DNA from: Thalassospira xiamenensis M-5 = DSM 17429 | GTDB lineage: Bacteria > Pseudomonadota > Alphaproteobacteria > Rhodospirillales > Thalassospiraceae | Direction: 5' to 3' | Length of the DNA: 64,000 nucleotides | NCBI RefSeq assembly: GCF_000300235.2 | Contig: NZ_CP004388.1 | Span: forward strand, 2,700,501 to 2,764,500 | Part shown: in pieces, positions 1 to 64,000 of the stretch | How the letters are laid out: each line of letters begins with the position of its first letter | Numbering within the stretch: the first letter of the stretch is position 1 | The notes under the pieces: generated by a model | Databases searched by the model: none | What the model saw: only the letters and a program-made list of their open reading frames with translations | What the model was told of the DNA's origin: nothing | Program-made: the position numbers and the translations under genes

Positions 1-104
1 AATTCGTCGGCATCGAAATAGGCCAGCGTGCCATCCATATCGAACACCACCGCATCACGCGGGTTACTGATCGAACCGGATATTATGGTTTCTGGATGGC
101 TCAC
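1..104 (-). CDS. HAD-superfamily phosphatase, N-terminal fragment
   Basis: Only the first ~34 codons lie in the window; the gene continues past the left edge. Translation from a GTG at 104 gives a short lead followed by VVFDMDGTLAYFDADE, the DxDGT motif I of the HAD hydrolases, whose first Asp is the nucleophile. The GTG overlaps the TGA of the histidine phosphatase gene by four bases (GTGA), so the two are probably translationally coupled. It is the last visible gene of the transporter/phosphatase operon. The substrate cannot be read from so short a piece; a small phosphorylated metabolite is likely. Confidence 0.75.
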   Translation of the reverse strand, partial: MSHPETIISGSISNPRDAVVFDMDGTLAYFDADE

Positions 105-691
105 GCGGAAATCTCCCTGATCAGATCTTCGGTCAAATTTTTATATTCCCATCCCGTTCCGACCGGGCGGAACAGAATCGGCGTTGCATTGGCAATACGC
201 GGACCTTCGGCATCAAAACCGGTCATATAAAGAATGCAACGCCCGACACCGGAATGGGCAACCACCACGGTCAAACGGTCGCTTACCTCGGCCAGGGCGG
301 TTTGCATGGCAAACGATACCCGCTGACACATCGCATCGAACCCTTCGCCATTGGGCGGGGTATCGAACCGTGATCCAGCCTCGGCAATCGGGCGGCCTTC
401 AAGGTCACCCCAATGGCGTTCGCGCAACCCGTCAAGAATATGCAAATCATAATCGGGCAAAACCAGCTCGGCTGTTTTGCGGGCCCTGTCCTGCGGGCTG
501 ACATAAACCGCCTGCCATTTGCCCATCGCCATCAATGGCGCAATCGCACGCGCCTGTTCGCGACCGGCATTGTTCAATGGCGGCTCGCTTGACCCGGCGA
601 TGATTTCGGCCTTGTTGGCATCGGTTTCCCCGTGCCGGATAAACACAAACGGCACTTTCGGAAAATCGAACGTCTTTGCAGGATAAATCAT
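101..691 (-). CDS. Histidine phosphatase family protein
   Basis: 196 aa. The N-terminus holds the hallmark FIRHGETDAN (RHG, phosphohistidine nucleophile at about residue 19), and AHSGVGR near residue 145 supplies the second catalytic His. This is the phosphoglycerate mutase-like/phosphatase fold, and the size fits the CobC/GpmB-type cytosolic phosphatases. It sits 17 bp after the MBL hydrolase gene and overlaps the next HAD gene, so it is part of the same operon. Two different phosphatases behind one ABC importer suggest that the imported compound is dephosphorylated inside the cell. The real substrate is unknown. Family assignment is firm; physiological role is inferred. Confidence 0.88.
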   Translation of the reverse strand: MIYPAKTFDFPKVPFVFIRHGETDANKAEIIAGSSEPPLNNAGREQARAIAPLMAMGKWQAVYVSPQDRARKTAELVLPDYDLHILDGLRERHWGDLEGRPIAEAGSRFDTPPNGEGFDAMCQRVSFAMQTALAEVSDRLTVVVAHSGVGRCILYMTGFDAEGPRIANATPILFRPVGTGWEYKNLTEDLIREISA

Positions 692-708
692 GTCTGGTCA
701 TTGCCCAT

Positions 709-1797
709 TTACAGATAAAACCGATCCGAAAGCTGTAACCGCCCGTCAAAGCCATCGACAAGGCTAAAGTCCTCGGGACGGCCATTAAACAGCGGCACGA
801 TCTGCATCGCGTGGCAATCATTGGCCATCGCGACCACATCATCAAACAACGGATGCACGTTCCAGCGCCGGAAATGCGCATGCCCCTTTTCGACCATGCG
901 GCGCGCCTCGGCTGGCATGAAACCGGTAAAGATTACATGCGCATCGCGGCCCAGCCGTCCGTTCTGCCCCCATTTTTCAATCAGTTCGCCCGCCATGCCA
1001 TATGTGCCGCACGGCGCGTGACACAAAAGCAATCTGGCATCCGGATTGAAATCACGCGCCTTGTCCTTAAGCCCGCGCAGCTTTTTTATCGCATCAAACG
1101 ATACATAATCCGATCCGCCATCCCCCAGGACCTGTTTGACCCGGCCATAGCACCGCGCATCCATCGACCAATCGGTCATGCCGTGCTTTTCAAACAGCAA
1201 TGCCATTTCAGCTGCCCGTCCGCTCGGCGGTACGGGGAACAGGATTTGGCCGTCAAGTTTGGACATCTTGGTCAAAAGCCCGTCGATCCGCACCTGTTGT
1301 GTCAGGCGTTCCATACCATAGGACGCATCCATCAAAACCGTCGCAGCATCCGGTGGTGTGTCATAAAGGAAGTAATGAGACTCCTTGCAGAAATCACCGG
1401 TGTAAAGAACCCCGCCGCCCAGTTCGAAATGCAGCCACACCCCACCAAAGGCATGCCCGGTCCGCCCGGTGGTGACGGTCACACCGTCAACCTGGATTTC
1501 CCCATAGGGCGGCAGGATGATCACATTCGCCCCTGCAGGCAGGGATCGCGCCGTGACCTCGGTACAGTAAATCGGTAAACCGGCTGCTATCACCTCCGCC
1601 GCGGCACCGATATGATCGACATGGTCGTGGGTAATGAAAACGGCGTTAACTTTGTTCAACCATGCCGGATCAAAACCGCTGTCATTTTCCGGGCCGACCC
1701 CGCAATCCAGCAACCAGCGCCGATTAAAGAATTCCAACCGCAAACAGGCCGGGCCTTTTTCACCAAGGCCTGATAAAACACGCATCCGGGCAGACAT
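709..1797 (-). CDS. Metallo-beta-lactamase-fold hydrolase
   Basis: 362 aa. The metal-binding THDHVDHIGA motif (HxHxDH) is at about residues 56-65, GHAFGGVW follows near 114 and YTGDF near 132, so this is a dinuclear zinc MBL-fold hydrolase. It starts inside the stop of the ABC ATPase gene (TGATG, one shared base), so translation is coupled. The C-terminal third is unlike the short MBL enzymes and may help bind substrate. MBL phosphodiesterases such as PhnP act on cyclic or diester phosphates. In this operon a phosphodiesterase that feeds the two phosphatases is plausible but unproven. Confidence 0.85.
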   Translation of the reverse strand: MSARMRVLSGLGEKGPACLRLEFFNRRWLLDCGVGPENDSGFDPAWLNKVNAVFITHDHVDHIGAAAEVIAAGLPIYCTEVTARSLPAGANVIILPPYGEIQVDGVTVTTGRTGHAFGGVWLHFELGGGVLYTGDFCKESHYFLYDTPPDAATVLMDASYGMERLTQQVRIDGLLTKMSKLDGQILFPVPPSGRAAEMALLFEKHGMTDWSMDARCYGRVKQVLGDGGSDYVSFDAIKKLRGLKDKARDFNPDARLLLCHAPCGTYGMAGELIEKWGQNGRLGRDAHVIFTGFMPAEARRMVEKGHAHFRRWNVHPLFDDVVAMANDCHAMQIVPLFNGRPEDFSLVDGFDGRLQLSDRFYL

Positions 1798-2873
1798 CAG
1801 GCGGCCTCACCTTCTGATCGGTTAAACACCCAGCCATCGGAAATCACCAATCCGACGGTTTCGCCGATCCGTGCGCGTTTCGTCGCATAAACCGGTAAAA
1901 CCTGGTCGGCACCGACCCGCACCTGAAGACGGAACCGACCGCCCAGATAAACGCAATCCTCAACCGAACCGCGCAATGTTCCGGCCTCGTCGACCCAGAC
2001 ATCCTCTGGCCGCAAACACAAACCAAGTTCGTTCATATTGCTGGCCGCCTTCTGGCAAATCCGCGCATGGATCGCCGCATCGCCCAACCGAACAGAACAC
2101 CGCCCGGCACCCCGCATGGATACGTCACCAATCGGCAACACCGCCCCGGCCCCGACAAAGCCCGCGACCATATGATCGGCCGGTTCACGGTAAAGGGTTT
2201 CCGGGGCCGCCATCTGACGAATGTGGCCCTTGTCCATCACCGCAATCCGGTCGGCCATGGCCATGGCTTCGGCCTGATCGTGGGTGACGTAAATCATTGT
2301 CGCCCCGGTCCGGCGATGGAAATCCAGAAACGCCTGCTGCATGGTTTCGCGCAGATGCACATCAAGGTTTGCAAGCGGTTCGTCCAGCAACACCGCCCGC
2401 GGCTCCATCACCAGACATCGCGCCAGTGCCACCCGCTGGCGCTGCCCACCCGAAAGTTCCGTCGGGCTGCGGTCGGCATAAGGTTCAAGGGCGACAATCG
2501 ACAATGCCTCGGCAATTTTCGCCTCACATTCCGCCCGGCCAAGCCCGCGCACCTTCAACGGATAACCGACATTGCGCGCCACCGACATATGCGGCCAAAG
2601 CGCATAGGACTGAAACACGATGCCAAGGTTGCGTGCCTCTGGATTGATCATCACCCCGTTGACCGGATCGGCAACTGCCTGCCCGCCCAAGGCTATGACG
2701 CCCTGATCGGGTTCCTCGAAACCGGCCAGAAGACGCAGCAACGTCGTCTTGCCACAACCCGACGGCCCCAAAAGGGCAACAAATTCGCCATCATGGATAT
2801 CAAGCGATACCTGATTGACCGCGCGGTAATCGCCAAAAGATTTGGTAATCCGCGAAAGATTTATGTCTGCCAT
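1797..2873 (-). CDS. ABC transporter ATP-binding protein (Fe3+/organophosphate type)
   Basis: 358 aa. Walker A GPSGCGKTT (~37-45), signature LSGGQRQRVALAR (~140), Walker B AVLLDEP (~160) and the switch His in VTHDQAEAMAMADR are all intact. A TOBE-like region fills the last ~110 residues. The protein energises import through the fused permease encoded next to it, whose end it overlaps by 13 bp. By sequence it belongs to the FbpC/PotA/AfuC type. Such proteins are routinely annotated as iron(III) or spermidine importers; the neighbours argue for a phosphorylated organic substrate. Confidence 0.93.
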   Translation of the reverse strand: MADINLSRITKSFGDYRAVNQVSLDIHDGEFVALLGPSGCGKTTLLRLLAGFEEPDQGVIALGGQAVADPVNGVMINPEARNLGIVFQSYALWPHMSVARNVGYPLKVRGLGRAECEAKIAEALSIVALEPYADRSPTELSGGQRQRVALARCLVMEPRAVLLDEPLANLDVHLRETMQQAFLDFHRRTGATMIYVTHDQAEAMAMADRIAVMDKGHIRQMAAPETLYREPADHMVAGFVGAGAVLPIGDVSMRGAGRCSVRLGDAAIHARICQKAASNMNELGLCLRPEDVWVDEAGTLRGSVEDCVYLGGRFRLQVRVGADQVLPVYATKRARIGETVGLVISDGWVFNRSEGEAA

Positions 2874-4597
2874 GGTACAACTCCCTTGGGCAAACGACGT
2901 GATGCCAGTTGGAAACCGGTCATCAACGCAATAACAACCAGCACAACCAATACCGCCACGGCCGAGGCCAGAACGGTATCGCCACTGTCATCCAGATTGA
3001 AAATCAAAACGCCCAGCGTCTCGTTTCCGGCCGACCACAGAAGGGCCGAAACCGTCAATTCGTTAAACGCCGTCAAAAACACCAGCAACGCCCCAGCCGC
3101 TGCCGACGGTGCCGCCAATGGCAGCAGAATATCGCGTAACCGGCGACCAAGTCCTGCACCGCACGCCTGTGCCGCCTCTTCCAATGCCGGATCAAGCTGG
3201 GAAAAACTGTTCATCACCGGGCGCAGCGCAATCACCAGAAACCGTGCCAGATAGGCAACAAAAATGATCGCAAGCGTGCCATACAAACTGACATCGATTA
3301 CCGGAATGCGGATGAACAGAAGAATGCAGGCAATCGCCAGAACCACACCGGGCAAGGCATAGGGCACCTCGACCAGAAGATTGACCATATGGGTCAACCG
3401 GGTCGGCCGCCTTACAATCACATAGGCCAGCGGCAAACAGATCGCGACCAGCGTCACCGCCGCCCCGACCGACAACATGAAACTGTTATGGAACGCCCGG
3501 ATGGTCGATGGCTGAACAAACAGGACTTCGTAAAACGCATCAAAACTGTAATTGGCAAGGCTCAGCTTAACACCAAATGCCGGGACCAGTGCGGTCGCAA
3601 CCAACGCCATCAACGGGATCACCAGAATGGCCATCAAAACCGCCCAAAGCACCGCTTCAACCAATGTCCTGCGTGCGCCCAACCGGATATCAAGTGGCCG
3701 CCCCACCATCCCCATAAGACGATAGTCACGCTTGCCCAGTAACCGGTGATGCACCGCCACACCCAAAATCGCAATCATCCCGATCAGCATCGCCAGCACC
3801 GAAACCTCGCCCAGAACCGACGGGCCAAATCCGGCCAGCTTCTGATAAATCAGGGTCGGTAATGTCGAATAATTGGCCGGTATCCCCAGCATTGCCGGTA
3901 TCCCGAAATTGCCAAGGGCCGTGACAAACGCCATCGCCGTCCCGGCGATCAGACCGGGACTGGTCAGTGGCAAAATGATCTGCCACCACAAACGACCGCC
4001 ACGCGCACCCGCCAAACGGGCGGCTTCGATCTGTTCGCGCGGCAGCATGCGCAAATTGGCCCGAAGGGTCAAAAACACGATTGATGCATGCTGAATACCC
4101 AGCAAAAGTGCAATCCCCTCGGCCGAATAAAACGGCTGGGGCGATCCCATCGGGGGTGCCATACCCAGCGCATTCAAAAGCGCACTGCTCGGCCCGGTCA
4201 GTTGTACCCACGCCAACGCCGTGATCTGCGGCGGGATCATCATCGGGATCATGAAACAGAAAACCAGAACCGCCTTGGCGCGGATATCGGTCAGGGCGAC
4301 CAGAAAGGCAAACGCCCCCCCGATCAAAAGCGAGATAATCGTGCCAAGCCCTGCGGTATAAAGACTGTTGGCGGCCGCCCGCCACGTCGTCGAACTGCCC
4401 AGAACATCGCGGATATAATCCGTACTGGGCACACCACCGACAAACACGCCCTCAATCGCAAGGCGCGCAATCGGTAAAATCGAAATCACGAACACCGGCA
4501 CCAAAAGCCACGGCAGCAACCGGTCCGAAGACCGGTTGCCAACCGTCGGGCTTGCAAAGCCGGGCATGAAGCCGCGAAGGCGACTTGCAGCCTGCAT
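2861..4597 (-). CDS. ABC transporter permease, two-domain fusion
   Basis: 578 aa with about twelve hydrophobic segments. There are two copies of the EAA loop that contacts the ATPase, at EAARLAGARGG in the first half and EEAAQACGAGLGRRLRD in the second, so two membrane domains are fused in one chain as in FbpB/AfuB. The ATG shares one base with the stop of the binding-protein gene (TAATG), and the 3' end overlaps the ATPase gene. AfuB of the sugar-phosphate importer AfuABC has the same layout and was also first taken for an iron permease. Confidence 0.92.
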   Translation of the reverse strand: MQAASRLRGFMPGFASPTVGNRSSDRLLPWLLVPVFVISILPIARLAIEGVFVGGVPSTDYIRDVLGSSTTWRAAANSLYTAGLGTIISLLIGGAFAFLVALTDIRAKAVLVFCFMIPMMIPPQITALAWVQLTGPSSALLNALGMAPPMGSPQPFYSAEGIALLLGIQHASIVFLTLRANLRMLPREQIEAARLAGARGGRLWWQIILPLTSPGLIAGTAMAFVTALGNFGIPAMLGIPANYSTLPTLIYQKLAGFGPSVLGEVSVLAMLIGMIAILGVAVHHRLLGKRDYRLMGMVGRPLDIRLGARRTLVEAVLWAVLMAILVIPLMALVATALVPAFGVKLSLANYSFDAFYEVLFVQPSTIRAFHNSFMLSVGAAVTLVAICLPLAYVIVRRPTRLTHMVNLLVEVPYALPGVVLAIACILLFIRIPVIDVSLYGTLAIIFVAYLARFLVIALRPVMNSFSQLDPALEEAAQACGAGLGRRLRDILLPLAAPSAAAGALLVFLTAFNELTVSALLWSAGNETLGVLIFNLDDSGDTVLASAVAVLVVLVVIALMTGFQLASRRLPKGVVPWQT

Positions 4598-5580
4598 TAT
4601 TCAGCCCCGAAAATGTCCGCGAACTTTTTCTTGTTCGCTTCTGCCTGTTCCAGTGCCACTGCCGGATTGAAATCCATCAGTTTGATGTCACTGCGTGCCG
4701 GGAAACCTTCCGGAAGTGCCATGTCGCCGCGTGCCGGGACATACCCCATATCCAGAACCAGTTCCTGGCCCTTGTTCGACAGAACGAAATCAACAAACTT
4801 GTGCGCCGCATCGACGTTTTTGGCGTCTTTCATGATCGCAACCGGCTCGGTCACATAGGTGACACCTTCGGTCGGGAAGACGAAATCAACCGGCGAACCT
4901 TCGGCCTTGCCACGGATCGCAAGGAAGTCAACAACCACGCCATACGGCTTTTCGCCCGATGCAACGGCCTTGAACACGCCGCCATTACCACCCTGTGCGC
5001 GCGCTTCGTTCGCGGCCAGTGCCTGATAGTAATCCCAGCCCAGTTCCTTGTTCTCGGTCAGGGTCGACAGGTGAATAAGGGCCGCACCGGAATAAAGCGG
5101 GCTTGGCATCACGACCTGATTTTTCATCGCCGGATCAGAAAGGTCTTTCCAGCTTTTCGGGGCTTTCTCAACACCGGTATTGTAAACAATGCCGGTCGTG
5201 ATCAGCTTGGTCGAGTAGTAATAGCCGTCTGCATCATAAAGGGCGGCTTCATAGGCCGATGCTTCGGGCGATTTATACGCCTGCAACAGGCCTTCGCCTT
5301 TCATGCCTTCCAGTGTCACGGTATCGGCAATCAGCAAAACATCCGGGCGCGGATCGCCAGCGGCGATCTCGGCACGCAGCTTTGCCATCAGCTTGGTGGT
5401 GCCATCACGCACCCATTCGACTTCGATATCGGGGTATGCCGCCTTAAAGGCATCAACGGTGGTCTGGGCATCCTGATTTGGCTGGCTGGTATAAAGAACC
5501 AGTTTTTCGGCGGCCTGACCAACAACCGGCAGCATCATCGCAGCAGAAGCCACGGCAGCAAGAAGAACGTTACGCATCAT
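4597..5580 (-). CDS. ABC transporter periplasmic substrate-binding protein (AfuA/FbpA-like)
   Basis: 327 aa from the ATG at 5580. I chose it because AGGG lies six bases upstream and it begins a clean signal peptide (MMRNVLLAAVASAAMM... ending VGQAAEK). The open frame extends further upstream, but that part is not signal-like. The mature protein starts LVLYTSQPNQDAQ, typical of the iron/AfuA cluster of binding proteins. The tandem tyrosines that hold Fe3+ in FbpA are not evident at the usual place late in the protein. It is the first gene of the operon, with a DeoR-type operator candidate about 50 bp upstream. Ligand is inferred to be a phosphorylated organic molecule. Confidence 0.9.
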   Translation of the reverse strand: MMRNVLLAAVASAAMMLPVVGQAAEKLVLYTSQPNQDAQTTVDAFKAAYPDIEVEWVRDGTTKLMAKLRAEIAAGDPRPDVLLIADTVTLEGMKGEGLLQAYKSPEASAYEAALYDADGYYYSTKLITTGIVYNTGVEKAPKSWKDLSDPAMKNQVVMPSPLYSGAALIHLSTLTENKELGWDYYQALAANEARAQGGNGGVFKAVASGEKPYGVVVDFLAIRGKAEGSPVDFVFPTEGVTYVTEPVAIMKDAKNVDAAHKFVDFVLSNKGQELVLDMGYVPARGDMALPEGFPARSDIKLMDFNPAVALEQAEANKKKFADIFGAE

Positions 5581-5628
5581 CCACATCCCTTGATTGCGTG
5601 GGGCGTACCTTTGCGGCCACCCCGAAGG

Positions 5629-5640
5629 TTTCGTTCGAAA
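5629..5640. promoter_or_regulatory. Putative DeoR operator, transporter side
   Basis: TTTCGTTCGAAA lies 49 bp upstream of the binding-protein start. Its exact reverse complement occurs at 5779-5790 beside the DeoR gene. TTCG-containing repeats are usual for DeoR/GlpR-type repressors. Confidence 0.55.
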
Positions 5641-5778
5641 ACAATCCGACGGGGACGCTATATGGATTTCGATTTCAGTTGTGTGACAAAGCAAAGAATT
5701 AAATGTTTCAACAAGCGTACCGGGCTTTTCAGACACAACCAAGCCTGTCTATACTCCGTGACATCGCGAAACACATGC

Positions 5779-5790
5779 TTTCGAACGAAA
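5779..5790. promoter_or_regulatory. Putative DeoR operator, repressor side
   Basis: TTTCGAACGAAA, the exact reverse complement of the element at 5629-5640, ends 18 bp before the ATG of the DeoR gene. The two copies could be bound by one repressor to control both divergent promoters. Confidence 0.55.
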
Positions 5791-5808
5791 GAATATCAAA
5801 GGAAACCA

Positions 5809-6582
5809 ATGTCCGATCCCGTGCCACTTGACCGCCGCCGCGACCGGATTGTCGCCCTTGTCAAATCCTGCGGCTTCATGGCGGTCGAAGAACTGGCACG
5901 CCGCTTTAACGTCTCGGTCCAGACAATCCGGACCGATCTGCGCGATTTACAGGAACAGGGGCGCATCTTCCGCCGCCATGGCCTTGCCGGTCCGGCGCCC
6001 GATCCGGATAACTCGGCCTATGAAAAACGCGAAGTCTGGAACCGCAGCGGCAAACGCGCCCTTGCCGCCAAACTCGCCGATATCATCCCCGAAGGCTGCA
6101 CCATCGCGATTGGCACCGGCACCACCGCCGAACTGGCCGCCCAAAGCCTGGCCTCACACCGCAATCTGACGGTGCTGACCAACAATATCCATGTGGTACT
6201 GACATTACAAAACGCGCCCAGTGTCACGTTACGCCTTGCGGGCGGGACCATCCGCACCCGCGATCTTGATATCATCGGGGCTGACAGTGCGGAATTCTTT
6301 GGCTCTTACCGCGCCGATTTCGGGATTGTCAGTGTCGGGGGGATGTCGGAAACCGGGGACCTGATGGATTTCAACATGGACGAAGTCCGCGCACGTCGCG
6401 CCCTTGTCGCCTGCTGCGATCACGCGATCCTATTGGTCGATGAAAAAAAGGTCGGTCGCAAGGCCCTGTGCCGCGATGGTCATGCATCGGATTTCAAAAC
6501 CGTAATGCTTAACACCGCACCGGGCGATATTTTGCAACAGCAACTGGTTCGGGGCCGATCACAGGTGATCGTCGCGAACTAG
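5809..6582 (+). CDS. DeoR/GlpR-family transcriptional repressor
   Basis: 257 aa from the ATG at 5809 (AAAGGAAACC upstream). N-terminal DeoR-type winged helix: RRDRIVALVKSCGFMAVEELARRFNVSVQTIRTDLRDL at about 8-45, including the DeoR signature around VQTIRTDLRDLQEQGRI. The C-terminal sugar-phosphate sensor domain shows AIGTGTTAELAAQSL and later NMDEVRARRA and DEKKVGRKA. Members usually sense phosphorylated sugars or polyols. It is divergent from the transporter operon, with paired operator candidates between, so local repression relieved by the imported phosphorylated compound is likely. It converges on the amidotransferase gene with only 2 bp between stops. Confidence 0.92.
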   Translation: MSDPVPLDRRRDRIVALVKSCGFMAVEELARRFNVSVQTIRTDLRDLQEQGRIFRRHGLAGPAPDPDNSAYEKREVWNRSGKRALAAKLADIIPEGCTIAIGTGTTAELAAQSLASHRNLTVLTNNIHVVLTLQNAPSVTLRLAGGTIRTRDLDIIGADSAEFFGSYRADFGIVSVGGMSETGDLMDFNMDEVRARRALVACCDHAILLVDEKKVGRKALCRDGHASDFKTVMLNTAPGDILQQQLVRGRSQVIVAN

Positions 6583-6584
6583 GA

Positions 6585-7379
6585 TTACGCTGCGCCCTTG
6601 CACCCGGTCGCCGAAAGTGTCGGTTCTTCGCAGATATTCAAATCACGGCAAACATGCAGGGTATGGTTGGGTGCCACCGCGATCCAGCTATCGCTTTCGG
6701 CATCCAGCGGTTCGGACACGACAATCACATGATCCCCACGCTTGCGCCAGTAAAGTGATGGCGGCTTGTCATCGCTGGCATGGCGGATGGCACAAACGCT
6801 TTCGCCATTTGACAGGCAGGCGGTGAAACGGAAGGGCGCAGTTGCGCCGCGTTCGTTCATTTCACGTTCGACAACTTCGATGGTTTTGCGGATCGCGCGA
6901 TGCGGATCGGTGCGCAAACCAAATGTCAGCATCAGACAGAAAATAAGCTCACTATCGGTCGTACCATGGCGGGTGGCGTAAAATTCATCATCGATCATCG
7001 CTTCCAGCACGCGCCGCACCAACGGATAATCCCCGATCTGGCCGTTATGCATGAACAGGTAATTGTCATGGGCAAACGGATGGCAGTTGGTGCGGCTGGT
7101 TTCGGTCCCCGTCGATGCCCGAACATGGGCGAAAAACATGCCTGATCGGATATGATGGGCAAGCGACCGCAGGTTTGGATCATTCCAAGCCGGAAGGATT
7201 TCACGATAAAGACCGGGCGTCTTGCGCTCGTCATACCAGCCGATGCCAAACCCGTCGCCATTGGTCGGCGTTTTGGCCTGTTCGGCATGCAGGCTTTGTT
7301 CAACAAGGGAATGGCGCGGCTCGAACACCAGTTTTTCAAGATAAACCGGATCTCCGATATAGCTCAGCCAGCGGCACAT
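6585..7379 (-). CDS. Class II glutamine amidotransferase (YafJ/EgtC-like)
   Basis: 264 aa. The start MCRWLSYIG puts the catalytic Cys at position 2, as in Ntn-type class II glutaminases. TPTNGDGFGIGWY (~36-48), HVRASTGTETSRTNCHPF and MHNGQIGDYPLVRR are further family blocks. The size fits stand-alone domains of the YafJ/EgtC group, which release ammonia from glutamine or hydrolyse gamma-glutamyl amides. The AAGGGAAGTC upstream supports the start. No ergothioneine genes are nearby, so the EgtC role is not supported. It appears to be a single-gene unit. Confidence 0.88.
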   Translation of the reverse strand: MCRWLSYIGDPVYLEKLVFEPRHSLVEQSLHAEQAKTPTNGDGFGIGWYDERKTPGLYREILPAWNDPNLRSLAHHIRSGMFFAHVRASTGTETSRTNCHPFAHDNYLFMHNGQIGDYPLVRRVLEAMIDDEFYATRHGTTDSELIFCLMLTFGLRTDPHRAIRKTIEVVEREMNERGATAPFRFTACLSNGESVCAIRHASDDKPPSLYWRKRGDHVIVVSEPLDAESDSWIAVAPNHTLHVCRDLNICEEPTLSATGCKGAA

Positions 7380-7599
7380 ATGACTTCCCTTGATTGACGT
7401 TACGGCATGAAGCGGCGCGACGCGTTATCTATGCCGGGGAACTACATAACGGTCAATGTGATATTTATGGTTTTGGTCGATCTTCCGGCGGCCTTGCGCA
7501 ATCTGTCCGATACAGTTGGGGATGGATAATAAAAAGAAGAATAAAGCACTTGCCAACCGGGGGGATTATCCGTATTTTCCGCGCCACAAAATGAATCGT

Positions 7600-7675
7600 G
7601 CTGATGTAGCTCAGCTGGTAGAGCGGCGCATTCGTAATGCGTAGGTCGTAGGTTCAAATCCTATCATCAGCACCA
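7600..7675 (+). tRNA. tRNA-Thr (anticodon CGT)
   Basis: A 76-nt cloverleaf: acceptor GCTGATG pairs with CATCAGC, the D-arm is GCTCAGCTGGTAGAGC, the anticodon loop TTCGTAA gives CGT, the T-loop is TTCAAAT, and discriminator A and CCA are encoded. It stands alone immediately before the R-body island. Confidence 0.97.
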
Positions 7676-7679
7676 CTAT

Positions 7680-7714
7680 AACCCCGTCGGGCGAACAGCC
7701 CTGCGGGGTTTTTT
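7680..7714 (+). terminator. Rho-independent terminator of tRNA-Thr
   Basis: AACCCCG and CGGGGTT arms, plus an inner GGG/CCC pair, are followed by a T run. It separates the tRNA from the promoter at 7749. Confidence 0.85.
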
Positions 7715-7748
7715 GTTGCCTTTCCACGGACGCGATTTGACGTTTTTT

Positions 7749-7773
7749 GTCACAACCTCCGGTGCTCCCCGTC
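7749..7773 (+). promoter_or_regulatory. ECF-type promoter P1 of the R-body regulon
   Basis: GTCACAA at 7749-7755, 14 bases, CGTC at 7770-7773. Identical spacing occurs in five more places in the island. The inferred transcription start is ~7780, giving a leader of ~90 bases before the 588-aa gene. Confidence 0.8.
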
Positions 7774-7872
7774 CTTTTGACATGTGAACCGTCGCAATCC
7801 TTGTGAAATCCGGTTCGGCGCAGGCGTGCACCCTCCGCAGCGTTTCGCAAGTGCAACCAGGGGATTGTCAGC

Positions 7873-9639
7873 ATGACCGACAAAGACCAACAGCCCAACA
7901 GCACCGAAAATGGCGGAAGCAATCCCGCCGCCACCAACGGCCCCAAAAGCCCGACCATCGATAACTGGCCGTGGGCCCATGTGCTGGGTTTCGACACGGC
8001 AAAGGAATGGGGTCTTGACGCCGTCATTCCCCGCCCGTCATCGGCCTCCCCGATCCCCGATCCGTCCAGTGGCGCGACCGGCGGCAACAATCCGGGGCCG
8101 CTCGATGGGCTATCGGGCCATACACCACTGCAAGGCCAGAATCTGATCGAATATGCCATGCAGAAAATCGAACAAGCCCTTGGCCAGCCGATACAGGCGG
8201 TCCCGCCACTGTCATCTTACAGCTACGACGAATACGGCAACCTGACCACAACGGCGGGCGCGACCGTACCGGCTCCGGCTCAGGCTCAGGCCCCGCAAAA
8301 CGCGGCACCGGAAACATCATCTACCGGCTCCCCCCCTACCGCTGCCGACACCCCCGACAGCGGAGACGACCGGGACGACGATCTCACCGACGAAGAAGTC
8401 CCCCCCCGCTTTCAGGATCACGACGATACCGTAACCACGCCAAGCCGCCCGACATCCGGCATGTCCGGTCCCACAGGCCCGCAATCCTATCGCGTTGACC
8501 TGATCCGTGATGACGGCCGTGTGACACGGCTCGAAGGCAGCGTGACGTATGGCGATCTTTATCGCCCGCTTCTGCCCGAGCTATCCGGCAATGCCCAAAA
8601 TGCCCAGACGCCGGACTGGTCGATCACACTTGATCAATTGCCCAACCCCGGCCCTACCGGCAGCGACACGGATGCCATTGTCACCGCACGGCTTGATGCC
8701 GCCGAAACCCCGGCTGATATCCAGCAATGGGCGCTATCGGTAGGACCACAAGATATCAACACCGCCCGGCTGGCACTTGATATCCCGGCAACCCTGCCGT
8801 CTCTGACACGGGCCAGCATCATCGGTGGATTACCGTCCAGCGAATGGCACATGGCCGCGGCAACACTGGCAGCGGGCGGCGTCAGTACGGACAACTCCGG
8901 CACTTCGATCCCGGACGCTGCCGAACCCGTTGCTCCGGCAAGCCTTGGCATGGATCAGCAACTCGGTACGATTGACAGCACGCAGGATCCGTTCATCGCC
9001 ACCCTGCGCATCACATCGGCCATCACCAGCATCCCGACCTCGATCCCGGTTCAACTGCAATATACAGGTGCTTTGCCCAGCCCGATCTTGCAGGGTGACG
9101 TCCCCCTCACGACCGAAACCAGCCTATCGCTTCGCATGCAGGTCATCGCCCCCAACGACGGTAAATCGGGCGCAACCCTTGTCGCGCTGATCCTGCGCGG
9201 GGCTGCGTCGGGCTTTTCGGTCACCGCACAACTGCGCGGCGATCACAAAATCTCGACCCCGACCGCGATGCTCGGCTGCATCGATCCGGGCCAGGATACC
9301 GAATGCCGCGCCGAAAGCATGATCGCCAATGCAACATCCAGCCTGCAAACCAGCCTGATCAGCATCACCGATACCCCGGACGATGACGAGCTTGCCGCCT
9401 ATGGGTTTGTGCTGCCCGCACCGTCCGGTAACGACAGCACCACCGACGCAACCCAGACCGACAAACCGGACAAAGGCACAAATATCGCCAAATCAGCCCC
9501 GGCGAAGCCAGCATCGGTAAAAGGCAAAGCCGCCATCACTGACAACACCAACAGCCCCCCCGATGCTGACAGCAATAACGGCGATACCGGCACTACCGCC
9601 GCCAACAGTCCCGGAAAACCGGACAAGGGAGCCTCCTGA
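7873..9639 (+). CDS. Unknown low-complexity protein, first gene of the R-body island
   Basis: 588 aa; I recognise no known domain. Residues 1-200 are rich in Pro, Gly, Asn, Ser and Thr, with an acidic stretch (DSGDDRDDDLTDEEVPPRF near 160-180). The middle (~205-510) has more ordinary composition and includes ESYRVDLIRDDGRVTRLEGSV-like beta-rich sequence starting at SYRVDLIRDDGRVTRLEG. The tail is disordered and Lys/Asn/Pro-rich. There is no signal peptide and no membrane segment. AGGGGA precedes the ATG. It is driven by the same type of promoter as the reb genes and is coupled by TGATG to the next gene. I infer an R-body accessory, scaffold or cargo protein; function unknown. Confidence 0.8.
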   Translation: MTDKDQQPNSTENGGSNPAATNGPKSPTIDNWPWAHVLGFDTAKEWGLDAVIPRPSSASPIPDPSSGATGGNNPGPLDGLSGHTPLQGQNLIEYAMQKIEQALGQPIQAVPPLSSYSYDEYGNLTTTAGATVPAPAQAQAPQNAAPETSSTGSPPTAADTPDSGDDRDDDLTDEEVPPRFQDHDDTVTTPSRPTSGMSGPTGPQSYRVDLIRDDGRVTRLEGSVTYGDLYRPLLPELSGNAQNAQTPDWSITLDQLPNPGPTGSDTDAIVTARLDAAETPADIQQWALSVGPQDINTARLALDIPATLPSLTRASIIGGLPSSEWHMAAATLAAGGVSTDNSGTSIPDAAEPVAPASLGMDQQLGTIDSTQDPFIATLRITSAITSIPTSIPVQLQYTGALPSPILQGDVPLTTETSLSLRMQVIAPNDGKSGATLVALILRGAASGFSVTAQLRGDHKISTPTAMLGCIDPGQDTECRAESMIANATSSLQTSLISITDTPDDDELAAYGFVLPAPSGNDSTTDATQTDKPDKGTNIAKSAPAKPASVKGKAAITDNTNSPPDADSNNGDTGTTAANSPGKPDKGAS

Positions 9640-10280
9640 TGACAAGCGGCCCGAACTTTCCCGGCGTCGAAACGGCAAGCAGTAAAAAGGATGCGGTAAA
9701 AAAGGCCTTCAATCAGGAATATCAGGCCACCATGAAAGCCATGGCGAATGCCGCGGACCGTGCGCGTGCGCAAGTTTTGAACCAGAAACTCGCCGCGGGA
9801 AGCCACGCACAATCAAGCCAAAGCACAAAAGCCGTCGCAACCGCCCCGAATGCACCGGGCACCAACAACGCGCCATCAACCCCGATCGAGCCGGGCGCAA
9901 TGGTCATGATCGAAATCGCCAATGAATTGCGCCGCATCATCGTCGCGGAAATTGACATGCGCATGAACCATCTGGCGGGACAGGTCGAACAGGCAATCGC
10001 ACAGTCAATTCCGCCTGTGGCATCAAATGCACCTTCCGATGCAAAACCCGCGGCCGCCCAGCCTGCCGGAAGCGAAACCGGCATTGCCCCACAAACGTCT
10101 CAACCAAATATTCCCGCCACGCCGCAAAGCAACGCGCAAAACCCAAACGCCGCAGCACCTCCCCAACCTACACCTTCTCCGGAAACCGCCCCTTCGGAAA
10201 ACACCCGGCCCACAGCACCACAAACTGCCAATGCCGGTTCCGAAAATCCACCAAACGCCGCCCCACCGGCGGATGGATGA
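9639..10280 (+). CDS. Unknown Ala/Pro-rich protein of the R-body island
   Basis: 213 aa. Its ATG shares a base with the previous stop (TGATG), with AAGGGAG upstream. Residues 1-60 are probably helical (KKAFNQEYQATMKAMANAAD). Around 85-125 there is a second helical block (AMVMIEIANELRRIIVAEID, then MRMNHLAGQVEQAIAQSI) that could form a coiled coil. The remaining ~90 residues are Pro/Ala/Gln-rich and disordered. No known family recognised. Its tight coupling to the 588-aa gene suggests that the two products act together. Role in R-body formation is inference from position and promoter. Confidence 0.78.
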   Translation: MTSGPNFPGVETASSKKDAVKKAFNQEYQATMKAMANAADRARAQVLNQKLAAGSHAQSSQSTKAVATAPNAPGTNNAPSTPIEPGAMVMIEIANELRRIIVAEIDMRMNHLAGQVEQAIAQSIPPVASNAPSDAKPAAAQPAGSETGIAPQTSQPNIPATPQSNAQNPNAAAPPQPTPSPETAPSENTRPTAPQTANAGSENPPNAAPPADG

Positions 10281-10453
10281 TTCGGCTTTTGCCAAAGGTT
10301 GCAAGTCCAACCTGCAACTCGATCCCGCAGGACGTGGGCCACGACCTAGGCGAGAAATCTGGAAAATATCTTTTAAAACAGAAGGTTAAAGGGTGTCATC
10401 TGCGACTTTCCCAGCCAAGAATTGCGCAACCTTAAATGGTATTTTTCTTTTTC

Positions 10454-10478
10454 TTCACAATTAAGACTGCGCGCCGTC
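10454..10478 (+). promoter_or_regulatory. ECF-type promoter of the sigma-factor gene
   Basis: TTCACAA at 10454-10460, 14 bases, CGTC at 10475-10478: one base from the GTCACAA of the other units. It implies autoregulation of the sigma gene. The rest of the 10281-10539 gap shows nothing else I can name. Confidence 0.75.
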
Positions 10479-10539
10479 ATAATAGTCGCGAGAGACCTAA
10501 ACAGCCTTTGGTTGTAATCTTTCTGAGGAGGGGTCCGAA

Positions 10540-11754
10540 GTGCAGTACGAAAAGAATACCGAACAGGGACAGACAGAACTATCGGAAAACGAAATCACGT
10601 TTGCCCAATCCCTAGACGATGCCTTGGAAAAGGCATTGGGGACAGGCGACAATGTCACATCAATCTGGTCGCACCTCAAAGATGAACAGCGCGCCAGACT
10701 GGCTGCGGACTACCTTGCCGCATTGAATACTGATTCTCGTAAAAGTAGTAACTTTGAAAACAATTCGTCAGCCTCACCCACCACGCCAGAGGCACCGCCA
10801 GAAGCACAGCAAGGAACAGCAGCAGCCCACACAGCCCCCCCGCAAACCGGGCCAGAAACCTCTGCCGTGCCGCGTGGTTATCCGGCGAATTTCAATCCAT
10901 TGGCCGGATTTCCGGGACTGGAACCATCGTCAAACGGCCCAAGCCCAACCGATATCATCGCCGGTAGTCTTGGCAATCCTGGCAGTCTTGCCGGGCTGGC
11001 CGGGTTGCAGGGAATGCCGGGAATGCCCGGCTCGCGAGGATCGGGCAACACCGGCAATCAGATCGACCAGATGCAACGATCCCTGCAGGATGCGATGTCG
11101 CTGCTGGGCAATCTCGGTTTCGAACAACCGGCTCCTTGCCAGCCCCTTGGCACCCCGCCAACACACGCCCCCCATCCACGAGCATGGCAATCCGATCCCC
11201 TCGATGATTCCGACCTTCCCGGTATGGAACCGGCCGCGCCAAATTTCTGGCCGCTCTGGATGGATCAACAGGACAGCCTTCTCAAGCAATGCCTGAAACT
11301 GATGTCTGGCAATATGGATGACGCGCAGGATGCACTGTCCGAAGCCATGCTAAAGGCATCGGTAAAGTTCGAGGATTCAATGGACGAAATCCGTAATCAC
11401 CGCGCCTGGCTGTCACGGATCGTGCACAATGCCTGCATTGATCTGCATCGGCAAAACCGCCGAAAGGCGGAATACAAGGAAGAAAACCACGGCACCGCGG
11501 ATGCCGCCCTGCCGCCGATTTCCGGTCGCAACGAACCCAGCCCCGAGGAATCCTTCCTTGCGACCGAAATGTTCGACCATCTTGAACGCGCCTTACGCGC
11601 CCTTCCTGAAAAACTGCGCAAGCCGCTTCTGATGCGATGCGTAGAAGACCGCAGCTACGACGATATCGCTGTCAATCTCGGACTAAGCAATTGTGCCGTG
11701 CGTAAACGCGTTCAGCTTGCCCGCGATCATCTGCGTGGCGCAGGCATCCAGTAA
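10540..11754 (+). CDS. Sigma-70 family (ECF-like) sigma factor with long N-terminal extension
   Basis: 404 aa from a GTG with a strong GAGGAGGGG upstream. Region 2 lies at about 236-305 (MDQQDSLLKQCLKLMSGNMD, DAQDALSEAMLKA, HRAWLSRIVHNACIDLHRQ). Region 4 lies at about 345-400 (LRALPEKLRKPLLMRCVED, then YDDIAVNLGLSNCAVRKRVQ, a helix-turn-helix). Ordinary ECF sigma factors are ~170-200 aa, so residues 1-235 are an extension: a helical start, a Pro/Ala linker, a Gly-Pro-Leu-Met-rich stretch (GLAGLQGMPGMPGSRGSGN) and more linker. No anti-sigma gene is adjacent; the extension may take that role. It probably recognises (G/T)TCACAA-N14-CGTC at six island promoters, including its own. Confidence 0.9.
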   Translation: MQYEKNTEQGQTELSENEITFAQSLDDALEKALGTGDNVTSIWSHLKDEQRARLAADYLAALNTDSRKSSNFENNSSASPTTPEAPPEAQQGTAAAHTAPPQTGPETSAVPRGYPANFNPLAGFPGLEPSSNGPSPTDIIAGSLGNPGSLAGLAGLQGMPGMPGSRGSGNTGNQIDQMQRSLQDAMSLLGNLGFEQPAPCQPLGTPPTHAPHPRAWQSDPLDDSDLPGMEPAAPNFWPLWMDQQDSLLKQCLKLMSGNMDDAQDALSEAMLKASVKFEDSMDEIRNHRAWLSRIVHNACIDLHRQNRRKAEYKEENHGTADAALPPISGRNEPSPEESFLATEMFDHLERALRALPEKLRKPLLMRCVEDRSYDDIAVNLGLSNCAVRKRVQLARDHLRGAGIQ

Positions 11755-11774
11755 CCGCACGTGAAACCTGTTTA

Positions 11775-11806
11775 ACGGGCAGAATGACAAATGCCATTCT
11801 GCCCGT
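11775..11806 (+). terminator. Perfect 12-bp hairpin after the sigma gene
   Basis: ACGGGCAGAATG (11775-11786) and CATTCTGCCCGT (11795-11806) are exact reverse complements around an 8-base loop. No T run follows, so it is either a weak terminator or an mRNA 3'-end stabiliser. Confidence 0.5.
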
Positions 11807-11888
11807 CTCAACGCCGGGCTTGAAAAAGATCCGGCCCGCAAAAGACTTACAGAAATCCCCTTGCTGGCAAAAAAAAATCATCCGTCCT

Positions 11889-11913
11889 GTCACAACCCCG
11901 AATTGCCAGCGTC
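11889..11913 (+). promoter_or_regulatory. ECF-type promoter P2 before first rebB gene
   Basis: GTCACAA at 11889-11895, 14 bases, CGTC at 11910-11913. The reb gene starts at 11986. Confidence 0.8.
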
Positions 11914-11985
11914 GATAGGGTGAATTCGGGACGGAGAAACCCCGTCAGGATTTCCACCGCAAGCAGCATACGAAGGAGTTTTGAA

Positions 11986-12309
11986 ATGGCGATTCCGACC
12001 CCGGTAAACGGTCAAATCACCGATGCCGTCACCCAGGCAAACGTCAAGGTGCTCGGTGATGCCCCGGCCATGGCTATGGGCTCGATCTTCCAGTCACTGG
12101 CCCATTCCACGGGCATTCTCTATGAAAATGCCGTCAGCGCCCAGCAGCAGCTTGGCATTTCTTCTCAGGCGGCAACCAACCAGGGTGTCATCCAGATCTA
12201 TTCGATCGACACCATGGCCGATGCCGTCGCGACCTCGAAAATTGCCCAGAGCGACGTCCCCGACAACATGCTTTCGCTTCTGACCACCCTTCAGGCCGTC
12301 AAAAGCTAA
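11986..12309 (+). CDS. RebB-family R-body protein, copy 1
   Basis: 107 aa from the ATG at 11986 (AAGGAG upstream). The family core is plain: QITDAVTQANVKVLGDAPAM (about 7-26), AMGSIFQSLAHS, YENAVSAQQQLGISSQAATN and GVIQIYSIDTMADAVAT. RebB-type proteins polymerise into the coiled ribbon of R-bodies, which unroll to disrupt membranes of a host or competitor. This is one of three long copies and is most like those at 12512 and 14084. It has its own promoter and a downstream hairpin, so it is a separate unit. Structural role follows from the family; R-body formation in this organism is inference. Confidence 0.93.
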   Translation: MAIPTPVNGQITDAVTQANVKVLGDAPAMAMGSIFQSLAHSTGILYENAVSAQQQLGISSQAATNQGVIQIYSIDTMADAVATSKIAQSDVPDNMLSLLTTLQAVKS

Positions 12310-12333
12310 GCCCCGTCCTCCAAGACCTCCCCG

Positions 12334-12367
12334 ATTGGGCGGCCCGTTTTCCGACCGGCCGCCCAAT
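12334..12367 (+). terminator. Hairpin after rebB copy 1
   Basis: ATTGGGCGGCC (12334-12344) and GGCCGCCCAAT (12357-12367) are exact reverse complements with a 12-base loop. The T content downstream is poor, so termination may be partial. Confidence 0.55.
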
Positions 12368-12410
12368 ATCGTTTCCCGGCAATTCCGCCCGCAGTTTTTG
12401 ACGGTTTGAC

Positions 12411-12435
12411 GTCACAAAGGCATATCCTCACCGTC
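12411..12435 (+). promoter_or_regulatory. ECF-type promoter P3 before second rebB gene
   Basis: GTCACAA at 12411-12417, 14 bases, CGTC at 12432-12435. ATCCTCACCGTCA around the -10 is shared with P4, suggesting duplication of promoter plus gene. Confidence 0.8.
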
Positions 12436-12511
12436 AAATGACTGATCGCCGCGCACCACGCGGAACGGGCCGGTTTCCGGCATATTTATCCAGGCAACCA
12501 GGAGACAGATT

Positions 12512-12847
12512 ATGGCTGATAATACCCCGGTCAATGGCATGATTACCGATGCAGTGACCCAGGCCAATGTCAAAGTACTGGGCGATGCACCGGCCATGGC
12601 CATGGGCTCGCTGTTTCAGTCGCTGGCACATTCCCACGGCATTCTTTACGAAAACGCCGTCAGCAACCAGCAGCAGGTCGGCATCTCGTCGCAGGCTGCA
12701 ACCAACCAGGGCGTCATTCAGGTCTATTCCGTCGACACCATGGCAGGCGCCGTGGCAACGCAGAAAATCGCAACCAGCGACGTTCCGGACAACATGCTTG
12801 CATTGCTGTCCGCCCTGAAGGCAACCACCGGCACCGCAGTGTCGTAA
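12512..12847 (+). CDS. RebB-family R-body protein, copy 2
   Basis: 111 aa; CAGGAGACAG precedes the ATG. It is nearly superimposable on copy 1: MITDAVTQANVKVLGDAPAM, AMGSLFQSLAHSHGILYEN, QVGISSQAATNQGVIQVYS, and a hydrophobic C-terminal helix DNMLALLSALKATTG. It is therefore a recent paralogue with the same presumed structural role. It is flanked by its own ECF-type promoter and a strong intrinsic terminator, so it can be expressed as a single-gene transcript. That would allow its dose to be set separately from the other subunits. Confidence 0.93.
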   Translation: MADNTPVNGMITDAVTQANVKVLGDAPAMAMGSLFQSLAHSHGILYENAVSNQQQVGISSQAATNQGVIQVYSVDTMAGAVATQKIATSDVPDNMLALLSALKATTGTAVS

Positions 12848-12875
12848 ACCTTCATTGGTTTCGCCGCCCGAACCG

Positions 12876-12908
12876 GCCCGGCATGCAAAAGCTTGCCGGG
12901 CTTTTTTT
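12876..12908 (+). terminator. Rho-independent terminator after rebB copy 2
   Basis: GCCCGGCA (12876-12883) and TGCCGGGC (12894-12901) form the stem, followed directly by seven T. The -35 of promoter P4 starts three bases further on. Confidence 0.88.
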
Positions 12909-12910
12909 GT

Positions 12911-12935
12911 GTCACAAATTCCGATCCTCACCGTC
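12911..12935 (+). promoter_or_regulatory. ECF-type promoter P4 before third reb gene
   Basis: GTCACAA at 12911-12917, 14 bases, CGTC at 12932-12935. It abuts the preceding terminator. Confidence 0.8.
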
Positions 12936-12973
12936 ATTGCGATGTAGTTCACGCGCCAGCCAAGGAGACCTCG

Positions 12974-13273
12974 ATGGCACCGGCAAATACCGACCCGTCC
13001 GACAACAATTCCGACGCAACCTCCGTCGCAGACGCGGTGGAAAATTTGCAGGATCAGGTATCCCATCAGATCAGTGACGCTGTCAGTCTGGTAAATGTTG
13101 GCACCCTTGGTGTCGGCCCGGCCTATGCCACCCTGCAATCCATACTGGCTCAATCACAGGCACAGGGTGTTTTGATGGCCAACATGGTTTCCGGTCAGCG
13201 GCAACTATCCATGACCGGCATGGCCACCCTGACCAAAAGCATCGAACAGATGATGTCGCGTCCTAACCGATAA
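12974..13273 (+). CDS. RebB-family protein, divergent copy 3
   Basis: 99 aa from the ATG at 12974 (AAGGAGACCTCG upstream). The first ~35 residues are hydrophilic (Asn/Asp/Ser-rich). The RebB core then follows in weaker form: QISDAVSLVNVGTLGVGPAYA, and SQAQGVLMANMVSGQRQLSM. It resembles the next gene (copy 4) in the QAQGVLxANMV block more than copies 1 and 2. It starts a transcription unit that probably runs through copies 4 and 5, since no promoter motif precedes those. The role is presumably structural or a polymerisation-modulating subunit. Confidence 0.85.
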   Translation: MAPANTDPSDNNSDATSVADAVENLQDQVSHQISDAVSLVNVGTLGVGPAYATLQSILAQSQAQGVLMANMVSGQRQLSMTGMATLTKSIEQMMSRPNR

Positions 13274-13284
13274 GGATCAAAACG

Positions 13285-13530
13285 ATGAGCAACCCGCGCG
13301 AAGTCGACGAACAGATCACCGATGGCGTGACACAGACCAATACCACCGTCATCGGCTCCGCACCCGCCATGGGAACCATGCAGACTTACCTGTCGCAGGC
13401 CCAGGCACAGGGTGTGCTGTTTGCAAACATGGTCAATGAACAGCAACAGCTTGCCGTCGCCAGTCTGGCGACCACCATGGAATGCGCCCGCAATACGCTG
13501 GCGATCGGGGACAAAGGCCCAAAGTCCTAA
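13285..13530 (+). CDS. RebB-family protein, short copy 4
   Basis: 81 aa, starting 11 bp after copy 3 with TAAGGAT upstream. The core is QITDGVTQTNTTVIGSAPAM, with SQAQAQGVLFANMVNEQQQL. It lacks the C-terminal segment found in the 107-111 aa copies. It shares the QAQGVL(F/M)ANMV block with copy 3, so the two form a subfamily. Co-transcribed with copy 3. Confidence 0.85.
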   Translation: MSNPREVDEQITDGVTQTNTTVIGSAPAMGTMQTYLSQAQAQGVLFANMVNEQQQLAVASLATTMECARNTLAIGDKGPKS

Positions 13531-13542
13531 GGGGGGATAATA

Positions 13543-13694
13543 ATGGGACAGCAAAGCGCCCCCCCGACATCAAGAGCGCACCGCCTCCCGCCCCCAAAAT
13601 ACCGGAAGACCCGAACAGCAATATCGAACTGACCGACGACGAACTTAAACGCCAGCAGGACGAATACGAAAGACAGAGACAGGCCGGACAATAA
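13543..13694 (+). pseudogene. Small R-body-island gene interrupted at a C7 tract
   Basis: A strong AAGGGGGG lies before the ATG at 13543, but that frame stops after 30 codons. One more C in the C7 run at 13559-13565 would give a ~50-residue protein ending PNSNIELTDDELKRQQDEYE and a short basic tail, with the stop at 13694. The downstream frame is open and reads like a real, charged helical protein. Options are a genuine frameshift mutation, a slippage-prone (phase-variable) tract, programmed frameshifting, or a sequencing error. No family recognised. Confidence 0.5.
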
Positions 13695-13765
13695 CGGCAC
13701 TTTAACCGGCTCCGTCGGTTCTGACCCGACCTGCAGACAAACCTTCAAGACAAAGGCATGACGTC

Positions 13766-13990
13766 ATGAGCGATATCGTCAATCCGCAAATCACCGATGC
13801 CGTGACTCAGACCAACGTCAAGGTGCTGGGCGAAAGCCCGGCACAGGCGGTATCGATCGCCCTGCAATCGCATTCCCATTCAACAGGCCTGGCCATGGAA
13901 AACGCCACCCTGACGCAGGGAAACATGCAACAGGTCGCCAATACCGCAACCTCAAAACTGGTGGCCATGATCACAGCCCAGGCGGGTTGA
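13766..13990 (+). CDS. RebB-family protein, short copy 5
   Basis: 74 aa; AAAGGCATGACGTC precedes the ATG. Core QITDAVTQTNVKVLGESPAQ, then AVSIALQSHSHSTGLAMENA and a short C-terminus (ATSKLVAMITAQAG). It groups with the short copy at 14467 (GE(S/A)PAQA instead of GDAPAMA). It lies 71 bp after the interrupted small gene with no ECF-type promoter of its own, so it is probably the last gene of the P4 unit. Confidence 0.9.
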   Translation: MSDIVNPQITDAVTQTNVKVLGESPAQAVSIALQSHSHSTGLAMENATLTQGNMQQVANTATSKLVAMITAQAG

Positions 13991-14016
13991 TAAAAAGGTC
14001 ATCATTCAGGATTTTT

Positions 14017-14041
14017 GTCACAAAGATCAATCATCTGCGTC
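14017..14041 (+). promoter_or_regulatory. ECF-type promoter P5 before rebB copy 6
   Basis: GTCACAA at 14017-14023, 14 bases, CGTC at 14038-14041. It overlaps no coding sequence; the ATG follows at 14084. Confidence 0.8.
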
Positions 14042-14083
14042 AAAACGGGTACGGTCATCGTGACCGCCAAATCGGAGGAAGAA

Positions 14084-14407
14084 ATGGCTATTCCAACCCC
14101 AGTGAACGGTCAGATCACAGATGCGGTGACCCAGACATCGGTCAGCGTTCTCGGCTCGGCCCCGGCGAATGCCATGGGCATGATCTATCAAAGTGCCGCG
14201 CATTCGACATCCATCCTGTTCCAGAACGCTATCCAGGCCCAGCAACAGGCCTCGATGTGCTCGCAGGCCGCGACCAATATGGGTGTGATGCAGCTTTACT
14301 CGGTCAATACAATGGCCGGCGCGCAGGCAACAACCAAGCTGTCGCGATCCGACAACAGCAACACACTTCTGACCCTTTTGGTCATTTTGGCAGCAACTCG
14401 CCGGTAG
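14084..14407 (+). CDS. RebB-family R-body protein, copy 6
   Basis: 107 aa from the ATG at 14084 (GGAGGAAGAA upstream). The opening MAIPTPVNGQITDAVTQ is the same as copy 1. Then SVSVLGSAPANAMGMIYQSA, FQNAIQAQQQASMCSQAATN and GVMQLYSVNTMAGAQAT. It is the third long copy. A single Cys (MCSQAATN) distinguishes it from copies 1 and 2. The first gene of the P5 unit, which probably continues through the next two genes. Confidence 0.93.
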   Translation: MAIPTPVNGQITDAVTQTSVSVLGSAPANAMGMIYQSAAHSTSILFQNAIQAQQQASMCSQAATNMGVMQLYSVNTMAGAQATTKLSRSDNSNTLLTLLVILAATRR

Positions 14408-14466
14408 GCAGCATTCGGATGTCACGCGCCGTGCGTGTTATCCGGAAATTTCAGTGAGGGCGTGAC

Positions 14467-14724
14467 ATGGCAGACAACACCCCGGTAAATTCCCAGATTA
14501 CGGACGCGGTCACGCAGACCAACGTCAAGGTTCTGGGCGAGGCTCCGGCACAGGCAATGGGGCTCGTGTATCAGACGATGGCACATTCCATCAGTCTATC
14601 GATGCAGAACGCCATGCAAACCCAGGGCGGACTGCAACAGATCGGCAATGCCGTAACCTCCAGTGCGTGCAAAATGATTCTCGACAGCTCCGGTGGCGGC
14701 ATGGGTGGCGGCGGCAAATCCTGA
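14467..14724 (+). CDS. RebB-family protein, short copy 7
   Basis: 85 aa; GTGAGGGCGTGAC precedes the ATG. Core QITDAVTQTNVKVLGEAPAQ, AMGLVYQTMAHSISLSMQNA, and a glycine-rich end (GGGMGGGGKS). It resembles copy 5 in the GEAPAQA variant and in lacking the long C-terminal block. The Gly tail is absent from other copies and could mediate contacts or flexibility in the ribbon; that is a guess. Confidence 0.9.
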   Translation: MADNTPVNSQITDAVTQTNVKVLGEAPAQAMGLVYQTMAHSISLSMQNAMQTQGGLQQIGNAVTSSACKMILDSSGGGMGGGGKS

Positions 14725-14813
14725 CGCCGCCAACATGATTTCCCACGCCTTAAACGTCCGGCAACTTTGCGCCAAGCTCCTGAAACCGACCTGTTAACGC
14801 GATGAGGCCCGTC

Positions 14814-15380
14814 ATGGCTGACGAAAACGAAAATCCCCCAAAGGACACCCCGCCCGCTGGTGGAAATCCCGCCGATGAACAGGGTGCCGCCGATCCCGAA
14901 AAAGCCGGAGACAAAACCTCCCCTGCGGCCGATGCCCAGGGTGGCGCTGGTGGCGGCAAAGCTGCCAGCGGCGACACTCCGCCCGCGAATGGTGGCGCTG
15001 CTGGCGGAGGAGGAGGAGGCGCAAACAACACACCGCTCAGCACCGCCCTTAACCCGCAAATCGTTCAGGCCGTCGGCACCACCAATCACGCCGTACTGAA
15101 CGGGGCCGGTCCGGGCGCCAACGGGATCGCCTATCAGAAGGTCGCGCAGGCCGCCGCCTACGCCGTACAGGACAGCACCGATTACATGCGCAACATCATG
15201 TCGATGGCGTCTGCCACAACCGGTGTCGCGCTGCAAAAGATGCTGGTGGAAAAAACAACCGATCCCTATGCCGATATCATCAAGGCGGCAACACAGGCCG
15301 TCACCGATGCCCAGCAAACATTTACCAATGTCGGCACGGCATCAAGCGGTGTGGTCAAGGATTTCGACAGTATGGCCTAA
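14814..15380 (+). CDS. RebB-like protein with Gly/Pro-rich N-terminal extension, copy 8
   Basis: 188 aa from the ATG at 14814, preferred because GAGG lies six bases before it; an upstream ATG at 14802 has no ribosome site. Residues 1-78 are Pro/Gly/Ala/Asp-rich and disordered, ending in GGAAGGGGGGANN. The remainder carries a remote RebB core (NPQIVQAVGTTNHAVLNGAG, then AAAYAVQDSTDYMRNIMSMA) and a further ~50-residue helical tail (DIIKAATQAVTDAQQTFTNV). It is the most divergent copy and may be a capping or anchoring subunit. It ends the island; the next gene converges on it. Confidence 0.82.
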   Translation: MADENENPPKDTPPAGGNPADEQGAADPEKAGDKTSPAADAQGGAGGGKAASGDTPPANGGAAGGGGGGANNTPLSTALNPQIVQAVGTTNHAVLNGAGPGANGIAYQKVAQAAAYAVQDSTDYMRNIMSMASATTGVALQKMLVEKTTDPYADIIKAATQAVTDAQQTFTNVGTASSGVVKDFDSMA

Positions 15381-15404
15381 TGGCCTGATGATCGCCAGGC
15401 GGGA

Positions 15405-16709
15405 TCACCCCGCCTGCATCAACTGGATACGCTCGCACGCTTCGGTAAAGTCCGGCGCAAACAGTTTCAGGCTCAGACCCGTGCCATGAAGCTCGAAGGC
15501 ACCCATTTCTTCCGTCGGACAGGAAATGAACTTCGCCACCTGATGACTGACCAGAACCCGTTTGCCAAGCTGCTTGGTCAACTGTTCGATCCGGGCGGCT
15601 TCGTTGGCCGCCTGCCCGATCACGGTAAAATCGACCCGGTCAGGCACGCCGACATTGCCGTAAATCACATCACCAACATGCATGCCAAGCCCGTAATCAA
15701 AGGCCGGCAATCCGGTTTCTTCGCGCTGGCGGTTAAGCTGATCGATATTAAGCTGCGCCTCGGCTGCTGCGTAAACCGCAGCCGTACAGGCCTGTTCCAG
15801 ATCCTGCTCATCCTCGCGGATCGGGAAAATCGCCAATGTCGCATCCCCGATATAGCGCAAGACCTGCCCGCCATGCTTCAGGACCGCACCGGCCGTCGCG
15901 GCAAAGAAATCATTCATTTCACCTAGAAAAGCATCATCCCCGACACTGGCGGCAACCGATGTCGAATTGCGCATATCGGAAAACCAGATCACTGCCCGCG
16001 TCTTGGTACTGTCGCCCAGCTTGATCTGCCCGTCGCGCACCCGATGCCCGGCATCCGAACCCAGATAGGTTTCAAGGATCGTCTTGGTTTCTTCGTGCAT
16101 GATGCGCATTTTGCACGACACGGCAAAACGGCGCTGGATCGATGACAGGATTGCCAGATCCTCGTCGGTAAAACCGCTGGGCCGACGCGTCATATAGGTC
16201 ATGAAGATACGGTTCGTACCCAGCGTGCTGTCGCGGTCCGTGGTAAAGGGCGTCATCAGCGCCAGATAATCCGTGCCGCCGGATTTGCGGAAAGTCTGCA
16301 AAACATTGAAATCAAGGATCGCCCCCGGCCCGATCAGATGGCGACGCATGAAGGTGACATCGTTATCGGACATCCACTTCATCGGGCTATCAAGCCAGTC
16401 GGGGTTCTTTTCGCGTACATCAAGATGCAGCGACCGTTCAACCCGGCCCTCATCCTTGGACCAGATATAGGAAACGCCTTCATAAAGCGGATGCAGGGTC
16501 TTGAAACCAACCATGACACGTTCGATCGGAATGCCCGCGGCAACAAGCCGCGACACCATGCCTTCGACAATCGCATCAATATCGGTATCGTCGAGTGCGC
16601 GCTCCATCAGCCAGTCATTGACCGCCCGCACAAAGCCACCGCCAGACAGGGCACTGTTCGTACCCGGCAGCGACGTGACATTGTTGTTGGACTTCGTGTT
16701 TTCCGGCAT
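15405..16709 (-). CDS. Class III adenylate/guanylate cyclase with N-terminal regulatory domain
   Basis: 434 aa. The C-terminal half is the cyclase homology domain: AVIWFSDMRNSTSVA (metal-binding Asp) near 235, YIGDATLAIFPI near 285, DFTVIGQAANEAARIEQL near 385. The N-terminal ~200 residues contain a conserved-looking block (HPLYEGVSYIWSKDEGRVE) found in front of other alphaproteobacterial cyclases; I cannot name its ligand. No membrane segment, so cytosolic. It converges on the R-body island with 24 bp between stops. A hairpin with GGCGGG/CCCGCC arms at about 15397-15413 may end both units. Single gene; whether cAMP links to the island is open. Confidence 0.9.
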   Translation of the reverse strand: MPENTKSNNNVTSLPGTNSALSGGGFVRAVNDWLMERALDDTDIDAIVEGMVSRLVAAGIPIERVMVGFKTLHPLYEGVSYIWSKDEGRVERSLHLDVREKNPDWLDSPMKWMSDNDVTFMRRHLIGPGAILDFNVLQTFRKSGGTDYLALMTPFTTDRDSTLGTNRIFMTYMTRRPSGFTDEDLAILSSIQRRFAVSCKMRIMHEETKTILETYLGSDAGHRVRDGQIKLGDSTKTRAVIWFSDMRNSTSVAASVGDDAFLGEMNDFFAATAGAVLKHGGQVLRYIGDATLAIFPIREDEQDLEQACTAAVYAAAEAQLNIDQLNRQREETGLPAFDYGLGMHVGDVIYGNVGVPDRVDFTVIGQAANEAARIEQLTKQLGKRVLVSHQVAKFISCPTEEMGAFELHGTGLSLKLFAPDFTEACERIQLMQAG

Positions 16710-16875
16710 GATGGGCTCCGTCCGATTCTTAAGCGACTATGACATGAATATGACATCGCATAAATGGGACAGGCTTGTGATTTCGCAATCGCAAAATCAC
16801 AAAAACTGCACTTACCGATATTATTCCTGACAAATTTCGGTCAATCTAGCGAAACCTTTTGCCCAAGACCCCGGA

Positions 16876-18420
16876 TCACTGCGCAATCGGCGGAAGGTAA
16901 ATCCGCGCCAGAAGCCCGCCAGACGGCGCATCTTCCAGATAAATCTCGCCGCCATGCGCCCGGATCGCGGTGCGGGCAATCGCCAGACCAAGGCCAATTC
17001 CACCCGTTTCACGATTGCGCGAGGATTCAAGCCGGAAGAACGGCTCGAACACCTGATCGCGCTGATCGGGTGGAATTCCCGGCCCGTCATCACTGACTTC
17101 GATCCACATGCCACCATCATCGGCGGGCTTCAACGATACGTCGACATGATCGCCGAATGTCAGGGCATTTGACATCAGATTGCCCATCGCCCGCTTGATC
17201 GAAAGCGGACGGCATGGATAAACCCGTGGTTCGCCATCACCCACGAACCGGATCGGTCGCCCGGTTTCGGCAAGGTCTTCGACCGCGGCCTCGATCAGGG
17301 CGGCAATATCGATCTTGCGGGTCGCCTCGTTCGCGGTTTCTTCGCGCGCAAAGGTCATGGCCGCTTCGACCATCTGTTCCATTTCATTCAATGTCTCGAT
17401 GATCCGAGACCGGTTTTCCGCATCCTCGACAAATTCCGCCCGCAGCCGAAGAGACGTGATCGGAGTGCGCAAATCGTGCGAAATCGCGGCCAGCATCCGG
17501 GTGCGATCCTCGACAAAACGTTTCAGCCTTGCGGTCATGCGGTTGAACGCCTTGGCTGCACGGCGGATTTCAAGCGGGCCATCTTCGGGCACCGGTTCGG
17601 GATAATCACCACGCCCCACCCGGTCGGCGGCCTGTGCCAGAACCGCCCAGGACCGTGTCATGCGACGCGCCAGGAAAAACGCGATGATCCCGATCAGGAC
17701 CGCCGAAATAACAATACGCAGGATATTTTGCAAAACCGCACGCGGCGGCGGTGCAACACCATTGATCCGCGCTTCCAGCCAGACAACAGGCTGTAGACTT
17801 TCAGCCCCCGCCGATCCGGCAGCGTTTACCGTCGCCCCCACCGGGAAGATCGGCACACTGATCTGCATTAATGGTGCGGCAACACAGTCAAGGTGATCAA
17901 AGAAACGCGGCCCGTGATGTCCGTCGCGAACAAAGTCATCCTTGCGCCATTTCTTGTCGCGATCATCATCATCGTCATCGTCACCATGCTTTTCGTGTTT
18001 CTTTTTCTCGCGCTCCTCAACCGCCTCACAATCATCCTCCGACAGGATATGCACTCGCGCGGGCACCGCGGGACCGTCAAGCGCCTGATTAAGCCGCTCG
18101 CTCAGCGTGTAACTGATATCAGACATCGGCAGGCTGTTATCGGGCTTGTCCGCCAGACGCATGATGCTTTGCGGCGACTGGCCGACCTTCAGGACATCAC
18201 GCCAGTTTTCCGATGGGGTTGCCGCCAGAATGCGCGAAATGGCCGCAACGCGCGCCAATGCACCGCCACGCCGCTCGCTTAACAACGCATCGCGCCGTTC
18301 TTCGGCCAAAAGCAATCCTAACACCACATGGGTCAGAACCACGGCACCAAGGATCAGCAACACCAACTGCCCGACAAGGGTTTCTGGCCATAAACGGGAA
18401 ATGAAACCGCGCAGTTTCAT
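16876..18420 (-). CDS. Sensor histidine kinase (EnvZ-like) with Asp/Lys/His-rich periplasmic loop
   Basis: 514 aa from the ATG at 18420, which overlaps the response-regulator stop (ATGA). TM1 is about 14-38 and TM2 about 232-251. The ~190-residue periplasmic part holds a highly charged run with seven consecutive Asp at 147-153 and several His and Lys, bracketed by Cys131 and Cys179. A HAMP domain follows, then the H-box AAISHDLRTPITS with His315, and the N, G1 and G2 boxes (LMSNAL, DDGPGIPPDQRD, GIGLGLAI). The charged loop looks suited to sensing a metal cation, polyamine or pH. Signal unknown. Confidence 0.93.
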   Translation of the reverse strand: MKLRGFISRLWPETLVGQLVLLILGAVVLTHVVLGLLLAEERRDALLSERRGGALARVAAISRILAATPSENWRDVLKVGQSPQSIMRLADKPDNSLPMSDISYTLSERLNQALDGPAVPARVHILSEDDCEAVEEREKKKHEKHGDDDDDDDRDKKWRKDDFVRDGHHGPRFFDHLDCVAAPLMQISVPIFPVGATVNAAGSAGAESLQPVVWLEARINGVAPPPRAVLQNILRIVISAVLIGIIAFFLARRMTRSWAVLAQAADRVGRGDYPEPVPEDGPLEIRRAAKAFNRMTARLKRFVEDRTRMLAAISHDLRTPITSLRLRAEFVEDAENRSRIIETLNEMEQMVEAAMTFAREETANEATRKIDIAALIEAAVEDLAETGRPIRFVGDGEPRVYPCRPLSIKRAMGNLMSNALTFGDHVDVSLKPADDGGMWIEVSDDGPGIPPDQRDQVFEPFFRLESSRNRETGGIGLGLAIARTAIRAHGGEIYLEDAPSGGLLARIYLPPIAQ

Positions 18421-19142
18421 TTTTTCACCACGTCGCAGGTAAACATATATCCCCCGCCCCAAACGGTTTTGATCAGGGTCGGGTTCTTCGGGTCGGGCTC
18501 GATCTTTTTGCGCAGGCGGCTAACCTGATTATCAATACTGCGATCAAACGGAATGGCTTCGCGCCCCTTGGTCAGGTCAAGCAACTGGTCGCGGTTCAGC
18601 ACCATATTGTGGTGATCGACAAAGGCGCATAACAGGGCAAATTCACCAGCACTCAGCGACACGACAACATCGTTTTCGTCACGCAATTCATGACGCGTGC
18701 GATCCAGTATCCAGCGATCAAAGGCAATTTCACCCCCGGTCTTCTGGCCGCGCCGCCCGCTTGGCAAACTTTGCGCCCGACGAAGCACCGCCTTGATACG
18801 GGCCAGCAACTCACGCGGATTGAAAGGCTTTGCCAGATAATCATCTGCCCCCATTTCAAGGCCGATGATCCGGTCGGTTTCCTCGCCAAGCGCGGTCAGC
18901 ATCACAACCGGCACATCATAATTCTCGCGCAGCCACCGGCAAAGACTCAACCCGTCTTCGCCAGGCATCATCAGATCGAGCACGATCAGATCGGGCAGAA
19001 CATTCTCAGCCATCAGCTTGCGCAATTCGCGCCCGTCAGACGCCAGCGTCACGCGGTATTCATGCTGGCGCAGATACCGCCCCAGCAGATCACGAATATC
19101 GCGGTGGTCATCAACGACGAGAATATGGGCCGGATCACTCAT
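18417..19142 (-). CDS. OmpR/PhoB-family response regulator
   Basis: 241 aa from the ATG at 19142. The receiver domain shows HILVVDDHRDIRDLL (acidic pocket), LIVLDLMMPGEDGLSL (phosphoacceptor Asp) and a late Lys in DDYLAKPFNPREL. The C-terminal winged helix carries SLSAGEFALLCAFVDHHN and DNQVSRLRKKIEPDPKNP. It is first in a two-gene operon with the kinase, in the usual regulator-first order. The gene is divergent from the secreted Asp/His-rich protein at 19353, a probable target. TTGTCGC elements occur on opposite strands in the 210-bp gap (about 19225 and 19289), a weak candidate for its binding site. Confidence 0.95.
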   Translation of the reverse strand: MSDPAHILVVDDHRDIRDLLGRYLRQHEYRVTLASDGRELRKLMAENVLPDLIVLDLMMPGEDGLSLCRWLRENYDVPVVMLTALGEETDRIIGLEMGADDYLAKPFNPRELLARIKAVLRRAQSLPSGRRGQKTGGEIAFDRWILDRTRHELRDENDVVVSLSAGEFALLCAFVDHHNMVLNRDQLLDLTKGREAIPFDRSIDNQVSRLRKKIEPDPKNPTLIKTVWGGGYMFTCDVVKK

Positions 19143-19352
19143 CAAGCTGTGCCTGTCTTTCCAAAGATTATCTGATCCCAGCTTATCGCGCCCGGTGGCC
19201 CATCAAAAACAGCAATTTGTATCAGATTGTCGCAAAAGCCGGTTTTGGTAGACATTGCGACCATTTCCCCGGTTTACCGGGATCATTTCGCGACAAATCA
19301 GCTTCATAAAGGCCTCAGCCAAACAAAAGTCCCCCAACGAAAAGAGGCCCAC

Positions 19353-20003
19353 ATGACCCGTAACAGCAAACTTAAAATCGCATCCCTCCTGATCGCGACC
19401 AGCATTGTCGCCCCCCCCATCGCCACCGCGCTTGCATCGGGCGGCGATCATCGACCCTGGCAGATGAGCGATGATGACCGTGGCGATGGCCCGAAATTCC
19501 GCGATCATGACCGCGACCACCACAAAGGCATGTATGGCAAACATGGCATGCGCCGCAGCACTCCGCTAACGGTCGAGGAAGCCAAAATTCTGGTCGATGC
19601 AATGCTTCTGCGTCGCGGCACGACGGAGCTTAAAACCGGCGATGTCAAATCGGTCGATGACGGCGAGGAAATCGAAGTCACCCTGCTGAATGCCAACGGC
19701 GATGTTGTCGATACCGTGAGTTTCGATGCCAAATCGGGCCGCCCGGATCGCGACGAAATGCGTGATATGCACCGCATGATGCCCAAACCGGACGCGGAGG
19801 ACCGCTTTGACCGTCGCTTTACCACTGAACAGATGACCCTTCTGGCCAATGCCATGGTGATCCGGTTTGGTGGCGGTGAACTGACGCTGGGCGAAATCAA
19901 GGAAACACCACGCGGCACCTATATCGCGACCATCACCAACAAGGCCGGCGACATCGTTCGCGAAATGGAGCTTAGCCGCGTGACCGGTCGCCCGGTCAGC
20001 TAA
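19353..20003 (+). CDS. Secreted Asp/His-rich protein with duplicated PepSY-like domain
   Basis: 216 aa from the ATG at 19353. A signal peptide covers about 1-29 (ending ATALASGG). Residues 30-67 are Asp/His/Arg/Gly-rich (DDDRGDGPKFRDHDRDHHKG). Two copies of a ~60-residue unit follow, at ~71-131 and ~156-214, each with T-E-x(4-5)-L-x-AM, GxxEL-x-G-(D/E)-(V/I)-K and a final (S/T)GRP. The pattern is like PepSY or related periplasmic domains. The similar charge of the kinase's periplasmic loop suggests a common ligand such as a metal ion. Probably regulated by the adjacent two-component system. Function unknown. Confidence 0.8.
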   Translation: MTRNSKLKIASLLIATSIVAPPIATALASGGDHRPWQMSDDDRGDGPKFRDHDRDHHKGMYGKHGMRRSTPLTVEEAKILVDAMLLRRGTTELKTGDVKSVDDGEEIEVTLLNANGDVVDTVSFDAKSGRPDRDEMRDMHRMMPKPDAEDRFDRRFTTEQMTLLANAMVIRFGGGELTLGEIKETPRGTYIATITNKAGDIVREMELSRVTGRPVS

Positions 20004-20090
20004 CCGGCTTTGTCAGAACACGCACTTCCCTTCTACCCAACTCCCATTGTCCGGGTCCTTCCCCCACCCAACCGATAGCCCGGACAACAC

Positions 20091-20123
20091 TGGCGCCCCC
20101 TCTCCCCGGGGGCGCCACTTTTT
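20091..20123 (+). terminator. Rho-independent terminator
   Basis: TGGCGCCCCC (20091-20100) and GGGGGCGCCA (20108-20117) flank a 7-base loop, followed by CTTTTTA. It ends the 19353 gene. Confidence 0.85.
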
Positions 20124-20200
20124 ATATTTGCATGACTTTTGGTTTGACGCGCCTTCGATCCCTGATCATTCTGCGTTTTTAGGAACCAAAAAGCTGCATC

Positions 20201-20653
20201 ATGACTGCAACCCACCTTTCCCCCGCCCCACGTACCGCCCTTGAAACCGACATTCCCGCAATCACCAAACTCTGGCAGGAAACCGGGCTTTACCGCCCGT
20301 ACAATCCGCCGGAATGGGATGTGCGATTTGCGCTCTCGGATCGCAATTCGACGCTGATGGTATGGGAAGATATCAACGGTGTTATCATTGCCACCGTGAT
20401 GGTCGGCCATGACGGGCATCGCGGCTGGATTTATTATCTGTCGGTTGCACCAAGCCATCAGAAAACCGGGCTTGGCAAAAAGCTGGTTGCCATCGGCGAA
20501 GACTGGCTGCGTGAACACGGCGTCTGGCGTATGCAATTAATGGTGCGGTCGGAAAACAGCGCGATGCAGGATTTCTATCGCCATCTTGGCTATCGGGCCC
20601 TTGATGTCACGGTCATGCAAAAAGATATAGATACCCCTCCCGCTGACCGCTGA
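20201..20653 (+). CDS. GNAT-family N-acetyltransferase (YpeA-like)
   Basis: 150 aa. The acetyl-CoA-binding motif is at about 75-110 (YYLSVAPSHQKTGLGKKLV, with the Q/RxxGxG/A-type loop). VMVGHDGHRGWIYYLSV is close to the YpeA subgroup of GNAT enzymes, and the length fits. The C-terminal NSAMQDFYRHLGY is the usual motif B region. Acceptor substrate unknown. It lies alone between a terminator and a convergent transporter gene (14 bp between stops). Confidence 0.9.
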   Translation: MTATHLSPAPRTALETDIPAITKLWQETGLYRPYNPPEWDVRFALSDRNSTLMVWEDINGVIIATVMVGHDGHRGWIYYLSVAPSHQKTGLGKKLVAIGEDWLREHGVWRMQLMVRSENSAMQDFYRHLGYRALDVTVMQKDIDTPPADR

Positions 20654-20667
20654 GAAAAAAACAGCTG

Positions 20668-22497
20668 TTAAGGTGCAACCGGATGCCCGTGCGGCGTTCG
20701 TTCCGGGCTGTTGCTGTTGTCATCCCGATCATCGCGCGTAATCGCCAGTGACGCCCGCGCAATGCGGCGTGCGCGTTCATATAAGCGGTTGATACGCTCG
20801 ACCAGCGCAACTTCTGTGCGGTAACGGCGGATATCCGCATCTCTTGGCCCGATCTCGTCGCTGATCCGGCGCAGGGTGACGTCCATTTTTTCGATGAACT
20901 CTGCCTTACGAGCCAATACACGATTGGCGGCCTCAACATCGTCACTGGCAAAGGCCGTTAGTGCCTGCTTGAGGCATTCTTCAGAAAAAGTGAACAATTC
21001 GGACATTTTTTCACGGCTATCTAATAATGGCAGATTGCGTTCGGCTAACAATCTGCCAACCAGCTCGGTCATTTCCTCGCTGATAATATCGCCGATGGCC
21101 TCCAGATGATTGCTGATCGCAAGCTTGTTCAAAAGCCGGTTCTGATCCGATGGCAGCAACTCCGAATGGCGCAGTTTTCCAGCAAACCGCGCAATCGCAT
21201 CCTGAAGGCTGTCAACCCCGTCATCAAGCTCGGCAATCTTTTCAAGTTTCTCAAGTGTCGGGTTTTGCATGGTTTCGCGCCCACGCCTTACAACATCGCA
21301 CACGATATCGCCCATATGCATGACTTCTTTGCGCAAAAGCATCAGAGCGGCAGATGGGGTATTGGCAATTTCATTGACCAGAAATTTTGGTGCCGGGTCA
21401 AGCGGCGGTTCGAACACATCACGCACCGGCACACATTTTTCGATCAGACGCGCAATCCACGGCACGAAACCGATCATGATCGCGACATTGGCGATGTTGA
21501 AAATGCTGTGCGCATTGGCGATTTCACGCGCGATGTCGACCTGACCACCCTCCTCGCCCAGCGACACGGCATGGACGAAACCGGCCAGTTGCGGGATAAA
21601 AGGCAGCCAGATCAGCACCCCGACAACGTTAAAGAACACATGACCAAGGGCGGTGCGCATCGCATCGCGATTCTTGCCAATCGTCACCAGAAGGGCCGTG
21701 ATACAGGTGCCGATATTCGCCCCGAAGATCAGGGCAATCCCCCCTTCGAGCGGCACAAGCCCCTGCCCGGCAAGGGCAATCACAATGCCGGTCGTTGCCG
21801 AACTTGATTGCACAAGGGCGGTAAAGGCCGCGGCAATCGCAATCGACAAAAACGGGTTTGTCATCTGCGCCATCAGATTGATGAAGGGGTCATAGGTGCG
21901 AAGCGGTTCCATCGCCTCGCTCATCATGCCCATACCGAAAAACAACAGCCCAAGCCCCAGCAGGGCACGCCCGCCAAGTGACCAGCTTCGATCACGCCAA
22001 AACGCCATGACGCCAAAGCCGACCGCAATCATCAACGGCGCGACGGCATCAATCCGGAAGGCGATAATCTGCGCCGTCAGGGTCGTTCCGATATTGGCCC
22101 CCATGATCACAGCAATGGATTGGGCGAAGCTCATCAATCCGGCAGAAACAAAGCCGACCACAAGAACAGTTGTCACACTCGACGATTGCACCAGCCCGGT
22201 GATCGCCACCCCGGAAAGGACGGCCATAAAACGGTTGCGGGTCATTTTGGCAAGGATCACACGCAACCTTGCCCCGGCCAGCGTTTTAAGCGCCGTTGCA
22301 AGATGATCCATGCCATACAGGAAAAGGGCAAGGCCGCCCAAAAGGCCAATCGCCATCCAGCCCAACTGCAAATCCGGCACCGAAGGATCATTGGTTGCCG
22401 CAAGGATGCCGCGCATCGGCAGGACAGTCAAAACAGCCGTCAGGGCAGATAAAGAGGCGGATAAGCGAAGGGATGACATCGGCATGGAACCTGCCAT
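20668..22497 (-). CDS. Na+/phosphate cotransporter family protein with PhoU-like tail
   Basis: 609 aa. Two inverted Na/Pi-cotransporter repeats carry the diagnostic QSSSVTT (~105) and QSSSATT (~230) with GANIGTT and GANIGTC downstream. About nine membrane segments lie in residues 1-345. The last ~220 residues are hydrophilic helices resembling PhoU (EKIAELDDGVDSLQDAIARF). Such proteins import or export phosphate with sodium. Three in-frame ATGs (22497, 22485, 22479) make the exact start uncertain; all leave a short hydrophobic leader. Single-gene unit. Confidence 0.92.
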   Translation of the reverse strand: MAGSMPMSSLRLSASLSALTAVLTVLPMRGILAATNDPSVPDLQLGWMAIGLLGGLALFLYGMDHLATALKTLAGARLRVILAKMTRNRFMAVLSGVAITGLVQSSSVTTVLVVGFVSAGLMSFAQSIAVIMGANIGTTLTAQIIAFRIDAVAPLMIAVGFGVMAFWRDRSWSLGGRALLGLGLLFFGMGMMSEAMEPLRTYDPFINLMAQMTNPFLSIAIAAAFTALVQSSSATTGIVIALAGQGLVPLEGGIALIFGANIGTCITALLVTIGKNRDAMRTALGHVFFNVVGVLIWLPFIPQLAGFVHAVSLGEEGGQVDIAREIANAHSIFNIANVAIMIGFVPWIARLIEKCVPVRDVFEPPLDPAPKFLVNEIANTPSAALMLLRKEVMHMGDIVCDVVRRGRETMQNPTLEKLEKIAELDDGVDSLQDAIARFAGKLRHSELLPSDQNRLLNKLAISNHLEAIGDIISEEMTELVGRLLAERNLPLLDSREKMSELFTFSEECLKQALTAFASDDVEAANRVLARKAEFIEKMDVTLRRISDEIGPRDADIRRYRTEVALVERINRLYERARRIARASLAITRDDRDDNSNSPERTPHGHPVAP

Positions 22498-22564
22498 AAA
22501 CTATTGATATGCCATCATAGCACACAGAAATCCCGCGTATAGATCAGACTGGATTCCCGCCATA

Positions 22565-22855
22565 ATGCCTGCCCCGAACCCGCACGGAAAAATGCGCAAT
22601 ATCGGCCCGACATCGTCGCGCGAACTGGCCGAGATCGGCATTGAAAACCGATCCGACCTGATCAAGGAAGGGTTGGAGGAAACGGCAAGACGGCTATTGT
22701 TCCGGTTTGGCGGGGAAAAACAGATCAGCGTGAATTATCTTTATGCACTTGAAGGTGCCATTCACGACCATGACTGGCGCGATATTACCCCATCGCGCAA
22801 ACAGGAACTCCGCGATTTGCTGGTGCGGTTACGCAGCGAAATCGCGGCGCATTAA
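22565..22855 (+). CDS. TfoX/Sxy C-terminal-domain protein
   Basis: 96 aa. NIGPTSSRELAEIGIENRSDL at about 12-32 matches the TfoX C-terminal helix-hairpin-like domain, and the family pattern continues to the end (LYALEGAIHDHDWRDI). The N-terminal TfoX domain is absent, as in many stand-alone relatives. Competence regulation is known for full-length TfoX in gamma-proteobacteria; it should not be assumed here. It converges on glpD, 10 bp between stops. Confidence 0.85.
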   Translation: MPAPNPHGKMRNIGPTSSRELAEIGIENRSDLIKEGLEETARRLLFRFGGEKQISVNYLYALEGAIHDHDWRDITPSRKQELRDLLVRLRSEIAAH

Positions 22856-22865
22856 GGCCAGCCGA

Positions 22866-24404
22866 TTACTGGGCCGCGATCTGGTCCGATGACACGGATG
22901 CCAGACGTTTGCGAAGTCCCGCAATCTGATCTTCTGACAGGCGCAAACCAAGTTTGGAGCGACGCCAGACAAGGTCTTCGACGCCACGCACCCATTCCTG
23001 ATCAATCAGATAACGCACTTCGGCTTCATACAGGTCATAACCATAACAAACACCAAGGTCGGCCACGCTGTTGCAGCCATCAAGCAGTTTTTCGATCCTG
23101 CTGCCATAGGCACGCAGAAGACGTTTCAGGGTTGCTTCCGGTAACCAGTCATATCGGGCACCATAGGATTGCAGAGCCTTTTCAAAGGATGCATCGGGCA
23201 GATCACCACCGGGCAGTACTTCGCCCGCCGTCCAGGGACGATTAGTCACCCCAAGCTGTTTTGAAATCAGTTGCAAGGCATGCTCGGCCAGTTTGCGATA
23301 GGTGGTGATTTTGCCACCAAACACATGCAGCGCCGGGGCTTTGCCCTGCCCGGCTTCGAGTTTGAGCGTGTAATCACGCGAGACTTTGGATGCGTTGGCA
23401 ACTTCGCCCTCGCCCGCATATAGCGGACGCACCCCGGAATAGGACCAGACGACATCCATCACCGAAATCGGTGTTTCGAAATAATCACCAGCCAGCTTGC
23501 ACAGATAATCGACTTCGTCAGCGCCGATTTCAACCTTGGCCGGATCGCCGTTAAAATCGACATCGGTGGTGCCGATCAAGGTGAAATCATCCTGATAGGG
23601 AATGGCAAAAACGATGCGGCCATCCGGGTTCTGGAAAATATAGCAATGATCATGATCGAAAAGTTTCGGAACCACGATATGGCTACCCTTGACCAGACGG
23701 ATATTTGCCTTGGTTTCGGCATCGACCACACCATTCTCAGGATCAATCAGCGAGGCACACCACGGACCGGCGGCATTGATCAGCATCTTGCCACTAACGA
23801 TGCGTTCGGCATCGCTGTCGCGATCACTCAGGGTGACCTGCCATTTGCCATCCTGTTGGGTTGCACCGACACAGCGGGTACGCGTCAGGATTTCGGCACC
23901 GCATTCGCGGGCATCCATGGCATTCAGAACCACAAGCCGTGCATCATCGACCCAGCAATCGGAATAGACGAATGCCTTGTCCATTCCGGTATTGAGCGGC
24001 TGCCCCGCAACGTGCTTGCGCAGTGAAATTCCCTCGCTGCCCGGCAGTTTTTTGCGTCCGCCAAGATGATCGTAAAGGAACAGGCCAAGGCGGATCATCC
24101 ATGCCGGTCGCAGGCCAGGAACATGGGGCAGAACAAACCGCAGCGGCCAGATGATATGCGGCGCGTTGCCCAGAAGGACTTCTCGTTCGTTCAATGCCTC
24201 ACGGACCAGACGGAATTCATAATGTTCAAGATAACGCAGACCACCATGGATCAGTTTGGTGCTGGCCGAAGATGTGGCACTTGCCAGATCGTTCATTTCG
24301 CACAGCAGGACCCTGAGCCCGCGCCCGGCTGCATCACGGGCGATCCCCGCCCCGTTGATCCCGCCGCCGACAATGATCAGGTCATATTCCGAATGGTTCT
24401 GCAT
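22866..24404 (-). CDS. glpD: Aerobic glycerol-3-phosphate dehydrogenase
   Basis: 512 aa. The FAD-binding DLIIVGGGINGAGIARDAAG is at the N-terminus and ASATSSASTKLIHGGLRYLE is the GlpD signature. AGPWCASLI and FAIPYQDDFTLIGTTDVDF fit the substrate/FAD domain, and the C-terminal ~130-residue helical domain is present. The enzyme oxidises sn-glycerol 3-phosphate to dihydroxyacetone phosphate and passes electrons to quinone at the membrane. GGAAG seven bases upstream supports the start. The upstream region carries repeated TTTCGA elements of the kind bound by GlpR. No glpK or glpF in the window. Confidence 0.96.
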   Translation of the reverse strand: MQNHSEYDLIIVGGGINGAGIARDAAGRGLRVLLCEMNDLASATSSASTKLIHGGLRYLEHYEFRLVREALNEREVLLGNAPHIIWPLRFVLPHVPGLRPAWMIRLGLFLYDHLGGRKKLPGSEGISLRKHVAGQPLNTGMDKAFVYSDCWVDDARLVVLNAMDARECGAEILTRTRCVGATQQDGKWQVTLSDRDSDAERIVSGKMLINAAGPWCASLIDPENGVVDAETKANIRLVKGSHIVVPKLFDHDHCYIFQNPDGRIVFAIPYQDDFTLIGTTDVDFNGDPAKVEIGADEVDYLCKLAGDYFETPISVMDVVWSYSGVRPLYAGEGEVANASKVSRDYTLKLEAGQGKAPALHVFGGKITTYRKLAEHALQLISKQLGVTNRPWTAGEVLPGGDLPDASFEKALQSYGARYDWLPEATLKRLLRAYGSRIEKLLDGCNSVADLGVCYGYDLYEAEVRYLIDQEWVRGVEDLVWRRSKLGLRLSEDQIAGLRKRLASVSSDQIAAQ

Positions 24405-24424
24405 GGCATGACTTCCGCGCTTTA

Positions 24425-24463
24425 GTTTCGATATTGACCATAAAATATTTCATTTTCGAAAAT
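24425..24463. promoter_or_regulatory. TTTCGA-type repeats upstream of glpD
   Basis: GTTTCGATATTG at 24425 and the perfect palindrome ATTTTCGAAAAT at 24452-24463, with another ATTTCGATTTTGAAAAT near 24550. The DNA here is AT-rich. A DeoR-type GlpR operator is the simplest reading. I see nothing else between 24464 and 24607. Confidence 0.45.
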
Positions 24464-24607
24464 TTTCAAGCGATGAATTGTGACAATTTATAGCCAATAG
24501 CAATCAATACCCTTATTTACCGAAGCCAAAACCTCAACACTCGATAAAAATTTCGATTTTGAAAATTGACAACTCTGGGATCAAATCCCATGAGCCGAAA
24601 CGAAAAA

Positions 24608-24626
24608 CCCCGCCAAACGGCGGGGC
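24608..24626. repeat. Left direct repeat flanking the insertion sequence
   Basis: CCCCGCCAAACGGCGGGGC, a hairpin sequence, repeated exactly at 26133-26151. On the minus strand this copy is followed by TTTTT, so it also works as terminator for the transposase transcript. Confidence 0.8.
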
Positions 24627-26131
24627 CAGACCGCTGACAAACCCCGTCATATTTTGGCGGGGTTTTGCTTTTAGAGGTTTTTGAAAGCCGGCTTGAGTGT
24701 GCCGAGGGGATTATCCCTCGGCGATTTGCCCCTTGGGGCCCAAAGCCAGGGCTATTTTCTTGATATTTTGGGCGGCGGCGGCCAGCAGACATTGGCATTT
24801 GACATTGATCAGTCCCCGGAACCTTGCATATCGATGACCGTGAAGCTGTTTGGCATCTGCAAAGGAGCGTTCGACCGTCTCTTTTCGGCGCTTGTAAACC
24901 CGCTTGCCCCACTCTGTCAGACGATAGGCGTCAGCCCGGTCTCTGGCGTCTTGCCAGACATGGCGCGTGACAGTTTTTCGGTGGTGGGCATTGGCGGTAC
25001 AGGAAGCCAGCACAGGACAGGTGCGGCATTTTTCCGGGTCGCTGTGATAATGGCGGTATCCATTTCGGTCGGTTGTCGCATAAGACAGAAGCTGACCTTC
25101 GGGGCAGCGATAAGCATCACGTTCAGGGTCATAAACGTATTTGCGTTTGGGGATGTAGCCTTCCCGAAGGTTCGGGCGGCGATAGCCCGTCACGCCAAGG
25201 ATGTCACGATCTTCAAGGCCTTTGGCAATCGCGGCGGTCGCATAGCCCGCATCCAGTCCGACGGCGATAACATCAAGGTCAAAACGCTGCCTTTGTCGGT
25301 CAAGACGGTCGAGATAGGGAATGCTGTCATGCAGATTGGCCGGGGTGGCGTAACTGTCGGTAATGATCCCAAGCTTGCCATCGACCGTGCGGTGATCGAG
25401 ATAGAAAAAGCCCTTGGGCTTGCCGTCGCGCACCATATATCCGCTGTCGGGATCGGTTCGGCTGATCTTGGTTTCTTTCTCAACCGGCTGGCGTTCCTTG
25501 GCTTTGAGCGGCTTTTTCGCATGAGCCGCCCGGTCTTCCTCAATCGCCAGATCCAGATCATCCCAATAGGCCGCGCGCGATTTGGCAACCACTTCGCGGT
25601 CCCATTTGTTCTTGTTGGCATCGGCCTTCAAATGCGTGCTGTCGGTATAGAGAACCTTACCATCCACCAGCCCGTGCCTGATCGCCTGCTCGACGATCTC
25701 GTCAAAAATATCCTGCGCAACACTGGCATCATGATATCGACGCCGCCGGTTCTGCGACAGGGTCGAGGCATCAAAGACCTTGTCGGTCAGCTTGAGTTGC
25801 AAAAACCAGCGATAGGCGACATTGACCTCAATCTCGCGCACAAGCTGGCGCTCCGAGCGCACGCCAAACAGATAGCCAATGAACAGCGCCTTAAACATCA
25901 TCACCGGATCAAGGGCGGGACGGCCATTGTTCGCGCAGTACAAATCGGCCACGCGCGCATGGATAAAACTGAAATCGATCACGGCATCGATCTTACGAAG
26001 CAAATGATCGCTGGGGACCAAACTGTCGAGTGTCACCATCTCAAGTTCGGTTTGATGTGGGCTGGGTTTCTTAAGCATTCCCCATTGAATCAAAAATCCC
26101 CGCCAATGGCGAGGACTTTGTCAGCAGTCTG
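24627..26131 (-). mobile_element. IS1182-family insertion sequence, ~1505 bp
   Basis: The ends are imperfect inverted repeats: CAGACCGCTGACAAA at 24627-24641 and the reverse complement of CAGACTGCTGACAAA at 26117-26131 (14 of 15 identical). Each end is followed inward by a CCCCG...GGCGGGG hairpin (24642-24664 and 26096-26114). It contains one transposase gene. It is flanked by an exact 19-bp direct repeat, read as the target duplication. It appears intact and recent. Confidence 0.85.
24711..26078 (-). CDS. IS1182-family transposase
   Basis: 455 aa from the ATG at 26078; an in-frame TTG at 26093 is the alternative. The N-terminal DUF772-type region reads FSFIHARVADLYCANNGRPA, PVMMFKALFIGYLFGVRSER and VFDASTLSQNRRRR. 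The DDE domain follows: LYTDSTHLKADANKNK (first Asp), VIAVGLDAGYATAAIAKGLE (second Asp) and RRKETVERSFADAKQLHG near 420 (Glu). A Cys-rich stretch (CRTCPVLASCTANAHH) precedes the last part. All catalytic positions look intact, so the element may be active. Confidence 0.93.
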   Translation of the reverse strand: MLKKPSPHQTELEMVTLDSLVPSDHLLRKIDAVIDFSFIHARVADLYCANNGRPALDPVMMFKALFIGYLFGVRSERQLVREIEVNVAYRWFLQLKLTDKVFDASTLSQNRRRRYHDASVAQDIFDEIVEQAIRHGLVDGKVLYTDSTHLKADANKNKWDREVVAKSRAAYWDDLDLAIEEDRAAHAKKPLKAKERQPVEKETKISRTDPDSGYMVRDGKPKGFFYLDHRTVDGKLGIITDSYATPANLHDSIPYLDRLDRQRQRFDLDVIAVGLDAGYATAAIAKGLEDRDILGVTGYRRPNLREGYIPKRKYVYDPERDAYRCPEGQLLSYATTDRNGYRHYHSDPEKCRTCPVLASCTANAHHRKTVTRHVWQDARDRADAYRLTEWGKRVYKRRKETVERSFADAKQLHGHRYARFRGLINVKCQCLLAAAAQNIKKIALALGPKGQIAEG

Positions 26132-26132
26132 C

Positions 26133-26151
26133 CCCCGCCAAACGGCGGGGC
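26133..26151. repeat. Right direct repeat, remnant of the asnB terminator hairpin
   Basis: Exact copy of the repeat at 24608-24626, in the same orientation. On the minus strand it follows asnB by ~35 bp, but the T run that should follow the hairpin is now 1.5 kb away on the other side of the IS. Confidence 0.8.
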
Positions 26152-26185
26152 TTTCAAAGTTAGATTTTTTTGCAATCAGCTTAGC

Positions 26186-28129
26186 TTAACCAAGCCAGCG
26201 ACGCTGCCAATCCGACAGCATGGCAATCGTCCAAAGCTGGTGCGGCCAGTTGCGGTGACCTGAAAGATGCTCGGTAAACCGCTTATTAACTTCCTCTCGG
26301 TTAAGCCCGAAATCAGAATAAAGCGCATCGCGTGCCAGCAAGTCGCCTACCCATTCCTTAAGCGGTCCACGCAGCCATTCTGCCAACGGCACACCAAAAC
26401 CGGTTTTGGGACGATCAATCAGCTCACGAGGGACATACTTATAAAGAATACGCCGAAGGGCAACCTTTCCCACCGAACCATCCAATTTAAGATGCGCGGG
26501 CATCCGCCAGCCAAATTCAATGACGCGATGATCAATCAACGGCACACGCACTTCAAGCGAACTAGCCATTGACGCCCGATCAACCTTGGTCAGGATATCA
26601 TCGACCATATACATCATCGTATCCATGACCTGCATCGCGGACACATGATCAAGATTTCGATTCCGGCAGAATTTTTCGCCCGGAATGCGGAATTTCTTGC
26701 GCTGTTTATCCGGCTCATCCGCCATCAGGACATCCGGATTCCAAAGCGAAAGCAACGCCTGATAGCGATCCAGATCATCACGTATTTCCAAAAGCGGCGC
26801 GACCTTGTGAATCTTGTCACCCAATGCCGCTGTCCCGCGCTTGCCGGGCAAAAGACCGATCAGGGCATCCCATTGCGCAGGCGAAAGCGCCGTCAGCCCC
26901 TTGGACACCAACGACGCCCCAAAAAACGGAATGTTTTTGGCAATATTGCTGATCTGGCGCGCCCAAAGGTAACGATTGTAGCCGCCAAAGGTTTCATCCC
27001 CGCCGTCGCCCGAAAGAGCAACCGTCACCTCCTTGCGGGTCAGGGTCGAAATCAGGCTGGTCGGGATGGATGAACTATCAAAGAACGGCTCATCATAGAT
27101 TTCAGAAAGGCGCGGCACCAGATCAAGCGCATCCTGTGCGGTGACATAAAGCTCAGTATGGTCGGTGCCAAGATGTTTAGCGACTTTACCGGCAAAGGCC
27201 GCCTCGTTATAGGCATCATGGTCAAAGCCGATGGAATAGGTTTTCACCGGCCGGTCGGAAATCGATTGCATCAGGGCAACCACGGTCGAGGAATCAATAC
27301 CACCCGAAAGAAACGCGCCGAGTGGCACATCGGCAATCATCCGCCGTTCGACGGCATCGCGCAGCAAATCTTCAAGCGCATCAATCGCACTTTGATCATC
27401 ACCACTCCAATGATGGTTCTGACCACTTAGAACGGCATCTTCGACCGACCAGTATGCAAATTCGGATACATGGCCTTCCCCCGTGATTTCAAGAATATGG
27501 CCCGGCTGCAACATTTTGGCATGGGCATAGATCGAATGCCCTGATGGCACATAGCCAAACCGCAAATAGGCATCAAGCGCGGTACGATTGACTTCGCGCG
27601 AAATGACATTGCCACCAATCAAGGCCTTTAGCTCGGACGCAAAGGCAATATTTCCGTCAAAACGTGACCAGTAAAGCGGCTTGACACCCAAACGGTCACG
27701 CACCAGGGTCAGCCTGCCGGTCTTTTTATCCCAAAGGGCGATGGCGAACATGCCGATCAGGCGTTTAACCGTATCACGCACGCCCCAGCGCGCCATGCAC
27801 TCAAGGATAACCTCACTGTCGGAATGGCCGCGCCACGCGACATTTTCACCGGCCAGTTTGGCACGCAGGTCTTCGGCGTTATAGACCTCGCCATTATAAA
27901 CCATGACGTATCTGCCATCGGCCGAATGCATCGGTTGTTTACCGGCATCGGAAAGATCGATGATGGCAAGGCGACGCTGCCCCAGCGCCAGTCCGGCATC
28001 GCTATCGCACCAGACATCGCCGCCATCCGGCCCGCGATGCAGCAACGCATCGGTCATGCGCGTGATGGTGTTGCGCAATTTATCGCCGTCGCTATTGCGA
28101 CCAAGCCACAGACCAGTGATGCCGCACAT
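26186..28129 (-). CDS. asnB: Asparagine synthetase (glutamine-hydrolysing)
   Basis: 647 aa from the ATG at 28129, chosen because MCGITG puts the nucleophilic Cys at position 2. The N-terminal glutaminase has LLHRGPDGGDVWCD, LGQRRLAIIDLS and VYNGEVYN. The C-terminal synthetase has the ATP pyrophosphatase loop GAFLSGGIDSSTVVALM and ALSGDGGDETFGGYNRY. It makes asparagine from aspartate, glutamine and ATP. Close relatives also occur in exopolysaccharide clusters, but no sugar genes are adjacent. Divergent from an Lrp/AsnC regulator. Its 3' terminator has been split by the IS. Confidence 0.93.
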   Translation of the reverse strand: MCGITGLWLGRNSDGDKLRNTITRMTDALLHRGPDGGDVWCDSDAGLALGQRRLAIIDLSDAGKQPMHSADGRYVMVYNGEVYNAEDLRAKLAGENVAWRGHSDSEVILECMARWGVRDTVKRLIGMFAIALWDKKTGRLTLVRDRLGVKPLYWSRFDGNIAFASELKALIGGNVISREVNRTALDAYLRFGYVPSGHSIYAHAKMLQPGHILEITGEGHVSEFAYWSVEDAVLSGQNHHWSGDDQSAIDALEDLLRDAVERRMIADVPLGAFLSGGIDSSTVVALMQSISDRPVKTYSIGFDHDAYNEAAFAGKVAKHLGTDHTELYVTAQDALDLVPRLSEIYDEPFFDSSSIPTSLISTLTRKEVTVALSGDGGDETFGGYNRYLWARQISNIAKNIPFFGASLVSKGLTALSPAQWDALIGLLPGKRGTAALGDKIHKVAPLLEIRDDLDRYQALLSLWNPDVLMADEPDKQRKKFRIPGEKFCRNRNLDHVSAMQVMDTMMYMVDDILTKVDRASMASSLEVRVPLIDHRVIEFGWRMPAHLKLDGSVGKVALRRILYKYVPRELIDRPKTGFGVPLAEWLRGPLKEWVGDLLARDALYSDFGLNREEVNKRFTEHLSGHRNWPHQLWTIAMLSDWQRRWLG

Positions 28130-28298
28130 GAAAAATATCCCTTTATCATTTGCCCTACTTAAAAACGATCCGGGCGCGTTCGACAATCAAAATCATGGGC
28201 TTGCCGACAAGGATTTGCAGTTTGTTTCGGGGATTTTGGTCGCGTGTAATGACAAGCGGTGATAAACAGGCAGCATTGCCCATCAAGCTGGAAAGACC

Positions 28299-28805
28299 AT
28301 GCTGAAACTGGATCGACTGTTCATCAAAATCCTGCAGGTTTTGCAAACCAATGGCCGGATTTCGAACCTTGATCTTTCAGAAGAGGTCAATCTGTCGCCC
28401 TCGCCCTGTCTGGAACGGGTGCGCAAGCTTGAGGAAGCCGGGCTGATCACGCAATATCTGGCGGAAATCGACCTTGATAAAATAGGTGCTAACCTGCACA
28501 TCATGGCCGAAATCACGCTGGGCAATCATCTGGTCGATGATTTCAAACGGTTCGAAGCCGCAATCACCAACGTCCCCGAAGTCATTTCCTGCTATAAAAT
28601 CGCCGGGCCGTTCGATTACACGATGGATATGATCTGCCGCGATATCGCGCATTTCAACCAGCTCAAAGAAAAGCTTCTGGCCGCCAATATCGGGATCGAG
28701 AATTTCCGTGGCCATGTGGTGATGGAACGCACCAAAACCTTTTCGGGCTATCCGCTCGAAAGCCTCACCGCACCCTCACCGCTTGACGGCGTGCTCAAGG
28801 GCTAG
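28299..28805 (+). CDS. Lrp/AsnC-family transcriptional regulator
   Basis: 168 aa; GGAAAGACC precedes the ATG. The N-terminal HTH reads ILQVLQTNGRISNLDLSEEV and LSPSPCLERVRKLEEAGLI. The C-terminal RAM ligand domain (about 70-150) includes VPEVISCYKIAGPFDYTMDM. Divergent from asnB across 169 bp, so control of asnB in response to an amino acid is plausible. Its stop overlaps the convergent AcoR-like gene by four bases. It is clearly paralogous to the Lrp gene at 48721. Confidence 0.93.
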   Translation: MLKLDRLFIKILQVLQTNGRISNLDLSEEVNLSPSPCLERVRKLEEAGLITQYLAEIDLDKIGANLHIMAEITLGNHLVDDFKRFEAAITNVPEVISCYKIAGPFDYTMDMICRDIAHFNQLKEKLLAANIGIENFRGHVVMERTKTFSGYPLESLTAPSPLDGVLKG

Positions 28806-30724
28806 GCTTCACGCCTTATATCGAACCGATCCATCTTGCGATAAAGCGTATTGCGGCTGATGCCAAGCGCCTTGGCGGTTTTGCTGATATGCCAGCGGTG
28901 ATCATCAAGCACCTGACGCAAAGCATCGGCTTCGGCCCGTTTCAGGATCGATCCGGCGTGATTTGGATCGCACGTAATGGCTTCGTGGAAATCGTCGGGC
29001 AGGTGCGACCGCAGGATCAAACCACCTTCGGCAAAAACGCAGGCATATTGTAATACATTGACCAGTTCGCGGATATTGCCCGGCCAGTCATGGCGTGACA
29101 GCAGCTCCAGAACGTCGTCCGAACAACGAACATCCCCCGCCATATCCCTGGAAATACCGCGAAGAAGCCGGGCGATGAGATCCGGCAGATCGGACCGTTC
29201 GCGAAGTGCTGGCAGGGAAAGGCGCGCACCTTTGATCCGGTAAAGCAGATCTTCGCGGAATTTGCCATCCGCCACCGCACGGGTCAGATCGACATTGCTG
29301 GCACAGATCAGACGGAAATTGACCGGCACGGATTTGGTACTGCCAAGCGGCTCGACCGTGCGTTGTTCAAGCACACGCAAAAGCCGCCCCTGTGCTGAAA
29401 GCGGCATATCACCGATTTCATCCAGGAACAAAGTCCCGCCATCGGCCTGCTTGATCCGCCCGCCAAAGCCATCGCGTGCCGCACCGGTAAAGGCACCACC
29501 GGCATGACCGAAAAGCTCGCTTTCAATCAGGCTTTCGGGAAGGGCCGCGCAATTGATCGCAACGAACGGTTTGCGCGCACCGACCGCAGCGGCATGAATG
29601 GCGCGCGCCATATGTTCCTTGCCGCTGCCGGTTTCGCCCGACATCAGAACATTGATACGATTGGTCAGAAGTTTGCTACCGACCTTGTAAAGACGACGGA
29701 TTACCGGGTCCTGATCGGGGATGTCACCGGTTTCATTCGCCGCCGAACGCGCGGACGGACGCGACAATGGTGCCGGCCGCATCGAGATAAACTTGCGCCG
29801 CTGCTTTTCAGGCAAAGTCACCCGCCCGAACAAAAGCCCCCCCCCATTGACGGGCAGGGCCTTGGCCGATACAGAAGTTGATGCCCCCTCGCCCACGCCA
29901 AGCGTCGCGATCAGGCCATCCAGATCAAAACCGAACATCGATTGCACATCGCGCGCGTTGTCCGCCGCCGCCAGCAAACGGCGCGCGGTCGAGGTCGCGC
30001 CACGGATATTGCCATCCGGACCAATGGAAATCAGGGCATCGCGGGTCGATCCGACATGCTGTGCGTCGGGATGAAGATGCAGGATCAGATCAGACGCGCA
30101 TTCATCAAAGAAAAGGATACGTTCAAGCGCATCGGCGTAATCGGCAATCAGGCTTCGGACCCGCAAACAATCCGTACGTTTGATGTCATCGCGCACCGCC
30201 GACACATCAAGCACGGAGCAAACCTGCCCTTCCGGGTCAAACACCGGGGCGGCCGTGCAGGTCAGAACCGCATGTTGTACCAGAAAATGTTCGTCCTTGT
30301 GGATGGTGATCGGTCGGCCTTCAACGATGCAGGTGCCGATACCGTTGGTGCCTTCGCGTTCCTCGCTCCAGACGGCACCGGGCAAAAGGCCGTTGGTGCG
30401 AAACGACGGCAGCAACGTGTGGGCCGCGACACTGTCAAGGATCACACCGTCATTATCGGTCAGGAAAACCGCATAGCCCGACGCATCAATCTTGCGATAA
30501 AGAGTGCGCACCAGATCATGGGCATGATGATAAAGCCGCCCGCTGCGATCACGGCGCTGGCGGGTTTGGCTTTCGGGCATGACTTCGGGACGGCGCAAAG
30601 TGTCATGCGCCAGACCAAAGCGCTGTTCGCAACGTTGCCAGCTTTCGAGAACGGCGCGATTTTGGGCGACGCCACTTAACTGCAACGCAGCTTCGATCCG
30701 TCCACCGTAATGGTTTCCAGACAT
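28802..30724 (-). CDS. Sigma-54-dependent activator, AcoR-like
   Basis: 640 aa. The N-terminal AcoR-type region (SWQRCEQRFGLAHD) precedes a GAF domain at about 75-205 (GVILDS, EREGTNGIGTCIVEGRPITI). The AAA+ domain has Walker A GETGSGKE (~363), the sigma-54 contact loop GAFTGA (~410) and Walker B LFLDEIGDM. A Fis-type HTH ends the protein (ALGISRNTLYRKMDRF). Such proteins activate alcohol, acetoin or acetaldehyde catabolism. It is divergent from an aldehyde dehydrogenase gene with a -24/-12 promoter, its likely target. Start supported by AGGGAGA upstream. Confidence 0.93.
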   Translation of the reverse strand: MSGNHYGGRIEAALQLSGVAQNRAVLESWQRCEQRFGLAHDTLRRPEVMPESQTRQRRDRSGRLYHHAHDLVRTLYRKIDASGYAVFLTDNDGVILDSVAAHTLLPSFRTNGLLPGAVWSEEREGTNGIGTCIVEGRPITIHKDEHFLVQHAVLTCTAAPVFDPEGQVCSVLDVSAVRDDIKRTDCLRVRSLIADYADALERILFFDECASDLILHLHPDAQHVGSTRDALISIGPDGNIRGATSTARRLLAAADNARDVQSMFGFDLDGLIATLGVGEGASTSVSAKALPVNGGGLLFGRVTLPEKQRRKFISMRPAPLSRPSARSAANETGDIPDQDPVIRRLYKVGSKLLTNRINVLMSGETGSGKEHMARAIHAAAVGARKPFVAINCAALPESLIESELFGHAGGAFTGAARDGFGGRIKQADGGTLFLDEIGDMPLSAQGRLLRVLEQRTVEPLGSTKSVPVNFRLICASNVDLTRAVADGKFREDLLYRIKGARLSLPALRERSDLPDLIARLLRGISRDMAGDVRCSDDVLELLSRHDWPGNIRELVNVLQYACVFAEGGLILRSHLPDDFHEAITCDPNHAGSILKRAEADALRQVLDDHRWHISKTAKALGISRNTLYRKMDRFDIRREA

Positions 30725-31029
30725 AAGACGTTATCTCCCTTGCGTCGGTATTTTGTCGGGAATGCGTTCTGGCATGGCCCGGCTTGCGGCTTTGTCCGCA
30801 TCCGATCACAGCAGGGATCGTAACACATCACAGCCCCAAAACACCAAATGGTTTCCGTGCAAACAGACGGCATAATTGGTTGTGTCACGAATATGGGACA
30901 GTTTGTACCACCTGTGCCACGACACGGAACGGCATGACACAATCGCCCCCAATCAGCGCCATCTTCCAACCGATTGTAAAAAGGCAAAAAAATCGGTCAC
31001 CGGGTCCTCTGGCACAGAATTTTGCGAAC
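30725..31029. promoter_or_regulatory. Divergent control region with candidate activator sites
   Basis: No gene is seen here. TTGTGTCA at 30880-30887 and TGACACAA at 30935-30942 are exact reverse complements 47 bp apart. Between them TGTCAC/GGGACA (30883-30900) and TGTGCCACGACACGG (30913-30927) form further partial dyads. The position, 90-150 bp upstream of the sigma-54 promoter, suits enhancer sites for the AcoR-like activator. Confidence 0.5.
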
Positions 31030-31044
31030 TGGCACGTACTTTGC
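31030..31044 (+). promoter_or_regulatory. Sigma-54 (-24/-12) promoter of the aldehyde dehydrogenase operon
   Basis: TGGCACGTACTTTGC matches TGGCAC-N5-TTGC with exact GG-to-GC spacing. The start codon is 66 bp downstream of it. Confidence 0.85.
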
Positions 31045-31109
31045 GGAACTGTCAGGGCCAAAACCAAAAACAGGTGGCAAAGCCGCCTTCCGATCATGGA
31101 GGATCCAAG

Positions 31110-32630
31110 ATGATTTACAAGAATCCGGGCGACGCGGGCAGCGTCGTTGCATTCAAATCCCGTTATGACAACTATATCGGCGGCGAATGGACCGCGCCCA
31201 CCAAGGGGCAGTATTTCGAAAATATCTCGCCGGTGAATGGCAAGCCATTCTGCGAAATCGCACGATCCAGTTCGGAAGATATCGAAAAGGCACTTGATGC
31301 CGCCCACGGCGCAGCCGAAGCGTGGGGCAAAACATCGGTGACCGAACGGGCCAATATCCTCAATAAAATCGCCGACCGCATGGAACAGAACCTTGAAATG
31401 CTGGCGGTTGCCGAAACATGGGATAACGGCAAGGCGGTGCGTGAAACGCTCGCCGCAGACATTCCGCTGGCGATTGATCATTTCAGGTATTTTGCCGGTG
31501 CGATCCGCGCCCAGGAAGGATCGCTTGGCGAGATTGACGACAATACCGTCGCCTATCACTTCCACGAACCGCTTGGCGTTGTCGGACAGATCATTCCGTG
31601 GAACTTCCCGATCCTGATGGCAGTCTGGAAACTGGCCCCGGCGCTGGCGGCGGGCAACTGCGTTATCCTGAAACCGGCCGAACAGACCCCGGCATCGATT
31701 TGCGTACTTCTGGAACTGGTTGGTGATCTTCTTCCGGCCGGTGTGCTGAACGTTGTACAGGGCTTCGGGGTTGAAGCAGGCAAGCCATTGGCACAAAGCA
31801 ACCGGATCGCCAAGGTCGCCTTTACCGGTGAAACCACCACCGGCCGCCTGATCATGCAATATGCCAGCGAAAACATCATTCCGGTCACCCTCGAACTGGG
31901 CGGCAAATCGCCCAACATCTTCTTTGATGATGTGATGGCACAGGATGATGATTTCCGTCAGAAAGCCGCCGAAGGCATGACCATGTTCGCGCTGAACCAG
32001 GGCGAGGTCTGCACCTGCCCATCGCGTGCGCTTATTCAGGAAAACATCTATGACAAGTTCATGGATAGCGTCCTGTCACGCGTGGCCAATATCAAGCAGG
32101 GCAACCCGCTGGATAGTGAAACCATGATCGGCGCGCAGGCATCGACCGAACAGATGGAAAAAATCCTGTCCTACCTTGATATCGGCAAGCAGGAAGGTGC
32201 CGAAGTCCTTTGCGGCGGCGGCAGGGCGGAACTGGGCGGCGATCTTTCGACCGGGTTCTATGTCCAGCCGACCATCTTCAAGGGGCATAACCGGATGCGG
32301 ATTTTCCAAGAGGAAATCTTTGGCCCGGTGGTTTCAGCAACAACCTTCAAGGACGAGGCAGAGGCGCTTAAAATCGCCAACGATACGCTTTACGGTCTTG
32401 GTGCCGGTGTCTGGACCCGCGATGGCACGCGCGCCTATCGGTTTGGCCGCAATATCAAGGCCGGTCGCGTCTGGACCAATTGCTATCACCTCTATCCGGC
32501 GCATGCGGCCTTTGGCGGGTACAAGCAATCGGGTATCGGGCGTGAAAACCACAAGATGATGCTCAACCATTATCAGCAGACCAAGAACCTGCTGGTTTCC
32601 TATGATCCGAAACCGATGGGATTCTTCTGA
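31110..32630 (+). CDS. NAD-dependent aldehyde dehydrogenase (acetaldehyde dehydrogenase type)
   Basis: 506 aa from the ATG at 31110 (ATGGAGGATCC upstream); the frame is open further 5' but that part overlaps the promoter. Key motifs: [20 protein letters not shown] (~155-175), [23 protein letters not shown] (catalytic Glu) and [14 protein letters not shown] (catalytic Cys ~300). The closest known group is the AldB/ExaC/AcoD enzymes, which turn acetaldehyde and other short aldehydes into acids. Sigma-54 control and the DUF779 partner downstream are typical of this group. Confidence 0.94.
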
Positions 32631-32690
32631 TCGGAATGTTCTGGCCGGGTGCCCGTTCGCACCCGGCCCTTCCCGATACAGGAGGCGAGG

Positions 32691-33104
32691 ATGACAACAG
32701 ATCAAATTCCGGCACGGGTCACGGCCACCGACGCGGCCACCGCCCTGATCCGGAAGCTCAAGGACATTCACGGCCCCCTGATGTTTCATCAATCCGGCGG
32801 GTGTTGCGATGGCAGTGCGCCAATGTGCTTTCCGGATGGGGAATTCAAAACCGGCGATCAGGATGTGTTACTGGGCGAAATTGAAGGCAGCCCGTTTTAT
32901 ATCGGACGCGCCCAATTCGAATATTGGCGTCACACACAGCTGATCATTGACGTCGTGGATGGACGCGGGGGCATGTTTTCGCTTGAGGGACCCGAAGGCA
33001 AACGCTTTCTAACCCGATCACGCATCTTCACCGATGACGAATGGAATGCACTGAAATACGCCGAACAAGGAAACGAGCAATCTAAAACAGAAGCAAGAAC
33101 GTAA
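32691..33104 (+). CDS. DUF779 family protein
   Basis: 137 aa from the ATG at 32691 (CAGGAGGCGAGG upstream). LMFHQSGGCCDGSAPMCFPDG at about 27-47 carries the paired Cys and third Cys typical of DUF779. Members are nearly always encoded beside an acetaldehyde dehydrogenase, as here (60 bp after it). Biochemical function is unknown; metal binding or a chaperone-like role for the dehydrogenase has to be shown. Confidence 0.9.
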   Translation: MTTDQIPARVTATDAATALIRKLKDIHGPLMFHQSGGCCDGSAPMCFPDGEFKTGDQDVLLGEIEGSPFYIGRAQFEYWRHTQLIIDVVDGRGGMFSLEGPEGKRFLTRSRIFTDDEWNALKYAEQGNEQSKTEART

Positions 33105-33205
33105 AGAAGGTTACCAACGCAGATCTACCCGTGACATTGCGCGATCCCTGCCTCCCACAGTGCCTGCTCGCCAATGTCTGAAGATGCCGGACGCATCTTC
33201 CCCTT

Positions 33206-33246
33206 GCCCGTCGCCATTCCCCCCGAACAGGCGGCGGGCTTTTTTT
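33206..33246 (+). terminator. Rho-independent terminator after the DUF779 gene
   Basis: GCCCGTCGCC (33206-33215) pairs with GGCGGCGGGC (33230-33239) with one G-U, followed by seven T. Confidence 0.82.
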
Positions 33247-33254
33247 ATCTGCGA

Positions 33255-34259
33255 TCAGGCCAAAATCACCAGCACCATAAGCCCTAGTGCACACAGCACC
33301 AGAAGCGACAGAAGGGCTGCGGCAATCACCCGCCCGCCGACATGCATGACGCTTCGGATATCGACACTTAACCCCAATGCTGCCATGGCAAGGATGGTCA
33401 GGAAGGATGAAATTGTGCGCATCGGCTCCAGCGCGATTTCGGGGATCAGGCCAAATGAACGGGCTGCCATCATCGCAACGAACCCGACAATGAACCACGG
33501 CACCATCTGGGTCACAGGCAGGCGAACCTCGCGTTTGCGCCCCCCCATAAGGGCAAGCGCAAAGATCACCGGGCCAAGCATCAGAACGCGGATCAGTTTT
33601 ACCAGCGTTCCGACCTGCACCGCCAGGGGGCCCGCCGGGGCCGTCGCGGCCAGAACCTGCGGGACTGCATAAACCGTCAAGCCGGAAAAAATACCATATT
33701 GCGCGGCACTCAGGCCCAGCCCGGCATGCACCAGCGGCAGGGCAAAAACAAACAGAACCCCCAGAACAGCGGTAAAGGCGATGGAGGCCGCAACATCATC
33801 GGATTTTGCCGAAATCACCGGGGCGGTGGCGGCAATCGCCGAATTGCCACAGATCGAATTGCCGCAGGCCACCAGCATCGCTAAATGCTTCGACAGTCCA
33901 AGTAACCGCCCGATATGGAAGCTTAAAAACAGACTGGTGCAAACCACCAGAACAATGGCCGCAATCAGGCCAAAGCCCGCCTGCCCCAAGGCCTGCGCAC
34001 TGATTGACGCGCCCAGCAAAACAATCGCGATTTCAAGCACGGTCTTCCCACAAAACCGCACACCATCATGAAACGGCTTGGCAAGGCCAAACACGGATCG
34101 CACCACCACACCAAGCAGGATGGCAAAAACCAGACTTTCGATCCAGCCATGCCCCAAAAGGCTACGCTCCGCCTGCTCAACCAGTTTGGCGATCAGGGCA
34201 ATCGCCGTGGTCAGGAACAGACCGGGCAAAAGGGATTTGAGGTGGGCTTTAAAAAACAT
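33255..34259 (-). CDS. YeiH-family putative sulfate exporter
   Basis: 334 aa from the ATG at 34259 (AGGCAGATC upstream); a longer frame to 34316 would run into the operator. About ten membrane segments. Family blocks include LVFAILLGVVVRSVFG, CGKTVLEIAIVLLGASIS, LVACGNSICGNSAIAATAPV and the C-terminal ILAMAALGLSVDIRSV. The family is called putative sulfate exporter, but transport has little direct proof. Divergent from a LysR regulator, the same arrangement as yeiE-yeiH in enterobacteria. Confidence 0.9.
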   Translation of the reverse strand: MFFKAHLKSLLPGLFLTTAIALIAKLVEQAERSLLGHGWIESLVFAILLGVVVRSVFGLAKPFHDGVRFCGKTVLEIAIVLLGASISAQALGQAGFGLIAAIVLVVCTSLFLSFHIGRLLGLSKHLAMLVACGNSICGNSAIAATAPVISAKSDDVAASIAFTAVLGVLFVFALPLVHAGLGLSAAQYGIFSGLTVYAVPQVLAATAPAGPLAVQVGTLVKLIRVLMLGPVIFALALMGGRKREVRLPVTQMVPWFIVGFVAMMAARSFGLIPEIALEPMRTISSFLTILAMAALGLSVDIRSVMHVGGRVIAAALLSLLVLCALGLMVLVILA

Positions 34260-34335
34260 GATCTGCCTGTAAAATGTGACAGGCGAAAAATCACACGAAC
34301 AATCATTTACTTCCATCGAATAAAAATGGATATTT

Positions 34336-34354
34336 CATTCGATTATTTCGAATG
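34336..34354. promoter_or_regulatory. Palindromic operator between yeiH-like and lysR genes
   Basis: CATTCGA-TTATT-TCGAATG, perfect 7-bp arms. It lies 18 bp before the LysR start and 77 bp before the yeiH-like start, where a LysR regulator would bind to control both. Confidence 0.6.
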
Positions 34355-34371
34355 ATTTTTGGATAAATGCC

Positions 34372-35262
34372 ATGATGACGCTTGAACAGCTTGCCATCTT
34401 TGTTGCCGTGGCCGAACGCGAACATCTCACAAAGGCCGCCGATGCGATTGGCCTCACCCCCTCGGCAGTCAGTTCGGCAATCAAGAACCTCGAAGGGTTT
34501 TATGGCGTTGCGCTGTTCCACCGGGTCGGACGACGGATCGAGCTTAGCGAAACCGGGCGGCTGTTTTTAAACGAGGCCAAGGCGACCCTGGCGCGCGCAC
34601 GCGCCGCCGAACTGACACTGGCCGAACTTGGCGGATTACAGCGCGGCGAGCTTAACGTTTATGCCAGCCAGACAATCGCCAGTTACTGGCTGCCACCGTT
34701 TTTGATGCAGTTTCATGATCAGTATCCCGGCATTGCCATCAATCTGACGATTGGCAATACAAAAACCGTGGCCGATGCCGTCCGTGGTGGTGCCGCCGAT
34801 ATCGGCTTTATTGAGGGCGAAGTTGATGAACCGGCACTTGCCATGCGCGAAGTCGCCGAAGATGCATTGGTGGTGGTGGTCGGCCCCAAACATCCCTGGG
34901 CCGATGGCAGGCCCTTAAGCGCGCAGGACCTGACAACTCAAAGCAGTTGGGTCCTTCGCGAAGCCGGATCTGGCACACGTTCCGAGTTTGAGAATGCGGT
35001 ACACCAGTCGGGCATTGATCCGCAAAAACTCAAAATCGCCCTGACATTACCGGCGAACGAGGCGGTGATTACCGCGGTTGAAACCGGCATCAGCGCAACC
35101 GCCGTTTCAAGCTTCGCCGTCAGTTCCCTGATCGCGCAGGGGCGGCTTTTCCGTGCAGCATTTCACATCCGCCCACGCAAATTCATGATGCTGCGCCACA
35201 AGGAACGCCGCCAGACGCAAAGTTCGCTGGCGTTGGAAAAGCTTTGCCTGTCCGGCACATAA
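34372..35262 (+). CDS. LysR-family transcriptional regulator (YeiE-like)
   Basis: 296 aa. N-terminal HTH: LEQLAIFVAVAEREHLTKAA and LTPSAVSSAIKNLEGFYGVA. The substrate-binding-like effector domain starts about residue 90 (GELNVYASQTIASYWLPPF). It resembles the YeiE/CysB-CbbR part of the family. Two adjacent ATGs are possible starts. Placement beside the exporter and the palindrome between them suggest that it controls that gene, perhaps in response to a sulfur anion. Confidence 0.92.
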   Translation: MMTLEQLAIFVAVAEREHLTKAADAIGLTPSAVSSAIKNLEGFYGVALFHRVGRRIELSETGRLFLNEAKATLARARAAELTLAELGGLQRGELNVYASQTIASYWLPPFLMQFHDQYPGIAINLTIGNTKTVADAVRGGAADIGFIEGEVDEPALAMREVAEDALVVVVGPKHPWADGRPLSAQDLTTQSSWVLREAGSGTRSEFENAVHQSGIDPQKLKIALTLPANEAVITAVETGISATAVSSFAVSSLIAQGRLFRAAFHIRPRKFMMLRHKERRQTQSSLALEKLCLSGT

Positions 35263-35292
35263 GCAGCGCCAGCACGAGAAACCCGGCGCGCC

Positions 35293-36189
35293 TTAAGTTC
35301 CCGATTGAGAGTTACGTAGCCGCCAATCACCAATTTGCAGTGCGCGCGAAATGATCACGGAAAGCAAAACAAACCAAACCACAGCCAATAGGCTATTCAA
35401 AGCACTTATCGAAAAAGCAAATCCCGGTGAAAAGAACTTCAATGCGACATCGGTCTTATCCTTCGCACCAAGAACCGTTGTTACAATGGGTAAAAAGATT
35501 ACGGCAATCAAAAGCTGCAATGCCATCATGGCAGGCAGTAGCATCACGTTTCGGCCCAATACATACCAGAAAACCTTTTTACCACGATAGTATGCCTGCC
35601 TGAGTGTCGCGTAATTGGACCAGATGACCGAGGCGGGCCAAGTGATCAGCAATATCAGCGATACACCAGATAAAACGACAAAAATGGCGAACCCGACAAA
35701 TACGATCACACCTAATCCGCCATGGATGCGATCCCCCGCCTTAAACCCCATCAGGGCCGTAAGCCCCTGAAGTAAAAGGGCTACTAAAAGCGGCACCATC
35801 AAAGCCATAAAAATCCGAAGCGCCAGCTTTTTCAGCTTTGTTTTTCCATCGCCAGCAAAGACAGCCCAGCCGCTAGCACCATCAAGAACCGTAGAATGCA
35901 CGGCATACATCAATATCGCCAAAGCAATACTGGTTATCGCCACCTGAGCACCCCAGAAAATCATCATGACCAACGGGCCGAAAGTTGCGGTTTCTTCATT
36001 TGCGACCGCCAAAGCATTATGCGTCGAAACATAAAGCTCAAAGGTTCCCGTCATGGTAAAAATCAAGCCCGCGACAAGAACAATATAAATGTTCTTCCAT
36101 GCGACAATGCAGCTTTCCCACAACACCCAATGACTGAAGAGTATTTCTTTGTGGCCGTCATCTGCGCCTTCGGTCACCGCATCGTTCAT
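35293..36189 (-). CDS. Multi-pass membrane protein of unknown function A
   Basis: 298 aa from the ATG at 36189 (AAGGGGATAAGA upstream). About six hydrophobic segments, starting near residue 37 (NIYIVLVAGLIFTMTGTFE) and ending with AVVWFVLLSVIISRALQIGD. The N-terminus is polar and acidic. No family recognised. Size, number of segments and the start of the first segment (WKNIYIVLVAG) resemble the protein at 39572-40366 (YKNWRLVLVLGG), on the other side of cioAB. The base composition is slightly more AT-rich than the neighbours. Confidence 0.75.
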   Translation of the reverse strand: MNDAVTEGADDGHKEILFSHWVLWESCIVAWKNIYIVLVAGLIFTMTGTFELYVSTHNALAVANEETATFGPLVMMIFWGAQVAITSIALAILMYAVHSTVLDGASGWAVFAGDGKTKLKKLALRIFMALMVPLLVALLLQGLTALMGFKAGDRIHGGLGVIVFVGFAIFVVLSGVSLILLITWPASVIWSNYATLRQAYYRGKKVFWYVLGRNVMLLPAMMALQLLIAVIFLPIVTTVLGAKDKTDVALKFFSPGFAFSISALNSLLAVVWFVLLSVIISRALQIGDWRLRNSQSGT

Positions 36190-36379
36190 TCTTATCCCCT
36201 TGCCAACGACACACCCATTCGGATACGCAACATTACACCGCAGAAACCTCATACACTGTGATGGCTCTCACGCCACCTTTCTACAAACGCATAATCGAAT
36301 TTTTCCAGATCAAAATTGCGAATACGCAATGCACAATTCGGACGGGCCCTTTATCACTTTGTCCTTATGAACACGGCCC

Positions 36380-36405
36380 CTGATCCGCTGTTTTCAGTGG
36401 ATCAG
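36380..36405 (+). other. Hairpin in the cioA leader
   Basis: CTGATCCGCTG and CAGTGGATCAG pair over 11 bp with one G-U and a TTTT loop, 82 bp before cioA. No T run follows. It could be a regulator site or an mRNA structure. The remainder of 36190-36486 shows nothing clear. Confidence 0.45.
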
Positions 36406-36486
36406 GTCATGCAATGAGCGATTTCGCGTTGCAACGAAAAACGCGGCCCGACAGGAAGGCTTTGCCTGATAAAAGGACCAACGCCA

Positions 36487-37872
36487 ATGTTTGATCCCGA
36501 CATATTGGCCCGCGTGCAATTCGCGTTCACCATCTCGTTTCACATCATTTTTCCGTCCTTTACCATTGGACTGGCCAGTTATCTTTTCGTGCTCGAAGCG
36601 CTTTGGCTGCGCACACGCGATGATACCTATCTGGCGCTATATAAATTCTGGCTGAAAATCTTTGCGCTGGCCTTTGGCATGGGTGTCGTTTCGGGCATTG
36701 TCATGTCCTATCAGTTCGGCACGAACTGGGGACCTTTTTCCGAATTTACCGGCAGCGTGCTGGGCCCGCTTCTGGCCTACGAGGTACTCAGCGCCTTTTT
36801 CCTCGAGGCCGGGTTCCTTGGCATCATGCTGTTTGGCCTTAACCGTGTCGGGCCGAAGCTGCATTTCACCGCGACCACGATGGTTGCAATCGGCACATTA
36901 TTTTCCGCCTTCTGGATTTTGTCGGCCAATAGCTGGATGCAGACACCCACCGGCCATATTATCGAAAATGGTCGGGCTGTTGTGCAAAGCTGGTGGGATG
37001 TGATCTTTAATCCAAGCTTCCCCTATCGACTTGTTCACATGGTTCTGGCGGCATTTCTGACCACCGCCCTTGTGGTTGGTGCGGTGGGGGCGTGGCATTT
37101 GTTGCGTGATCGGGAAAACCGCGCCGCACGGATCATGTTTTCCATGGCAATGTGGATGGCCGCCATCGTCGCCCCGATCCAGATCGTGGCCGGTGATATG
37201 CACGGGCTTAATACCCTTGAACATCAACCAGCCAAGGTCGCGGCGATGGAGGGCCATTTTGAAACGCAAAATGGCGCGCCGCTGATCCTGTTTGGCTGGC
37301 CCGACATGGCCGCCGAGGAAACGAAATACGCCGTTGAAATCCCGAAACTGGGATCAATGATCCTGACCCATGACTGGGAGGGCAGGATCACCGGATTAAA
37401 GGATTTTGCCCCCGAAGACCGCCCGAATGCGACCATCGTATTCTGGACATTCCGCATCATGGTCGGACTTGGCATTTTGATGGCGTTACTTGGTATCGTC
37501 AGCCTGTTCGCCCGGTGGCGCAAATCGCTTTATAGCTGCACGTGGCTGCATCGCTTTGCCCTGATCATGGGGCCAAGCGGCTTTATCGCCATTCTGGCCG
37601 GATGGTTCACCACCGAAATCGGGCGTCAGCCCTGGGTGGTTTACGGGTTGATGCGTACATCCGAAGCCGGATCGCCCGTCGCCCCGACCGCAATTGCCGG
37701 ATCGCTTGCCGCATTCGTCATTGTCTATGCCATCGTGTTCGGGGTTGGCACCGCCTATATCATCCGCGCGATGAACAAGGACCCGCGTTTTGCTCATTCG
37801 CCGAAGGGCGAAGTCCTGCGCGCCGGAAGCCGCCCGATTTCTGATCCCACCATCCCGACGGCAGGAGAATGA
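36487..37872 (+). CDS. cioA: Cytochrome bd-type quinol oxidase subunit I (CIO type)
   Basis: 461 aa with about nine membrane segments. His19 in TISFHIIFPS is the expected heme ligand, and GRQPWVVYGLMRT (~380) is the conserved block near heme b595/d. The quinol (Q) loop is short, as in the cyanide-insensitive CIO/CydA short-loop group. The enzyme oxidises quinol and reduces oxygen in the cytoplasmic membrane without pumping protons. First gene of a three-gene operon; the end overlaps cioB. Confidence 0.95.
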   Translation: MFDPDILARVQFAFTISFHIIFPSFTIGLASYLFVLEALWLRTRDDTYLALYKFWLKIFALAFGMGVVSGIVMSYQFGTNWGPFSEFTGSVLGPLLAYEVLSAFFLEAGFLGIMLFGLNRVGPKLHFTATTMVAIGTLFSAFWILSANSWMQTPTGHIIENGRAVVQSWWDVIFNPSFPYRLVHMVLAAFLTTALVVGAVGAWHLLRDRENRAARIMFSMAMWMAAIVAPIQIVAGDMHGLNTLEHQPAKVAAMEGHFETQNGAPLILFGWPDMAAEETKYAVEIPKLGSMILTHDWEGRITGLKDFAPEDRPNATIVFWTFRIMVGLGILMALLGIVSLFARWRKSLYSCTWLHRFALIMGPSGFIAILAGWFTTEIGRQPWVVYGLMRTSEAGSPVAPTAIAGSLAAFVIVYAIVFGVGTAYIIRAMNKDPRFAHSPKGEVLRAGSRPISDPTIPTAGE

Positions 37873-38867
37873 TCATGGATTATCAACTGATCTGGGTACT
37901 GCTGATTGCGGTTGCCGTTTTCGCCTATGTCACGCTTGATGGTTTTGATCTTGGCATTGGCATTCTGTTTCCGTTCATCAAGGACCCGGCCAAACGCGGC
38001 AAGATGATGAATACGGTTGCCCCTGTGTGGGATGGCAATGAAACCTGGCTGGTTCTGGGCGGTGGCGGGCTTTATGCCGCCTTCCCGCTGGCCTATTCAT
38101 TGCTGATGACCGCGTTTTATATCCCGGTTTTCACCATGTTGCTGGCATTGGTGTTTCGCGGGGTAGCGTTCGAATTCCGGTTCAAAAGCCGCGATCATCA
38201 AAAACACTGGGACTTTGCCTTTTCCGCCGGGTCGATCATTGCGGCCGCGATGCAGGGTGCAATGCTGGGTGCGTTTATCGAAGGCATTGCCGTTGAAAAT
38301 GCCAAATTCGTTGGCGGCCCGTTTGACTGGCTAAGCCCGTTTTCGGTGTTCTGCGCGTCTGCCGTCGTGGTTGGCTATGCCCTGCTTGGCACCGGCTGGC
38401 TGATCATGAAGATGGAAGGCAATTTTCAGGGGCGTTTGCGCGCCCTTGCCAAACCTGCGGTGATCTGGATGGCTGCCAATCTTGGCGTGGTGTCATTGAT
38501 GACAAGCTATATCCACCCCGCTTATGCCGCGCGCTGGTTTGATATGCCAAACCTGTTTTTCCTGGCCCCGATCCCGATTGTCACGACCGGTCTGCTTTTC
38601 TGGCTTTGGCATGCGGTCAAGCACCGGGAAAAGACGGTATTTGGCATTACACTTGGTATTTTCTTCCTGTGCTATGCCGGGTTTGGCATCACGCTTTATC
38701 CCAATATCGTCCCACCGATGATTGATTTCAGAACGGCCGCCGCCCCCGACAACAGCCTGTCCTTCATGCTGGTCGGTGCTTCCATTCTGATCCCGATCAT
38801 TCTGGCCTATACCGCCTATGCCTATTGGGTATTCCGGGGCAAGGTCGGGGATGAAGGATATCACTGA
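37869..38867 (+). CDS. cioB: Cytochrome bd-type quinol oxidase subunit II
   Basis: 332 aa, eight to nine membrane segments. Opening QLIWVLLIAVAVFAYVTLDG and the block GFDLGIGILFPFI followed by WDGNETWLVLGGGGLYAAFP is diagnostic of CydB/CioB. The first ATG overlaps the cioA stop (ATGA); a second ATG at 37875 is better spaced from AGGAGA, and may be the true start. It forms the heterodimer with CioA. Confidence 0.95.
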   Translation: MIMDYQLIWVLLIAVAVFAYVTLDGFDLGIGILFPFIKDPAKRGKMMNTVAPVWDGNETWLVLGGGGLYAAFPLAYSLLMTAFYIPVFTMLLALVFRGVAFEFRFKSRDHQKHWDFAFSAGSIIAAAMQGAMLGAFIEGIAVENAKFVGGPFDWLSPFSVFCASAVVVGYALLGTGWLIMKMEGNFQGRLRALAKPAVIWMAANLGVVSLMTSYIHPAYAARWFDMPNLFFLAPIPIVTTGLLFWLWHAVKHREKTVFGITLGIFFLCYAGFGITLYPNIVPPMIDFRTAAAPDNSLSFMLVGASILIPIILAYTAYAYWVFRGKVGDEGYH

Positions 38868-38995
38868 TGACGGCATTTTCACCCAAACCCAAAACCCGGC
38901 GTGTGCTTTGGTTTATCGGGCTTTATGCCGGGGGCATCCTTGTGATCGGGGCTGTGTCGCTTTTGCTGCGCAGCCTGATCACCGGAATTTCATGA
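38867..38995 (+). CDS. DUF2474 small membrane subunit of the bd oxidase
   Basis: 42 aa. The ATG shares one base with the cioB stop (TGATG). The product has a basic start (KPKTRR) and one hydrophobic helix (VLWFIGLYAGGILVIGAVSL). DUF2474 proteins of this size are regularly found after cioAB and are thought to stabilise the complex, like CydX in E. coli. It ends 61 bp before a terminator. Confidence 0.88.
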   Translation: MTAFSPKPKTRRVLWFIGLYAGGILVIGAVSLLLRSLITGIS

Positions 38996-39056
38996 AAATA
39001 TCCGATCACAAATATCGGATTACTCCGTCTACCTGCTGACACTTGTCAGCAACTCC

Positions 39057-39095
39057 GGCCCGGCAGCAAGGTCCCCCACCCCTGCCGGGCCTTTT
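39057..39095 (+). terminator. Rho-independent terminator of the cio operon
   Basis: GGCCCGGCAG (39057-39066) and CTGCCGGGCC (39082-39091), then TTTT. A smaller GCTGACACTTGTCAGC hairpin lies just upstream at 39035-39050. Confidence 0.85.
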
Positions 39096-39108
39096 CATTC
39101 GGGGTCAG

Positions 39109-39507
39109 TCATTGGCCCAGATAATCGCTATCCGCCACTTTTTCCAGCCAGTCGACCGCCGATCCGTTGACGGATTCCGCAATCGCGATATGGGTCATCG
39201 CGGTTTTGTCGGTAGCTCCGTGCCAGTGCTTTTCACCCGGTTCGAACCAGACGATATCGCCGGGGCGGATTTCCTCGCGCGGTCCGCCTTCGCGCTGCGC
39301 CCAGCCAAGGCCACTTGTGATGATCACGGTCTGGCCCAGCGGATGGGTATGCCATGCGGTGCGCGCGCCCGGTTCAAACGTCACAATGGCCCCGCCGACA
39401 CGGGCGGGATCGGCGGTCTGAAACGGGCTATCGATCCTGACCGCACCCGTGAAGTAATCCGGCGATCCTTTGGCCGATGGTTTTGATGCGTTGCGCAGGA
39501 TGTTCAT
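39109..39507 (-). CDS. Small cupin-domain protein
   Basis: 132 aa, a single cupin barrel. Motif 1 [20 protein letters not shown] (about 50-69) supplies two His and the later Glu is replaced by Gln/Thr; motif 2 [18 protein letters not shown] (about 84-101) supplies the last His. It resembles the mandelonitrile lyase-like and YqfZ-type cupins often seen as metal-dependent small enzymes or scavengers. GAGGATCACC precedes the ATG. No clear partner; substrate unknown. Confidence 0.85.
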
Positions 39508-39571
39508 GGTGATCCTCGCTCTTTGGTATCATGATAAAATGATTGCGCCGTTGCTGAAGTATCTCAGACAG

Positions 39572-40366
39572 TCATTCAAGGTTAATATCCTGGCGCGCAA
39601 TTATGTAAGCCCGTGCCGCAACAATCCCGACCATCATCGCCCACCACAACTTAAAGACCACACCAAACATCGCAAATAAGGCTGAAACTGAAATCAACCT
39701 GTACATTCCGTCGCCAACACCTCCCGAAGCGACCAGAGCTTCAATCGCAACATCTGCGAAAATGACGCCGCAAAGCTCTTTAACAACAATCAAGACCGTT
39801 GGGCCAATCAGAAATTGCACGACAACATAGCCAATGGTTTTCCATCCGCGCTGCAATGCGTGCAAAATTCCAGTGTCATCATCAAGCCGAAGGGCCGCAG
39901 GCAGCCATGTTATCAGCAACGCCCCAACCAACCAGATCGACGACCATCGGATCAAAGCAGAGGCGATTGCCCGCGAGTTATCAGCCAGTAAAGGGTAAGA
40001 CCAATCGAAGCTGCCTGTATAGAGCAACAGAAAGAACTGATTTGGCATCGCCGCCAGAGAATAGAGGATAACAACCCTGACGCAAAAATCACGACGCTGG
40101 ATATATCCGACGCCCGACACATCCGGTTTCCCCGACACGCCCGAAAGCACCCATCCGCATCCGACATATATGATCGCAACTTCTGCCAGCCATTGGAGCA
40201 CTTTGCCGACCAAATCGACTGTCAAAAAAGTGGTCGCAACATTGACGCAGGCAACCCCTCCCCCCAGAACGAGCACTAAACGCCAGTTTTTATAAAGCGC
40301 AAGAATGCTTTCTTTCCATATACCGTTTGGCGTTTTGGCAACTTCCGAGGTGATTTCATCAAGCAT
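39572..40366 (-). CDS. Multi-pass membrane protein of unknown function B
   Basis: 264 aa from the ATG at 40366 (AAGGG seven bases upstream; an earlier ATG at 40390 lacks a ribosome site). About six hydrophobic segments, the first at NWRLVLVLGGGVACVNVATTF. A paired Arg-Asp-Asp-Asp-Thr loop (ALRLDDDTGILHALQRGWKT) precedes the last three segments. No family recognised. Similar in size and layout to the protein at 35293-36189. It is separated by ~150 bp of AT-rich DNA from the next gene. Confidence 0.75.
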   Translation of the reverse strand: MLDEITSEVAKTPNGIWKESILALYKNWRLVLVLGGGVACVNVATTFLTVDLVGKVLQWLAEVAIIYVGCGWVLSGVSGKPDVSGVGYIQRRDFCVRVVILYSLAAMPNQFFLLLYTGSFDWSYPLLADNSRAIASALIRWSSIWLVGALLITWLPAALRLDDDTGILHALQRGWKTIGYVVVQFLIGPTVLIVVKELCGVIFADVAIEALVASGGVGDGMYRLISVSALFAMFGVVFKLWWAMMVGIVAARAYIIARQDINLE

Positions 40367-40515
40367 GTCGCCGCCCTTGCTGTCTCGCAATCAGTCACCC
40401 TGCCTCATGATCTTAAAGTCAGGGAACCGCAACCAAAGATTTTAAAGATCACATGCATCTCTAATTTTATAGAGAAGTTTTACCAATTGCGTGACGCAAA
40501 AATGAAGCCGATTTT

Positions 40516-41733
40516 TTACTGATTGTGCACACGCCGGATCAGCAATGCCAAGCGTTCGATCCCGTCGCGAATGCGATCCGCCTTCTCGGTCGCGAAGCTG
40601 AGGCGCGCGGTATTACGACCAGTATGGTCACAGAAAAAGGCCTGACCGGGAACGAAGGCGACCTTGGCCTCGTGCAGGGCCTGTTCCAGCAATTGGCGGC
40701 TGTCTATATTTTCCGGCAGGGTCAGCCAGATGAACATGCCGCCTTCGGGTCTTGTATAGGACACGGTTTCGGGCATGAATTCATCCAATGCCGCCAGCAT
40801 CGTGTCGCGTTTGGCGCGATAGGCATCGCGGATAGTATCCAGATGCCCCGGAAACAGTTTGCGCGCCGCACGAAGGGCGATTTCCTGATTGATGGTCGAT
40901 ACATGCAGATCACCGGCCTGCTTCATCAGAACCAGCCGTTCAATCACCGGACGTGGCGCACAGACCCACCCGATCCGAAGGGCAGGCACCAGCGTTTTGG
41001 AAAATGTGCCAAGCTGGATGACGGTTCCGGCCTGCGGATCTCCGTTTGTTTCATCAAGGGCAAGCAACGATGGCAAAACGTCGCCCTCGTAGGACAGCTT
41101 GCAATAGGCCGCATCTTCAAGGATGACCGCACCATATTTACGCGCAACTTCAAGCACCGCAAGACGCCGATCAAGACTATAAGACCGCCCGGTCGGGTTC
41201 TGGAAATCCGGCGCCAGATAGGCAATCCGTACGCCACGTTCAAAGGCTGCTTCGAGTTCGGCAATCACCGGGCCATCATCATCCATATTCACCCCGACAT
41301 AGGTCGGACGGCGCATGGAAAAGGCCTGCATCGCACCAAGGTAACTTGGCTTTTCCACGACGATTTCGCGGCCCGGCTCCAGCAACAAACGGGCGAGCAT
41401 ATCAAGTCCCTGCTGCGCGCCACAGGTAATCAGGATGTTATCAATCCCGCGCACTGCCCCGCTGGTGGCAAGATCATCGACAATCCATTGGCGCAGGGCC
41501 GGCAGGCCTTCGCTAATGGAATATTGAAGGCTTTTGCGACCCGCGGCCTCGTCGGTCGTCAGACCACCATAGATGGCATTGAAATCGGCCAGCGGGAAGA
41601 GCGACGGGTCGGGTACGCCCCCGGCAAAGGAAATAATTTCCGGCCGGTCGGCCACTTTAAGCAGATCTCGGATTTCGGAGGCGGTAAGCGCACGGGCATC
41701 ACGAACGATCAGGTCATTCCATTGGACAGTCAT
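40516..41733 (-). CDS. PLP-dependent class I/II aminotransferase (2-aminoadipate/aromatic type)
   Basis: 405 aa from the ATG at 41733, preferred over a frame extending to 41775. ISFAGGVPDPSLFP and LQYSISEGLPALRQWI are typical of the LysN/ARO8/MocR-like group. ILITCGAQQGLDMLARLLL, APDFQNPTGRSYSLDRR and the PLP Lys in QLGTFSKTLVPALRIGW are present. No N-terminal GntR domain, so it is an enzyme rather than a MocR regulator. Divergent from the ast operon, so a role in amino acid breakdown is plausible; exact substrate unknown. Confidence 0.92.
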   Translation of the reverse strand: MTVQWNDLIVRDARALTASEIRDLLKVADRPEIISFAGGVPDPSLFPLADFNAIYGGLTTDEAAGRKSLQYSISEGLPALRQWIVDDLATSGAVRGIDNILITCGAQQGLDMLARLLLEPGREIVVEKPSYLGAMQAFSMRRPTYVGVNMDDDGPVIAELEAAFERGVRIAYLAPDFQNPTGRSYSLDRRLAVLEVARKYGAVILEDAAYCKLSYEGDVLPSLLALDETNGDPQAGTVIQLGTFSKTLVPALRIGWVCAPRPVIERLVLMKQAGDLHVSTINQEIALRAARKLFPGHLDTIRDAYRAKRDTMLAALDEFMPETVSYTRPEGGMFIWLTLPENIDSRQLLEQALHEAKVAFVPGQAFFCDHTGRNTARLSFATEKADRIRDGIERLALLIRRVHNQ

Positions 41734-41964
41734 GGGGCTTCTCTTTAGGTCAGTGTTGTTGCCATTATTTGGCAAGGAAGACTGACCTAAATCAAGTTTA
41801 TTTTTCTATTGTCGTTAATTTTGAAATAAAATTACTTTTTAACCTTTCATCCACCCGCATGTAATTCCGTTTCCATCCCCCTATCCCGCACCACCTGCCG
41901 GGCGTTTTTTGGCATTCTATATTCAATAAACAATCAACAATGCCAAACCATTCCACAGGTTATC

Positions 41965-43206
41965 ATGACCGAATATGCAAAGTTTCAGCCTTGGCTCGAC
42001 TGGCTTGATCAGCGTTACGATGAAACGCTTGATCGCCTGAAATCATGGTCGGCAATCAATAGTGGCACAGGCAATATCGACGGGCTTGACCGGATGCGTG
42101 ACGCCATTCTGGATGCCTTTGCCGAACTTGATGCCAAAACAGCCATCATCGACCTGCCCGATAGCGAAGCGGTCGCCGCCGATGGCAGCATCGCACCCGT
42201 GCGCTATGGCAAGCTTTTGCATTTTTCCAAACGGCCACAGGCCCCGGTTCGGGTTTTGCTGTGCATTCATTATGACACGGTCTTTGCCATCGACAGCCCG
42301 TTTCAAACCCCGCGCCTGATTGATGAAAATACATTAAACGGGCCGGGTGTTGCCGATGCCAAGGGCGGCATTCTGACGATCCTCAATGCCCTGAGCGCAC
42401 TGGAACGAAGCCCCTTTGCCAATGGCATCGGCTGGGAAGTCATCCTGAACCCTGATGAAGAAACCGGCTCCATCGGATCGGCCCCGTTTCTGGCCGAACA
42501 CGCCCGCGCCGCCGATTTCGGGATGCTCTATGAACCGGCCTTGGAAGACGGCACCCTTGCCGGGGCACGCAAGGGATCAGGCAATTTTTCCGTCCGGATC
42601 AAGGGGCGTGCTGCCCATGCGGGGCGTGAATTTCATGCCGGGCGCAGTGCGATGGTCGCGGCCAGTGATTGCGTGATGCGCCTTGATCAGCTTAACGGCA
42701 AGGTTGGCGAAGCCACATTCAATATCGGCAAGATCGATGGCGGCGGGCCAGTCAATGTCGTGCCTGATAATGCCGTCGTGCGCTTTAACGTTCGGGTTTC
42801 AAACCATTTCGAACGCCATCAGGCAGAAAATGAAATTGCCGATGTCATTGCTGCGATCAATCAGCGTGACGGCATCATGGCCGAATTGCATGGCCAGTTT
42901 GGCCGCGCGCCCAAACCGATGGCAGGCAGGACCAAGGCCCTTTTCGAATGGGTCCGCGAACTGGGTCATGACCTTGATCTTGATATCGCATGGAAACCCA
43001 CTGGGGGCTGTTGCGATGGCAACAATCTGGCCGAGGCCGGATTACCCAATATCGATACCCTTGGGGTGCGCGGCGGCCTGATCCATTCCGATCAGGAATT
43101 TGTGAAGCTCGACAGTCTGATCGAACGGGCAAAGCTTTCGGCCCTGATCCTGATGAAAGCCGGTTCAGGTGATTTACCCGACGCATTGAAAAAGACGGAG
43201 ATATAA
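41965..43206 (+). CDS. M20-family hydrolase, candidate N-succinylglutamate desuccinylase
   Basis: 413 aa. The first metal His is in LCIHYDTVFA (~95), GPGVADAKGGILTILNAL supplies the bridging Asp, and NPDEETGSIGS the catalytic Glu-Glu. The dimerisation lid is at ~205-310 (KGRAAHAGREFHAGRSA), and the last metal ligand is in GLIHSDQEFV. It resembles glutamate carboxypeptidase G2 relatives. It is first in the ast operon, four bases before astA. AstE (an M14-type enzyme) is missing here, so this gene may perform the final release of succinate from N-succinylglutamate. That role is inferred from context. Confidence 0.9.
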   Translation: MTEYAKFQPWLDWLDQRYDETLDRLKSWSAINSGTGNIDGLDRMRDAILDAFAELDAKTAIIDLPDSEAVAADGSIAPVRYGKLLHFSKRPQAPVRVLLCIHYDTVFAIDSPFQTPRLIDENTLNGPGVADAKGGILTILNALSALERSPFANGIGWEVILNPDEETGSIGSAPFLAEHARAADFGMLYEPALEDGTLAGARKGSGNFSVRIKGRAAHAGREFHAGRSAMVAASDCVMRLDQLNGKVGEATFNIGKIDGGGPVNVVPDNAVVRFNVRVSNHFERHQAENEIADVIAAINQRDGIMAELHGQFGRAPKPMAGRTKALFEWVRELGHDLDLDIAWKPTGGCCDGNNLAEAGLPNIDTLGVRGGLIHSDQEFVKLDSLIERAKLSALILMKAGSGDLPDALKKTEI

Positions 43207-43210
43207 AAAC

Positions 43211-44230
43211 ATGATGCGTGTCCGCCCCGCCCGTATGAGCGACCTTGACCGGCTGGTTGATCTGGCATCCTCAGCCAGCAAGGGGTTAACCACCCTTCCG
43301 GCCAATCGTGACGTGCTCGAAGCCCGCATTGTCGAAAGTATCGAGGCCTTCGGGGCCGATATCGACGGCCCCGGTGGTGAAAGCTATTTCATGGTTCTGG
43401 AAGATACCGCCAATGGCAAGGTCGCAGGCACCTGCGCGATCTATGCCGGGGTCGGGTTATCGAAGGCATTCTATAACTATAAAATCCTGAAACTGACGCA
43501 ATATTCGCATGAACTGAATGTCACCGTGACATCGCGCCTGCTGACCCTTGTGAACGATTATCAGGGTGCTACCGAGGTGGGCACACTTTACCTTGATCCC
43601 GATTATCGCAAGGACGGCAACGGGCAGCTTCTGGCGCGGTCGCGATATCTGTTGATGGGGTGCTTCAAGGAACGGTTTTCGGAAATGGTCATGGCCGAAA
43701 TGCGCGGCTGGCAGGATGAAAACGGTAAATCACCACTTTGGGAAGCCCTGGGATCGCATTTCTTCAATATCCCGTTCCCCGATGCCGATTATATTTCCGG
43801 GATCGGCAATAACCAGTTCATTGCCGATCTGATGCCGAAATATCCGATCTACATCGAAATGCTGCCCAAGGCCGCCCAGGATGTGATCGGCAAAACCCAC
43901 GATGAAACGCGACCGGCACTGAACCTTTTGAAAAAGGAAGGTTTCCGGTTTTCAAATGCGGTCGATATTTTTGACGGCGGGCCATGCGTTGATGTCCGGC
44001 TTGATGACATCCGCACCATTCGCCATTCCAAAATCGCCACCATCCGCAAAATCGTTGATCGAAGCCCCGCCATGGAACGCCACCTTGCCTGCACACTGGA
44101 ACTTTCCGGGTATCAGGCAAGCTGGCTTTACATGAATGTTGTGAATGGCACGCATGTCGATCTGGACCGCGATCAGGCCGAAATCCTTGGTCTGCGTGCT
44201 GGCGATCAGATCCGTTTTGTCACCGATTAA
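43211..44230 (+). CDS. astA: Arginine N-succinyltransferase
   Basis: 339 aa; GGAGATATAAAAAC precedes the ATG. Family blocks MRVRPARMSDLDRLVDLA, SSASKGLTTLPANRD, FNYKILK-like YNYKILKLTQYSHEL, VGTLYLDPDYRKDGNGQLLA and FFNIPFPDADYISGIGNNQF are as in AstA. It transfers succinyl from succinyl-CoA to arginine, the first step of the AST pathway that uses arginine as nitrogen and carbon source. The single-subunit length fits. Confidence 0.96.
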   Translation: MMRVRPARMSDLDRLVDLASSASKGLTTLPANRDVLEARIVESIEAFGADIDGPGGESYFMVLEDTANGKVAGTCAIYAGVGLSKAFYNYKILKLTQYSHELNVTVTSRLLTLVNDYQGATEVGTLYLDPDYRKDGNGQLLARSRYLLMGCFKERFSEMVMAEMRGWQDENGKSPLWEALGSHFFNIPFPDADYISGIGNNQFIADLMPKYPIYIEMLPKAAQDVIGKTHDETRPALNLLKKEGFRFSNAVDIFDGGPCVDVRLDDIRTIRHSKIATIRKIVDRSPAMERHLACTLELSGYQASWLYMNVVNGTHVDLDRDQAEILGLRAGDQIRFVTD

Positions 44231-47088
<2,858 letters not shown>

Positions 47089-47207
47089 ACCGTTCCGCAT
47101 TCCCTGCCGTGCTGCCCGGTTGCTTCGAAATTTAATACCGGACTAATCGTGGCAGAATACCGGGAACAACAAGCTTTACGCCCCACACAAAGCCCCGGAG
47201 ACCCGCC

Positions 47208-48620
47208 ATGTCGACCCTCTATGATACCGAACATCTCAAAAGATCGGATGCGGCCAATATCCTGCATCCGGCATCCGTGGTTGCCGATGTGTCAAACAAC
47301 GGCCCAGCCCGCATTTTTGTTAAGGGCAAGGGCGCGTTCATTACCGATACCGACGGCAATAGAATGCTGGACGGGGTTGGCGGGCTTTGGTGCATGAACA
47401 TCGGCTATGGCCGGACCGAGATCGGCGATGCGATGAAGGCCGCATCCGATCAGATGGGCTATTTCCACACCTTTGCCGGGGCATCCAACCCTGCCCAGAT
47501 CGAACTGGCCGAAAAGCTGGTGGCAAAAATGCCCGCTCACATCACCAAGGTGTTTTTTGGCAGTTCCGGGTCGGATGCCAACGACACGCTGATGAAAATC
47601 GTCTGGTATTATAACGGGCTTCGCGGCAAACCGGAAAAACGCAAGATCATCGCCCGCAAACAGGCCTATCACGGCACCACCATTGCCACCGCCAGCCTGA
47701 CCGGGCTTGCATCGTTTCATCGCAATTTCGGCCTGCCGATCCCCGAAGTCAAACACACCTCGCTACCGCATTATTACCGCGAAGCCAAACCCGGCGAGAC
47801 CGAGGAACAGTTTTCCTCCCGGCTGGCAAACGAGCTTGAATCCCTGATCATCGCCGAAGGTCCGGAAACGGTCGGTGCCTTCATTGCAGAGCCGATCATG
47901 GGGGCCGGTGGCGTCATCACCCCGCCCAAGGGCTATTTCAAGGCCGTTCAGTCGGTTCTGAAAAAGCACGACATCCTGTTCATCTGTGACGAGGTTGTTT
48001 GTGGTTACGGCCGCACCGGCCACTGGTTCGGTCATCAGCTTTATGACATTCGCCCCGATATGATCGCCACCGCCAAGGGCCTGACCAGCGGCTATTTCCC
48101 GATGTCAGCAGCCTTCATCAGCGATGATATCTGGAAAGTCCTGCGCGACGGGTCCGCAACCCTTGGCGCATTTGCCCATGGCTTTACCTATTCCGGCCAT
48201 CCGGTGGGATCGGCTGTCGCACTGGCGAACCTTGCGATCATCGAAGGCGAAAATCTGGTCGCGAACTCGGCGGAAACCGGTGCCTATCTGCATGCGCAGC
48301 TTAACGATACCTTTGGCCATCACGCTCATATCGGCGAAGTCCGCGGTGTCGGCCTTCTGGGTGCCTTGCAACTGATGGCGGACCGGGACACAAAAACCGG
48401 GTTCGATCTGAAACACAAGATCGCCGCGCGCTGTGCGGCGGCAATTGGAAACCACGGCGTAATTGTCCGCCCGCTTCCAACCGCCGACAGCCTGGCATTT
48501 TCCCCGCCCCTGACGCTTGACCGGCGCGAAGCCGACCAGATGGTCGATGCCATCCAAAAGGGCATTGATCAGGTGATGGGCGAACTGAGCACCGAGGAAC
48601 GCAAGGGCATGGCTGCCTGA
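47208..48620 (+). CDS. Class III aminotransferase, candidate AstC replacement
   Basis: 470 aa; CCGGAGACCCGCC precedes the ATG. The PLP lysine is in [17 protein letters not shown] (~288), [20 protein letters not shown] and [17 protein letters not shown] are usual in this class, and [17 protein letters not shown] holds the conserved Asp. The sequence looks like the omega-amino acid/putrescine:pyruvate group rather than the ArgD/AstC group. It lies 119 bp after astB. It may transaminate succinylornithine, or act on putrescine or another omega-amine. Exact role not proven. Confidence 0.92.
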
Positions 48621-48650
48621 TTTTCGAAACGTCCCAAATCCTGCCCACTT

Positions 48651-48683
48651 GCCCGACCGGAATACTGGTCGGGCCGTTTTTTT
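48651..48683 (+). terminator. Rho-independent terminator after the ast cluster
   Basis: GCCCGACC (48651-48658) and GGTCGGGC (48667-48674), followed by CG and seven T. It lies before the Lrp gene. Confidence 0.85.
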
Positions 48684-48720
48684 ATGTGTAAGGTGGCGCA
48701 AACAAGATAACGGCGACCCG

Positions 48721-49182
48721 ATGATCAAGATCGACGAGATCAACCTTAAAATCCTGCGCGCCCTTCAGGCCAATGCAAAGCTGACCAATCTCGCCCTGTC
48801 AAAGCTGGTGGGACTAAGCCCGAGCCCCTGCCTTGACCGGGTCAAAAAGCTTGAAAAAGAAGCCGTGGTCAAACGCTATCGCGCGGTGCTTGATATCGAA
48901 AAAATCTGCCCGCATGTCCGGGTCTTTGCCGAGGTCACACTGACCGGCAAGACCGCCGCCGATTACAAACGGTTTGCCGACACGGCCAAAACCATCCCCG
49001 AAGTCGTTGCCGCCTACCGGATTTCAGGACCGTATGATTATATGCTGTGCCTCGTCTGTCGCGATGTGCAGCATTATCATTCCCTGTCCGAGGAAATGAT
49101 CCACGGCAACCTTGGCATTACCAAATTCATCGGCCATGTCGCACTTGCCCAGACCAAGGCATTCAGGGGCTATCCGGTTTGA
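48721..49182 (+). CDS. Lrp/AsnC-family transcriptional regulator
   Basis: 153 aa from the ATG at 48721. HTH: ILRALQANAKLTNLALSKLV and LSPSPCLDRVKKLEKEAVVK. RAM domain with IPEVVAAYRISGPYDYMLCL. It is separated from the upstream aminotransferase gene by a terminator, but its position suggests control of the ast/aminotransferase genes. It is a paralogue of the Lrp gene at 28299; the two share the LSPSPCL(E/D)RV block and the GP(F/Y)DY block. Confidence 0.94.
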   Translation: MIKIDEINLKILRALQANAKLTNLALSKLVGLSPSPCLDRVKKLEKEAVVKRYRAVLDIEKICPHVRVFAEVTLTGKTAADYKRFADTAKTIPEVVAAYRISGPYDYMLCLVCRDVQHYHSLSEEMIHGNLGITKFIGHVALAQTKAFRGYPV

Positions 49183-49339
49183 TGCCGGACTTCATCAATC
49201 ACAAAGAAAACACCCAAAGAACATATTTCCTTTGTACTAGAAAATATCTGGTTATCTTTTTTGTGTGATTTGGATAGATCGCGCTTGCATCAAAGCCGTT
49301 TCCATATTACCCATCAAAGCAACGTGAAATACATTTATA

Positions 49340-49356
49340 AACACAAATTTTGTGTT
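49340..49356. promoter_or_regulatory. Palindrome upstream of cysD
   Basis: AACACAAA-T-TTTGTGTT, perfect 8-bp arms, 37 bp before cysD in a 210-bp AT-rich gap. A candidate site for a regulator of sulfate assimilation. Confidence 0.45.
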
Positions 49357-49392
49357 ATTTGCCACAGTTTTGATTGATCGGCAGGAACGAGA

Positions 49393-50298
49393 ATGCAGCC
49401 TAATCTGACCCATCTCCGCCAGCTTGAGGCCGAGAGTATTCACATTATCCGCGAAGTTGCGGCCTCGTTCGAACGGCCGGTGATGCTTTATTCCATCGGC
49501 AAGGATTCGTCGGTTTTGCTGCATCTGGCGCGCAAGGCATTTTATCCGGCCCCGCCGCCCTTTCCGCTCATGCATGTCGATACCACGTGGAAATTCCGCG
49601 AAATGATCGAATTTCGCGACAAGGTGGCGGCGGAATACGGGTTTGAGCTGATTGTTCATATCAATCAGGACGGCGTTGATCAGGGCATCGGCCCCTTCAC
49701 CCACGGATCAAGCCTGCATACCGACGTCATGAAAACCCAATCGCTGAAACAGGCGCTGAACAAATACAAGTTCGATGCAGCCTTTGGCGGGGCGCGGCGT
49801 GACGAGGAAAAGGCACGCGCCAAGGAACGCGTGTTTTCGTTCCGCACCGAAACCCATCGCTGGGACCCGAAAAACCAGCGTCCGGAACTTTGGGATATAT
49901 ACAACGCACGGATCAACAAGGGCGAAAGCATTCGCGCATTCCCGATCTCAAACTGGACCGAGCTTGATATCTGGCAATATATCTATCTCGAACAGATCCC
50001 GATTGTGCCGCTGTATTATTCGGCCAAACGCCCGGTTGTTGAACGTGACGGTATGCTGATCATGGTTGATGACGACCGCATGCCGCTTCATCCGGGTGAA
50101 AAGCCGGAAATGAAATCGGTACGGTTCCGCACCTTGGGCTGCTACCCACTCACCGGTGCTGTTGAGTCCGAAGCAACCACCCTGCCCGATATCATTCAGG
50201 AAATGCTGCTGACCCGTTCAAGCGAGCGTCAGGGTCGTATGATTGACCACGACGAAGCCGGGTCGATGGAAAAGAAGAAGCAGGAAGGATACTTCTAA
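49393..50298 (+). CDS. cysD: Sulfate adenylyltransferase subunit 2
   Basis: 301 aa; GGCAGGAACGAGA precedes the ATG. The PP-loop is [20 protein letters not shown] (about 31-50), and [20 protein letters not shown] and [18 protein letters not shown] are CysD blocks. With the GTPase CysN it makes adenosine 5'-phosphosulfate from sulfate and ATP. The stop shares one base with the next start (TAATG), giving coupled synthesis of the two subunits. Confidence 0.97.
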
Positions 50299-52217
50299 TG
50301 GCGCATCAATCCGACCTGATTGCCGATGACATTCTCGGCTACCTGAAATCCCAGGAAGAAAAAAGCCTGCTGCGCTTCATCACGTGCGGCAGTGTCGATG
50401 ATGGCAAATCAACCCTGATTGGCCGTCTGCTTTGGGATTCCAAAATGATCTTTGAAGATCAGTTGGCAGCCCTTGAATCCGATAGCCGCAAGGTCGGCAC
50501 CCAAGGCGGCGAAATTGATTTCGCCCTGCTGCTGGACGGGCTTCAGGCCGAACGCGAACAGGGCATCACGATTGATGTCGCCTATCGGTTCTTTTCGACC
50601 GACAAGCGCAAATTCATCGTCGCCGATACCCCCGGCCACGAACAATATACCCGCAACATGGCAACCGGCGCCTCGACCGCCGATGTCGCCGTGATCCTGA
50701 TTGATGCGCGCAAAGGCATTCTGACACAGACACGCCGCCACAGCTTCATCACCTCGCTTTTGGGCATCAAGCATGTGGTGCTCGCCGTGAACAAGATGGA
50801 CCTGATCGACTATGATCAGGACAAATTCGACACCATTGTTGCCGACTACAAGGAATTCGCCAAAGACCTTGGCTATAGTTCGATCACACCGATCCCGTTA
50901 TCAGCCCTTCGCGGCGATAACATGATCGAAGCCAGCCCGAACACGCCTTGGTACGAAGGCCCGACGCTGCTCGCGCATCTTGAAACCGTTCAGGTCGAAC
51001 AGGATGCGATTGAAAAGCCGTTCCGTCTTCCGGTGCAGTGGGTCAACCGCCCGAACCTTGATTTCCGGGGTTTTTCCGGCACCATCGCATCGGGCATCAT
51101 CAAGCCGGGCGATGCGATTGCCGTCACCGCCTCGGGTCAGACCAGCAAGGTCAGGGAAATCGTCACCTTTGACGGCAACCTTGATCAGGCATTCGCCGGT
51201 CAGGCCGTGACCATCACGCTTGAAGATGAAATCGACATTTCGCGCGGCGATGTTCTGGCACGCCCAGATGAACGCCCGGAATTTGCCGGCCAGTTCGAAG
51301 CCCGCATCATCTGGATGCACGAAGATCATCTTCTGCCCGGCCGGCCCTATATCATCAAAATGGGCGCACAGGTCACCAACGCACAGATCAGCGACCTGAA
51401 ATACAAGGTCAATGTCAACACGCTAGAACATATTGCCGGCAAGACGCTGGAACTGAACGAAGTCGGGATTGCCAATATCGCAACCGACAAGGCACTGGCC
51501 TTTGATCCCTATGATGACAACCGCCATTCGGGACGGTTCATCATCATCGACCGTTATTCCAACGCCACCGTTGGCGCAGGCATGGTCAACCATTCGCTTC
51601 GCCGTGCGACCAACGTCAAATGGCAGGAAATGGACATCAACAAACAGGCGCGTGCCTATCAGAAAGGTCAGAAATCAGCCGTTCTGTGGTTCACGGGTCT
51701 TTCGGGTGCCGGTAAATCGACCATCGCCAACCTGGTCGAGAAAAGGCTCCACGCCATGGGCAAGCACACCTACACCCTTGATGGTGACAATGTCCGTCAC
51801 GGATTGAACAAGGACCTTGGCTTTACCGATGCCGACCGGGTGGAAAACATCCGGCGTGTCGGTGAAACCGCCAAGCTGTTTGTCGATGCCGGGATCATCA
51901 CGCTGGTATCCTTCATCTCGCCGTTCAAAAGCGAACGCCAGTTTGCGCGTAGCCTTGTCGAAGATGGCGAGTTCATCGAGGTCTTTATCGACACCCCGAT
52001 TGAAGTCTGCGAACAGCGCGACGTGAAAGGCCTTTATAAAAAGGCCCGCGAAGGCAAAATCGCCAACTTCACCGGGATCGACAGCCCCTATGAAGCACCG
52101 GAAAACGCCGAGATCACGGTCAACACATCTGATCAAACTGCCGAACAGGCAGCAGAGATCATCGTTGCCAAGCTCGAAGAATTCGGCGTTCTGGGTGCGT
52201 GGTATCCGGAAATTTAA
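50298..52217 (+). CDS. cysNC: Bifunctional sulfate adenylyltransferase subunit 1 / APS kinase
   Basis: 639 aa, two enzymes fused. N-terminal GTPase: [18 protein letters not shown] (~33-50), [17 protein letters not shown] and [12 protein letters not shown], then EF-Tu-like beta barrels to about 445. The C-terminal APS kinase (about 455-639) has the P-loop [34 protein letters not shown] and [11 protein letters not shown]. The fused form makes PAPS from APS directly; the CysN-CysC fusion is common in alphaproteobacteria. Ends just before a strong terminator. Confidence 0.97.
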
Positions 52218-52257
52218 GGTGAATGGCAAGATTAGAGAACAAGACTGGTCACCTTCC

Positions 52258-52284
52258 AAAACCCCGGCTAGACGCCGGGGTTTT
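52258..52284 (+). terminator. Rho-independent terminator of cysD-cysNC
   Basis: AAAACCCCGGC (52258-52268) and GCCGGGGTTTT (52274-52284) with a 5-base loop and a T tract. It may also serve the convergent GIY-YIG gene. Confidence 0.88.
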
Positions 52285-52328
52285 CTTTACTTTTTAGTGA
52301 TCATATTCAGAACCAACTCCCCAACCGA

Positions 52329-53321
52329 TCATTCATCATCGCTATTTTCTATGGAAGCATCTGAAACGATTTGTTCGTTTTGCCAATCCGCATAAGTCTT
52401 ATTTGTCCCTTTAACCCGCCAAGTTATGCGCCCATTGTCAGGACGACCGAAAATGGTCGCAGAGGCTGCGCTGGGACTATTGAATGTCGTATCTTCTTTA
52501 AACTTCAGCAGCCCATCACGATCAGGAACCAATCTTCCTTCGCGAACCAGCTGTTCATGAAGATTTCGATATCCACCTGCGCTACTCTCCCAAGAAGATC
52601 TTGCGTGAGAGTTAGCCAAAACAATAAAATCACCACCAATTTGTTGCGCTTGAGCAAACAACCCATATTTGGGACTTTTTATAATGAAAACAGGTGATTT
52701 ATTTTCCCAAAACTCGGTTGATGCTGAGGAACTTTTTTGCATGACACCAGAGTCATCAACTCTTGGTTTTTCTCTAAGGAAATCCATCCCCAAAACAGGA
52801 AGCGTGATTCGTATTTGCTCAATAAAAAATTCCATATCAGCAAGATCAGCTTCAGGTAGAAAGCCATATTCTGGCGAAGTGCTATTTACAAGGCTAGCTC
52901 GGCCTGCAGCCGAGACAATTGATATCAATCGACTTTCCAGATAACGAGCATGCGCTTTCGTTAAATTCTGGTCCTTACTTGTTACAACGCAAACCTTATC
53001 CCAAAACTCTTTCGTCTCATCTTTATTGTGAGAGACGAGCCGTTTAGCGACATTATCGCTTTCTCCGACATAAACAAAGGTTTGCGTCGGTTCTTCCGGA
53101 TTAACACCAGTTAAGAAATAGACCCCTGTTCGCGCTATCTCTGACCGCTTTATCAAATCAGGCAAGCGCGTACGCGGTGCGGTCATGACATGACCAGTCC
53201 AGTTCATTATCTCGGCTGTAATGATTCCGCTTGGTGTGCCATCGACCAAGAAGAGCCTAATACTCCTGCCCTTAAGCAAAGCAATTCCCCATATTGATAG
53301 CATTATGTTTAGTTGTATCAT
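52329..53321 (-). CDS. GIY-YIG nuclease family protein with DUF4357
   Basis: About 330 aa; the start is uncertain (ATG at 53321; GTG at 53327 and ATG at 53303 are also in frame). The conserved part begins SIRLFLVDGTPSGIITAEIM. The nuclease motif is GVYFLTGVNPEE...FVYVGESDNVAKRLVSH at about 65-97 (GVY and YVG for GIY-YIG, with Arg of the catalytic set in KRL). The C-terminal ~70 residues look like DUF4357 (SPSAASATIFGRPDNGRITW). Base composition is visibly AT-richer than the flanking genes, and both neighbours are housekeeping, so it is probably acquired by transfer. Target unknown. Confidence 0.85.
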   Translation of the reverse strand: MIQLNIMLSIWGIALLKGRSIRLFLVDGTPSGIITAEIMNWTGHVMTAPRTRLPDLIKRSEIARTGVYFLTGVNPEEPTQTFVYVGESDNVAKRLVSHNKDETKEFWDKVCVVTSKDQNLTKAHARYLESRLISIVSAAGRASLVNSTSPEYGFLPEADLADMEFFIEQIRITLPVLGMDFLREKPRVDDSGVMQKSSSASTEFWENKSPVFIIKSPKYGLFAQAQQIGGDFIVLANSHARSSWESSAGGYRNLHEQLVREGRLVPDRDGLLKFKEDTTFNSPSAASATIFGRPDNGRITWRVKGTNKTYADWQNEQIVSDASIENSDDE

Positions 53322-53459
53322 CCCCACGATAGCTCTGTCATTGCGAGAAACTCATACTATTTCGTTTTCACCCAAAGGCTTGGCAGGTATTCAACACAAC
53401 ATCTGACATTTTCCCGGTCTTTGCTGCTTGACTCCTGTTCCGTCCTGACCACATAAAAA

Positions 53460-53474
53460 GAACAAATCAGGAAC
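53460..53474 (+). promoter_or_regulatory. LexA (SOS) box of imuA
   Basis: GAAC at 53460-53463, seven bases, GAAC at 53471-53474: the alphaproteobacterial direct-repeat LexA site. The second half-site overlaps the ribosome binding AGGAA just before the imuA ATG (53482). Confidence 0.85.
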
Positions 53475-53481
53475 TTACATC

Positions 53482-54225
53482 ATGTCGGACAGACGTCTTC
53501 ATCTTGCCCGTGCTGCGTTGCAACGGGCCGAAAAACAATGGAAAGGACAGGTTGCCTGCCTGCCCGGCGGGACGGATCGGATCATGCGCCGTGCCTTTGG
53601 CGGGGTCGATTTTGCACATCATATCAGCATCGGGGGCATTGCCCCGGTGGGTCTGCATGAAATCATCTGCGGTCATGATGATGCCGCCGCCTCCATTCTG
53701 GCATGGTATCTGGCACGACTTTCCATCGGGGATCAAACAGGCAAAAGCCTGTTTTGGATTAGACAACGGCGCGCGATTGACCAAGGCGGGCTTTATCCGC
53801 TTGCGCTGCCAGCGACGGATATGCCGGTCATGATGGTGGTTGATCGGCAGGCCACCGCCCTTTGGACCAGCGAGGAATCAGCAAAATCCGGCCAGATCGC
53901 CAGCATCATTGTCGAAACCACGGATTATGACCTGACTGCGGCACGCCGCCTGCAACTAGCCTGCGAAGCCGGACATACGCGCCTGATTGCAATCCGGCAT
54001 ATGCGGTCCGATGGCAAAACCACCGCATCAAGCGCGCATACGCGGTGGCGGATAACGCCGGAAGCAGCGAAACATTCAACAACAGGCAACCGACACATAC
54101 TCAGCCTGATCGGGGGACGCGGGGTTCGACCGGGCAGCTGGAGAATGCAAATTGATGCAACAACGTTTTCTTTATCTGTGGCTGACGCACTGGAAAACAG
54201 ATTGCCACCGGATCGATATGCCTGA
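53482..54225 (+). CDS. imuA: ImuA, SOS mutagenesis protein
   Basis: 247 aa. A RecA/SulA-like fold is expected: GGIAPVGLHEIICGHDDAAA near 53-72 and SLFWIRQRRAIDQGGLYPLA near 95-115 fit the ImuA family. The C-terminus has a conserved WRMQI(D) block. ImuA works with ImuB and DnaE2 in error-prone translesion synthesis after DNA damage. First gene of the cassette; its 3' end overlaps imuB by 71 bp, an extent common in such cassettes. Confidence 0.92.
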   Translation: MSDRRLHLARAALQRAEKQWKGQVACLPGGTDRIMRRAFGGVDFAHHISIGGIAPVGLHEIICGHDDAAASILAWYLARLSIGDQTGKSLFWIRQRRAIDQGGLYPLALPATDMPVMMVVDRQATALWTSEESAKSGQIASIIVETTDYDLTAARRLQLACEAGHTRLIAIRHMRSDGKTTASSAHTRWRITPEAAKHSTTGNRHILSLIGGRGVRPGSWRMQIDATTFSLSVADALENRLPPDRYA

Positions 54226-55765
54226 AACCGGGGATGATACCCCGCAAACCGCACCATCCCCGCAACGGGAACCGGTCGTGATCACGCGAGCTGATCACAA
54301 GGGCGTGCTTGTCTGCGGCAGCAACAAGGCAGCACAATCACGCGGGCTGGCACCGGGCATGCGCCTTGCCGAAGCACGCAGCATATACCCGGCTTTGCGC
54401 GACCTTCCCGAACAGCCCGATCTTTATGAACGCCATCTGGCGCGTTTGATCCGCGCGATGGACCGATACAGCCCGTGGGTTGCCCGCGACCGGTTCTTGC
54501 AGGAAGCCGATCATAACCATACAGGTGATGCCGGATTGTGGCTTGAAATTACCGGCGGCAGTCACCTTTTTGGTGGCGAAAGTGCGCTTCTGGCGCTGGT
54601 TCTGCGCGATGTCAAATCACGTGGTTATGCTGGCCGTGCCGCCATTGCCGATACGGCAGGTGCGGCATGGGGGGCGGCACGATGCCACCCTGCTGCCTTG
54701 GCTGATCAACGGATTTTAAGCCTGCCGCGCGATCATGATATTGCCGCCGGTTTTCCGATATCCGCCCTGCGTCTGGCCGAACAGACACGTGTCACCCTGT
54801 TTCGGCTGGGGCTGAAACATCTGGGCGACATCACCCCGATGCCGCGTGCCAATATCACCACGCGCTTGGGGCCCGAAGTTTTGCAACGGCTTGATCAGTT
54901 TTATGGACGTCTGCCCGAACATCTGAATTTCAATTTGCCAGATCGGCCATGGCTGATCCGGCGCAGCTTTGGCGAACCGCTGGGCGATGCGGCCAATCTG
55001 GCGATTACGGTTGAAAGCATGGTAACGGAACTCTGCAACAATCTGGCGCAGGAAAATCTGGGTCTGCGCCGCATTATCCTGCGCTGTGTACGGGTTGACG
55101 GGCATACCCATACCATCACACTTGGTACCGGAAGCCCGTGCCAGTCCGCCCCGCATGTGTTGCGATTGCTGTCTGAAAAAATGCCCGGTGTCGATACTGG
55201 TTTTGGCATCGAACAGGTGATTGTCTACGCCCCGTGGGTCGAACATGTGGCCTTTCGCCAGTCGCGCCTTGATCAGCAACAGGAAGAAACCACCGACCAG
55301 ATTGCCCTTGCCCAGTTGATCGACCGGATTTCCCACCACCTCGGCCCGCGCGACATGCTGTTTCACCCCGGCCACCACGCCAGCCACTTGCCTGAACAGG
55401 CTTCTGTGCGACAGGCCGTTAACGCCCGGACATATCCGGCCAGACGCACCGACATGACATTGCCCAAACGCCCGGCACGCCTGATCGACCCGCCCGAACC
55501 GGTCGAAATCCTTGCGCGCGACACCAATGGCACGCCAAGCCGCCTGCGCTGGCGCAAAATGGCGGTCGACATCATCCATGCCGAAGGACCAGAACGGATT
55601 TGCCCGGAATGGTGGCAATGCCTTGATCAGGATGAATATGCCCTATCCCCCAAGACGCGGGATTATTTCCGCATCCGCGATCAGGCAGGCCGATTGTTAT
55701 GGGCCTTTCGCACCGGCCCAACCGGGCAGGATATCTGGTCCATCCATGGATTGTTCGGGGACTGA
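54155..55765 (+). CDS. imuB: ImuB, Y-family polymerase-like protein
   Basis: 536 aa from the ATG at 54155 (a TTG just before is also in frame). LYLWLTHWKTDCHRID opens as in ImuB; the acidic residues of active Y-family polymerases (the DxD and DE sets) are replaced, so it is expected to be a non-catalytic scaffold. AAQSRGLAPGMRLAEARSIY, WLEITGGSHLFGG and the LFRLGLKHLGDI HhH region are present. It recruits DnaE2 to the sliding clamp. Overlaps imuA. Confidence 0.93.
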   Translation: MQQRFLYLWLTHWKTDCHRIDMPETGDDTPQTAPSPQREPVVITRADHKGVLVCGSNKAAQSRGLAPGMRLAEARSIYPALRDLPEQPDLYERHLARLIRAMDRYSPWVARDRFLQEADHNHTGDAGLWLEITGGSHLFGGESALLALVLRDVKSRGYAGRAAIADTAGAAWGAARCHPAALADQRILSLPRDHDIAAGFPISALRLAEQTRVTLFRLGLKHLGDITPMPRANITTRLGPEVLQRLDQFYGRLPEHLNFNLPDRPWLIRRSFGEPLGDAANLAITVESMVTELCNNLAQENLGLRRIILRCVRVDGHTHTITLGTGSPCQSAPHVLRLLSEKMPGVDTGFGIEQVIVYAPWVEHVAFRQSRLDQQQEETTDQIALAQLIDRISHHLGPRDMLFHPGHHASHLPEQASVRQAVNARTYPARRTDMTLPKRPARLIDPPEPVEILARDTNGTPSRLRWRKMAVDIIHAEGPERICPEWWQCLDQDEYALSPKTRDYFRIRDQAGRLLWAFRTGPTGQDIWSIHGLFGD

Positions 55766-55766
55766 C

Positions 55767-58700
55767 ATGACCGATTTCCCCCTTCAGCAATCGGCACCTG
55801 CCTATGCCGAATTACAGGTCAGCAGCAATTTTTCCTTCCTGCGCGGGGCCTCCCACGCCGAGGAACTGGTTCTTATGGCCGCAACCAAGGGACTGCATGC
55901 TATTGCGATAACCGACTGCAACACCTTGGCCGGGGTCGTGCGTGGCCACACCGCACATCAGCCCCACAGGGACCGGCTGAATTATATTGTCGGCTGTCGG
56001 CTTGATCCCGTCGATGGTCCGTCGCTGTTATGTTATCCGACGGACCGCATGGCCTATGCCCGGTTATGCCGGTTACTGACCCTTGGTAAACGCCGCGCGC
56101 CAAAGGGCGAATGCGAAATTTATCTGGCCGATATCATAAGTCATGCCGACGGATTGCTCTTCATCGCGGTCCCGCCACAAGTCCCCGATGACATCTTTCG
56201 CACGCAGCTGATCGACCTTAAACGCCATTTATCGGGCCAGCTTTGGCTTGCCATCGGTCGGTTCATGGACGGGTTTGATAGCGAACGGCTGGCCTTTACC
56301 GAGGCGGTCGAGGCAGAACTTGCCATCCCCGCAGTTGTCACCAATGACGTGCACATGCATGTCCGCTCGCGCAAACCGTTGCAGGATGTCCTGACCTGTA
56401 TTCGCCATCATTGCCGGATCGAGGATGCCGGATATCGGTTGTTTCCCAATGGCGAACGCCATATCAAAAGCCCGCAGGACATGGCGAAACTTTTCCCGAC
56501 CCATCCCGAATGGCTGGCTCGCACGATTGAAATCGCCGATCAATGTCGGTTTTCCTTATCCGAATTACGCTATGAATATCCCGATGAAAATGACGGATCG
56601 GGCGAAGGCACGCAGGAACGCCTGACCCGCCTGACATGGGAAGGCGCGCATAAACGCTATCCCGACGGCATTCCCGACAAGGTCCGGGGATTGATTGAGG
56701 CCGAACTCAAACTGATCGACGAACTCGGCTATGCCCCCTATTTCCTGACGGTGCACAACATTGTCGCCTTTGCCAGATCGCAAAACATTCTGTGTCAGGG
56801 ACGCGGATCGGCCGCCAATTCATCGGTCTGTTTCTGTCTGCATGTCACATCGGTCGACCCGGCCAAGGTGGAACTTCTGTTTTCGCGCTTCATCAGCAAC
56901 GCGCGGAACGAGCCACCCGACATTGATGTCGATTTCGAACATGAACGCCGCGAAGAGGTGATCCAGCATATCTATCAACGTTATGGCCGGGAACGGGCCG
57001 GATTGACGGCAACCGTGATTTCATACCGGTCGCGAAGCGCCATCCGCGATGTCGGCAAGGTGTTCGGCCTGCCCGAAGACACCATTATCAAACTGACCAA
57101 AACCATCTGGGGATCGGGCAGCAAGGGCGCGCATGATGAAATGATGCGCCAGTCGGGCATTCATCCAGATGAACCGCGTCTGAAAGCCGTTCTTGATCTG
57201 GCAGGCGAACTGACCGGGTTCCCCCGCCATCTGTCCCAGCATGTCGGTGGCTTTGTCATCACTCGTGGCCCATTATGCGAACTGTCCCCGATTGCCAATG
57301 CCGCGATGGAGGACCGCACCACCATCGAATGGGACAAGGACGATATCGATGCGCTGGGCATCCTCAAGGTCGATGTGCTTGCCCTTGGAATGCTAAGCTG
57401 TATTCGCAAGGCATTCGATGAATTGAGAAACCACAAGAATATCGATCATGATCTGGCAACCCTTCCCAAGGAAGACGGGCGGGTTTACGACATGCTGGAA
57501 AAAGCCGACAGCATCGGCACGTTTCAGGTCGAATCTCGCGCGCAAATGAGCATGCTTCCACGATTAAAACCGCGCAGCATCTATGACCTGACCATTCAGG
57601 TTGCCATTGTCCGCCCCGGCCCGATCCAGGGCGGCATGGTTCACCCCTTCCTCCAACGGCGCATGGGCCGCGAAAAGGTCGATTACCCGTCAAAGGAACT
57701 CGAAGCCGTTTTAAAGCGCACCTGTGGCGTGCCCTTGTTTCAGGAACAGGCCATGCAGATTGCCATCGTGGCTGCCGGCTATACTGGCGGTGAGGCCGAT
57801 GAATTGCGCCGTGCCATGGCAACCTTTCGCCGCACCGGCACGATTGGCGCGCATCGCGACAAATTCATCAATGGCATGCAAAAAAATGGATATGACATCG
57901 ACTTTGCCGAACGGTGCTTCAAACAGATCGAAGGCTTCGCCGATTACGGCTTTCCCGAAAGCCACGCGGCCAGTTTTGCCATCCTTGCCTATGCGTCATC
58001 ATGGCTTAAATGCCATCATCCCGATGTGTTTTTATGCGCGCTTCTGAACGCGCAACCGATGGGGTTTTATGCCCCGGCGCAACTGGTTGCGGATGCCAAA
58101 AATCATGGTGTCCGGGTGCTTGAAATCGATATCAATCACAGTTTCTGGGACAATCATCTGGAACGGGAACTGGGCCGCGCCAGCGGTCATCTTTCCGTCC
58201 GGCTGGGCTTCCGCCAGATCAAGGGGTTCGGGCAGTTCGATGCCCTGTCCCTGATCGCAAACCGCCCGACCGGCGGATTTCAGGATATCTTTCTGATGGC
58301 GCGCCAGACCGGGCTGTCACCCGCCGCCCTTGAAAAACTGGCCGAAGCCGATGCGTTTGGCTCCCTTGGCCTGTCCCGGCGCGAAGCGTTATGGGCCGTC
58401 CGCCGGTTTGGCAAGGGGCGCAAGGCCCCGGCGGCCCTTCCCCTGTTTGAAGCCGCCCAGAATTTCAACCACAATATGGGCGTTTCCGCCGAATTCGGGC
58501 CCGAAGCCCCGGTCAACTTGCCAATCATGGGACCGGGCGAAGAAATCATCGAAGATTACGCCAGCCTGCGACTATCGCTTAAGGGGCACCCTGTATCGAT
58601 GCTGCGCGATGCCCTGTCCGCAGCCGGGGTGTGCAAATCGACCGATCTGGCCAATTTCAAGAATAACGAACGGATCAACCATGCCGGTCTTGCCATTGTT

Positions 58701-59108
58701 CGCCAGCGCCCCGGCACCTCGTCCGGCGTGGTTTTCATAACGCTTGAGGATGAAACAGGCATCACCAATCTGGTCGTCTGGAGCAAGGTGATGGAACAGT
58801 TCCGCCGCGAGGTCATGACCGCAACCGTCCTTGGCGTATCAGGCAAGCTTCAGCGCGAAGACGGTGTCACCCACATCATTGCCGATAAACTGGTTGACCT
58901 GTCAGGGATGCTGCAAAGCCTGACGGATAACACCCGCATTGCGCGCGCCAATAACACCCATCCCCGCAATCTGCGCTGGGCCACGCCCACCGCAGGACCA
59001 TCCGATCAGACCGGCCCCGCGGCCCAGAACCTTGATCAGCTTGAACAACGCCACGGCAAACAGCAAAACACATCACGCCTTAAGGTCGACAGCCACGATT
59101 TCCACTAA
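55767..59108 (+). CDS. dnaE2: Error-prone DNA polymerase III alpha subunit DnaE2
   Basis: 1113 aa from the ATG at 55767, right after the imuB stop (GGGGAC upstream). The PHP domain starts YAELQVSSNFSFLRGASHAE. The polymerase core has CQGRGSAANSSVCFCL (~345), PPDIDVDFEHERREEV (catalytic Asp pair) and RPGPIQGGMVHPFLQRR. C-terminal HhH and OB domains (GVVFITLEDETGITNLVVW) are present. The size is typical of ImuC/DnaE2 (~1050-1120) and shorter than DnaE1. It performs mutagenic translesion synthesis with ImuA and ImuB. Confidence 0.96.
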   Translation: MTDFPLQQSAPAYAELQVSSNFSFLRGASHAEELVLMAATKGLHAIAITDCNTLAGVVRGHTAHQPHRDRLNYIVGCRLDPVDGPSLLCYPTDRMAYARLCRLLTLGKRRAPKGECEIYLADIISHADGLLFIAVPPQVPDDIFRTQLIDLKRHLSGQLWLAIGRFMDGFDSERLAFTEAVEAELAIPAVVTNDVHMHVRSRKPLQDVLTCIRHHCRIEDAGYRLFPNGERHIKSPQDMAKLFPTHPEWLARTIEIADQCRFSLSELRYEYPDENDGSGEGTQERLTRLTWEGAHKRYPDGIPDKVRGLIEAELKLIDELGYAPYFLTVHNIVAFARSQNILCQGRGSAANSSVCFCLHVTSVDPAKVELLFSRFISNARNEPPDIDVDFEHERREEVIQHIYQRYGRERAGLTATVISYRSRSAIRDVGKVFGLPEDTIIKLTKTIWGSGSKGAHDEMMRQSGIHPDEPRLKAVLDLAGELTGFPRHLSQHVGGFVITRGPLCELSPIANAAMEDRTTIEWDKDDIDALGILKVDVLALGMLSCIRKAFDELRNHKNIDHDLATLPKEDGRVYDMLEKADSIGTFQVESRAQMSMLPRLKPRSIYDLTIQVAIVRPGPIQGGMVHPFLQRRMGREKVDYPSKELEAVLKRTCGVPLFQEQAMQIAIVAAGYTGGEADELRRAMATFRRTGTIGAHRDKFINGMQKNGYDIDFAERCFKQIEGFADYGFPESHAASFAILAYASSWLKCHHPDVFLCALLNAQPMGFYAPAQLVADAKNHGVRVLEIDINHSFWDNHLERELGRASGHLSVRLGFRQIKGFGQFDALSLIANRPTGGFQDIFLMARQTGLSPAALEKLAEADAFGSLGLSRREALWAVRRFGKGRKAPAALPLFEAAQNFNHNMGVSAEFGPEAPVNLPIMGPGEEIIEDYASLRLSLKGHPVSMLRDALSAAGVCKSTDLANFKNNERINHAGLAIVRQRPGTSSGVVFITLEDETGITNLVVWSKVMEQFRREVMTATVLGVSGKLQREDGVTHIIADKLVDLSGMLQSLTDNTRIARANNTHPRNLRWATPTAGPSDQTGPAAQNLDQLEQRHGKQQNTSRLKVDSHDFH

Positions 59109-59118
59109 TCCCCAAACG

Positions 59119-59150
59119 AAAACACCCCGGCATTTGCACCGGGGTGTTTT
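59119..59150. terminator. Bidirectional terminator between dnaE2 and the M14 peptidase gene
   Basis: AAAACACCCCGG (59119-59130) and CCGGGGTGTTTT (59139-59150): a 12-bp perfect stem with A and T tracts on both sides, suited to end both convergent transcripts. Confidence 0.88.
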
Positions 59151-59171
59151 GCAAAAGACCGACATGATCGA

Positions 59172-60923
59172 TCAATCTTTATCAAGGTTCTGCCACGCAT
59201 CATAGGCGGCAACAACCGTTGCCATCTGCGCGGTATGGGCCGCGATGAAGGCATCGCCATAGATCGTTTCATCGGGATATTCGGTAATCAGGGTCAGCGG
59301 CACGTCATGACGATCATCAATGGAAATCATACACGGGAAACCATTGATGATCCGAAAACCGGTTTCACCGGCATGAATGCGATAAAGATCGATCTGTGCC
59401 GCATTGAATGCCAGAAGCCCCGGAATGGCGGCAAGTTTTCGGGTGACCTGATCGACAAAGTTTTCCGCCCGTTCCGACCATTCATCATGATGACGCATGA
59501 TCAGGAAGAACCCCTTTGGCAGGGTCCACATGCCAAACCCGCGCGGAACATATCCCGAAAGCGGCCGGGTCCATTCATGGCAGGGATAGCCATGCAGATT
59601 GACATGCAGGCTTGCCCCGCTGATGGCACGCGCCCGTACCCGGATTTCCTTTTCATAAAGGCCATCACCGCTGCGATATTCCATGTCATCGCCAAGCGCT
59701 GTATAGCGCGCCGCGTGATGCATATGGAACGGGTTATCAACAATCAGGCGCTGATGAAGGGCATAACCATCCGGATTTTCCAGCGGTGAAATCGTGAAAT
59801 GTGCCCCATCACGTTTCGCCAGCTCCAACGCCCCGCGAAGCGCGCCCGCAACACCGGAAATCTCGTTGGGATGCTGCCCGCCACTGATCATGACCGGCAA
59901 ATCCGTCCCCTTGTGATAGCGCGCATTCAAAACACGCCCGGACCGCGACGTCGCATGGAATTCTTCGCCGCTGATCCCGTCAAGCTCTGCGCGGATTTGC
60001 GCAACCGTCAATGGGCGGGTGGCGTGATCAATCTGTTGCATCTCACCCGCTGTCTCGTCTTTTGACAGGGGGCGTAACTCAACCGTGACCCGGGCGTCAC
60101 CATCACCGGATACCTGACGGATTTCCGGGACGATCTGCCCCGGCTGCAATCCGCGATCACCCAGCGGGCGGCCCGATTTGACCTGAAAATATTCCAGCAG
60201 CGAGAAATAGAAATCCTCGTGCAGGGCTTCATGCAGGCTCAGAACCTCGTGACCATGGGCGATCTTCTGATCATGCCCCGGCAGATCAACCGAGATATTC
60301 AGTTCTTCGAAATAAGGTTCCTGATCGCCCCAGTCATAATCGGCAATGGCCGCCATGGTTTGGGCAAAAAGCGCCTCATATTCGGTTTCAGTCCGTTCAT
60401 CGCGGACAATCTGACCATCGGCATCGATAATCCGCACCCAGCCGGTCGGCGACAGGTGGGTTTCATCAACCACATCCTGATGCACCCGGTTTGGCGCAAA
60501 AACTTCGTGACGGGTTTCAACCCCATCTGATCCGCGCAGGATCACATCATAGGTACAATCGCAACGATCCGATGCTTCAAACGTGATCAAGGCTGGCGTA
60601 ACCAGGGCCGCCAAGGGATAGGTTTCAAGCAGGAAGCGATTATCCGCCGCATTTTGATGGCGCGGATAACGCACCGTGATATTGGCAATGCCTGATTTTG
60701 CCAGATCAATATCTTCAAGGAAGAAATGCAAAAGCGGCTTATAGGCACTGCGAATGCGGGCCTTGATCCCCTGCTGGACCAACTTTGCCTCGGCCGCGGC
60801 ACGGGTTTGGGCATCGTTAAACAACCATGCCTCAATAAGCTGCTCGGGGCGGGCGGTCTTGACGATTTCATCAATCAGGTTTGGGAGGGTCGGCGCAAAG
60901 GTGGTGGCGAAAATCTGTGTCAT
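59172..60923 (-). CDS. M14-family zinc carboxypeptidase
   Basis: 583 aa. The zinc ligands are in GGQHPNEISG (HxxE, ~360) and HVNLHGYPCHEW (~450); the catalytic Glu is probably in LITEYPDETIYGD (~553). The N-terminal ~330 residues are a separate domain without a recognised family. The ATG overlaps the dppC-like stop (ATGA), so the enzyme is the last gene of a peptide-import operon and cytosolic (no signal peptide). It probably hydrolyses the imported peptide or amide. Confidence 0.88.
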   Translation of the reverse strand: MTQIFATTFAPTLPNLIDEIVKTARPEQLIEAWLFNDAQTRAAAEAKLVQQGIKARIRSAYKPLLHFFLEDIDLAKSGIANITVRYPRHQNAADNRFLLETYPLAALVTPALITFEASDRCDCTYDVILRGSDGVETRHEVFAPNRVHQDVVDETHLSPTGWVRIIDADGQIVRDERTETEYEALFAQTMAAIADYDWGDQEPYFEELNISVDLPGHDQKIAHGHEVLSLHEALHEDFYFSLLEYFQVKSGRPLGDRGLQPGQIVPEIRQVSGDGDARVTVELRPLSKDETAGEMQQIDHATRPLTVAQIRAELDGISGEEFHATSRSGRVLNARYHKGTDLPVMISGGQHPNEISGVAGALRGALELAKRDGAHFTISPLENPDGYALHQRLIVDNPFHMHHAARYTALGDDMEYRSGDGLYEKEIRVRARAISGASLHVNLHGYPCHEWTRPLSGYVPRGFGMWTLPKGFFLIMRHHDEWSERAENFVDQVTRKLAAIPGLLAFNAAQIDLYRIHAGETGFRIINGFPCMISIDDRHDVPLTLITEYPDETIYGDAFIAAHTAQMATVVAAYDAWQNLDKD

Positions 60924-61774
60924 TTGGACGTCCTGCCTGTGGGGTCAAGGCTATCGCGCAGCCAGTCGCCCAGAAGGTTCAGGCCAAGCACGGTCAGAAG
61001 AATGGCAAGCCCGGGGAAAACCGATACCCACCAGGCATTCTGCAAATAGGTCCGCCCATCCGCGAGCATCCCGCCCCAGCTTGGGATCAGGGGGTCAACC
61101 CCCAGCCCAAGGAAGGTCAGGCTGCTTTCAAGCAGGATGTTGGTCGCAACATTAAGCGTCATCAGAACAATCACCGGCCCGATCAGGTTGGGCAGAAGGT
61201 GACGGAACAGGATATGAATATCGCGCACGCCAATCGCCTTGGCCGACTGGATGAATTCCCGATCCCTTAGCGACAGAACCGATCCCCGCACCAGACGGGC
61301 ATATTGCACCCATTGCGCAATGATCAGCAGAATGATCATGTTGGTCAGTCCACCGCCGATAATCGCGATAAAGGTGATCGCCAGCAAAATGAACGGCAAT
61401 GCAAGCTGCACATCGGCAAAGCGCATCACGATCATGTCCCAGAAACCGCGATAATATCCCGATATCAGGCCCATGATCACACCAATGACGACGGCACCGG
61501 CAACGGAAAGCAACCCAACCTGAAGCGATATTTTGCCGCCTGAAACCACACGTGCCAACACATCACGCCCGAGCGGATCGGTGCCAAAAATATGATCGGC
61601 ATTGGTAAACGGCGCGATCAGGCGGGCCGAAAGATCAATCTTGTCCGCGCCGCCGGGAAACAGCAGATCGGAAAACACGACCAGAAAACAGATGCCACCG
61701 GTCAGAACAGCACCCAGAACGAATTCAAGATTTTTAAAACGCGCAAACCGCGCCTTGGTTGCAGTGGTCGCCAT
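60920..61774 (-). CDS. Dipeptide/oligopeptide ABC transporter permease (DppC-like)
   Basis: 284 aa from the ATG at 61774 (GGAGTAACCCC upstream; a longer frame overlaps the previous gene). About six membrane segments, a periplasmic NADHIFGTDPLGRDVLARVVSG typical of DppC/OppC and the EAA-like loop REFIQSAKAIGVRDIHILFR. It starts four bases after the DppB stop. Works with the DppB-like permease; the ATPase genes are not in the window. Confidence 0.94.
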   Translation of the reverse strand: MATTATKARFARFKNLEFVLGAVLTGGICFLVVFSDLLFPGGADKIDLSARLIAPFTNADHIFGTDPLGRDVLARVVSGGKISLQVGLLSVAGAVVIGVIMGLISGYYRGFWDMIVMRFADVQLALPFILLAITFIAIIGGGLTNMIILLIIAQWVQYARLVRGSVLSLRDREFIQSAKAIGVRDIHILFRHLLPNLIGPVIVLMTLNVATNILLESSLTFLGLGVDPLIPSWGGMLADGRTYLQNAWWVSVFPGLAILLTVLGLNLLGDWLRDSLDPTGRTSK

Positions 61775-61778
61775 GGGG

Positions 61779-62702
61779 TTACTCCGTCCGGATACGTGGA
61801 TCAATCAGGCCATAGGCAATGTCGACAAGCAGGTTCACCCCGACAATCATGATCGACAGAACCGTAATCACAGCCTGTAAAACCGGATAATCACGTGCAC
61901 CAACGGCCTCAAAGGCCAGCGTGCCCATTCCCGGCCAGTTAAACACCAGCTCAACGACAACAATCCCGCCCAGAAGGTTGCCAAACTGCAAACCGAAATA
62001 GGTAACAAGCGGGATCGCACAGTTGCGAAGCGCGTGTTTATACAGCACGACATTCTCGCTAAGCCCCTTGGCGCGCGCGACCATGATGTATTGCGACTGA
62101 AGGGTTTCCAGCATCGAGGTCCGCACAAGCCGCACATTGGTCGCGGTCAGGATCACCCCCATGGTGATGGCTGGCATGATGAAGTTCTCAATACCCGTCA
62201 TGCCACTTGGCGGCAGAAGCCGGAAAGTAATCGACAGCAACAGCACCAGCATGATCGCCAGCCAGAAATTCGGGAATGACAACCCGACCAGCGACAGGAT
62301 GCGAATGACCTGATCGGGCCATTTGCCACGCGAAATGGCCGCCTTGATCCCCAGAGGGATCGAAATCACGATGGATACGAACATCGATGCAAACGCCAGC
62401 ATCAGGGTAGCGGGCAATGCATTGCCAATCAGGGTGGAAACCTGCGTTCCACCAAGGAAGGATCTACCGAAATCAAGGCTGAAAAGCCCCAGCATGAAAT
62501 CGGCATACTGAACAAAAAATGGCTGGTTCAAACCAAGGGATTCACGAATACGTGCAAGGTCTTCCTCGGTGATGCTGCCGGCCCCCTGGCTTAGCATCAG
62601 CGCCGGGTCACCCGTCAAACGGATGGCAAACGAGACAATCAATGTCACCGCGACGACCACGAAAATCGCCTGCAAAAGGCGTTTGATCAGAAAACCAGCC
62701 AA
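61779..62702 (-). CDS. Dipeptide/oligopeptide ABC transporter permease (DppB-like)
   Basis: 307 aa from a TTG start at 62702 with AAAGGACAAG eight bases upstream; no nearer ATG fits the conserved N-terminus (AGFLIKRLLQAIFVVVAVT). Six membrane segments. EAA-like loop TSMLETLQSQYIMVARAKGL and the DppB block LGLNQPFFVQYADFMLGL are present. It follows the binding-protein gene across an internal hairpin. Confidence 0.94.
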   Translation of the reverse strand: MAGFLIKRLLQAIFVVVAVTLIVSFAIRLTGDPALMLSQGAGSITEEDLARIRESLGLNQPFFVQYADFMLGLFSLDFGRSFLGGTQVSTLIGNALPATLMLAFASMFVSIVISIPLGIKAAISRGKWPDQVIRILSLVGLSFPNFWLAIMLVLLLSITFRLLPPSGMTGIENFIMPAITMGVILTATNVRLVRTSMLETLQSQYIMVARAKGLSENVVLYKHALRNCAIPLVTYFGLQFGNLLGGIVVVELVFNWPGMGTLAFEAVGARDYPVLQAVITVLSIMIVGVNLLVDIAYGLIDPRIRTE

Positions 62703-62730
62703 AACACTTGTCCTTTAAAGAAATAGGCAT

Positions 62731-62763
62731 GAAAGCCGCCCGGCATCTGTCCGGGCGGCTTTC
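62731..62763 (-). terminator. Hairpin between binding-protein and permease genes
   Basis: GAAAGCCGCCCGG (62731-62743) and CCGGGCGGCTTTC (62751-62763): a 13-bp perfect stem with a 7-base loop and no long T run. Probably a partial terminator or mRNA stabiliser that leaves binding-protein message in excess over permease message. Confidence 0.75.
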
Positions 62764-62771
62764 GTTTCACA

Positions 62772-64000
62772 TCAGTCGACAGTCACTTCCGTCAGGCGCA
62801 GACGGCTGTCGGGAACCGGGGTGAAATTCTTGACGCGCTTGGAAACCCCAAAGATCGCATTGAGGTTATAAAGCGGCATTTCCAGCGCGCGATCAGCGGT
62901 GTAATGCGCAATCGACTGCAGGATTTCTTCACGTTTGGCACGGTCGGTAATCGCACGCTGGGATTCCAGCAGCTTGTCGAGTTCCGGATCGCTGTCATAC
63001 GGGTTCCACTTTTCGCCCGTGTGATACATGAAGTAAGCGGTGTTATCATAATCAAGCGTCCAGCCGCCCCACGACTGCTGGAACATCGCACCGGTTTTAC
63101 CCGCCGGAATGATGTCATTAAGCAGAACGTTGGTTTCATAAGGCTTGATCGTAGCGTTCAGGCCAATCACCTGAAGGTAGCTGGCAACGGCCTGGGCAAC
63201 TTCGTTAAAGGTTGCGTCATTGCCGCGAATGTCGATCTGGATTTTCGTACCCGGTGCAACACCGGCTTCTTTCAGAAGCGCCTGTGCCTTGGCCGGATCA
63301 TACGGCAACGGTTTCATCGACGGATCGTTACCAAACGACAATTCACCCTGGAAACTTGCAATCGGCGCTGCCTGACCACCAAGGATCGAGTCAATGATCG
63401 CCTGACGATCCACACCGTAAATCATCGCCTTACGGACTTTTTCATCCGCCGTGATGCCATTGCCGGTATTAAAGCGAAGCGCATAAACCGTAGGGCTTAC
63501 GGTGGTGACGATATCGATATTTTCGTCTTCCTGAATGGTCGGGATCATGCCAATCGGAATGGTCGGCGGAATGACAAGGTCAACGTTCCCGGCCTGAAGT
63601 TCCGCAACCGCGGTCGACGGTTCACTGATGAAGCGATACTTGATGGTTGAAAGTTTCGGCGCACCGCCCCAATGATCAGCATAGGCTTCAAGTGTCAGAC
63701 CAACTTTCGGCTCATAGGAAACCATTTTGAACGGACCGGTGCCGATCGGATGGGCGTTGAAATAATCTTCGCCTTTTTCCGCGATATATTTCGGCGGAAC
63801 AATCATCGCACCATAACCGGCAAGCTTGGTCAGAAGCACCGGATCCGGCTGGGTCAGATGCATGTCGACGGTGTTTTCGTCAATAACTTCGACCGATTTG
63901 ATCGCAGCATAGTTTGACCGCTGTGGCCCTTTTTTGCCTTCATCACCCATCAGGCGATCAAAGGTGAATTTGACCGCTTCGGCATTGAACGGTTCGCCAT
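62772..64000 (-). CDS. Peptide ABC transporter substrate-binding protein, 5' end missing
   Basis: The reading frame runs through the right edge of the window. Translation there gives EPFNAEAVKFTFDRLMGDEG, typical of SBP family 5 (DppA/OppA/NikA-type), so the ATG codon at 63950 is internal. Further family blocks: VIDENTVDMHLTQPDPVLL, FNAHPIGTGPFKMVSYEP, AMIYGVDRQAIIDSILGGQA and a C-terminal NAIFGVSKRVKNFTPVPD. The signal peptide lies outside. It delivers a peptide or similar ligand to the DppB/C-like permease. Confidence 0.95.
   Translation of the reverse strand, partial: GEPFNAEAVKFTFDRLMGDEGKKGPQRSNYAAIKSVEVIDENTVDMHLTQPDPVLLTKLAGYGAMIVPPKYIAEKGEDYFNAHPIGTGPFKMVSYEPKVGLTLEAYADHWGGAPKLSTIKYRFISEPSTAVAELQAGNVDLVIPPTIPIGMIPTIQEDENIDIVTTVSPTVYALRFNTGNGITADEKVRKAMIYGVDRQAIIDSILGGQAAPIASFQGELSFGNDPSMKPLPYDPAKAQALLKEAGVAPGTKIQIDIRGNDATFNEVAQAVASYLQVIGLNATIKPYETNVLLNDIIPAGKTGAMFQQSWGGWTLDYDNTAYFMYHTGEKWNPYDSDPELDKLLESQRAITDRAKREEILQSIAHYTADRALEMPLYNLNAIFGVSKRVKNFTPVPDSRLRLTEVTVD

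Follow-up and report, generated by a model that had tools for sequence, protein, structure and literature searches.

Repeated promoter-like sites in the R-body island of Thalassospira xiamenensis, probable targets of an island-encoded ECF-type sigma factor

R-bodies are coiled protein ribbons that are able to unroll. In the literature consulted here, most of what is established on the control of their production comes from Azorhizobium and Pseudomonas. In the marine bacterium Thalassospira, the R-body genes share one repeated promoter-like sequence, and this raises the question of what reads it. We address this question in a window of 64 kb, which is the whole stretch of DNA that was analysed, and in the related loci of other genomes.

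Known systems offer points of comparison. In P. aeruginosa PA14, expression from a reb promoter requires the sigma factor FecI2, whose gene belongs to the reb cluster; RcgA is needed besides it, and expression is stochastic, being found in 0.26% of the cells (PMC8322103). By description, Thalassospira resembles this system in having a sigma gene inside the reb cluster; the FecI2 system differs by its second regulator, and the consulted parts of that paper give no promoter motif. The Azorhizobium reb operon is controlled by activators and repressors, RebR and PraR, of which RebR is an activator (PMC5527310). Finally, the Group 2 synteny of Raymann 2013 comprises a sigma-factor protein (HP2.3), whose gene was proposed as the reb regulator, and a cyclic-nucleotide regulator (HP2.4); the consulted text describes no promoter, nor does the word occur in it (PMC3583457). 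The Thalassospira island is like this synteny by position, since its sigma gene also adjoins reb genes, but a scan of 10 island proteins revealed no cyclic-nucleotide-binding or Crp-like protein.

The island and its six sites

The genome holds seven PF11747 (RebB) matches over the cut-off, all of them inside the island (Table 1). The proteins of orfA and orfB gave no family above the Pfam and NCBIfam cut-offs, including no recognised anti-sigma factor; a gene for the cognate anti-sigma factor is usually, though not universally, found near an ECF sigma gene. The 10 island proteins scanned include no regulator family other than the sigma factor.

Table 1. Genes and promoter-like sites of the R-body island, in window coordinates.
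Feature	Coordinates	Strand	Remarks
P1, GTCACAA-N14-CGTC	7749..7773	+	pattern match; before orfA-orfB; relatives also have sites before orfA
orfA, 588 aa	7873..9639	+	no clear family; among loci searched, only in Thalassospira
orfB, 213 aa	9639..10280	+	no clear family; start overlaps orfA stop by 1 nt
P2, TTCACAA-N14-CGTC	10454..10478	+	pattern match; before sigma gene (putative autoregulation)
sigma70-like promoter, TTCACA-N18-CATAAT	10454..10483	+	overlaps P2; 10/12; -10-like hexamer kept in genus
ECF-type sigma factor, 404 aa	10540..11754	+	GTG start; region 2 (Pfam Sigma70_r2) at 247-308, region 4 (Sigma70_r4_2) at 348-398
P3	11889..11913	+	pattern match; before reb1
reb1	11986..12309	+	RebB PF11747, 99 bits
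P4	12411..12435	+	pattern match; before reb2
reb2	12512..12847	+	RebB PF11747, 96 bits
P5	12911..12935	+	pattern match; before reb3 (and reb4, reb5 if cotranscribed)
reb3	12974..13273	+	RebB PF11747, 42 bits
reb4	13285..13530	+	RebB PF11747, 50 bits
reb5	13766..13990	+	RebB PF11747, 67 bits; lacks its own strict promoter match
P6	14017..14041	+	pattern match; before reb6-reb7-distant Reb-like gene
reb6	14084..14407	+	RebB PF11747, 87 bits
reb7	14467..14724	+	RebB PF11747, 86.6 bits
distant Reb relative, 192 aa	14802..15380	+	homologues in other reb clusters; profile weakly matches RebB proteins

The first-pass annotation had listed six sites, each before an island gene, and its coordinates are exact: a pattern search of the window for KTCACAA-N14-CGTC returned these six and nothing else, all on the + strand, while 100 shuffled windows averaged 0.14 matches and none had more than 2. 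From P1 to P6, CGTC lies 99, 61, 72, 76, 38 and 42 nt before the likely start codon (hand count), and the sigma gene itself carries one of the sites, in the TTCACAA form. All six contain TCACA-N15-CGTC (N15 counted from TCACA being N14 counted from TCACAA), with the full TGTCACA at some only. That the window holds no further match is true of the strict pattern; if the first base may be A, as in relatives, a seventh appears at 39005-39029, flanked by a + strand gene and, convergent with it, one on the - strand. It is probably due to chance, because none of the matches in genomes G120, G142 and G096 has its spacer. The annotation had also placed GTCACAA at two other positions, near 39378 and 45664, which are in fact 39380 and 45665, and had missed a third on the - strand, at 24478.

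How unusual the dyad is depends on where one looks. On one strand of the window, TCACAA-N14-CGTC scores 7 and so does one other dyad, and when the window was shuffled 30 times, the best dyad reached 5 in 23 cases and 6 in the other 7; within the window alone the dyad is suggestive and only modestly unusual, and it is the comparison across genomes that decides. A search of the whole genome gave 14 strict matches, 6 within the island and 8 outside it, for which the chance estimates disagree (about 10 by scaling the window shuffles versus 2 for the reversed pattern). Six of the outside sites overlap a listed ORF of at least 134 aa, one faces a convergent gene, and one is intergenic and adjoins a terminase-like gene (named by eye); none is convincing from its gene context as an extra regulon member. 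In 12 genomes, DTCACAA-N14-CGTC occurs 12-23 times per genome versus 1-6 for the reversed control. The suggestion that the regulon is self-contained is likely, but not proven, because the sites outside the island outnumber the reversed-pattern controls, so that further targets may exist.

The sigma factor and its own promoter

Of the four sigma regions, ECF sigma factors have 2 and 4 but lack 1 and 3. The island protein matches models for the former two and for neither of the latter, and it scores 68.2 bits with the NCBIfam sigma70-ECF model (cut-off 42.9). It is, as had been claimed, the only sigma gene of the window, at least for the PF08281 family that was searched, of which it is the sole match there; the genome holds 21 such matches, not all of them necessarily sigma factors. 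In the region-4 helix, R388, K389, R390 and Q392 are invariant in 31 aligned sequences. In Thalassospira, the protein also carries an N-terminal extension of about 240 aa; a SPxDIIAxSL motif in this extension was dropped, as 4 of the 24 reb-positive Thalassospira loci are unmatched and L172-L205 have none.

The annotation had pointed to an ECF41-like -35, and the resemblance holds for the promoters and not for the protein. ECF41 promoters combine a -35 TGTCACA and a -10 CGTC with a spacer of 16 +/- 1, which the island promoters fit, with a spacer after TGTCACA of 15 here and mostly 16 in distant relatives, and in both systems the target genes adjoin the sigma gene (PMC3426412). By contrast, the WLPEP motif that ECF41 has between regions 2 and 4 is absent from the island linker (by eye in translations), as is the C-terminal extension of about 100 aa, the island protein ending at 404, 6 residues past its region 4 match (PMC3426412). 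The scanned island proteins include no COE-type family, and the long N-terminal extension in Thalassospira is a further difference. We have thus rejected membership of ECF41, both the linker motif and the C-terminal domain being absent.

TCACA-N15-CGTC precedes the sigma gene itself at all 29 Thalassospira loci (27 by script, 2 by eye), and at all 29 this promoter is overlapped by a sigma70-like promoter with CATAAT, versus 0 of 104 reb promoters. When the last C of CGTC and the five bases after it are compared with TATAAT, 22 of the 27 sigma promoters match at 5 of 6 positions and 5 at 4 of 6, whereas the same hexamer at the 104 reb promoters matches at 0-3. This contrast suggests a seeded, self-amplifying switch in Thalassospira, the only genus in which the overlap was seen. 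In a set of 39 loci, the motif precedes the sigma gene at 12, with none among those labelled Sneathiella, so autoregulation of the sigma gene is not universal.

Five Thalassospira genomes have kept the sigma gene under purifying selection while RebB is absent. There, a block of conservation covers the sigma promoter but not the DNA further upstream. Each holds 15-20 DTCACAW-N14-CGTC sites versus 3-9 for the control. A single TTCACAT-N14-CGTC site, located where an ohr-like gene ends (by eye; context in 3 of the 5), looks the same in all five genomes; it was not counted because it overlaps the last codons of that gene.

The motif beside RebB genes across genomes

The exact pattern lies upstream of RebB at 24/24 RebB-bearing Thalassospira loci, 4/6 loci of the Magnetovibrio family and 4/24 other sigma-bearing RebB loci. 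With TCACA-N15/16-CGTC these counts become 24/24, 5/6 and 23/24, which is 52 of 54 sigma-bearing loci versus none of 19 RebB loci where no sigma was found (13 genomes searched whole, with E up to 1e-10, and six loci, L140-L145, examined within about 17 kb). The N16 form was adopted post hoc, after de novo dyad counting, and the fit outside Thalassospira and Magnetovibrio rests on it (N15 in 7 of 24 loci, N16 in 22). Two hits, G469 from the class search and G741 from the phylum search, were left out before the counts, both being weak. Four Sneathiella-type loci outside the main count (L117, L129-L131; judging by length, L117 and L204 represent one contig) all have TCACA-N16-CGTC. Two motif-bearing reb loci in which no sigma was found (L120, L132) belong to incomplete genomes.

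Of 403 RebB ORFs, 164 have the motif in the direction of the gene and 3 in reverse, the distance between CGTC and the RebB domain ranging over 42-156 nt with a median of 80.5; 239 have no motif directly upstream, for many of which operons may be the cause. In Thalassospira, the N15 spacing precedes 103 of 189 RebB ORFs, and the remaining 13 spacings in the range 9 to 22 total 5 matches. The motif is retained where gene order differs between genomes, and in Magnetovibrio it is present although the reb genes and the sigma gene are on opposite strands. De novo counting made TCACA-N15-CGTC the top dyad in Magnetovibrio-family regions (21/42) and found TCACA-N16-CGTC in 6/27 Sneathiella-type regions; in some sets rival dyads equalled or exceeded these counts (7/27 in the Sneathiella type, 14/31 in clusters without sigma), because paralogues share sequence.

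Of 36 sigma loci that belong to neither Thalassospira nor Magnetovibrio, 12 have no RebB in the fetched stretch, including five of six myxobacterial loci and both cyanobacterial ones, although some of the 12 are contig ends and one (L200) has reb genes about 17 kb away. The Ruegeria pomeroyi cluster (L207) combines a Crp/Fnr gene with a distant relative of the sigma factor (59 bits to the sigma profile) and has one site with one mismatch, TCACG-N15-CGTC (by eye).

What reads the sites, and what this may mean

As the motif goes with the sigma gene, points with the gene behind it and survives changed gene order, the six sites are, taken as a whole, very probably promoters read by RNA polymerase with the island ECF-type sigma factor, as first proposed. 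The dyad could instead be the binding site of an activator such as RebR, since R-body operons elsewhere are run by RebR and PraR (PMC5527310) or by RcgA besides FecI2 (PMC8322103). This is improbable for an asymmetric dyad that is oriented with its gene, keeps a spacing of -35/-10 size and accompanies a sigma gene, in an island whose scanned proteins include no other regulator. The sites might also be true promoters that a different one of the genome's ECF-type sigma factors reads, as the ECF41-like promoter beside a non-ECF41 protein (PMC3426412) and the further PF08281 matches would allow; we consider this very unlikely, given that the 13 RebB-bearing genomes without a detected sigma homologue have no motif at their reb genes and that the Thalassospira sigma gene bears the motif itself. 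Least probable of all, to the point of being negligible, is that the motif was simply copied along when reb genes, together with the DNA before them, were duplicated in tandem: the RebB genes are indeed paralogues, but by eye the spacers that separate the two elements show no relationship, orfA and the sigma gene also have the motif, and it survives in genera with rearranged clusters.

If the island sigma factor does read these promoters, it would switch on orfA-orfB, its own gene and the RebB genes as one unit. Its family would recognise a -35 TCACA(A) and a -10 CGTC, at a spacing that does not vary within Thalassospira and Magnetovibrio, while more distant relatives mostly have one base more. 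In Thalassospira, the housekeeping sigma70 may also read the sigma gene promoter through the overlapping CATAAT, providing a low seed of sigma factor that would then amplify itself, so that the R-body genes would fire as an all-or-none switch.

A broader reading, which we put forward tentatively as somewhat less than an even chance, is that an R-body-tied ECF branch, from Alphaproteobacteria to at least one myxobacterium, reads the ECF41-like TCACA-N15/16-CGTC without the ECF41 regulatory domain, that Thalassospira has made of it a sigma70-seeded, self-amplifying switch committing single cells to R-bodies, and that in one set of species the sigma factor has outlived the reb genes and now serves other targets. 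The sigma loci without RebB lower the probability of this reading. A defined promoter together with its likely sigma factor is a direct handle on R-body control, with targets predictable from sequence in several genera, and the seed-and-amplify logic, if true, could explain why R-bodies would be made in few cells only.

Six sites of one architecture in the R-body island

The first-pass annotation had proposed that six promoters of the form KTCACAA-N14-CGTC (K being G or T) make up a self-contained regulon of the sigma factor encoded in the R-body island. All six sites are indeed present where it had placed them (starting at 7749, 10454, 11889, 12411, 12911 and 14017), and the 64-kb window holds no further match, against a mean of 0.14 and a maximum of 2 in 100 shuffles. 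Taken blindly within the window alone, the six-site dyad is only modestly exceptional: the best dyad of a 6-mer and a 4-mer scores 5 or 6 in 30 shuffled windows versus 7 in the real one (plus strand), where a second, different dyad likewise scores 7. The sites precede orfA-orfB, the sigma gene, reb1, reb2, reb3-reb4 and reb6-reb7; CGTC and the likely start codon are separated by 38 to 99 nt. Every island gene adjoins a site or sits behind one in a plausible operon, the least certain member being reb5, 235 nt after reb4. The cyclase-domain gene flanks the locus in 29/29 Thalassospira loci, whether reb genes are present or absent.

Features of the island and its surroundings, in window positions
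Feature	Position	Strand	Remarks
tRNA-Thr	7600-7675		just before the island
R-body island	~7749-15380		orfA, orfB, sigma gene, seven RebB (PF11747) genes, distant Reb-like gene
Sigma gene	10540-11754	+	404 aa
Cyclase-domain gene	15405-16709	opposite to island	just after the island
Seventh site, first base A	39005-39029		between a plus-strand gene and a convergent gene

The seventh site, found when A is permitted as first base, lies outside the island and is followed by an apparent GC-rich hairpin with a T run; it could be chance or belong to a small transcript. Across the whole genome, 14 places match the strict pattern. Eight of them fall outside the island, 6 overlapping ORFs and 2 not; this number fits the ~10 expected by scaling the window shuffles, and none of the eight looks convincing as a promoter. 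At this stringency the regulon seems limited to the island, as had been proposed, but the outside matches outnumber those of the reversed-pattern control, which gave 2 altogether, and further members are possible.

Spacing, direction and co-occurrence with the sigma factor

The sigma factor, previously described as the only one in the window, is its single PF08281 match (of 21 genome-wide), and it joins ECF-type regions 2 and 4 to an N-terminal extension of ~240 aa. A short SPxDIIAxSL-like motif in this extension (10540-11240) is found in 20/24 reb-positive Thalassospira loci and in Magnetovibrio-family homologues, and is absent from the sigma factor of five reb-less Thalassospira genomes. Among 297 genomes of the order, which share kinship and are not 297 independent trials, a strong homologue (>165 bits) occurs in 36 and RebB in 39: both in 31, sigma only in 5, RebB only in 8 and neither in 253.

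Across genomes, we scored the motif within 330 nt upstream of the RebB domain. In Thalassospira, the exact pattern is found at 24/24 RebB-bearing loci (29 examined, 5 without RebB), and TCACA-N15-CGTC, which has the same spacing, at 103/189 RebB ORFs, the 1 nt longer N16 form being found at 0. In the Magnetovibrio family, the exact pattern is found at 4/6 loci and N15 at 5/6 (21/44 ORFs), the locus without it (L108) lying at a contig edge. The exact N14 form gives way mostly to N16 in the other sigma-bearing loci, 24/36 of which have RebB: exact pattern at 4, N15 at 7, N16 at 22 and either spacing at 23 (40/170 ORFs). The N16 form, which the annotation had not claimed, was adopted in the light of the de novo dyad counts given below and of loci that included L109 and L113, before loci L172-L205 were added; L204, judged by length, is the same contig as L117. 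Four Sneathiella-type loci outside the main count have N16 in 4/4.

RebB loci with no detected sigma gene carry neither spacing (0/19 loci, 0/79 ORFs; 13 from genomes searched whole, some incomplete, and 6 examined within ~17 kb). Two further RebB loci have N15 with no sigma gene found, in genomes that are 81% and 59% complete. In sigma-bearing loci the motif runs with the gene in 164 cases and against it in 3 (403 RebB ORFs), and in Magnetovibrio it is still present before reb genes on the strand opposite to sigma. De novo dyad counts put TCACA-N15-CGTC at the top in the Magnetovibrio family (21/42 regions). In the Sneathiella type they find TCACA-N16-CGTC in 6/27 regions, a set in which six dyads reach a score of 7; simple shuffles reach a maximum of 3-5. 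These counts support the motif without proving it, because sequence shared between paralogues raises other dyads to 14/31 in clusters without sigma. The comparison thus shows the sites themselves, how they are spaced, directed and conserved, and that they co-occur with the sigma gene; taking all of this into account, we infer that the island sigma factor very probably reads the sites.

When named genome contigs were scanned, sigma relatives turned up at 61 loci, in Thalassospira, Magnetovibrio, Tistlia, Nisaea, Kordiimonas, Oceanibacterium and Sneathiella, as well as in myxobacteria (six loci), in cyanobacteria (two records) and in several records with less precise names. On the Ruegeria pomeroyi DSS-3 megaplasmid (L207, 2542-8345), a reb cluster includes, besides a Crp/Fnr gene, a distant sigma relative, and TCACG-N15-CGTC was seen by eye shortly before the start of one reb gene. 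A Corallococcus stretch (L178, 7546-8870 and 16341-17011) has a sigma relative, no RebB genes within it, and motif-like sites before two genes, one with a SET domain and one with a class I chitinase domain; chance sites are likely there because of the high G+C.

The sites are nearly the same as the promoter described for ECF41 sigma factors, TGTCACA-n16(+/-1)-CGTC (PMC3426412), in line with the resemblance of the -35 element noted earlier. However, the WLPEP linker and C-terminal domain that this source describes for ECF41 are absent from the island sigma factor, so membership was rejected; we class it as ECF-type with an ECF41-like promoter. That reb genes can have a sigma gene as neighbor was recorded in 2013 for the Group 2 synteny (as HP2.3; PMC3583457), and in PA14 the sigma factor FecI2 is described as needed for a reb promoter (PMC8322103). 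A 2026 survey counts Thalassospira among reb-rich genera and, in its account, sets aside non-homologous reb neighbours, sigma factors included (PMC13430693). In the literature searched, which lay mostly outside subscription papers, no earlier description of such a promoter at reb genes was found.

The sigma gene without reb genes

Five Thalassospira genomes (L096, L098, L099, L100, L101) have no RebB match and retain the sigma gene between tRNA-Thr and the cyclase gene, its promoter conserved as a block; a second site upstream in 4/5 may be a remnant of the orfA promoter. Sigma dN/dS, taken from the final 172 codons, is 0.04-0.09 in 9/10 pairs, the tenth being saturated, and 0.06-0.08 in the only three pairs with dS <1. 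These low values indicate that the gene is still under purifying selection; judged in this way, the sigma factor must have some other role there. A genome-wide site scan of the five gave no convincing target. TTCACAT-N14-CGTC occurs alike in all five where a gene recognized by eye as ohr-like ends (L220, L223, L226 near 1501), which may reflect coding constraint.

The promoter of the sigma gene

The site of the sigma gene starts with T, versus G in the five others, and its CGTC continues into ATAAT. A general promoter scan of 7400-15500 independently has this place at its top (TTCACA-N18-CATAAT, 10454-10483, 10/12), ECF-type and sigma70-like elements overlapping there. When the last C of CGTC and the next five bases are scored against TATAAT, Thalassospira sigma promoters match at 5/6 positions in 22 cases and 4/6 in 5 (n=27), versus 0-3 of 6 for reb promoters (n=104, 74 distinct); L078 and L087, which the script had put in another class, also show CATAAT. 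The -35 side separates the two sets little: against TTGACA, sigma promoters match 5/6 in 21 cases and 4/6 in 6 (those starting ATCACA), and reb promoters 4/6 in 94 and 5/6 in 10. The overlap was not seen outside Thalassospira, where the best nearby hexamer matches 2-4 of 6 (the 11 loci whose sigma gene is preceded by a site).

We lean towards a dual promoter in Thalassospira, served by both sigma70 and the island sigma factor. Sigma70 would supply a little sigma through the overlapping promoter, and the sigma factor so seeded would then amplify its own expression in a positive loop; an all-or-none circuit is conceivable, if somewhat doubtful. In P. aeruginosa, a different organism with a further regulator, reb expression is described as stochastic, in 0.26% of cells (PMC8322103), a behavior that would suit such a seeded positive loop.
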